DNA of 32,157 nt from Bacteroidales bacterium (lineage in GTDB: Bacteria > Bacteroidota > Bacteroidia > Bacteroidales > UBA12170): positions 1 to 32,157 of the forward strand of contig JAOZUW010000019.1 of the NCBI GenBank assembly GCA_029938465.1, in the 5' to 3' direction. The notes under the pieces are model-generated. The model was not told the DNA's origin, did no database searches, and worked only from the letters and a program-made list of their open reading frames with translations. Position numbers and translations under genes: made by a program. Below are positions 1-32,157 of the stretch, in pieces; the stretch's first letter is position 1, and the number at the start of each line of letters is the position of its first letter.

Positions 1-24
1 TTGGTTAATTATGGTTTGTGTTTG

Positions 25-55
25 AGGTGCGAATTGGTTACTCGCACCTTTTTTT
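25..55 (+). terminator. Rho-independent terminator of a gene upstream of the window
   Basis: An 8-bp perfect stem (AGGTGCGA at 25-32, TCGCACCT at 42-49) with a 9-nt loop runs straight into seven T residues (49-55). The T-run lies on the + strand only, so it ends a + strand transcript coming from left of the window, just before the ffh promoter. Confidence 0.85.
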
Positions 56-149
56 ATACCTGAGATTTTTTAATACCAAATTTTCTATAATCCTAAGTTA
101 ACTACTAAACCATTATCCCACTTTCAAGATTCCATATTTAACATCAATC

Positions 150-183
150 TTTCATCAAAGCATCAATAAATTTACTACTTTTG
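150..183 (+). promoter_or_regulatory. Putative Bacteroidota-type promoter of ffh
   Basis: TACTTTTG at 176-183 matches the TAnnTTTG -7 element of the phylum. The -33 element is weak (TTTC at 150-153, 22 nt away). The expected transcription start near 188-190 gives about 20 nt of leader before the ATG at 210. Confidence 0.5.
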
Positions 184-209
184 CATCCTTAAAAAAATAC
201 GAATATCAT

Positions 210-1541
210 ATGTTTGAAGGATTAAATGACAGACTGGAACGCTCGTTTAAAGTTCTAAAAGGCCAAGGCAAGATTAGTGAAATAAACGTGGCCGAAACCA
301 TTAAAGAAATACGCAAAGCCTTATTAGAGGCCGATGTGAGCTATAAAATTGCAAAAACCTTTACTGCTACTGTAAAAGATAAAGCAATTGGGCAAAATGT
401 TTTAACAGCTGTTTCGCCCAAACAATTAATGACAAAAATTGTTCACGAAGAGTTAGCCAACCTTATGGGTGGCGAAACCAGTGAATTAGATATTAGCAAT
501 AATCCTACTATTATTTTAATGGCAGGACTTCAGGGCTCTGGAAAAACAACCCATACTGCTAAACTAGCCAGATATTTAAAAACAAAGAAAGGAAAAAATC
601 CTTTAATGGTAGCCTGTGATGTATATCGTCCTGCAGCTATTGAGCAGCTAAAAGTTCTTGGAGAAGAAATAGGTGTTGACGTTTATACAGAAGAAGGAAA
701 TTTAAATCCTGTAGAGATTGCAAAGAATGCAGTAATAAAAGCCCACGAAAGTAGCTATAATGTTGTTTTAGTGGATACTGCTGGTCGCTTAGCCATTGAT
801 AAGCAAATGATGGAAGAAATTTCTAACATCAAAAAAGCTATCAAACCACAAGAAACACTGTTTGTTGTTGATTCCATGACGGGTCAGGATGCAGTTAACA
901 CGGCTAAAGCCTTTAACGATCAGTTAAATTTTGAAGGTGTTATTTTAACCAAACTCGATGGTGATACTCGAGGTGGTGCTGCTCTTACCATTCGGTCAAT
1001 AGTTACTAAACCCATAAAATTTGTTGGTGTTGGCGAAAAAATGGATGCTTTAGATGTATTTCATCCTAGCCGAATGGCCGACAGAATATTAGGAATGGGA
1101 GACATTGTTTCTTTAGTGGAGAGAGCTCAAGAACAATTTGACGAAGAAGAAGCCAAAAAGCTACAAAGAAAAATAGCCAAAAACCAATTCAATTTTAATG
1201 ACTTTCTTAATCAAATAAAACAGATTAAGAAGATGGGTAATGTTAAAGATTTAATGGGAATGATTCCTGGTATGGGGAAGGCGCTTAAAAACGTTGATAT
1301 TGATGATGATGCATTCAAAGGTATTGAAGCTATTATTTTCTCCATGACCCATGCGGAAAGAGAGAACCCGAAAATAATTGACGGTAGCCGTAGAAAAAGA
1401 ATCGCTACTGGAGCAGGTACTCAAGTTAAAGAAGTAAATCAGCTAATCAAACAATTTGCCGAAACCAGTAAAATGATGAAGATGATGAGTGGTGGCGGAG
1501 GCAAAAACATGATGAATATGATGAATAAAATGAGGAGATAA
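210..1541 (+). CDS. ffh: Signal recognition particle protein Ffh (SRP54)
   Basis: GTPase of the signal recognition particle. It binds hydrophobic signal sequences on nascent chains together with the 4.5S-type RNA and hands them to FtsY at the inner membrane. The 443 residues match the family length. The N domain is helical (about 1-95). The G domain has a P-loop GLQGSGKTT at about 106-114, DTAGR near 190 and TKLDGD near 247. The Met-rich M domain runs from about 296 and ends in a tail with repeated Met pairs and a Gly run. The ATG follows a phylum-type -7 element by 26 nt. folD starts 2 nt after the stop, so the two are co-transcribed. No SRP RNA gene is recognisable in the window. Confidence 0.97.
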   Translation: MFEGLNDRLERSFKVLKGQGKISEINVAETIKEIRKALLEADVSYKIAKTFTATVKDKAIGQNVLTAVSPKQLMTKIVHEELANLMGGETSELDISNNPTIILMAGLQGSGKTTHTAKLARYLKTKKGKNPLMVACDVYRPAAIEQLKVLGEEIGVDVYTEEGNLNPVEIAKNAVIKAHESSYNVVLVDTAGRLAIDKQMMEEISNIKKAIKPQETLFVVDSMTGQDAVNTAKAFNDQLNFEGVILTKLDGDTRGGAALTIRSIVTKPIKFVGVGEKMDALDVFHPSRMADRILGMGDIVSLVERAQEQFDEEEAKKLQRKIAKNQFNFNDFLNQIKQIKKMGNVKDLMGMIPGMGKALKNVDIDDDAFKGIEAIIFSMTHAERENPKIIDGSRRKRIATGAGTQVKEVNQLIKQFAETSKMMKMMSGGGGKNMMNMMNKMRR

Positions 1542-1543
1542 TC

Positions 1544-2431
1544 ATGAAAAAGAAGCTAATTGATGGTAAAACCACCTCAAACAAGATAAAGAAAAGAATT
1601 GCTAAAGAAGTGGCAAAGATTATTGATAATGATGAAAAAGCGCCACACTTAGCTGCTGTTCTGGTAGGTGGAGATCCTGCCAGTGAATTTTATGTAAAGA
1701 GCAAAGAAAAAGCATGCAAATCGGTAGGCATTACTTCATCTGTATATAGACATTCTGAAAAAACAACAGAAGCAAATTTGCTCGAAATTATTGACTTTAT
1801 GAATAATGATCCCGAAATTGATGGGTTTATTGTTCAACTCCCTCTTCCCAAGCATATTGATGTTGATAGAATTATCAATCGCATTAATCCAGCTAAAGAT
1901 GTGGATGGTTTCCATCCTATGAATATTGGCAAAATGGTTATTGGCGCTCCCACTTATCTTCCTGCTACACCTGCCGGAATAATGATGATGATTAAGGAGT
2001 ATAAGATTGAAACAGCTGGCAAAAATATTGTTGTGCTAGGTCGTAGTAATATTGTAGGCACACCTATTTCTATTATGCTTAGCCGAAAAGCAAATCCTGG
2101 AAATGCCACAGTAACTCTTTGCCATAGCCGCACTCAAAACCTTGAAGAAATTACTAAGCAAGCCGATATAATAATTGCCGCAATTGGTCAAGCTGAGTTT
2201 GTAAAAGCCGATATGGTTAAAAAAGGGGTTGTTATTATTGATGTAGGTATTCATAGAGTTGAAGATAAAACAAAAGAAAAAGGATACAGAATTACTGGTG
2301 ATGTTGCTTTTGATGAAGTGAGCAAAAAGGCGAGCCTAATCACACCTGTTCCAGGTGGTGTTGGACTTATGACTATTGCTGCCTTATTAGAAAATACGCT
2401 AAAAGCAGCTAAAAAAGAAGTATATAGATAA
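1544..2431 (+). CDS. folD: Bifunctional methylenetetrahydrofolate dehydrogenase / methenyl-THF cyclohydrolase FolD
   Basis: Cytosolic one-carbon enzyme. It oxidises 5,10-methylene-THF to methenyl-THF with NADP and hydrolyses that to 10-formyl-THF for purine and formyl-Met-tRNA synthesis. The 295 residues are the usual size. Visible family motifs are YVKSKEKA (with the catalytic Lys region), QLPLPKHID, the nucleotide-binding GRSNIVGTP, DVGIH, GDVAFDEV and the C-terminal TPVPGGVGLMTIAALLENT. The start lies 2 nt after the ffh stop. The ffh 3' end supplies a purine-rich GAGGAGA a few nt upstream that could act as a ribosome binding site. The next gene follows after 12 nt. Confidence 0.97.
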   Translation: MKKKLIDGKTTSNKIKKRIAKEVAKIIDNDEKAPHLAAVLVGGDPASEFYVKSKEKACKSVGITSSVYRHSEKTTEANLLEIIDFMNNDPEIDGFIVQLPLPKHIDVDRIINRINPAKDVDGFHPMNIGKMVIGAPTYLPATPAGIMMMIKEYKIETAGKNIVVLGRSNIVGTPISIMLSRKANPGNATVTLCHSRTQNLEEITKQADIIIAAIGQAEFVKADMVKKGVVIIDVGIHRVEDKTKEKGYRITGDVAFDEVSKKASLITPVPGGVGLMTIAALLENTLKAAKKEVYR

Positions 2432-2443
2432 TATTTAATTTTT

Positions 2444-3715
2444 ATGAATCTCTCCATTTTATCAATAAAAAAAATACAGTTTTTCCTACTAATAGCTATC
2501 TTTAGTTTTACGCTGAATGGTATTGCCCAAAATGTGAGCTGTACTGATACCAATGCCGTTAATTATAACTCAAATGCCACCACAAACGATGGCAGTTGCT
2601 TATACGATCCTATCTTTATAAATCCGGAAAATATTATAGAAAAACTTCCAGATGTAGTCAACGAAACTAGTGGACTCATCAATTTTAATGGTGGTTTATG
2701 GACTCACAACGATTCAGGAGGTGATGCTAAAATATATAAATTTTCTGCCGAAACAGGAGAAATACTACAGATTATAAAAATAGTAAATGTTAAAAACCAT
2801 GATATAGAGGATATCACTCAAGACGAGCATTATATTTATGTTGGGGACTTTGGTAATAACTTTGGTAATCGTAAAAACCTACAAGTTTATAAAATAAATA
2901 AAACAAATATCCCTAAATCGGGTGATACTATTGTAACAGCAGAAGTAATTAGTTTTAACTACAAAGATCAGCTTTCTTTTGAAAGAAAAAACAGAAGAAA
3001 TAATTATGATTGTGAAGCATTTATTTCCCTTGGCAACCACCTCTATCTTTTCTCCAAAAACTGGGCTAACGAAATAACCAAATGTTACCGTTTACCCAAA
3101 CAATCTGGGAATTATGAGCTTGAGATCATTGATACTTTTGATGTTAGAGGGCTCATTACAGCAGCAGATTTTGACAGCACAAAACATCGGCTGGTTTTAG
3201 CAGGTTATGAAAATTTTGTTCCATTTATGTGGACTATTTGGGATTTCTCGAAAGATCAATTCTTCTCAGGTCATAAAAAGAGAGCTGATTTTGCCTACAT
3301 CAATGGAGCGCAAACTGAAGGCATCTGTTTTAAAAACCCAGACGAAGTTTATATCAGTTGCGAAGCATCTTACTATCCACAAGGTTTATATCACGTAAAT
3401 CTTAATCAAATTATTAATACCAAAGAAAGCTCTGAAGTTTTTCAGAAATTCCAAATTGAAATATTTCCTAACCCAGATGCGAAAAATATCCATATGGAGA
3501 TAAAAGGTCTTAGCAATGATCTTTTTACTTTAGAAATCTATAATCTCCGCTGGGAACAAATAAACCAATTTAGCTTTATAGAAGAAGCTATTAACGGCAA
3601 AATACAAATCGATATCCCTATACAAAAAATGGATAGAGGCATTTATTTTGTAAAAATACGACAAGGAAAAAACCGCAGTTTCCAAAAACTGATCCTTAAT
3701 AGAAATGATAAGTAG
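2444..3715 (+). CDS. Exported T9SS-sorted protein of unknown function
   Basis: I recognise no enzyme family. An N-terminal signal peptide (hydrophobic about 10-28, ending GIAQN) is followed by a short Cys-flanked Asn/Asp-rich motif (residues 33-54, CTDTNAVNYN...DGSCLY). This motif is a type often seen near the start of exported Bacteroidota proteins and may bind calcium. The middle (about 60-330) is rich in beta-strand patterns such as GLWTHND, YIYVGDFGNN and LYLFSKNW, which suggests a beta-propeller-like fold; that is inference. From about residue 340, IEIFPNPDAKN and the end ...RGIYFVKIRQGKN...QKLIL form a type A T9SS C-terminal sorting domain, so the product should be secreted or attached to the cell surface. 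It lies between folD and queE, and its last 11 nt overlap queE. Confidence 0.85.
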   Translation: MNLSILSIKKIQFFLLIAIFSFTLNGIAQNVSCTDTNAVNYNSNATTNDGSCLYDPIFINPENIIEKLPDVVNETSGLINFNGGLWTHNDSGGDAKIYKFSAETGEILQIIKIVNVKNHDIEDITQDEHYIYVGDFGNNFGNRKNLQVYKINKTNIPKSGDTIVTAEVISFNYKDQLSFERKNRRNNYDCEAFISLGNHLYLFSKNWANEITKCYRLPKQSGNYELEIIDTFDVRGLITAADFDSTKHRLVLAGYENFVPFMWTIWDFSKDQFFSGHKKRADFAYINGAQTEGICFKNPDEVYISCEASYYPQGLYHVNLNQIINTKESSEVFQKFQIEIFPNPDAKNIHMEIKGLSNDLFTLEIYNLRWEQINQFSFIEEAINGKIQIDIPIQKMDRGIYFVKIRQGKNRSFQKLILNRNDK

Positions 3716-4343
3716 AAGAGAAGAAGATCAATTGCTAATAGAAGGTAAAATGCTCCCTTTAATGGAAGAGTTTTACAGCATTCAAGGTGAAGGTTTTCAC
3801 ACAGGTGTAGCAGCATATTTTATTCGAATAGGAGGATGTGATGTGGGCTGTAGCTGGTGCGATGTGAAAGAAAGTTGGAATCGTAAACTTTACCCTCCTA
3901 CTCTAAGTCAAAACATTGTAAACAATGCAGCCAAATATCCGGCAAAAGCAGTGGTTGTTACTGGAGGAGAACCTTTAATGTATAATATGGATTTTCTTTG
4001 CTCCGAGCTCAAAACTAAAGGTGTAGCACGTTTTCTTGAAAGTAGTGGCGCCCATCCCTTCTCTGGAGATTGGAGCTGGATTTGTGTTTCTCCAAAAAGA
4101 AACTCTCCTCCTGTAGCATCAGTATATCAAAAAGCCAATGAGTTAAAAGTGGTGATACAAACTGAAGAAGATTTTATTTGGGCTGAAGAAAATGCCAAAT
4201 TGGTAAATAAAGACTGTCATTTATATTTACAACCCGAATGGAGTCAAGCTGAAAAAATGATGCAAACCATAACAGAATATGTAATGGCACATCCCAAATG
4301 GAAAATATCTATCCAGAGTCATAAATATATGAAAATTCCATAA
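3705..4343 (+). CDS. queE: 7-carboxy-7-deazaguanine synthase QueE (radical SAM)
   Basis: Radical SAM enzyme that converts 6-carboxytetrahydropterin to 7-carboxy-7-deazaguanine, on the way to preQ0 and queuosine in tRNA. The 212 residues are typical. Visible are EEFYSIQGEGFHTG at the N-terminus, the cluster motif CDVGCSWC (Cx3Cx2C) in GGCDVGCSWCDVKESW, the SAM-binding VVTGGEPLMY, and ESSGAHPF...WICVSPKRNSPP, typical of the Bacteroidota form. The chosen ATG overlaps the previous gene by 11 nt, suggesting translational coupling. A start at Met16 (3750), directly before LPLMEEFYSIQGEG, is also possible. No other queuosine gene is in the window, and no clear terminator follows. Confidence 0.92.
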   Translation: MISRREEDQLLIEGKMLPLMEEFYSIQGEGFHTGVAAYFIRIGGCDVGCSWCDVKESWNRKLYPPTLSQNIVNNAAKYPAKAVVVTGGEPLMYNMDFLCSELKTKGVARFLESSGAHPFSGDWSWICVSPKRNSPPVASVYQKANELKVVIQTEEDFIWAEENAKLVNKDCHLYLQPEWSQAEKMMQTITEYVMAHPKWKISIQSHKYMKIP

Positions 4344-4685
4344 CGAATAGGTAAACTACATATAGTATCGAAGACCAGTTCGGCATTCATTGTAAGGATA
4401 AAATAAGCGTATTTTTTAGCTTTTATAATAAAAATCTAATCCCATAACAGGATTTCACTATTTTGCATCATTATATATTTCAGTATTTTATTACCTATTT
4501 CTTTGAATTTACATCAAGACTTTTTATTTTTGGTTCAAAATTACTACTGACTTGATGACTGAGGCAGGATATAACAATCAAAAGTCTCTAAACAATTGCA
4601 CTTTTAGTAAAATGATTTAGCATTTTCAATTTTTTTTACTAATTTCACAGAGTATTTTTTACGAAACAAAAATCAAACTAATTTT
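4344..4685. other. Intergenic region upstream of the redox operon
   Basis: This 342-nt AT-rich stretch holds one strong promoter (4502-4532) and about 150 nt of predicted leader before the ATG at 4686. Two inverted pairs straddle the promoter: CATCAAG (4512-4518) with CTTGATG (4551-4557), and AGACTTTT (4517-4524) with AAAAGTCT (4580-4587). They cannot both form at once. I see no convincing gene. A 21-codon reading frame (4555-4620) in the leader has no support. Confidence 0.5.
4502..4532 (+). promoter_or_regulatory. Bacteroidota-type promoter of the redox operon
   Basis: TTTG at 4502-4505, a 19-nt spacer and TATTTTTG at 4525-4532 match the phylum consensus TTTG-N(about 19-21)-TAnnTTTG exactly. 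Expected transcription start is near 4537, giving a long (about 150 nt) leader to the ATG at 4686. Confidence 0.7.
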
Positions 4686-5663
4686 ATGTCAGATAAGAAA
4701 TCAAAGAACAACTCCCGGAGGGAATTCCTAAAAATAGGATCATTATTTGGGGTTGGGGTTGCTGCTGCTGGAGCTGCAGCTTATTCAGGATTTGCCTCTC
4801 AAGATGGGCATGGTACTTCTGGGGAAACAATTCTTTCGGAATCAGAACAAAAAATAAAGGTACTTACTGAAGATGGCACACTGGCTGAAATCAAAGCCAG
4901 CGAGCTAACACCAATAAAAAAAGACGAATATACCGATGCATTGCAAAGTCAAGGCCGTGAAGGCATAGCAGGAAAACACTGGGCTATGGTTATCGATTTA
5001 TCTCGCTGTAGAAATGTGAGAGCCTGTATGGCTTCATGCCAAAATGCCCACCATTTACGTGATGAGCAGCACCATATCAATGTGTTACGCATGCAAGATG
5101 ACCGGAATACAGAACCTTACTTTATGCCAAAACCTTGTTTCCATTGCGACAATCCACCCTGTACAAAAGTATGCCCTGTGGATGCCACTTTTAAAAGACA
5201 AGATGGTATTGTTCTTATTGACAATGAAAGATGTATTGGATGTCGTTTCTGTATTGCTGCTTGCCCCTATTCTGCAAGAGTTTTCAATTGGTTTGAACCT
5301 AAAGATGCGGAGAAAGATGAGGAATTACTATATAATGTAGAACTTAATGTACCGCAGAAAAAAGGTACCGTTTCTAAATGCTTATTTAGCGCCGATCGTC
5401 TTCGCGAAGGTAAATTACCATATTGTGTATCAGCCTGTCCTAATGGCGTTTACTACTTTGGCGATCTTAATGAAGATGCTGTTACCAATGGTACTTCAGG
5501 TGAAACGGTTCGTTTTAGTGAATTGATACGCCAAAATGCTGGTTATACACTTATGCCTGAGCTTGGCACTAAACCAAATGTGTATTATCTACCACCAAAG
5601 AATAGGATGTTTCCTTTTGAATTCAAGGGGAAAACTACCTTGGATGATGAACACCACGGATAA
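4686..5663 (+). CDS. Tat-exported ferredoxin subunit (NrfC/PsrB/DsrO-type) with two missing Cys ligands
   Basis: Electron-transfer subunit expected to sit on the periplasmic face and pass electrons between a membrane NrfD partner and another carrier. The Tat signal SRREFLK (residues 10-16) is followed by a hydrophobic Ala/Gly stretch. The four-cluster fold has four Cys motifs. Motif I is C108, C114, C118, with V111 where the second Cys is expected. Motif II is C151, C154, C159, C163. Motif III is C183, C186, C189, C193. Motif IV is C232, C247, C251, with S235 where the second Cys is expected. That makes 14 ligands instead of 16, with the two losses in the motifs that share the two outer clusters. 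It is first of three + strand genes, 36 nt before the NrfD gene. No molybdopterin subunit adjoins it. Confidence 0.88.
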   Translation: MSDKKSKNNSRREFLKIGSLFGVGVAAAGAAAYSGFASQDGHGTSGETILSESEQKIKVLTEDGTLAEIKASELTPIKKDEYTDALQSQGREGIAGKHWAMVIDLSRCRNVRACMASCQNAHHLRDEQHHINVLRMQDDRNTEPYFMPKPCFHCDNPPCTKVCPVDATFKRQDGIVLIDNERCIGCRFCIAACPYSARVFNWFEPKDAEKDEELLYNVELNVPQKKGTVSKCLFSADRLREGKLPYCVSACPNGVYYFGDLNEDAVTNGTSGETVRFSELIRQNAGYTLMPELGTKPNVYYLPPKNRMFPFEFKGKTTLDDEHHG

Positions 5664-5699
5664 AAAAATAATTTATTGAAAATTTAAAAGAAAAATAAT

Positions 5700-7046
5700 A
5701 TGTCTGAATCTTTATCAAAAGAAGAAGCCAAAATATTGGTCGATAAATATGCCGAAGATGCTATTAGACCAATGAAAAACCATAAGGGTTTTATCCTATG
5801 GATGGGTTTCTTAGGACTGGTTTTAGTAATCTTTGCTTATGCCTATTTCCTTCAATTACGTGATGGATTAAGCGTTACAGCTATGCGTGATTATGTAAGT
5901 TGGGGTTTGTATATAGCTAACTTTGTATTTTTTGTGGCTGCAAGTTTGGTGGGTATGCTGATCAGTGCTGTATTGGGTTTGCTCAATCAAAAATGGGTGA
6001 AACCCATTACACGTGTCTCAGAAATAATTGCACTGGGATTTGTATTAATTGCAGGATTAGTTATCATCACCGATATGGGTCGTCCTGACAGATTCCTCAA
6101 TCTGTTTCTTCATGGGCGTTTACAATCACCCATAGTGTGGGATGTTACTGTAATTATTACCTACACTGCTATTAGTACTTTACTCTTCTTACTGCCTCTT
6201 ATTCCTGATCTGGCTTTTATTAAAAGAAGAATGAAAGATATGCCCAAATGGCAATATCATATTTATAATGTTCTTAGTTTAGGTTGGATGGGAACAGCTG
6301 AACAGTATAAACTATTGCATAAAAGCATTAGAATGCTTAGTATTATTATTGTACCTGTTGCTTTATCTATACATACAGTAACTTCATGGCTATTTGCTTC
6401 TACATTACGTTCAGGATGGGATACTACTATTTTTGGACCCTATTTTGTAGCTGGTGCCTTTGTAGCTGGAGCTGCTGCCGTAATCATTTTAATGTTTATA
6501 TTAAGAAGCAATTATAAATTGGAAGACTATTTTACTGATCATCATTTTGATATGATGGGACGACTATTAGTGTTAGTTTCTCTACTTTATGCCTATTTTA
6601 ATATTAATGAATTCTTAGTACCTGCCTATAAAATGCGCTCAGGTGAAGCCGTTCATCTGTATACACTATTTCAAGGGGCTTATGCTGGTCTGTTTTGGAG
6701 TGTGCAAATAATTGGTATGGGACTACCTATCATTTTTATGATGTTTAAAGAATGGCGTAAACCTGCTAACTTAACTTTTATTGCAATTATAGTTCTTATC
6801 GCAGCTTTTATAAAACGAATTATTATTGTGGTACCTACTTTATTGCACCCTTATCTACCCATTCAAAATGTTCCTGAAAAATTCCACCAATATTTTCCAA
6901 CTTGGATAGAAATGGCAGTAACGGCAGGAGCCTTTGCTATGGCATTAATAATTATAACCATTCTTTTGAAAGTGTTCCCTGTAATTCCAATGTGGGAATT
7001 GGCAGAAGAAAAAGGTATTACTGAAGAATTTGAAAAACAAGAGTAA
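5700..7046 (+). CDS. nrfD: NrfD/PsrC-family quinol-interacting membrane subunit
   Basis: Integral membrane protein of 448 residues with roughly ten hydrophobic segments. Members of this family bind menaquinol and exchange electrons with the attached ferredoxin subunit; some (in alternative complex III) may move protons. Family features are SWGLYIANFVFF (67-78), ITDMGRPDRF (123-132) and IHTVTSWLFA...GWDTTIFGPYFVAGA (224-253), which resembles the ActC/ActF and PsrC region with its conserved His (H225 here). The N-terminal 30 residues are hydrophilic and charged, and so is the C-terminus (about 432-448). It lies between the ferredoxin and cytochrome genes (gaps of 36 and 11 nt). The symbol denotes the family, not a proven nitrite-reductase role. 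Confidence 0.9.
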   Translation: MSESLSKEEAKILVDKYAEDAIRPMKNHKGFILWMGFLGLVLVIFAYAYFLQLRDGLSVTAMRDYVSWGLYIANFVFFVAASLVGMLISAVLGLLNQKWVKPITRVSEIIALGFVLIAGLVIITDMGRPDRFLNLFLHGRLQSPIVWDVTVIITYTAISTLLFLLPLIPDLAFIKRRMKDMPKWQYHIYNVLSLGWMGTAEQYKLLHKSIRMLSIIIVPVALSIHTVTSWLFASTLRSGWDTTIFGPYFVAGAFVAGAAAVIILMFILRSNYKLEDYFTDHHFDMMGRLLVLVSLLYAYFNINEFLVPAYKMRSGEAVHLYTLFQGAYAGLFWSVQIIGMGLPIIFMMFKEWRKPANLTFIAIIVLIAAFIKRIIIVVPTLLHPYLPIQNVPEKFHQYFPTWIEMAVTAGAFAMALIIITILLKVFPVIPMWELAEEKGITEEFEKQE

Positions 7047-7057
7047 AAGCTATATCT

Positions 7058-7996
7058 ATGAAAAAGAATAATATTATAACAAACTTTAGTGTATTGCTTA
7101 TCCTTTTAATGCCTTTAATGGGATGGACACAAAGTGAATGGATGGTTAGCGATACTAAACAAAAAGAAAAAAATCCCGTAGCTTTTTCTGATGCTAGCGT
7201 AAAAGACGGCAAAGTACAATTTATGGCAAATTGCAAATCTTGTCACGGCGATCCAGGAAAAGACAATGGCTTACCATTAGTTCCCAAACCAACTGATTTA
7301 ACTTTACAGGCATTTTTAGACCTCAATACTGACGGAAGTATTTATCATAAAATGACAGATGGACAAATTACTATGCCTTCCTATAAAGCGATCTTATCAG
7401 ATCAACAAAGGTGGAGTATTGTTAATTTCCTAAGGTCAATGGATAAAAATCATAAAGTAGCAGAAAGTGTTGCCGCTTCAAAACCTCAGAAAGAAGCACC
7501 AAAAGAGGAAGTTGCCATTGCCGAAGCGCCCTATTATTTGAGCTTGAGCGTTGATGCTGCTAAAAATGAGGCAACAACAGTCTTCCAAGGCACTTTAAAT
7601 GGAGAAAAAACAGCTATTGAAGGCGCTGAGATTTTTATTGGTATAAAGCGATATTTTAACAATTTACCAGTAATGGATGCTGGCGCAACTACCAATTCTC
7701 AAGGAATAATAAAAACTTCTTATCCTGGTGATTTACTAAGTGGTGAAGATGGAAAAGCTGAATTAATAGCTTATGTGATAGATACTGAAACTTATGGGGA
7801 AATTACAGCTCACCAAGAAATAACGCTATCCCCTGCTCATCCGAATCATTTTAAAGACACTAGAGCACTGTGGGCAGATAGAAGTCATTTTCCTTGGTGG
7901 CTAATGATTACTTATTTATCTATAGTACTAATTGTTTGGAGTGTTATGGCAAAAGTGGTTATTAATATGCTAAAGATAAAGTCTTTAGGGAAATAA
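7058..7996 (+). CDS. Membrane-anchored monoheme cytochrome c with an extra beta-rich domain
   Basis: Exported class I-type cytochrome, probably the electron partner of the two upstream subunits. The signal peptide spans about 1-25 (SVLLILLMPLMGWTQ). One heme motif CKSCH is at 59-63, and M106 in the context TMPSY is the likely second axial ligand. The cytochrome fold ends near residue 128 (WSIVNFLRSMD). A Lys/Glu/Ala-rich linker (about 130-155) leads to a beta-rich domain (about 158-265) resembling an Ig-like or carboxypeptidase-regulatory fold. One transmembrane helix follows near the C-terminus (about 282-305, WWLMITYLSIVLIVWSVMAKVV). The start is 11 nt after the nrfD-type stop. A terminator lies 30 nt downstream, so this gene ends the operon. 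Confidence 0.88.
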   Translation: MKKNNIITNFSVLLILLMPLMGWTQSEWMVSDTKQKEKNPVAFSDASVKDGKVQFMANCKSCHGDPGKDNGLPLVPKPTDLTLQAFLDLNTDGSIYHKMTDGQITMPSYKAILSDQQRWSIVNFLRSMDKNHKVAESVAASKPQKEAPKEEVAIAEAPYYLSLSVDAAKNEATTVFQGTLNGEKTAIEGAEIFIGIKRYFNNLPVMDAGATTNSQGIIKTSYPGDLLSGEDGKAELIAYVIDTETYGEITAHQEITLSPAHPNHFKDTRALWADRSHFPWWLMITYLSIVLIVWSVMAKVVINMLKIKSLGK

Positions 7997-8026
7997 CCCA
8001 TTCTTGTCTCTTATAAAAACTAAACT

Positions 8027-8063
8027 CTACAAAAGAAGTAAGCTCTTTTTGTAGCGTTTTTTT
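8027..8063 (+). terminator. Terminator of the ferredoxin-NrfD-cytochrome operon
   Basis: CTACAAAA (8027-8034) pairs with TTTTGTAG (8047-8054) across a 12-nt loop, then CG and seven T residues (8057-8063). It lies 30 nt after the cytochrome stop and 46 nt before the next gene, so the next gene has its own transcript. Confidence 0.75.
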
Positions 8064-8108
8064 AAACAATCTTATATTTAATGAGCTTATTACTAAAAAA
8101 GTAAAAAA

Positions 8109-9131
8109 ATGAAAAAATTATTAGCATATATTATATTTAGCTTTCTAGGTATTTTTGGAATAGCTGAAGCGCAAAACGATACTATTGTTTCTAAAGACAA
8201 TAGTGTATTAGTAGGTGAAATTAAAGAAATGGATCGTGGGGTACTTACTTTAGAAACCAATTATAGTGATTCCGATTTTAAAATTACTTGGTTAGAACTC
8301 AAGGAAATCATTTCTACTAGAAAATACCGCTTTAGTCTTTCCAATGGAGACCGCCTACATGGTACTATCACTGTGGATACTATAGCTAAAAAATTAATTA
8401 TTCAAGATGATGAAAAAGGAGCCATTTCCATATCACCCAAAGAATTGGTTTACCTTAAACATGTAGATGGTGGAAATATTTTTGATATTATAAACCTGTC
8501 TATGGATGTAGGATATTCTTTTACAAAAGCCAATAACCTTCATCAACTAAACGGATCAATTAATGCTGATTATTATGTTAATAAATGGGGTCTCTCAGCT
8601 AATGCTAGTACCGTTCAAAACGTTCAAGACAATGCTCCCTCTACAATTAGATCAACAGGAGGCTTAGAGTTTAAATTTTTTATGAAAAATGATATCTTTG
8701 CATTAGCTAGCGCCAACTACCTAAGTAATAATGAGCAACAATTAAATCTACGTAGTACTTATTCTGCTGGACTTGGTAAATATTTTATTCATACCAACCG
8801 AATTTATTTTAATGCATCAGCTGGAATTGCTTATACTATTGAAAATTTTATGGATACTATTCCCACTAAAAATGGAACTGAAGGTCAACTAGGTGTGGAG
8901 TATAATATGTTTGATATTGGTGATCTGAACTTATTTACAAAACTAGTGGTAAACCCTAGTTTTACTGAGAAAGGTCGCGTTAGAACACTTTTTAATATCA
9001 AAGTAAAGTACGACTTGCCTCGTGATTTTTATCTAAAAACCAGTCTTGACTACCAATACGACAACAAACCTTTAGAAGGCATTGATCCTGAAGATTATGT
9101 GTTCACTTTTGGTTTCGGTTGGGAACTGTAA
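8109..9131 (+). CDS. DUF481-like outer-membrane beta-barrel protein
   Basis: The 340 residues start with a signal peptide (MKKLLAYIIFSFLGIFGIAEAQ). A small beta domain (about 22-115) contains repeated LVGEIKEMDRGVLTLET and RLHGTITVDT patterns, seen in Bacteroidota proteins that precede a DUF481 barrel. From about 125 to the end, alternating amphipathic strands (DVGYSFTKANN, GLEFKFFMKND, FTKLVVNPSF, FYLKTSLDYQYDN) end in FTFGFGWEL, with an aromatic residue near the C-terminus as in outer-membrane barrels. Substrate or role is unknown. The upstream gene is closed by a terminator, and murA lies convergent downstream. No clear -33/-7 pair is visible in the 45-nt gap. Confidence 0.8.
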   Translation: MKKLLAYIIFSFLGIFGIAEAQNDTIVSKDNSVLVGEIKEMDRGVLTLETNYSDSDFKITWLELKEIISTRKYRFSLSNGDRLHGTITVDTIAKKLIIQDDEKGAISISPKELVYLKHVDGGNIFDIINLSMDVGYSFTKANNLHQLNGSINADYYVNKWGLSANASTVQNVQDNAPSTIRSTGGLEFKFFMKNDIFALASANYLSNNEQQLNLRSTYSAGLGKYFIHTNRIYFNASAGIAYTIENFMDTIPTKNGTEGQLGVEYNMFDIGDLNLFTKLVVNPSFTEKGRVRTLFNIKVKYDLPRDFYLKTSLDYQYDNKPLEGIDPEDYVFTFGFGWEL

Positions 9132-9135
9132 CAAT

Positions 9136-9184
9136 AAGCGCTTTAGACTTTTGCGCTTCCTATCTGATAGCGCACAGATTTTTT
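9136..9184 (+). terminator. Terminator with two competing hairpins after the DUF481-like gene
   Basis: TGCGCT (9152-9157) pairs with AGCGCA (9169-9174), followed by CAGA and six T residues (9179-9184), a reasonable + strand terminator. A second stem, AAGCGC (9136-9141) with GCGCTT (9153-9158), shares the same GCGCT bases and would exclude the first. The region is between convergent genes. Confidence 0.55.
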
Positions 9185-9196
9185 AGCAAACACTAG

Positions 9197-10504
9197 CTAA
9201 TTCACACGTTCAATCTTAGCTCCTAATGCCCTTAATCTGCTATCAATATTTTGATAGCCTCTATCAATTTGTTCAATATTATCTATTATTGAAGTTCCTT
9301 CTGCTGATAAAGCAGCCAAAAGGAGTGCTACACCAGCTCTTATATCAGGTGAAGTCATTCTAATTCCACGTAAAGGCATTTTCCTATCACTGCCAATAAC
9401 AGTTGCTCTATGAGGATCACAAAGGATAATTTGAGCCCCCATATCTATAAGCTTATCTACAAAAAACAAACGACTTTCAAACATCTTTTGATGTATCAAC
9501 AAACTACCTTTGGCTTGTATAGCTGTTACCAATGCAATACTTATCAAATCTGGTGTAAAACCAGGCCATGGAGCATCAGAAATGGTCATAATAGCACCAT
9601 CCATATATTTTTGAACCTCATAAGACTCTTGTGCAGGGATAAATAAATCATCACCCTTTAACTGCATTTTAATACCTAATCGTTGAAATACTTCAGGTAT
9701 TATTCCTAACTCTTTATAGTGTACATTTTTTATGGTTAAAGATGATTTTGTAATAGCTGCTAATCCAATAAAACTACCAATCTCAATCATATCTGGTAGC
9801 ATAGTATGCTGAGTCCCACTTAATGAAGAAACACCTGTAATTTTTAACAGATTACTTCCTATTCCTTCTATTTTAGCTCCCATGCTATTTAACATCCTAG
9901 CCAATTGTAACAAATAAGGCTCACAAGCTGCATTAAATATACACGTTTCTCCTTCCGCTAAAACACTAGCCATAAGAATATTAGCTGTGCCAGTAACACT
10001 GGCCTCATCAAGTAACATATAAGCTCCTTTTAAACCATTGGTAGTCACTCTGTAACAACTATTCTCTATTTCATATTTAATATCAGCACCTAATTTCTCT
10101 AAACCAATAAAATGGGTATCCAATCTCCTGCGTCCGATCTTATCACCCCCAGGCAGAGGAATAAGTGCTTTTCCAAAACGGGCTAAAAGCGGTCCCAAAA
10201 GCATTACAGAACCACGTAACATTCCTCCCTTATTCAAAAATTTATCTGATTGTAAATAGTCTAAATCTACTTCGACAGCACAAAAGCTATAACTGCCCTC
10301 AGCAAGCTTCTTCACTTCTACACCCATATCAGATAAGATATCAATCAGCTTATTCACATCTCTAATATCCGGGATGTTGTTTATAATGATTTCTTCTGGT
10401 GTAAGCAGAACTGCACAAAGAATTTGAAGTGCTTCGTTTTTGGCACCTTGGGGAGTTATTTCTCCAGATAAAACATGCCCACCCTCAATAATAAACGAAC
10501 TCAT
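9197..10504 (-). CDS. murA: UDP-N-acetylglucosamine 1-carboxyvinyltransferase MurA, Asp active-site form
   Basis: First committed step of peptidoglycan synthesis: transfers enolpyruvate from PEP to UDP-GlcNAc in the cytosol. The 435 residues are slightly longer than the Escherichia coli enzyme. K22 and N23 (GAKNEAL) match the UDP-sugar binding pair. In the active-site loop LPGGDKIGRRRLD the usual Cys (C115 in E. coli) is Asp (D121). In other bacteria this change keeps activity but blocks fosfomycin alkylation. Other motifs are SVTGTANILMA, GFTPDLISIALVTAIQAKG, and DIRAGVALLLAALSAEG near the end. It follows the DUF4290 gene by 15 nt on the same strand and is likely co-transcribed with it. Confidence 0.97.
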   Translation of the reverse strand: MSSFIIEGGHVLSGEITPQGAKNEALQILCAVLLTPEEIIINNIPDIRDVNKLIDILSDMGVEVKKLAEGSYSFCAVEVDLDYLQSDKFLNKGGMLRGSVMLLGPLLARFGKALIPLPGGDKIGRRRLDTHFIGLEKLGADIKYEIENSCYRVTTNGLKGAYMLLDEASVTGTANILMASVLAEGETCIFNAACEPYLLQLARMLNSMGAKIEGIGSNLLKITGVSSLSGTQHTMLPDMIEIGSFIGLAAITKSSLTIKNVHYKELGIIPEVFQRLGIKMQLKGDDLFIPAQESYEVQKYMDGAIMTISDAPWPGFTPDLISIALVTAIQAKGSLLIHQKMFESRLFFVDKLIDMGAQIILCDPHRATVIGSDRKMPLRGIRMTSPDIRAGVALLLAALSAEGTSIIDNIEQIDRGYQNIDSRLRALGAKIERVN

Positions 10505-10519
10505 AACAATAAATATTAA

Positions 10520-11206
10520 TTAGGTTCTCTTTTTATAATTGCTTGATTGACCATACCGACTACTCTTTTGATCGGTACGTCCTTTACGGTAGTTGCTTTT
10601 ATTATCCCGTCCCCTAGTAGTACGAGGCTTATCATTGTTATAATTTCTTTTTCTTCCGGTTAATTCCTGATTACTTGGAAATTCATAACCTTCAGGTAGT
10701 TTTAATTTACCACTGCTAATTCTGTCCAGATCTTTTATTATTTGCTCATCATCAACAGTATTTTGATTCCAATTCAAATAATATTTCTTTAAATTATTGG
10801 CAATAAGGCTAATAAGAGCTTGCCTCTCTTCACCTTCTTCAAAATCAATGGCTTTTTGTACAATTTTTTCCAAATTCCTACCGTAGGTTCTATTTTTAAT
10901 CTTACCATTGGAATACTCAATAGGCACAGGCTTAGCTTCTACTTTTTCTCTATCAGGCATTGGGTAAGGAGCATCTATATCCAGCTTAAAATCTGAAATA
11001 ATATAAAGATGATCCCATATTTTTTGTTCCACATCTCCAAAATTACCGGCTTTCACATTCATATGTGTCATAATTTTTATGATGCGCTGTGCTAAAGCAT
11101 TTCGCTTTTCTCTGTCCTCTAAAGTCAAAGCATATTCCACCATTTTCTGAACATTACGTCCGTACTCAGGAATAAGTATGTTGTTTCGTGAAGTATTATA
11201 ATCCAT
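10520..11206 (-). CDS. DUF4290 family protein with a basic low-complexity tail
   Basis: Cytosolic protein of 228 residues from a family found in Bacteroidota, of unknown function. Residues 1-175 are helical with two related halves: LIPEYGRNVQKMVEYALTLEDREKR near the start and RTYGRNLEKIVQKAIDFEEGEERQ near 107 look like an internal duplication. Residues about 180-228 are a disordered, strongly basic tail rich in Arg, Lys, Asn, Ser and Tyr (TTRGRD, NYRKGRT, SNYKKRT), of a type that often binds nucleic acid; that role is inference. It is the first gene of a pair with murA, a linkage I recall as common in the phylum. A -7-like element lies 85 nt upstream. Confidence 0.85.
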   Translation of the reverse strand: MDYNTSRNNILIPEYGRNVQKMVEYALTLEDREKRNALAQRIIKIMTHMNVKAGNFGDVEQKIWDHLYIISDFKLDIDAPYPMPDREKVEAKPVPIEYSNGKIKNRTYGRNLEKIVQKAIDFEEGEERQALISLIANNLKKYYLNWNQNTVDDEQIIKDLDRISSGKLKLPEGYEFPSNQELTGRKRNYNNDKPRTTRGRDNKSNYRKGRTDQKSSRYGQSSNYKKRT

Positions 11207-11290
11207 TAAAATAATATTTTGTGAAATTAAATCACTAATGATTAGGTAATATTTTATTCTATATACTGTATGTTTTACAGGAAATCATGG

Positions 11291-11298
11291 CAAAGATA
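11291..11298 (-). promoter_or_regulatory. Putative -7 element for the DUF4290-murA unit
   Basis: On the minus strand this reads TATCTTTG, matching TAnnTTTG. No TTTG-like -33 element is seen at the right distance, so only half of the promoter is supported. It implies a leader of about 80 nt. Confidence 0.35.
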
Positions 11299-11434
11299 TG
11301 AATATTTTATAGACTTTTAGCTAAGTATGTCATATTTATTCTTTTGAAATTTGGCACTCCAAAACTGAAGGAGTAACAGCCGTTTATACTAGCTACTCAT
11401 TGTAGCATTATTCCTACTCCAAATCCTTATGAAC

Positions 11435-12574
11435 CTACAAATATTTTATTATTTGGTCGCAAATAAACTCTGAAGCCTGACCATCGCCAAAAATATTTGG
11501 AAAATGCCTCGGAGGATTTTGTACAAAATTCTGATACGATTCAATAATCAATTCCTTATTGGCATTGCAAATAATAGCAGATCCATTTTCAACTATTTCT
11601 ACCCATTCGGTCTCTGGGCGTAAAATAATACAAGGTTTTTGAAAGAAATAACTCTCTTTTTGCACACCACCAGAATCTGTTATAATCATCGTAGATGATT
11701 CTTCCAACATCACCATATCTAAAAAAGAAACTGGAGGAATAAGCTGTAAATTCTCGCAATTTACGATTTGCGTATTTAATTCATCACTCAACACTTCTTT
11801 CATCTTTTTAGAGGTGCGAGGATGTAGAGGAAGTATTATTTTTTCTTTCTCAGCTATTGTCAGTAGTGCTTCAAATATGGAAGTAAGCCTTTGGCTATTA
11901 TCGGTATTATGGTCACGATGAATAGTACCCAAAATAAAAGTTCCCTTTTGTAAAAAATTCTCACTGAGAACATCAGATTCTTTCTTTGCTAGTTCACTAA
12001 AATACAAACTGTTATCATACATCACATCTCCACAATGATATATCTTAGGTCTATCAGCTGTATAAGGACCTTCGCTAAAATCAGTAAAACCTTCGGCCTT
12101 TAAATTTTCATAACCCGTTTGTGTGGGCGAAAACAAAAGAGTAGAAGCATGATCACACATTATTCTATTAATTTCTTCGGGCATTGATTTATTAAAGGAA
12201 CGTAATCCAGCTTCAATATGCACAATTGGAATATGTATTTTACTAGCTGCTATTGCACCAGCAAGAGTAGAGTTTGTGTCGCCATAAAGAACTATAGCAT
12301 CAGGTTTATCCTCCAGAAGTATATTCTCAATTCCACTTATCATCTTTGCTGTTTGTTCGCCATGTTTTCCTGAACCCACACTTAAATTATAATCGGGTTT
12401 TGGTATTTGTAGTTCTGCAAAAAAAACTTCTGACATATTGCTATCATAATGTTGACCAGTATGAACAATAATTTCCTCAATCATTTGAGAATAGTCATTT
12501 CTAATAGCACGGCTAAGTGCTGCTGCTTTAATAATTTGTGGTCTAGCCCCTATAATGGTAACTATTTTTTTCAT
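11435..12574 (-). CDS. wecB: Non-hydrolysing UDP-N-acetylglucosamine 2-epimerase (WecB/WbpI type)
   Basis: Interconverts UDP-GlcNAc and UDP-ManNAc for surface polysaccharide or lipopolysaccharide sugars in the cytosol. The 379 residues are the usual length. Family motifs are the N-terminal IIGARPQIIKAA, VHTGQHYDSNMS, VLYGDTNSTLAGAIAA, VHIEAGLRSFNKSMPEEINRIMCDH (catalytic acid region), LGTIHRDHNTDN, LPLHPRT, and ITDSGGVQKESYFFQKPCIILRPETEW for UDP binding. It stands alone: a -7 element lies about 95 nt upstream and the flanking genes have their own signals. No other polysaccharide cluster gene adjoins it, though rmlC is about 14 kb away in the window. Confidence 0.94.
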   Translation of the reverse strand: MKKIVTIIGARPQIIKAAALSRAIRNDYSQMIEEIIVHTGQHYDSNMSEVFFAELQIPKPDYNLSVGSGKHGEQTAKMISGIENILLEDKPDAIVLYGDTNSTLAGAIAASKIHIPIVHIEAGLRSFNKSMPEEINRIMCDHASTLLFSPTQTGYENLKAEGFTDFSEGPYTADRPKIYHCGDVMYDNSLYFSELAKKESDVLSENFLQKGTFILGTIHRDHNTDNSQRLTSIFEALLTIAEKEKIILPLHPRTSKKMKEVLSDELNTQIVNCENLQLIPPVSFLDMVMLEESSTMIITDSGGVQKESYFFQKPCIILRPETEWVEIVENGSAIICNANKELIIESYQNFVQNPPRHFPNIFGDGQASEFICDQIIKYL

Positions 12575-12667
12575 CAGTAAATCATTTCTATTTTCGCTTC
12601 TCGCTATAAGTAAAATAATTCCTATTAGCTAAAGTCGACACTTGGTTTCTATAATTATTATCGGCGA

Positions 12668-12675
12668 CAAAGATA
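12668..12675 (-). promoter_or_regulatory. Putative -7 element of wecB
   Basis: Reads TATCTTTG on the minus strand. It begins 5 nt beyond the T-run of the upstream terminator and 93 nt before the wecB ATG. No clear TTTG -33 element is present because the expected position falls in the terminator T-rich arm. Confidence 0.4.
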
Positions 12676-12680
12676 AAAGA

Positions 12681-12709
12681 AATAAAAAAACCAGATCGAA
12701 ATCTGGTTT
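12681..12709 (-). terminator. Strong terminator after the 62-residue protein gene
   Basis: On the minus strand, AAACCAGAT, a TTCG tetraloop and ATCTGGTTT form a perfect 9-bp stem (12688-12709), continuing directly into a run of T residues (to 12681). It starts 5 nt after the stop codon at 12715, which supports that small gene being real. Confidence 0.9.
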
Positions 12710-12714
12710 AAAAA

Positions 12715-12903
12715 TTAATTCAAAATTAAATGGAAATTCTCCATCTTGTGTTTCTTTGCCTGCTTTGTTTTAATGGTGCTATATGCAGCCGAGAAATTTA
12801 AAATATTTTGCAGTACCATATTCGAAGGAGTAGATTTATCATCAATACTCTCTTCTTTTAACATATATATGGATTTTTCTTTTAGATTGTAAAATTGATT
12901 CAT
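12715..12903 (-). CDS. Small hypothetical protein linked to the ECF sigma gene
   Basis: A 62-residue protein I cannot assign to a named family. It is hydrophilic with no membrane segment: MNQFYNLKEKSIYMLKEE, a Ser/Thr/Pro stretch (SIDDKSTPSNM), then a hydrophobic helix-like VLQNILNFSAAYSTI and a Lys-rich end. The QNILNFSAAY-like pattern resembles short Bacteroidota proteins I have seen annotated as hypothetical; this is memory, not a search. Support for a real gene: a textbook terminator starts 5 nt after the stop, and no other minus-strand gene could use that terminator except the sigma gene 148 nt upstream. It may be co-transcribed with the sigma gene or made from its own transcript. A 9-bp inverted repeat lies just upstream. 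Confidence 0.6.
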   Translation of the reverse strand: MNQFYNLKEKSIYMLKEESIDDKSTPSNMVLQNILNFSAAYSTIKTKQAKKHKMENFHLILN

Positions 12904-12908
12904 ATATC

Positions 12909-12949
12909 GATTTTCGTTATCATTTGTTTTCTATGAAACGACGAAAATC
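12909..12949. repeat. 9-bp inverted repeat upstream of the small gene
   Basis: GATTTTCGT (12909-12917) and ACGAAAATC (12941-12949) are perfect inverted copies 23 nt apart, starting 6 nt before the ATG of the 62-residue protein. It could be an operator or a hairpin in the leader that covers the start region. Confidence 0.5.
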
Positions 12950-13050
12950 TATGATTATTGTTTTATGGAATGAAAGTTTGAAAATTAATGGGAACTTAAT
13001 AGATCTTTCATATCCTAACATATTGACTCTTTGCTCGTAGCCCTACCTTT

Positions 13051-13635
13051 TTAGCGAGATAAAATCATATTCTTTTCAGAGGCAAATTTTCTCAGATTAA
13101 TTATAGCATAGCGCATGCGTCCTAAAGCAGTATTAATAGACACTTCTGTTTCATCAGCAATATCCTGAAAACTCATTCCTTTATAGTGACGCATCTTAAG
13201 CACATCCCGCTGATCCTTTGGCAATTCCTCAACAAGCATCTTTACATCTTTATGAATTTGGCTTTCAATGATTTCATCTTCAATGGATGGCGTTCGCAAA
13301 TCTAATCGTTCGAAAGGATCTTCATCATTTTGCTGATTTTTGACAGGTATCCTCTTATTTCTTCTAAAATAGTCTATAATCAAATTATGAGCTATACGAG
13401 TAACCCAATGAATAAATTTACCTTCTTCATTATATTTTCCATTCCTTAGTGTAAAAATCACTTTTATAAAGGTATCTTGGAAAATATCATCAGTAGTCTG
13501 ATGGCACTTCACCATGGTAAAAATATAAGCATAAAGCTTTTCTTTATGTCGAGAAATAATGGATTCCAGAGAGGACTCGTTGCCTTCAAGATAATCTCTG
13601 ATGAGCTCCTTATCACTAGGGATGAGCGCATTCAT
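13051..13635 (-). CDS. ECF-type RNA polymerase sigma factor
   Basis: Sigma-70 family factor of the extracytoplasmic function group, directing RNA polymerase to a small set of promoters. The 194 residues contain region 2 at about 25-95 (LYAYIFTMVKCHQTTDDIFQDTFIKV, FIHWVTRIAHNLIIDYFRRNKR) and region 4 at about 130-185 (ELPKDQRDVLKMRHYKGMSFQDIADETEVSINTALGRMRYAIINLRK, a helix-turn-helix). No anti-sigma factor with a membrane segment adjoins it; the next minus-strand gene is the 62-residue protein. It is preceded by a strong Shine-Dalgarno sequence, which is rare in this phylum. It is divergent from the uvrA paralogue, sharing a 275-nt region. Target promoters cannot be told from the window. Confidence 0.93.
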   Translation of the reverse strand: MNALIPSDKELIRDYLEGNESSLESIISRHKEKLYAYIFTMVKCHQTTDDIFQDTFIKVIFTLRNGKYNEEGKFIHWVTRIAHNLIIDYFRRNKRIPVKNQQNDEDPFERLDLRTPSIEDEIIESQIHKDVKMLVEELPKDQRDVLKMRHYKGMSFQDIADETEVSINTALGRMRYAIINLRKFASEKNMILSR

Positions 13636-13639
13636 AAAA

Positions 13640-13646
13640 CCTCCTT
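13640..13646 (-). promoter_or_regulatory. Strong Shine-Dalgarno sequence of the ECF sigma gene
   Basis: The minus strand reads AAAAAAGGAGG then TTTT then ATG, a full anti-SD match 4 nt from the start. A second GGAGG-like run (CCAGGAGGAAC) lies about 55 nt further upstream with no ATG after it. Other genes here start without such a sequence. Confidence 0.7.
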
Positions 13647-13784
13647 TTTTGTATTAATTTTTCTTTAAAAAGAGTAGAGATCTATCTTATATTGTTCCTC
13701 CTGGTTTTTGAATTTGATGTTAAAAATACTTAATTTCTGAGTACAAATAAAAGAAAAAAAACGCTGCTAAGCAAATTTAATTGA

Positions 13785-13792
13785 TAATTTTG
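13785..13792 (+). promoter_or_regulatory. Putative -7 element of the uvrA paralogue-uvrD unit
   Basis: TAATTTTG fits TAnnTTTG, but no TTTG -33 element is found about 20 nt upstream. It would give a leader of about 110 nt before the ATG at 13911. Weak support. Confidence 0.3.
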
Positions 13793-13910
13793 CAGAATAA
13801 GTAAAAATTTTTGAGGTTAATAAAATCTATCTCTATCTTTTTTTATGCAAACCTTAAAGAAAGATGAAACCAATATTAGAGTATTTAACCCTACCTAACA
13901 AAATGAATGA

Positions 13911-16733
13911 ATGCAGGCTATTGATTTCTCAAAACTAAGTACCAAAGAATATATACTAATTAAGGATGCTCATATTCATAATTTAAAAAATATTGACGTG
14001 GCCATCCCTCGCAACCAGCTGGTTGTGATAACAGGATTAAGTGGTAGTGGGAAATCATCATTGGCTTTTGATACTTTATTTGCTGAAGGACAACGCCGAT
14101 ATGTAGAAAGTTTGAGTTCCTATGCAAGGCAATTTTTAGGCAGGATGGATAAACCCGAAGTGGAATATATCAAAGGTATCTCCCCTGCTATTGCCATCGA
14201 CCAAAAAGTAATATCCAGAAACCCACGCTCAACGGTAGGAACAACTACTGAAATATACGAATATCTTAAATTGCTCTTTGCACGAATAGGAAAAACCTAT
14301 TCGCCTATAAGTGGAAAAAGAGTAAAAAGACATAAGGTAAGCGATGTCATAGATTTTGTTTTACAATGGGAAGAAGGGCAAAAATTTATGGTAGCAGCTC
14401 CTTTGGACTTACCTAAAGATAGAAGCTTAGAAACTCAACTAAAACTATTGCAACAACAAGGTTACACTCGTATCAAACTTGGAAAAGGTGTACAAAACAT
14501 CAGTAATATTTTAGATGGACCAATACCTGTAAATCATAAAGACATTCATATTATCATTGATCGGTTGGCAGTAAAACATAATAGTGACTTCCAATTCCGC
14601 ATGTCTGACTCCGTACAAACTGCCTTTTACGAAGGAAAAGGAATATGCCATATTTATGAGATAGATGATCAAAATGAGATCATACATGAATTTTCTAATA
14701 AATTTGAACTGGATGGCATTATTTTTGAAGAACCAAACGTAAACCTTTTTACTTTTAATAATCCATATGGTGCTTGCAAACGCTGCGATGGATTTGGCAC
14801 CATTATAGGAATTGATCCCGACCTAGTCATTCCCAATAAGTCTCTTTCGGTATACGAAGAAGCTATTGCCTGTTGGAAAGGTGAAAAAATGGGAGAATGG
14901 AAAGATCAGCTCATTGTAAATGCTCATAAATTTGATTTTCCTATTCATCGACCAATATTAGAATTAACTAAGCAACAAAAAGCATTATTATGGTCAGGAA
15001 ATGAATTCTTTGAAGGAATAGATTCCTTTTTCAAAGAAGTGGAATCTCAAGCATATAAAATACAATATCGTGTGATGCTCTCGAGATATAGAGGTAAAAC
15101 CCTTTGTCCTGAATGCAATGGAACACGCCTTAGAAAAGATGCTTCCTATGTTTTAGTAAACGGGAAAAATATTCAAGAATTAGTTAAAATGCAACTTGAT
15201 GATTTGGATGTATTTATGCAAACCATACAACTTCAAGAATATGATAAAAAATTGAGTGAACGCATTTTTACAGAGATAAAGCGCCGGTTAAAAGTATTAT
15301 TAGATGTAGGCTTAGGCTACCTCACCTTAAACCGCCTATCGAATAGCCTATCAGGCGGCGAATCGCAAAGAATAAACCTAGCCACTTCATTAGGAAGCAA
15401 TTTAGTAGGCTCCATTTATATTCTTGACGAGCCATCCATTGGGCTACACAGCCGTGACAGTCAACAACTTATAAAAGTTTTAAAAAACTTAAGAGATTTA
15501 GGAAATACAGTTGTAGTGGTGGAGCACGATGAAGAAATGATCAAAGCTGCCGATCATATTATCGACTTAGGTCCATTTGCCGGTTATCAAGGAGGAGAAC
15601 TGATATTCTCCGGATCTTTAAGCGAGATTCTTAAAGAAAAAGAAGGTCTTACAGCACTCTATCTACAAGAGAAAATGAAAGTGGCCTCACTGGAATACAG
15701 CAGAAAATGGCGTGATTATATTGAAATTACTCAAGCAACTCAGAATAATTTAAAATCGCTTAACGTAAAATTTCCACTAAATAATTACACAGTAGTAACT
15801 GGTGTAAGTGGCTCTGGAAAAACTACTTTAGTAAAAAATATTTTATATGCAGCTCTAAAAAAGCATTTAGGTGGCTATGCTAAAAAAACAGGAAGCTTTG
15901 GACAACTTAAGGGCGATTTTAACCGTATCAGTGAAGTAGAACTTATTGATCAGAATCCCATTGGTCGATCCTCTAGAAGCAACCCAGCTACTTATGTAAA
16001 GGCATGGGATGATATCAGACAAATGTATGCCCAAGAGAAGTTAGCAAAAATGCGGGGATATAAACCTGGTTTTTTCTCTTTTAATGTCCCGGGTGGGCGA
16101 TGCGAAAGCTGCGAAGGAGAAGGTACCGTAAAAATAGAAATGCAATTTATGGCCGACATTAGCCTTTTATGTGAAGAATGTCATGGGAAAAGGTTCAAAG
16201 AGGAAGTATTAGATGTTAAAATGGCTGAAAAAAGTATTTTTGATCTTTTAGACATGACTATCAATCAGTCTTTGGATTTCTTTACGAAAAACCAAGCTCA
16301 ACATAACACCATGAAAAAGATAATCAGCAAACTACAGCCATTACAAGATGTGGGTTTGGGTTATTTAAAACTTGGGCAAGCTAGCAGTACTTTAAGTGGT
16401 GGTGAAGCACAAAGAATTAAACTGGCTTCCTATCTATCAAAAGGATTAAATATTGACCCTATTCTTTTTATCTTTGACGAACCCACTACGGGATTGCATT
16501 TTCATGATATCGATAAACTATTAAAAGCATTTTATGCTTTAATAGATCAAGGTCATTCCTTAATAGTTATAGAGCACAATTTGGATATGATTAAGAATGC
16601 CGATTGGGTTATCGATTTAGGACCCGAAGGTGGTGACTTAGGTGGAAAATTAGTTTTTGAAGGACTACCTATGGATTTAGTAAAAGCTGATACCTATACC
16701 GGGAAATCGTTAAAAGCACATTTGAAACTTTAG
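13911..16733 (+). CDS. Divergent UvrA paralogue (excinuclease ABC subunit A-like)
   Basis: Tandem ABC ATPase of the UvrA family, which scans DNA for damage and loads UvrB. The 940 residues are full length. Half one has Walker A GLSGSGKSS (42-50), a CKRC/CPEC zinc module (about 288 and 398) and the signature LSGGESQRI (about 480). Half two has Walker A GVSGSGKTT (about 630), the CESC...CEEC zinc module (about 731-760) and TLSGGEAQRIKLA (about 827). It is less like canonical UvrA than the second copy at 19068-21923. Its length argues against the short UvrA2 class that lacks the UvrB-binding region. Three overlapping ATGs (13903, 13907, 13911) lie in three frames; only the last is open. uvrD follows after 14 nt. 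Confidence 0.93.
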   Translation: MQAIDFSKLSTKEYILIKDAHIHNLKNIDVAIPRNQLVVITGLSGSGKSSLAFDTLFAEGQRRYVESLSSYARQFLGRMDKPEVEYIKGISPAIAIDQKVISRNPRSTVGTTTEIYEYLKLLFARIGKTYSPISGKRVKRHKVSDVIDFVLQWEEGQKFMVAAPLDLPKDRSLETQLKLLQQQGYTRIKLGKGVQNISNILDGPIPVNHKDIHIIIDRLAVKHNSDFQFRMSDSVQTAFYEGKGICHIYEIDDQNEIIHEFSNKFELDGIIFEEPNVNLFTFNNPYGACKRCDGFGTIIGIDPDLVIPNKSLSVYEEAIACWKGEKMGEWKDQLIVNAHKFDFPIHRPILELTKQQKALLWSGNEFFEGIDSFFKEVESQAYKIQYRVMLSRYRGKTLCPECNGTRLRKDASYVLVNGKNIQELVKMQLDDLDVFMQTIQLQEYDKKLSERIFTEIKRRLKVLLDVGLGYLTLNRLSNSLSGGESQRINLATSLGSNLVGSIYILDEPSIGLHSRDSQQLIKVLKNLRDLGNTVVVVEHDEEMIKAADHIIDLGPFAGYQGGELIFSGSLSEILKEKEGLTALYLQEKMKVASLEYSRKWRDYIEITQATQNNLKSLNVKFPLNNYTVVTGVSGSGKTTLVKNILYAALKKHLGGYAKKTGSFGQLKGDFNRISEVELIDQNPIGRSSRSNPATYVKAWDDIRQMYAQEKLAKMRGYKPGFFSFNVPGGRCESCEGEGTVKIEMQFMADISLLCEECHGKRFKEEVLDVKMAEKSIFDLLDMTINQSLDFFTKNQAQHNTMKKIISKLQPLQDVGLGYLKLGQASSTLSGGEAQRIKLASYLSKGLNIDPILFIFDEPTTGLHFHDIDKLLKAFYALIDQGHSLIVIEHNLDMIKNADWVIDLGPEGGDLGGKLVFEGLPMDLVKADTYTGKSLKAHLKL

Positions 16734-16747
16734 AATAAAACAAGATT

Positions 16748-19051
16748 TTGGAAAATATATTACAAGAATTAAACGATAAACAACGTGAAGCGGTAATAAA
16801 AACCGAAGGGCCTCTAATGGTAGTAGCCGGTGCAGGATCGGGCAAAACCCGTGTGCTCACCTATAGAATTGCCTATTTATTACAAAATGGAGTTGATCCT
16901 TTTCATATTCTATCTTTAACTTTCACCAACAAAGCTGCGCGGGAGATGAAAGGTCGAATTGGGAAATTAGTAGGCTGGTCGGGAGCAAGATCCTTATGGA
17001 TGGGCACTTTCCACTCCATCTTTGCTCGAATATTACGCATTGAATCCAATCACTTAGGCTTCCCTTCAAATTTTACCATTTACGACACAGATGATAGCAA
17101 AAGCTTAATGAAAAGCATTGTGAAATCCCAAAATCTCGATCCTAAGATCTATTTAGCCTCCTTTGTTTTAAGCCGAATATCATCAGCAAAAAATAATCTC
17201 ATCTCCGTAAAAGCCTATAAAGAAAATACCGAACTTACCAATCAAGACAAAAGCACTGGACGCCCACAAATTGCAATGCTATATGAATTGTACCAGCGGA
17301 AATTATTCCAATCAGCTGCCATGGATTTTGATGACCTACTTTTTAAGATAAACGTACTTTTTCGCGATCACCCAAGTGTATTACATAAATACCAACAAAA
17401 GTTTAAATATATTTTGGTTGATGAGTATCAAGATACCAACTTTTCGCAATACTTGATCGTGAAAAAACTAGCTGCTAATAATGAAAATGTATGCGTAGTA
17501 GGTGACGATGCACAAAGTATTTATGCTTTTCGTGGCGCGAATATTGAAAATATCATCAACTTTCAAAAAGATTATCCCAGTTTAGTTACTGTGAAGCTAG
17601 AACAAAACTACCGATCTACTCAAAATATTGTAAATGCTGCCAACACAGTAATACACAATAATAAATCGCAAATTTTTAAGAAAGTTTGGACCGAAAATCC
17701 CATAGGAGAAAAGATAAAACTTCTGAGGGCATCCAGCGACAGAGAAGAAGGAAATATGGTAGCACATCAGATATTCCAAGATCATAGAAACGAACAAGTT
17801 GCATTGGATGCCTTTGCAGTTCTTTACCGTACCAATGCACAATCACGCTCTATTGAAGAGGCACTAAGAAAACTCAATCTCCCCTACCGGATATTTGGAG
17901 GTCTTTCGTTCTACAAACGAAAAGAAATAAAAGATTTGTTGGCCTATTTTCGTTTAAGTATTAACCTTACTGATGAAGAAGCACTTAAAAGAATTATCAA
18001 CTACCCTGCTCGTGGAATAGGTAAAACCACTTTAGATAAAATACAAATTGCTTCAGCTAAAAATGCCATTCCAATTTGGGAAGTATTAATGCAAATAAAT
18101 GATTTATCCTTAGAAATCAACTCCGGCACACGAAACCGATTGAAGGAATTTGCAAATATGATTAGTAGTTTTAGAGCTCAAATGAGTAAATTGAACGCCT
18201 ATGATCTAGCACAAGAGATAGGAAAGTCAACCGGCTTATTATCTGAGCTATACAAAGACAAAACACCTGAAGGAGTAGGTCGATTTGAGAATATTGAAGA
18301 ATTGATGAGCGGAATAAAAGAGTTTGTAGAAAGTGAGGTGACAGAAACTGAACTTCACGAGCAAAAACTACGCACCTTAGATGAATATATGCAGGATATT
18401 GCTTTACTCACCGATGCCGATGAAAACGATAAAGATGATAAACCTAAAGTTTCTTTAATGACTATTCATCAAGCCAAAGGATTAGAATTTCCTTTTGTTC
18501 ATATTGTTGGGGTAGAAGAAAATCTATTCCCATCTATGATGTCATTGCAATCACGCGCTGACTTAGAAGAAGAGCGTCGTCTTTTTTATGTAGCCTTAAC
18601 TCGTGCCGAAAGAAAAGTAAGTATTTCCTATGCAGAAACCCGATACAAATGGGGGAAATTGGATTTTTGTGAGCCCAGCCGCTTTATTGATGAAATAGAA
18701 GAACAATATATGGATATGCCCCGCAAGCCCAATTTCACCTTTGACAATAGATCTAAAACTATGGGTGGTGGTATTAGAATAAAAGCTCGTACCGTTTCTG
18801 AAAAACCAAAAAGAACAAGCTATAAAAAAATAGAAAGCACAACAAGCAATGTGGTTAACAGACCCACTTCTTCACATCAAGCCAGCAATCCTGATGATAT
18901 TCAAATAGGCATGCAAGTAGAACATCAACGTTTTGGAAAAGGTGAGGTATTACAAATGGAAGGTGTAGGTTCTAATAAAAAAGCCAAAGTAAAGTTTAAA
19001 GATGGTACTAAACAATTAATTCTGCGTTTTGCAAGACTGAGAGTGGTATAA
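16748..19051 (+). CDS. uvrD: UvrD/PcrA-type SF1 DNA helicase with TTG start
   Basis: 3'-5' DNA helicase that removes the excised oligonucleotide and UvrC in excision repair and acts in mismatch repair and transcription-repair coupling. The 767 residues show all SF1A motifs in order: Q motif LNDKQREAV (8-16), Walker A AGAGSGKTR, TFTNKAAREM, DEYQDTNFSQY, GDDAQSIYAFRGA, QNYRST, LYRTNAQSR, TIHQAKGLEFPFV and VALTRAERK. The last 50 residues (QVEHQRFGKGEVLQMEGVG...KQLILRFARL) match the PcrA C-terminal module that contacts RNA polymerase. The start is TTG: an in-frame stop lies at 16736-16738, and the first ATG falls just before Walker A and would drop the Q motif. It follows the uvrA paralogue by 14 nt and converges on the canonical uvrA 16 nt away. 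Confidence 0.95.
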   Translation: MENILQELNDKQREAVIKTEGPLMVVAGAGSGKTRVLTYRIAYLLQNGVDPFHILSLTFTNKAAREMKGRIGKLVGWSGARSLWMGTFHSIFARILRIESNHLGFPSNFTIYDTDDSKSLMKSIVKSQNLDPKIYLASFVLSRISSAKNNLISVKAYKENTELTNQDKSTGRPQIAMLYELYQRKLFQSAAMDFDDLLFKINVLFRDHPSVLHKYQQKFKYILVDEYQDTNFSQYLIVKKLAANNENVCVVGDDAQSIYAFRGANIENIINFQKDYPSLVTVKLEQNYRSTQNIVNAANTVIHNNKSQIFKKVWTENPIGEKIKLLRASSDREEGNMVAHQIFQDHRNEQVALDAFAVLYRTNAQSRSIEEALRKLNLPYRIFGGLSFYKRKEIKDLLAYFRLSINLTDEEALKRIINYPARGIGKTTLDKIQIASAKNAIPIWEVLMQINDLSLEINSGTRNRLKEFANMISSFRAQMSKLNAYDLAQEIGKSTGLLSELYKDKTPEGVGRFENIEELMSGIKEFVESEVTETELHEQKLRTLDEYMQDIALLTDADENDKDDKPKVSLMTIHQAKGLEFPFVHIVGVEENLFPSMMSLQSRADLEEERRLFYVALTRAERKVSISYAETRYKWGKLDFCEPSRFIDEIEEQYMDMPRKPNFTFDNRSKTMGGGIRIKARTVSEKPKRTSYKKIESTTSNVVNRPTSSHQASNPDDIQIGMQVEHQRFGKGEVLQMEGVGSNKKAKVKFKDGTKQLILRFARLRVV

Positions 19052-19067
19052 CAACCACTTACTATAA

Positions 19068-21923
19068 TTATTTCAACGCATCTGCCAAAAACGAAGCAGT
19101 GTAGCCTTTCTTTTGTTTAATAATTTCTTCAGGAGTACCCTGAGCCAAAATATAACCTCCTTCTTCACCTCCTTCGGGGCCCAAATCAATAATATGATCG
19201 GCTACTTTTATCACTTCCATATTATGCTCAATCACTAGAATAGTATTTCCTTTATTCACTAATCGATTTAATACTTCCAGTAAAACGCGAACATCTTCAA
19301 AGTGTAAACCGGTTGTAGGTTCATCAAGAATATAGAGCGTTTTTCCTGTAGATTTTTTTGCCAATTCCGAAGCTAATTTTACACGTTGAGCTTCGCCCCC
19401 ACTCAAAGTAGTAGATTGCTGGCCAAGAGTAATATAGCCCATCCCCACTTCACGCAGGGTTTTTAATTTTCGTTTGATATTTGGTATCTTTTCAAAGAAC
19501 TCCTCTGCTTGTTCAATGGTCATATCCAATACATCATTTATAGATTTTCCTTTATACCTAATTTCTAATGTTTCTCTATTATACCGCTTACCTTGACATT
19601 CTTCGCAACCAACCAATACATCGGGTAAAAAATTCATTTCAACCAATTTCACTCCAGCACCTTTACATGTTTCGCAACGACCTCCTTTTACATTAAACGA
19701 AAAACGTCCAGGCTTATATGCTCGTATTTTTGCCTCAGGAACCAATACGAAAAGTTTTCTTATCTCGTCAAAAACCTTTGTATAAGTAGCTGGATTGGAA
19801 CGCGGAGTTCTTCCAATTGGAGATTGATCAATTTCAATAACCTTATCAATTTTCTCTATTCCATGAATAGATTTATAAGCTAAAGGCTTTTTAACAGAAT
19901 GGTATAAATTTTGACTTATCAGTGGATATAAAGTTTCATTAATCAAAGTGGATTTTCCACTACCCGATACACCCGTTATACATATAAGCTTGCCTAAAGG
20001 TATTTCCAAATCTACCTTTTTCAAGTTATTACCTGCGGCTCCTTTTAAAAGAATATGATTGCCGTTACCCTCTCTTCTATATTTGGGTATTTCAATTTTT
20101 CTTGTACCTCGCAAATATTCACAAGTCAAAGTATCGCATAAATGCATTTCACCTGGAGCTCCCTGAGCTACTATTTGACCACCATGAACACCTGCTCCAG
20201 GACCCATATCAATAACTTCGTCAGCAGCACGCATCATGTCTTCATCATGCTCCACCACAATAACTGAGTTTCCCACATCTCTAAGATTCTTTAGAGAACG
20301 TATTAGTCGCTGGTTATCACGCTGATGCAAACCAATACTTGGTTCATCCAGTATATATAAAACACCTTGAAGTTGAGAACCAATTTGCGTAGCCAAACGA
20401 ATCCGCTGTGCCTCTCCACCTGATAAGCTTCGTGCCGATCGATTCAAGGATAGATAACCTAATCCTACATCTAGTAAAAATTTCATTCGAACCTTAACTT
20501 CGCGTAAAATCTCCATAGCTATTTTAGCTTCACGCTTGTTAGATTCCAGTTTTAATTCTCTTACCCAAATATCTAATTTTTTAATATCCATTGCAGCTAA
20601 TTCTGCAATATTCTTATTATGGAATTTAAACCACAGCGATTCTTTCTTTAAGCGAGTTCCTTCACAAACCGGGCAATTCACACGATTCATAAAGCTTGCA
20701 GCCCATCTCTTTATTGATTCGGAGGATGAATTTTCATTTTGACTATTTATAAAATTCACTATTCCTTCGAAACTGATACTGTAATCAGAGGTTACACCAA
20801 GCGACTCTTTATATATTCTAATATTTTCCGTCGACCCATACAAAATGGTTTGAATAGCTTCTCCAGAGAATTCTTTTATAGGCGTATCTAAATTGAACTT
20901 ATATTTTTGACCAATAGCTTCCAGCTGATTGAAAATCCATGAACTTTTATAGTCCCCTACAACAGCTATTCCACCTTTGCGAATACTTAAATTCTTATCA
21001 GGAAATATCTTATCAACATCAATCTCTGAGATATTTCCTAAACCATTGCAATGCGGACAAGCACCATAAGGAGAGTTAAAAGAAAAAGTATTGGGTTCTG
21101 GCTCATCATAGGCCATTCCAGATGCAGGACACATCAATTGCTTACTTAAAAAGCGTACTTCATTAGTCTCCATTTCCCAAACCAATAAACTGCTTTTCCC
21201 TATATTTAAAGCAGTTTCAACAGATTTTTGCAAGCGTGGTATATATTTTTCATTTACTTTAAGTTTATCAATAACTACTTCCACATCATGCACTTTATAC
21301 CTATCAAGTTGCATCCCAGGATACACCTCTTCCATCTCCCCATCTATTCGCACACTTAAATATCCTAAGCGTCTGATTTTTTCAAAAAGCTCCCTATAAT
21401 GACCTTTTCGCCCTTTTACCATAGGAGCCAAAATAGCTATTTTCTTATCCTCAAAATGCGCTACAATAAGCTTAATGATTTGCTCATTAGTATATTTTAC
21501 CATTTCCTCACCGGTTTCGAAACTATAGGCTGTAGCTGCTCTTGCATATAATAATCTAAGGAAATCATAAACCTCAGTGATGGTACCCACTGTAGATCGG
21601 GGATTTTTATTGGTAGACTTCTGCTCAATAGAGATTACTGGACTTAATCCGCGAATCTCATCCACATCTGGTCTTTCCATATTACCCATAAACTGCCTGG
21701 CATAAGCTTTGAAAGTCTCCAAATAACGCCGCTGTCCTTCAGCATAAATAGTATCAAAAGCCAGCGAAGACTTCCCGCTTCCACTTAAACCAGTCAGTAC
21801 CACCAATTTATCACGAGGTATTTTTATATCTACATCATCCAAATTATGAACACGAGCTCCATATACTTCAATATATTCTTGCTCTTGCTTCCTGTTATTA
21901 TGCTCTGGGTTTTTTGAACTCAT
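19068..21923 (-). CDS. uvrA: Excinuclease ABC subunit A, canonical UvrA
   Basis: DNA damage sensor of nucleotide excision repair; a dimer loads UvrB at lesions. At 951 residues it is close to canonical copies, with a hydrophilic N-terminal extension of about 17 residues. Walker A GLSGSGKSS is at about 45-53, with the UvrB-binding region after it. Zinc modules are CPHC...CPVC in half one and CETC...CEECQGKRYNRETLEIRYKGK in half two. Signatures are SLSGGEAQRIRLATQIGS and TLSGGEAQRVKLASELAKKS, with Walker B LYILDEPSIGLHQRD and LYILDEPTTGLHFED. The last phrases match E. coli-type UvrA closely, so this is the main repair copy. No uvrB or uvrC is in the window. Confidence 0.97.
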   Translation of the reverse strand: MSSKNPEHNNRKQEQEYIEVYGARVHNLDDVDIKIPRDKLVVLTGLSGSGKSSLAFDTIYAEGQRRYLETFKAYARQFMGNMERPDVDEIRGLSPVISIEQKSTNKNPRSTVGTITEVYDFLRLLYARAATAYSFETGEEMVKYTNEQIIKLIVAHFEDKKIAILAPMVKGRKGHYRELFEKIRRLGYLSVRIDGEMEEVYPGMQLDRYKVHDVEVVIDKLKVNEKYIPRLQKSVETALNIGKSSLLVWEMETNEVRFLSKQLMCPASGMAYDEPEPNTFSFNSPYGACPHCNGLGNISEIDVDKIFPDKNLSIRKGGIAVVGDYKSSWIFNQLEAIGQKYKFNLDTPIKEFSGEAIQTILYGSTENIRIYKESLGVTSDYSISFEGIVNFINSQNENSSSESIKRWAASFMNRVNCPVCEGTRLKKESLWFKFHNKNIAELAAMDIKKLDIWVRELKLESNKREAKIAMEILREVKVRMKFLLDVGLGYLSLNRSARSLSGGEAQRIRLATQIGSQLQGVLYILDEPSIGLHQRDNQRLIRSLKNLRDVGNSVIVVEHDEDMMRAADEVIDMGPGAGVHGGQIVAQGAPGEMHLCDTLTCEYLRGTRKIEIPKYRREGNGNHILLKGAAGNNLKKVDLEIPLGKLICITGVSGSGKSTLINETLYPLISQNLYHSVKKPLAYKSIHGIEKIDKVIEIDQSPIGRTPRSNPATYTKVFDEIRKLFVLVPEAKIRAYKPGRFSFNVKGGRCETCKGAGVKLVEMNFLPDVLVGCEECQGKRYNRETLEIRYKGKSINDVLDMTIEQAEEFFEKIPNIKRKLKTLREVGMGYITLGQQSTTLSGGEAQRVKLASELAKKSTGKTLYILDEPTTGLHFEDVRVLLEVLNRLVNKGNTILVIEHNMEVIKVADHIIDLGPEGGEEGGYILAQGTPEEIIKQKKGYTASFLADALK

Positions 21924-22147
21924 AAATAATTAGATATAAAAAATTAGCCTGCAAAAATGCAAAAAATATCTCACAAAAATTCATAAGAATCCAAAAAAAA
22001 CAGAAGTATTTCGTCTTCATCAATATACTATTATCCGATTTTTAACTGCAAAAAGAAACTTATATTAATAATACTTTTATTGATCTAATCAATTGATAAA
22101 AAAAACATCACATATGGGGATTGATAATGTTTCAGAAAATACCTTTC

Positions 22148-22179
22148 TTTGTAGCATTACAAAAAATACTTGTATTTTG
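22148..22179 (+). promoter_or_regulatory. Putative promoter of the CDF-ZIP unit
   Basis: TTTG (22148-22151), 21 nt, then TATTTTG (22173-22179), one base short of the TAnnTTTG consensus. It implies a very short leader before the ATG at 22193 and places the upstream ATG at 22121 outside the transcript. Confidence 0.4.
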
Positions 22180-22192
22180 TATAAATAGAAAT

Positions 22193-23104
22193 ATGTCAGA
22201 CCATCACCATCATCATCAAGAAGATTTAAGAGGTAAAAAACTACTTTGGGTAGCTATCTTAAATTTATCCATCACTCTTGTCCAAATAATTGGAGGATTT
22301 ATCTCAAATAGTCTTTCGTTATTATCTGATGCTTTGCATAATCTTGGCGACTCTTCTGCTATTTTTATTGCATTTTTAGCTGGAAAAAAAAGCCGCAAAA
22401 AACCTAATGAACATCGAACCTTTGGATATAAAAGAATCGAGATATTAGCTGCACTATTCAATGCAGTTGTGCTCATATCTATTTGCATATTTTTGTTTTT
22501 TGAAGCCTATGAAAGATTTGTAAATCCTGAACCCATAAAAGGATTGATTATGTTTGTAGTGGCTAGCTTTGGCTTATTAGCTAATTTAATTTCTGTATTT
22601 GTTTTAAATAAAGATAAAGATCATAATCTTAATATAAAAGCAGCATATCTACATTTAATGGGCGACACCCTTTCATCGGTAGCTGTTATATTTGGAGGTA
22701 TTGCCATTTGGCTTTACGATATATACTGGATAGACCCATTGATTACGGTACTAGTAGGAATCTATATCATATATCATACTTGGGGAGTGATTAAGCAAAC
22801 TATTGATATATTGATGCAATCTGCGCCTACCGAAATCGATCTAAAAGAGATAAAAAACAAAGTTGAAAGCTTGAAGGATGTTGAAAATATTCATCATATA
22901 CATTTATGGAAATTAGATGACAAACAAATACATCTAGAAGCCCATATTAATATTAAACACAATATTGATATGGAAGGAATGATGATTATAAAAGATAAGA
23001 TTGAAAATTTATTAAAGGAGCAATTCTCCATTCAGCATATTACCTTACAAATTGAGTATAAATCTTGTGCTGAGATGAAAGAGTTGATCTCTGAGTCCTT
23101 CTAA
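22193..23104 (+). CDS. Cation diffusion facilitator (CzcD/ZitB-type) metal exporter
   Basis: Inner-membrane proton-coupled exporter, most likely for zinc. I chose the ATG at 22193 (303 residues) over the one at 22121 because the extra 24 residues are atypical and a promoter-like element lies between the two. The new N-terminus MSDHHHHHQED is a His-rich metal-binding lead. Six hydrophobic segments follow. Metal-site motifs are HNLGD in helix 2 and HLMGD in helix 5 (HxxxD in each, as in zinc-selective members). A cytosolic C-terminal domain with DVENIHHIHLWKLDD and IHLEAHI is the usual ferredoxin-like regulatory fold. The ZIP gene starts 24 nt downstream, so the pair is probably co-transcribed. 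Confidence 0.92.
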   Translation: MSDHHHHHQEDLRGKKLLWVAILNLSITLVQIIGGFISNSLSLLSDALHNLGDSSAIFIAFLAGKKSRKKPNEHRTFGYKRIEILAALFNAVVLISICIFLFFEAYERFVNPEPIKGLIMFVVASFGLLANLISVFVLNKDKDHNLNIKAAYLHLMGDTLSSVAVIFGGIAIWLYDIYWIDPLITVLVGIYIIYHTWGVIKQTIDILMQSAPTEIDLKEIKNKVESLKDVENIHHIHLWKLDDKQIHLEAHINIKHNIDMEGMMIIKDKIENLLKEQFSIQHITLQIEYKSCAEMKELISESF

Positions 23105-23128
23105 AAACTGATTTAATAATTTATACTA

Positions 23129-23944
23129 ATGGAACTAGATAATGTTTTATTTGCCTTTGCTTTAACGCTTTTCGCCGGTCTTTCCACAGGAATAGGGAGT
23201 GCATTAGCTTTCTTTACCAAACGTACCAATACAGAGTTTTTATCTATATCTCTAGGCTTTTCAGCTGGTGTAATGATTTATGTCTCTTTTGTTGAAATTT
23301 TAACCAAAGCCAAAGATATTTTAATAGTCAGTCATGGAGAGAGACTAGGATACTGGTATACTGTGCTGGCTTTTTTTGGAGGAATACTAATTATTGCCAT
23401 CATAGATAGGTTAATACCCTCCTATGAAAACCCCCATGAGATACATAGTATTGAAGAGATTGACGAAGCAGAGAAAAATATTTCAAAACAAAGGAATTTG
23501 ATGCGCATGGGGCTATTCTCAGCATTAGCTATTGCCATTCATAATTTCCCTGAAGGTATGGCCACTTTTGCAGCAGGACTGGCAGATCCCAGTATTGCCA
23601 TTCCAATTGCTGTAGCCATAGCTATTCACAATATCCCCGAAGGTATTGCTGTTTCAATACCTGTGTATTATGCCACAGGAAATAGAAAAAAAGCTTTTAT
23701 CCTCTCTTTTTTATCCGGTTTGGCGGAGCCTATTGGTGCCCTTATAGGATATTTTTTACTTCGGCAATTTTTTAGTGATACTCTTTTTGGTGTATTGTTT
23801 GCTTCGGTGGCAGGAATTATGGTTTTTATTTCTTTAGATGAGCTTTTACCCACTGCTGAGAAATATGGCAAGCACCACTCTGCTATTTATGGATTAATTG
23901 CCGGAATGGCAGTAATGGCCATTAGTTTACTATTGTTTGTTTAA
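23129..23944 (+). CDS. zupT: ZIP family metal importer (ZupT type)
   Basis: Inner-membrane importer of divalent metal (zinc, and often iron or manganese in this family). The 271 residues have about eight hydrophobic segments. The family metal-path motifs are both present: AIHNFPEGMATFAAGL and AIHNIPEGIAVSIPVYYATG, each with His, Asn and Glu on helices 4 and 5. GLAEPIGALIGYFLL and ISLDELLP complete the typical ZupT pattern. A short charged cytosolic loop (about residues 100-122) contains His and Glu. Together with the upstream exporter the unit carries opposite transport directions. No metal-responsive regulator adjoins it, and no clear terminator follows. Confidence 0.92.
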   Translation: MELDNVLFAFALTLFAGLSTGIGSALAFFTKRTNTEFLSISLGFSAGVMIYVSFVEILTKAKDILIVSHGERLGYWYTVLAFFGGILIIAIIDRLIPSYENPHEIHSIEEIDEAEKNISKQRNLMRMGLFSALAIAIHNFPEGMATFAAGLADPSIAIPIAVAIAIHNIPEGIAVSIPVYYATGNRKKAFILSFLSGLAEPIGALIGYFLLRQFFSDTLFGVLFASVAGIMVFISLDELLPTAEKYGKHHSAIYGLIAGMAVMAISLLLFV

Positions 23945-23975
23945 CACCATATATCCACAAGATTTTATTGATTTG

Positions 23976-24007
23976 ATTGCGAATTAACAAAGAATTGATT
24001 ATCTTTG
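23976..24007 (+). promoter_or_regulatory. Putative promoter of the zinc-ribbon protein gene
   Basis: ATTG (23976-23979), 20 nt, then TATCTTTG (24000-24007), a full match to the -7 consensus with a near match at -33. It would give a leader of about 80 nt and separates this gene from the CDF-ZIP unit. Confidence 0.5.
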
Positions 24008-24093
24008 ATAAATCCTTCTTTGATTATTAACTATTTCTGGCTTTAGGCCTAAAAAGTTTTCTTGTCTGAAACCAGAACAAAAAATTATAAAAG

Positions 24094-24492
24094 ATGAAAG
24101 TTACCTACTTATGCCCCCATTGCCGCTCTGCAATAAATGCAGATAATAATATCATTTTGTCAGCCAAATGTAGTAAAAACAATAGGGGTTTAATACTGCT
24201 TCATGAAGAAATTGGGAATTACACAAGTACGCATAGCTCTACTCTACAAGTGGAAGATGGAGATACCGTTGATTTCTTTTGTCCAGTTTGTCACGAAAGC
24301 TTAAATGTTCCTTTTAAAGACAATCTAGCAAGATACACCAGAGTTGATGAAGATTTAAAAGAATCATTTATTATCATTTCCAGAAAATATGGGGAGAAAA
24401 TCACTTTTAAGGTTAGCGATAAAAAAAAGGTTGAGTCCTATGGAGAAAAGATCAGCCGCTTTATTGATCCTGATTGGTTTTTAGTAAAATAA
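24094..24492 (+). CDS. Small zinc-ribbon-like protein of unknown function
   Basis: A 132-residue hydrophilic protein with no signal peptide or membrane segment. Two Cys pairs, CPHC (7-10) and CPVC (63-66), are spaced as in a zinc ribbon, and C26 is unpaired. The first pair opens the protein as in single-ribbon proteins. Residues 45-60 are acidic (VEDGDTVDFF). The C-terminal half (about 90-132, including ITFKVSDKKKVESYGEKISRFIDPDW) is mixed and charged. I do not recognise the family. It lies 149 nt after zupT and seems to have its own promoter, so a role in metal handling is only suggested by position. Confidence 0.75.
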   Translation: MKVTYLCPHCRSAINADNNIILSAKCSKNNRGLILLHEEIGNYTSTHSSTLQVEDGDTVDFFCPVCHESLNVPFKDNLARYTRVDEDLKESFIIISRKYGEKITFKVSDKKKVESYGEKISRFIDPDWFLVK

Positions 24493-24545
24493 TTTGAATC
24501 GAAAAATACCGCTACACCTCATTTTTATTTTATCATTCTAAATAA

Positions 24546-24736
24546 GTAACTAATCAGTGTGATGAAATGTAATATCGATAAGGGTTTGCAATACTTCTTG
24601 TTTATTCTTTGTGTCACTTTGCGCTTCTTTGAGTAACTTTGTGTAACAGCTATATCACAGAGCAACACTAAGAAAACACTGAGTTTCACAGAGAAAAGCT
24701 ATAATTAACATTGAATTTCTGATACTGATTAGTTAC
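24546..24736. repeat. MITE-like inverted-repeat element with opposed 10-bp repeat arrays
   Basis: Outer perfect 13-bp inverted repeats GTAACTAATCAGT (24546-24558) and ACTGATTAGTTAC (24724-24736) bound the element. Inside, the left arm has four tandem 10-mers beginning CTTTG (24607, 24617, 24627, 24637). The right arm has four CACxxAG units (24656, 24666, 24677, 24687), roughly the reverse complement at the same period. It codes for nothing I can see and could fold as one long hairpin. Target-site duplication is not evident. Confidence 0.65.
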
Positions 24737-25138
24737 CTAAATAATATTTATATTTTATATTTTCATATCCTTGATATTCATTGGTATAAGCTTATATAAA
24801 CATCACTATTATCAATATCCCAAATTAATCTGTAAGGAATAATAAAAGTTTCCGGCTCCCCTCTACCCAATTTAGTTGCAGGTAGTTGTCGTTTTGGAAA
24901 TAACCCAAAAATATCCGTTTTAAACAAAAACTGCAAAGCACATAAAGTAAACAACCTTTTATTACCGATGCCAGTTTTATGCCAACAGGAGGTAGTGTCA
25001 CTTATACTTGGACTATCTATGCAAATGCATTTCGTGTAGCAGATCATATTATAGAATCACTTAAGCAAGGAATTAAACTAAGCTGACAAAGCTTTTCAAA
25101 ACGAGGATAACAAAATCAAGATTATTTTATTGCAAGCA
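24737..25138. other. Non-coding or decayed stretch before the transglycosylase
   Basis: No gene is supportable with confidence. On the + strand a short open frame (24979-25086, 35 codons, MPTGGSVTYTWTIYANAF...) reads like the C-terminal end of a protein, with an in-frame stop at 24943-24945 just before it. It may be a gene remnant. The minus strand has an 89-codon frame (24778-25047) covering most of the same bases. Neither has a recognisable family, promoter or ribosome binding site. Confidence 0.3.
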
Positions 25139-26053
25139 CTAATTGGATTTTGGAATTTTAATCCTATACTTTCTACGGCTTTTATCCGGCAAAAAAGCTT
25201 GACGCATCCAAGGATTATAAATTTTAAGTTCCTTATAGTTTAGCTCATATAATTTTGCAAATTCCGACAAATCACTGATAGTTGAATCTACAGATATTTC
25301 ATGGGTTGTATACGGAATATAAAGGTCTTCTTTTCTTAAATGAAAACCATAATCTTTAGGATGGTTTAATACTTGTTTGAGTGCAATAATCCTATAGAGA
25401 TAACGCCCAGTTTCCTGCCCAAAAATCATATCGTAATAATTATTTTCTCCTTGTCTTTCCAGTTCTTTAGATATTCTATTCATTCCTGCATTATAGGATG
25501 CTGCGGCCAATGTCCAACTTCCATATTTATCATAGGCTGTTTGCAAATATTCGCAAGCTACTTCGGTAGATTTTTCCACATGGTATCGTTGATCAATTCC
25601 CGAGTTCACTTCTAAATCATATTCTTTTGCAGTTCCTTTCATTATTTGCCAAAAACCTGTTGCTCCTGCCGGTGATACTATATTCCGCAAACCACTTTCT
25701 GCCACTGCCAAATATTTAAAGTCATCAGGAATACCATTTTTCTTCAAAATAGGTTCAATCACAGGAAACCAACGATTTGCTCTTTTTAAATGCATAATCG
25801 TAGATGAATGCCAATAAGTATTTACCGTTAACTCATATTCCAAAGCTTCTTTTACATAAAACCTGTCGAGAGGAACGGCTTCACCAGCAAAATTAATATC
25901 AGTAGGAAGCTCCACTGAAAATACTTTATTGTGGTTACTAAATTCATTAAAATATTCCTCATCATCAATAGTAGTAGGGTTTTTTAAAGATAATAAAACT
26001 ATTCCAAAAACTACAAGAGGCAACCATGCCCATTTTATATAATTCTTATGCAT
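25139..26053 (-). CDS. Membrane-anchored lytic murein transglycosylase (SLT/MltD type)
   Basis: Cleaves peptidoglycan between MurNAc and GlcNAc with formation of 1,6-anhydro-MurNAc, facing the periplasm. The 304 residues begin with a signal anchor (about 8-23, WAWLPLVVFGIVLLSL) and a linker. The SLT catalytic domain spans about 95-245: catalytic E119 in YLAVAESGLRN, then SPAGATGFWQIMKGTAKEYDLEVN, DQRYHVEKSTEVACEYL and WTLAAASYNAGMNRI. The last 60 residues (SVDSTISDLSEFAKLYELNYKELKIYNPWMR) resemble a degenerate LysM-like cell-wall binding module as in MltD. It is on its own, with a -7 element upstream. Confidence 0.92.
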   Translation of the reverse strand: MHKNYIKWAWLPLVVFGIVLLSLKNPTTIDDEEYFNEFSNHNKVFSVELPTDINFAGEAVPLDRFYVKEALEYELTVNTYWHSSTIMHLKRANRWFPVIEPILKKNGIPDDFKYLAVAESGLRNIVSPAGATGFWQIMKGTAKEYDLEVNSGIDQRYHVEKSTEVACEYLQTAYDKYGSWTLAAASYNAGMNRISKELERQGENNYYDMIFGQETGRYLYRIIALKQVLNHPKDYGFHLRKEDLYIPYTTHEISVDSTISDLSEFAKLYELNYKELKIYNPWMRQAFLPDKSRRKYRIKIPKSN

Positions 26054-26095
26054 GTATTAATACTTTTTTAGCTGAATTTATGTCAAAATGAGGCG

Positions 26096-26130
26096 CAAAA
26101 GTAAACATATAAAGCTAGAACCCTGCCAAA
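26096..26130 (-). promoter_or_regulatory. Promoter of the transglycosylase gene
   Basis: On the minus strand TTTG (26127-26130), 23 nt, then TACTTTTG (26096-26103), an exact -7 element with a spacer at the long end of the range. The leader to the ATG at 26053 would be about 35 nt. Confidence 0.5.
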
Positions 26131-26190
26131 AATAAAATATTTTTATTTGAAAAAATATTTGATGTTTTGACTTTAATTCTTAGATAAATT

Positions 26191-26332
26191 CACAGGCTAG
26201 GAAGCCTGTGTTACAGTATCAGTGTAATGTAGGCTTCCTATCCTGCAGCTTCCTATTAACTTGCTATTTTAAAATATAATGCTTTTCAACGAGTAAGATT
26301 ATTCTGACACATCTTAGGAAAGCTGTGTTACA
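26191..26332. repeat. Cluster of TAGGAAGCC-type repeats between two genes
   Basis: Copy 1 (26198-26215, TAGGAAGCCTGTGTTACA) sits inside the self-complementary CACAGGCT-AGGA-AGCCTGTG hairpin (26191-26210). Copy 2 is inverted at 26223-26245; paired with 26193-26215 it matches at 19 of 23 positions over a 7-nt loop. Copy 3 (26315-26332, TAGGAAAGCTGTGTTACA) is direct, matches copy 1 at 16 of 18 bases, and ends one base before the rmlC stop codon. A partial fourth copy lies near 26248. Confidence 0.65.
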
Positions 26333-26878
26333 TTAGTATGGGCTTTGGAAATCAGCAAATAAAGGCGCAATCTTATCTTTCTCTGACAATATAGGTTGAA
26401 GATTATTTCCCCAATCAATCTTTAAATCCGGATCATTCCAACGTATGCTACCCTCAGACTCTTTATTATACACATTGGTACATTTATAAAAAAATACAGT
26501 ATTATCTTCCAAAGTAACAAAACCATGGGCAAAACCAGCAGGAATCCAATACATAAATTTATTATCTTCGGTAAGCTCAATGGAGGCCCATTGACCATAA
26601 GTAGATGAGTTTTTTCTCAAATCTACAGCTACATCAAGTACGGCTCCCTTCATCACACGTACTAGTTTTCCTTGTGCATAAGGTGGTTTTTGAAAATGCA
26701 AACCACGTAAAACACCTTTCATGGATTTTGATTCATTATCTTGTACAAAGTTTCTATCAATACCTTGTGATAAAAATTTCTCCTTATTATAGGATTCAAA
26801 AAAATAACCCCTATCATCCTGATAAACAGTAGGTTTTATTATTAATAAATCAGGTATTTTTGTTTGAATAATCTCCAT
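26333..26878 (-). CDS. rfbC: dTDP-4-dehydrorhamnose 3,5-epimerase RmlC
   Basis: Cupin enzyme that epimerises dTDP-4-keto-6-deoxyglucose at C3 and C5, the third step of dTDP-L-rhamnose synthesis for surface polysaccharide. The 181 residues are typical. Motifs are PTVYQDDRGYFFESYNKEKF, FVQDNESKSMKGVLRGLHFQKPPYAQGKLVRVMKGAVLDVAVDLR (with the catalytic His in RGLHFQ), MYWIPAGFAHGFVTLEDNTVFFYKCTNVYNKESEGSIRWNDPDLKIDW. No rmlA, rmlB or rmlD is in the window, so the pathway genes lie elsewhere. It has its own promoter; a repeat copy abuts its stop codon. Confidence 0.96.
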   Translation of the reverse strand: MEIIQTKIPDLLIIKPTVYQDDRGYFFESYNKEKFLSQGIDRNFVQDNESKSMKGVLRGLHFQKPPYAQGKLVRVMKGAVLDVAVDLRKNSSTYGQWASIELTEDNKFMYWIPAGFAHGFVTLEDNTVFFYKCTNVYNKESEGSIRWNDPDLKIDWGNNLQPILSEKDKIAPLFADFQSPY

Positions 26879-26912
26879 AATGATGCTATTCTGTGTTTAG
26901 TATTTCTCCAAG

Positions 26913-26944
26913 CAAAAGTAAATAATAATAAACGATTCTACAAA
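26913..26944 (-). promoter_or_regulatory. Bacteroidota-type promoter of rmlC
   Basis: Minus strand TTTG (26941-26944), exactly 20 nt, then TACTTTTG (26913-26920): a full consensus match. The leader to the ATG at 26878 is about 30 nt. It sits just after the terminator of the upstream protease gene. Confidence 0.7.
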
Positions 26945-26951
26945 AAAGATA

Positions 26952-26994
26952 TCATAAAAATAAAGATGCCACCTGTTGAAAGGATGGCATCTTT
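26952..26994 (-). terminator. Terminator of the subtilisin-like protease gene
   Basis: A perfect 10-bp stem, AAAGATGCCA (26962-26971) with TGGCATCTTT (26985-26994), and on the minus strand the T-rich TATTTTTATG right after it. It lies 24 nt after the protease stop. The other strand also has a T-rich tail, so it may work in both directions. Confidence 0.8.
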
Positions 26995-27018
26995 ATATTT
27001 TTATCTGAATATTTTAGA

Positions 27019-30000
27019 TTATTCTATAATCAAACGTTTTACTACTTGAGCATTATTTGTTTTAATTACTAAGAAATAGGTTTGAGCTGCAAGATCACTT
27101 ACATCAATAGTATGATTCACTTTTCCATATTCCATAGATAAGTTTTCCTGATACACAATAGCACCCATCATATTCATAATATTGATTTCTACATTTTGCT
27201 GCTGAAGTGCATTCAAGGAGATTTCAAAAATACCTGTATTAGGATTTGGATATACCTTAAGATCTTCTATCGATGTCAAATCATCAACACCACTACAATC
27301 TTGATAAGAAATTAAAATCTCATCTGTTCCTTCACAAGCAAATTCATCAGTAACAACTACAGAAACTAGCTGTTCCATAGCTCCATTTAAGCCAGTAGTA
27401 TCTACCATTACGGCTTGGGTTTCTGCACCTGTTGACCATAAATAAGATGCGCCCTCATTTGCAGCATCTAATGGAATTTCATGATTTAAACAAGCTGATA
27501 AATCTTCTCCTAAATCAACAATAGGTAATTCATGTGCTATTACGGCAACAGTGGTTTGTTCCTCATAAACACAACCAATAACGTCTGCAACTTGCAATAT
27601 TGTAAAACTACTATCCTGCTCCACTGTCCATGAGAACACATAAGGTGCTTGTGAAATTTCAATATCACCAACATTTTCTATGGTCATAGTATGGGGCCCT
27701 ACTCCTGATATTTCTAAAACAATTTCTACAGCTGAATTTATACATGCATCTGTGTTTTCATTAATAGAGTAGAATGGAAGTTCATTAATGGACAAGATTA
27801 TGTTTGCAGATACATCTCCATTTGTTCCCGCTGCTGTAAGTGTTAGTAAAACCATACCATTTTCATTATCCGAAGAACCAGGTGTATAAACTGGGTTTAA
27901 TATTCCTTCATCATCAAAACTACCATCACCAGCTGTTGACCATAATAGTGATTCGTAATTTTCAGCTTCTGCAGATATCTGATAGGTTTCTCCATTACAA
28001 ATAGTAACTGCATCATCCTCAATAATAATAGAAGGCAACATCAAAGGAGGAAATACAATAAAATCAACAAAAGCAGCATCGGAACCACCTATCGTATTAC
28101 CATCTTTTATATAACTCCATTTAAAAGTATGTACACCAGCTGTCACATCATATTCTTCCATACTCCACGCCTCTTCACCACTCCAAGAACCCTTTTCGCT
28201 ACCATCGATATAAAATCTTAAATAATCGTAATTACTTTCACTGGATACTTTTTTATAAAAAGAAATAGTTCCATCAGAACCCACTTCGTATTCAATAATC
28301 AAGTCAGTAGAAGTATTATCACCAATGGCCCCACTCTTACTGCAATAAGCTCCTTCATAAGGATCTTCATCGCTAATAAACCAATCACCAGAGCCTCCAA
28401 ATGTCCAGTCAAACTGACTAAAATCACCAGTTTCCCAATCTTCTACAATTAAACCTATAGTAATAACAAAATCTTTAGTATCCGTGAATACACCACTCTC
28501 TAAATCAATAGTAATAGCCTCAGAAGAACCAATTGGAGCAGATTCAGATACAGTCACTGCAAAAACAGCTTGTGTTTCACCCTCAGGGGATAATTCATCA
28601 ATGGTATACTCAACATTCTCAAAAACTAAATTGTTACTACTATTGCTAAGGCTAACTAAAATATCCTCAGCAGCTAGCTGACCGGTATTGAATATATTAA
28701 CCATTATATTGGCAGATTCTCCCGGATCAAGACGTCCGTTTCCGTTTCCTGCTGCATCATCAATAAATAAGTTGCCAATGGTCAATCGAGGTCCATAAGA
28801 AACTACTGTAAAACTACTAGTCCATACTTCGGTACCATCAGTTGCAGTTATATTAAATCTGATATCTTCTAGGCCAGGCATATTATCAGCTACATCAAAA
28901 GCAAAAGCATCGCTAATTTCAATACTAGCTCCAATTGCAAAATCACCGTAATTCTCGGTATCGTCAGTCATTGTTATATATGGTGATTCACAAGCTACAT
29001 TAACATCAACATTAGTAAAAGCCATATCACTTCCATTATACATGGTCATAGTAATTTGAATGGACTCTCCAGCCTCTATTTCTTCATTTCCATTAGGATC
29101 GGTAAAAGTATGGCTTTCGTATACAGGACCTTGTTCCGAAGTATTCTCAACAGCTTCAAAAGCATCTACTCTACCTGCACCATATAAATTATCTTTTCCT
29201 GAAGCTCCTAAATCTAGGGAAGTTGTTTCTAAAGTCATACACATCTCAGCAGGCGATAATCCGGGATTTTTTGATAAAATAAGTGCCATAACACCAGCTA
29301 CACCAGGAGTAGCCATTGATGTTCCACTCATATACGTATATCCATTTGGATTAAAAGCATCACATGATTTAATATCTACACCAGGAGCACTCACATCAGG
29401 TCGTAAAAGTCCCATTTCCGGATTAAAAGGATAGTCGTTAAAAGGACTGACTGTTTCCCATTCAGAAGGGCCTCGACTAGAAAAACCAGCAAGCCCATCA
29501 CTAGAATTAGTAGCACCTACACAAACCACAGCAGATATTCCACCTAATAAAGTTTGATCAGGATTTAACCAAGGTGGAGGGCAATCACCGGGAGTTCTTA
29601 CATCATCAGGATTATTAGGACTACCGCCTTCGTTACCTGCAGCAACTGAAGCTACCATACCTGCTGCTAATGCATTATCAAAGGTATTCCGCCAGGTTAG
29701 TCTGTCAGGATTCCAGCTGTGCATCCAACCCAATGACATAGAAATAACGTGAGCGCCTTGTTCAACAGAAAACTCAATAGCTTCCCAGACATAAGATTCT
29801 TGACCACTACCATCGTCGCCTAAAACTTTACAAGCCATAACAGTAGCATCTGGAGCCATTCCTGTTTGGGATCCGGCTGTTCCATCTCCTGCCACTGTTC
29901 CAGCACAATGTGTACCGTGACCATGTCCATCCATAGGGTCATTATCACCATTTCTAAAATCCCAACCATGATTAGGAAACTCAGATCCACCATCCCACAT

Positions 30001-30615
30001 ATGATCATTTAAATCTACGTGATTATAGTTAACACCTGCATCAATTACAGATACAATAATACCTTCTCCGGTATAACCTGAAGCCCATACATCATCTGCA
30101 TTAACCTTAATCACATTATAAGTGATTTCATCCACACCTTTATCTTGTTTAGGGTCAAAAGGTATAGGTTTCGGCATCTCTTCAATTAAAATCCGTTCTT
30201 CATCTATATCGATACGATCTAAATCATTTCTTTGAGATAGTTTATCAATTATAGCATCACTAGCATAACAAGTAATCACATTGGAAATCCAAAATTGATG
30301 AACCAATTTATATTCATTGGCATCTTGTTGAGATAAAAAAGTAATTACTTCTTTTTGTGACTCTATTGAAAAAGCTTTTAACTCATTAATAGCAGTTTGT
30401 CTACGGATATCAGCAGCTAAAATTTTAAACTCTGCATAACGCTGCATCAGTTTATTTTGTTCCTTAAATCGTATATTGATACGAGTTAAATCGTTATTAT
30501 CTTTTTGTTCCAAATAATTTTGAAGATCTGGAGTAATAATAGATGTTTTATCTATCTCACCTGCAATAGCAACAGAAAAGAATAAAGAAAAAATCAATAA
30601 GTATAAATTTCGCAT
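27019..30615 (-). CDS. Exported subtilisin-like serine protease (S8) with T9SS sorting domain
   Basis: Large secreted protease of 1198 residues. The signal peptide spans about 1-18. A propeptide-like region (about 20-150) is followed by the S8 domain (about 165-490) with catalytic D192 (VIDAG), H233 (HGHGTHCAG) and S433 (MSGTSMATP), and oxyanion N328 (AAGNEGG). All catalytic residues are present. Next come two CARDB- or Ig-like domains (about 500-725), and a jelly-roll domain resembling the cleaved-adhesin/MAM type (about 735-870, WETGDFSQFDWTFGGSGDW...AAFVDFIVFPP). Ig- and PKD-like repeats follow (about 880-1110). The C-terminal type A sorting domain (about 1120-1198) opens with VYPNPNTGIFEIS. 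It is exported and processed through T9SS. Likely roles are degrading external protein or surface processing. Confidence 0.95.
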   Translation of the reverse strand: MRNLYLLIFSLFFSVAIAGEIDKTSIITPDLQNYLEQKDNNDLTRINIRFKEQNKLMQRYAEFKILAADIRRQTAINELKAFSIESQKEVITFLSQQDANEYKLVHQFWISNVITCYASDAIIDKLSQRNDLDRIDIDEERILIEEMPKPIPFDPKQDKGVDEITYNVIKVNADDVWASGYTGEGIIVSVIDAGVNYNHVDLNDHMWDGGSEFPNHGWDFRNGDNDPMDGHGHGTHCAGTVAGDGTAGSQTGMAPDATVMACKVLGDDGSGQESYVWEAIEFSVEQGAHVISMSLGWMHSWNPDRLTWRNTFDNALAAGMVASVAAGNEGGSPNNPDDVRTPGDCPPPWLNPDQTLLGGISAVVCVGATNSSDGLAGFSSRGPSEWETVSPFNDYPFNPEMGLLRPDVSAPGVDIKSCDAFNPNGYTYMSGTSMATPGVAGVMALILSKNPGLSPAEMCMTLETTSLDLGASGKDNLYGAGRVDAFEAVENTSEQGPVYESHTFTDPNGNEEIEAGESIQITMTMYNGSDMAFTNVDVNVACESPYITMTDDTENYGDFAIGASIEISDAFAFDVADNMPGLEDIRFNITATDGTEVWTSSFTVVSYGPRLTIGNLFIDDAAGNGNGRLDPGESANIMVNIFNTGQLAAEDILVSLSNSSNNLVFENVEYTIDELSPEGETQAVFAVTVSESAPIGSSEAITIDLESGVFTDTKDFVITIGLIVEDWETGDFSQFDWTFGGSGDWFISDEDPYEGAYCSKSGAIGDNTSTDLIIEYEVGSDGTISFYKKVSSESNYDYLRFYIDGSEKGSWSGEEAWSMEEYDVTAGVHTFKWSYIKDGNTIGGSDAAFVDFIVFPPLMLPSIIIEDDAVTICNGETYQISAEAENYESLLWSTAGDGSFDDEGILNPVYTPGSSDNENGMVLLTLTAAGTNGDVSANIILSINELPFYSINENTDACINSAVEIVLEISGVGPHTMTIENVGDIEISQAPYVFSWTVEQDSSFTILQVADVIGCVYEEQTTVAVIAHELPIVDLGEDLSACLNHEIPLDAANEGASYLWSTGAETQAVMVDTTGLNGAMEQLVSVVVTDEFACEGTDEILISYQDCSGVDDLTSIEDLKVYPNPNTGIFEISLNALQQQNVEINIMNMMGAIVYQENLSMEYGKVNHTIDVSDLAAQTYFLVIKTNNAQVVKRLIIE

Positions 30616-30652
30616 AATGTAATTATTAAATGAATTAAGTTTATTTTGCTGA

Positions 30653-30681
30653 CAAATATAATAAATAATAGTTGCCTCAAA
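30653..30681 (-). promoter_or_regulatory. Bacteroidota-type promoter of the protease gene
   Basis: Minus strand TTTG (30678-30681), 17 nt, TATATTTG (30653-30660), with both elements exact. The leader is about 35 nt before the ATG at 30615. Confidence 0.65.
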
Positions 30682-30779
30682 AACATTTAAAAGATATTAA
30701 TTGAACTCCAGAATTAATTAAAAATTAAGACTGAATAGATGTTTTTATCAAAAAATAATTATAACAAAAATATTTTGCC

Positions 30780-30787
30780 TATTTTTG
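30780..30787 (+). promoter_or_regulatory. Putative -7 element of the last gene
   Basis: TATTTTTG fits TAnnTTTG and lies 85 nt before the ATG at 30873, but no TTTG is found at the -33 distance. Weak support only. Confidence 0.3.
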
Positions 30788-30872
30788 GCATTCATATACC
30801 AAACCAAATACAGACAACTATCTGATTTATTTATAGTCATGATGATAGTTTTCTTCAACCAAAAATACAAAT

Positions 30873-32157
30873 ATGTTAGCGTTTGTACACTCTATTTATA
30901 GGTCTTTTAGCAAAATAAGTAGCTATTTTGTACCAAATATTAAACTGAAATTATTATTTACTATTAGCTTCTTTTTATTTATTTTATCCTTTCAATCTAC
31001 TGCCCAGAACTTCTTTTGCAGCTCCTCCGAACCTTTTTGTACAGATGAAGCTTTTACTTATGGTGCAGGAGTAGATGCTGGCAATGCAGAGCCTGGTCCT
31101 GACTATGGCTGTCTTGGAAACCAACCTAATCCTGCATGGTTTCATATGAGAATTGGTGTTGACGGAGATATTAATATCAATATGGCTAGTGCTCCTTCAG
31201 AAGATATTGATTTTATATGTTGGGGTCCTTTTACCGATGCTTATTCTCCTTGTACAGGTGAATTAACTACTTCTAAAATTGTATCTTGTAGCTATTCTCC
31301 TGCCTCAGTTGAAAATTGTTACATTCCAAATGGTCTTGTAGGTGAATATTATATTCTATTAATTACTAATTGGTCTAATAACCCTTGCCATATTACTTTC
31401 TCCAAAACTAGTGGTAGCGGCGAAACCGATTGCAATATCATAAATGCTAGTGCAAGTAATAATGGCCCTGTTTGTATTGGAGATACTTTAAAACTTTTTG
31501 CAGACACCGTAGTAAATGCTACCTATCAATGGGAAGGACCAGATTCTTTTTCGTCCACAAATCAAAATCCAATTATTCTTAATGCCCAATTAACAAATGC
31601 TGGTTTATACTCTGTTGTTGTTACATTTGATGGGGTGCCCAGTGAACCAGCAGTAACAAATGTCGTTATAGCTTCTCCTCCTACTTTTGAAATTACTAAT
31701 ATGGCAGGAGATATACAGGACACATTCCAGCTTTGCTATGGGGAAGAAATGAAATTTAAGGTGAGTTTTTGGGATTATGTAGATGCAACGTGGTTCAATG
31801 GAAATACCGGTGTTTTATCAGGATGGGTAAGTACAACAGGAGAAGTATGGGTAGAAGCGAATAACCCTACTGGCTGTATTGGTTATGACACCACCTACCT
31901 CGAAATCCGCGACGAAATCCTCATCAACTTCAACCTTCTTAACTTCTGCGAAGGCGATTTAGCAGACACCATCAACAGTAAAGCCACACCATTAGGTGGA
32001 GTGTTTTCAGGCGATGCCGTTATTTATTCCGGAATAGATACTATTATTGATCCTACTATTATTCCAGTGGGAGACTCTGTAAAGATATTCTACACCTATG
32101 CAGATATTATTTCTGAAACTGATACCTGTTTTGGTACAGATTCCATATGGATCAAAC
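30873..32157 (+). CDS. Large exported Ig-like surface protein, 3' end outside the window
   Basis: The reading frame stays open for 428 codons to the window edge, so only the N-terminal part is seen. A signal sequence (hydrophobic about 27-41, ending STAQN) follows a 25-residue basic lead. Residues about 49-185 form a Cys-rich domain (PFCTDEAFTYGAGVDAGNAEPGPDYGCLGNQPNPAWFHMRIG, DIDFICWGPF, YYILLITNWS), which I recall at the front of large Bacteroidota gliding- or adhesin-type T9SS proteins. An Ig-like domain follows (about 187-255, YQWEGPDSFSSTNQNP...GLYSVVVT), then more beta-rich repeats. T9SS export is inferred, since the C-terminus is missing. It is divergent from the protease gene. A short stretch (about 31886-31975) has unusually C-rich codon ends. 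Confidence 0.85.
   Translation, partial: MLAFVHSIYRSFSKISSYFVPNIKLKLLFTISFFLFILSFQSTAQNFFCSSSEPFCTDEAFTYGAGVDAGNAEPGPDYGCLGNQPNPAWFHMRIGVDGDININMASAPSEDIDFICWGPFTDAYSPCTGELTTSKIVSCSYSPASVENCYIPNGLVGEYYILLITNWSNNPCHITFSKTSGSGETDCNIINASASNNGPVCIGDTLKLFADTVVNATYQWEGPDSFSSTNQNPIILNAQLTNAGLYSVVVTFDGVPSEPAVTNVVIASPPTFEITNMAGDIQDTFQLCYGEEMKFKVSFWDYVDATWFNGNTGVLSGWVSTTGEVWVEANNPTGCIGYDTTYLEIRDEILINFNLLNFCEGDLADTINSKATPLGGVFSGDAVIYSGIDTIIDPTIIPVGDSVKIFYTYADIISETDTCFGTDSIWIK

Follow-up and report, generated by a model that had tools for sequence, protein, structure and literature searches.

A three-gene ferredoxin–NrfD–cytochrome c module of Bacteroidales as a probable minimal menaquinol:cytochrome c oxidoreductase

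The window analysed here, a stretch of 32,157 nucleotides from a Bacteroidales genome (GenBank assembly GCA_029938465.1, contig JAOZUW010000019.1), carries a trio of genes that very probably encodes a minimal menaquinol:cytochrome c oxidoreductase doing the job of complex III, as judged from sequence comparisons. In the proposed complex, the NrfD-type subunit would bind and oxidise menaquinol near the periplasmic side of the membrane. Electrons would pass to the exported four-cluster ferredoxin and on to the single haem of an anchored cytochrome c, which would reduce a terminal enzyme directly or via a small soluble cytochrome. This enzyme would mostly be a cbb3 or aa3 oxygen reductase, and a nitrate reductase for a minority of copies. 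A sequence-only reading of the window had suggested either such an oxidoreductase or a module that works with a catalytic unit whose genes lie elsewhere. Both suggestions find support and appear compatible, the usual partner probably being a c-type oxidase and, in a few cases, a nitrate reductase.

The three open reading frames lie on one strand at 4686–7996, separated by 36 and 11 bases, and their Pfam domains agree with the unit first proposed (Table 1). Among the open reading frames and domains of the window, no molybdopterin or multihaem gene adjoins them, which bears out the reported lack of a catalytic subunit. The grouping is far more than chance, as the same gene order is repeated in dozens of genomes. 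The upstream promoter matches the Bacteroidota-type motif exactly but is suggestive at most, because this motif occurs nine times in the window against 2.8 expected. The downstream hairpin folds as a probable terminator, although it is absent from the output of a consensus sigma-70 promoter/terminator scan that was uninformative overall.

Table 1. Coordinates of the trio and its associated features, in window positions
Feature	Position	Strand	Remarks
Bacteroidota-type promoter motif TTTG-N19-TAnnTTTG	4502–4532	+	exact match
Ferredoxin subunit gene, 325 aa	4686–5663	+	Pfam Fer4_11, 5.5e-22
Ferredoxin cluster motif I, C108–C118	5007–5039	+	second cysteine replaced, Val here
Ferredoxin cluster motif IV, C232–C251	5379–5438	+	second cysteine replaced by Ser
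NrfD-type integral membrane quinol subunit gene, 448 aa	5700–7046	+	PF03916, 4.2e-33
Membrane-anchored monohaem cytochrome c gene, 312 aa	7058–7996	+	Pfam Cytochrome_CBB3/Cytochrom_C, 2.5e-9
Haem-binding motif CxxCH, residues 59–63	7232–7246	+	C59, C62 and H63 invariant in 51 sequences
C-terminal membrane helix, residues 280–311	7895–7990	+	helix in model; membrane nature inferred from composition
Hairpin then T-run, probable terminator	8027–8063	+	–10.7 kcal/mol, z = –2.25

By its sequence, the first protein is a Tat-exported, four-cluster ferredoxin. It begins with a twin-arginine signal (NSRREFLKIG), in line with the export first predicted, and its orthologs in relatives are 45–78% identical and encoded directly upstream of NrfD. 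Of 60 relatives whose motif I could be read, 59 lack its second cysteine, and the serine of motif IV is present in 44 of 45 members of the fused subfamily. In the third protein, the N-terminal helix is signal-like, a single CxxCH motif is present and a C-terminal helix is predicted, consistent with the membrane-anchored cytochrome c originally claimed. That description needs one refinement: the gene is a composite, a fusion of a cytochrome with a β-sandwich/anchor protein, the two halves being encoded apart in more distant relatives (loci L038–L046). Met106, invariant in the same 51 sequences as the haem-binding residues, is likely the second axial haem ligand. The AlphaFold2 model of this protein (pLDDT 87.9) has ActE, the monohaem subunit of alternative complex III (ACIII), as its best structural match, and a Foldseek search with its β domain revealed no clear relative.

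The middle protein belongs to the NrfD/PsrC superfamily, with a PF03916 match and conserved quinol-site (D125, S143 and D148) and gate (R373) residues, all four invariant in 67/67 trio sequences. We take S143 to correspond to S138 of QrcD, a residue required to transfer electrons to menaquinone (PMC13059093). In ActC, His139 and Asp253 form part of the quinol site and Glu394 lies beside the gate arginine (PMC8076601). Whereas these positions hold His, Asp and Glu in 18/18 ActC sequences, the trio NrfD has Asp (67/67), Leu (66/67, with one Ile) and Lys (67/67). A tree of 71 NrfD sequences places ActC in one clade (support 100/100) and the trio in a separate one (98/96). DsrP and ActF were omitted from this tree, so its root is a choice and it does not settle how the trio, type II and DsrP branch more deeply. 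A quick tree with DsrP as outgroup had put DsrP inside the trio, a placement we do not believe given its very long branch of 5 changes per column. The best NCBIfam matches of the ferredoxin and NrfD are DsrO (191.9 bits, curated cut-off 200) and DsrP (150.2 bits, cut-off 350); we rejected both names because the scores are below cut-off.

ACIII (ActABCDEF) provides the nearest solved structures and shares with the trio an NrfD-type quinol subunit (ActC), a four-cluster ferredoxin (the C-terminal part of ActB) and a monohaem cytochrome c (ActE). It also feeds aa3-type oxidases. One could therefore regard the trio as a divergent or reduced ACIII whose missing subunits are encoded elsewhere, and in one locus (L129) it does lie directly ahead of an ACIII operon. 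This reading is highly improbable. The pentahaem ActA, the molybdopterin-like half of ActB, ActD and ActF are absent from the window and, L129 excepted, from nearly all relatives' loci, and neither ActC nor ActF was found in the window's genome. The NrfD protein falls outside the ActC clade, and the quinol-site, gate-neighbour and cluster ligands differ. Among the latter, 56/56 trio ferredoxins with a readable motif have CIGC, whereas the two ActB examples read both have CIGT, taken as the [3Fe-4S] site. Moreover, 44 oxidase-bearing genomes have the trio without ACIII. By these sequence comparisons the trio is not ACIII, the named family whose inclusion of it would have counted against the sequence-only reading.

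The trio is a conserved Bacteroidales module. The search for the gene trio and its neighbours that had been suggested recovered it in 58 of 247 genomes of the order, with an oxidase operon as the usual neighbour. Among the untruncated loci, a c-type oxidase operon comes immediately after it, on the same strand, in 29 of 51 from the order (21 aa3, 8 cbb3) and 51 of 71 from a second collection (29 cbb3, 22 aa3). Loci too short for a downstream operon were dropped only if none was visible (29/57 and 51/79 for all loci), and L099 and L209 were left out for want of a clean NrfD open reading frame. The Draconibacterium orientale trio is flanked by an aa3 operon and a cbb3 operon. Four genomes (G396, G559, G561 and G629) have two copies each, one beside an oxidase and the other beside NarGH or Nap; NarG or NapA lies near the trio in only 8 of the fetched loci. 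The neighbour thus changes among aa3, cbb3, NarGH, Nap and nothing, and no conserved catalytic subunit gene adjoins the trio.

This pattern bears on whether the trio could be the electron-transfer half of a Psr/Ttr-type molybdopterin reductase with its catalytic subunit elsewhere in the genome. Several molybdopterin-domain genes are indeed present there, and the ferredoxin is similar to those of the PsrB and PhsB types. However, such a catalytic subunit is found neither in the window nor at most relatives' trio loci, where the neighbour is an oxidase and not a molybdopterin gene. A Psr-like operon on contig C219 already has its own ferredoxin and NrfD, and the additional cytochrome c does not fit such enzymes. 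We give this explanation next to no credence.

Presence across genomes follows the same line. A c-type oxidase was found in 52 of the 58 trio genomes but in just 31 of the 189 genomes without the trio (p about 9e-25), and the 83 oxidase genomes divide into 44 with the trio only, 27 with ACIII only, 8 with both and 4 with neither (p about 1.5e-10), a near mutual exclusion; these p-values ignore kinship and overstate the case because related species are not independent. Counted by family, 25 of 52 are trio-only and 15 ACIII-only. Of the six trio genomes without a clear c-type oxidase, four are very fragmented or 82% complete, and G416 and G430 are less so. In two congeneric species neither the trio nor a c-type oxidase is present, and their upstream gene order is kept, minus the trio.

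The direction of electron flow could also be reversed, making the trio a cytochrome c:menaquinone reductase fed by periplasmic or extracellular donors. NrfD/ferredoxin dimers such as QrcCD run that way (PMC13059093), and a distant subfamily of the trio has a DUF5777 outer-membrane barrel and extra cytochromes as neighbours. Nevertheless, adjacency to aa3 and cbb3 operons and the exclusion with ACIII argue for the oxidation of menaquinol, and we consider reverse flow very unlikely.

The window's own genome is less straightforward. Its cbb3 operon lies on another contig (C39), and in the nearest relatives (L153–L155, 73–83% identical) the trio is likewise unlinked to an oxidase operon. No bd oxidase was found in the genome. 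Other electron donors and acceptors exist here, since a Rieske/cytochrome b/octahaem cluster is present on contig C84, and NapA with NapH on C83. That cluster might thus be the real complex III for cbb3, with the trio serving another acceptor such as Nap, as copies beside NapA or NarGH elsewhere would allow. We regard this as unlikely. A clear cytochrome b occurs in just 20 of the 247 genomes, 6 of which have no c-type oxidase, and a bc-type cytochrome b is missing from 42 of the 44 trio-only oxidase genomes (39 when weak hits are counted). The trio stands beside oxidases far more often than beside nitrate reductases, and Nap has its own quinol dehydrogenase, NapH. Even if the C84 cluster did serve cbb3, the trio would remain a menaquinol:cytochrome c module. 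For the proposed oxidoreductase, the cbb3 oxidase on C39 is the likeliest acceptor here.

Comparison with other systems corrects one premise of the sequence-only reading, namely that a catalytic subunit accompanies these parts in every known complex. A 2021 review of the NrfD family gives one for the complexes it tabulates (PMC8076601), but the premise is wrong, because Shewanella SirCD and Geobacter CbcSTU (Cbc4) have none (PMC11434368). Compared by description only, SirCD is a ferredoxin plus NrfD-type quinol dehydrogenase serving several pathways, with no fused cytochrome c described and no tie to oxygen reductases. CbcSTU, also compared by description only, combines a c-type cytochrome, a DsrO-homologous ferredoxin and a membrane subunit; unlike the trio, it is linked to extracellular electron transfer, and CbcS is described as similar to the cytochrome c3 family (PMC11434368). 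DsrOP of DsrMKJOP shares the quinol-site Asp, whereas DsrM, DsrK and DsrJ are absent from the window and the trio cytochrome is monohaem. QrcCD is a ferredoxin/NrfD dimer exchanging electrons with menaquinone (PMC13059093), but QrcABCD reduces menaquinone and includes multihaem QrcA and molybdopterin-like QrcB, and the trio scores far below the NCBIfam cut-off. In contrast to cytochrome bc1/b6f, the trio has neither cytochrome b nor a Rieske protein, the C84 cluster being separate.

We found no earlier description of the module in the open-access literature. On balance, we favour the view that it is a type of complex III not described before, one that is widespread among Bacteroidales, can be plugged in before aa3, cbb3 or nitrate reductases and sends all menaquinol electrons through an iron-sulfur chain to a single haem. 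The parts, their conservation as a unit, their adjacency to and co-occurrence with terminal oxidases and the near exclusion with ACIII are observed, whereas we infer complex formation, the direction of electron flow, cofactor types, any proton coupling and the acceptor of this particular copy.

These searches found neither ACIII nor a bc complex in many Bacteroidales whose oxidases depend on reduced cytochrome c. If our reading is correct, the trio would explain how such oxidases are supplied with electrons, using three proteins and only one haem; we know of no smaller substitute for complex III. The iron-sulfur chain of ACIII has been likened to a dead-end wire, and the trio, so read, would show such a chain as the main route. 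Whether the main electron flow in ACIII-like complexes can run along their iron-sulfur chain is thus a question that can be put to the test with the trio. As the trio occurs in cultured Draconibacterium orientale, Marinifilum flexuosum, Maribellus and Ancylomarina species, the module is directly testable, and it would, if confirmed, constitute a new entry for the NrfD family.

The three genes of the trio lie exactly where the sequence-only reading had placed them, on one strand and with short gaps. Their products are a ferredoxin that is exported by Tat and has four cluster motifs, a membrane protein of the NrfD family, and a cytochrome c with one haem. The claim that no catalytic gene adjoins them is borne out within the window. 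The proposed promoter motif is present, but it is not rare across the window; similarly, the terminator hairpin could be found but is only modest.

Coordinates of the trio and of other features in the window, its own genome (G000) and relatives
Feature	Location	Strand	Remarks
Trio, ferredoxin gene	window 4686-5663	+	
Trio, NrfD gene	window 5700-7046	+	
Trio, cytochrome c gene	window 7058-7996	+	
Two UvrA-like ABC proteins	window 13911-16733 and 19068-21923	opposite strands	
Octahaem TPR protein, Rieske protein and cytochrome b	G000:C84:14743-19470 (L053)		one cluster
CcoP-like protein of the C39 cbb3 operon	L105:255-827		one CxxCH motif; usual number two
Polysulfide-reductase-like operon	G000:C219:8033-12845 (L051)		molybdopterin subunit, ferredoxin, NrfD, then two small membrane proteins
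Tandem pair of modules	L043:7915-15089		one genome (G103)
Trio directly before operon resembling alternative complex III	L129:5402-15432		G537 only; multihaem protein, ActB-like, ActC-like, ActD-like

Our central result is the partner genes next to the trio. Directly downstream and on the same strand, aa3-type genes (CoxB-CoxA-CoxC-CtaB) follow in 21 of 51 untruncated loci of the order sample and cbb3 genes (CcoI/CcoNO/CcoQ/CcoP/CcoG) in 8; the corresponding counts in a second collection of 71 untruncated loci are 22 and 29, with two further oxidases nearby. For all these oxidases, two examples were identified by Pfam and the rest assigned by BLAST to those two. In Draconibacterium orientale, a cbb3 operon lies on one side of the trio and a divergent aa3 operon on the other. 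The partner differs for a minority of copies: NarG is encoded beside a trio copy in six loci (L114, L125, L134, L203, L224, L230), in most together with NarH and in five with a dihaem cytochrome, and NapA plus NapB in two (L143, L225). The L134 NarG and NarH and the L143 NapA exceed NCBIfam cut-offs. Four genomes (G396, G559, G561, G629) have two trio copies, one at an oxidase and the other at a nitrate reductase. Judging from these neighbourhoods, we read the trio as one electron-supply module plugged into differing terminal enzymes. Such varied partners are what a menaquinol:cytochrome c oxidoreductase should show. The NarGH operons of L134, L125, L203, L224 and L230 may be fed by the trio copy and dihaem cytochrome.

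Trio-type NrfD proteins (45–63% identity) occur in 58 of 247 genomes of the order, the window's own counted. A phylum-wide set of 395 genomes contains nine, in addition to the window's own, that encode an NrfD 46–54% identical to the window's, with a clear gap to ActC, the NrfD-type subunit of alternative complex III (ACIII), at only about 31–36%. A scan of GTDB genomes found at least 525 relatives, with cultured carriers in Draconibacterium orientale, Marinifilum flexuosum, and Maribellus and Ancylomarina species. There is also a 'type II' NrfD group (33–39% identical to the window's; L047, L048, L245-L257). In L047 and L048 an ActB-type, Mo-like protein is encoded separately alongside it, and L047 has many multihaem cytochromes as well.

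By strong COX1 matches (E below roughly 1e-100, two fragments being accepted as well), a cytochrome-c-type oxidase is present in 83 of 247 genomes of the order. Weaker matches in frames of some 750 residues look to us like nitric oxide reductases, and these were not counted. A cytochrome-c-type oxidase occurs in 52 of 58 trio genomes versus 31 of 189 others. Among the 83, trio and ACIII are almost mutually exclusive (44 trio only, 27 ACIII only, 8 both, 4 neither), and a clear bc-type cytochrome b is absent from 42 of the 44. The co-occurrence and exclusion tests assume independent species, which these are not, and grouping by family code (52 families, of which 25 are trio-only and 15 ACIII-only) is a partial control only.

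The window's genome (3.07 Mb, 260 contigs, 94% complete), which the names of its relatives suggest is of the Bacteroidales, carries a cbb3 oxidase on contig C39, unlinked to the trio, and NapA with NapH on contig C83; no bd oxidase and neither ActC nor ActF was found in it. The trio is absent from two congeners (98% and 96% complete), which keep the order ffh-folD-win2444-QueE with no trio beyond QueE and whose sole COX1 match is of the weaker kind. Wherever the trio is present or absent in this genus, so thus is the c-type oxidase. The cytochrome b of the contig C84 cluster, possibly a separate bc-type complex, follows the same pattern, so the genus contrast alone cannot choose between the two. 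Cytochromes b resembling it occur in about 18 of the 247 genomes, with a weaker tie to oxidases than the trio's.

Assignment of the trio to ACIII was rejected on the NrfD tree, the ActC-fixed residues and the ferredoxin motifs. ActC and the trio fall into distinct clades (100/100 and 98/96, respectively) of a tree built from 71 NrfD proteins. Of the ActC residues compared, whose roles are taken from PMC8076601, the fixed His139, Asp253 and Glu394 are replaced by Asp (67/67), Leu (66/67) and Lys (67/67), and equivalents of Ser164, Asp169 and Arg395 are retained. The ferredoxin keeps CIGC where ActB has CIGT; the second cysteine of motif I is gone in 59 of 60 sequences, and 44 of 45 sequences of the fused subfamily carry Ser in place of a Cys in motif IV. 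That such changes give [3Fe-4S] clusters would be a guess.

By sequence comparison, the third gene is a composite: relatives outside the order (L038-L046) have two genes, one matching its N-terminal haem domain and one its anchored C-terminal half. Trio loci with the fused form seen in the window number 49 of 57 for the order and 70 of 79 for the second collection. An AlphaFold2 model (mean pLDDT 87.9) predicts an N-terminal helix, cytochrome domain, beta-sandwich and C-terminal helix; among solved structures, it matches ActE of Roseiflexus ACIII best, with ~97 columns aligned, covering the haem domain. Loci of the unfused subfamily (L038-L046, L150, L206, L207, L231) lie next to an outer-membrane barrel (DUF5777), frequently with a small Tat protein and more cytochromes, and sometimes with EB_dh or a hexahaem protein; this subfamily may serve a different electron exchange.

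In the proposed path, menaquinol would be oxidised at the NrfD site, and electrons would pass through the ferredoxin to the haem of cytochrome c and on to an oxidase or nitrate reductase. The trio's parts, conservation, adjacency and co-occurrence are observed; we infer electron direction, cofactors and complex formation. In Flavobacterium ACIII, electrons stop flowing to aa3 when ActA is deleted but not when ActE is; the iron-sulfur chain there has been compared to a dead-end wire (PMC8552683). The trio, unlike ACIII, lacks ActA, and its electrons would therefore have to take the iron-sulfur chain. NrfD may provide proton coupling, given that QrcCD draws protons from the cytoplasm (PMC13059093).

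The premise that known complexes with these parts all carry a catalytic subunit is contradicted by SirCD and CbcSTU, known modules without one (PMC11434368), and this precedent makes the trio less surprising. Within the open-access literature, which the search covered, we found no prior account of the module. What appears to be new is a catalytic-subunit-free module that has a fused monohaem cytochrome and a tie to oxygen reductases, and that replaces ACIII across many Bacteroidales.
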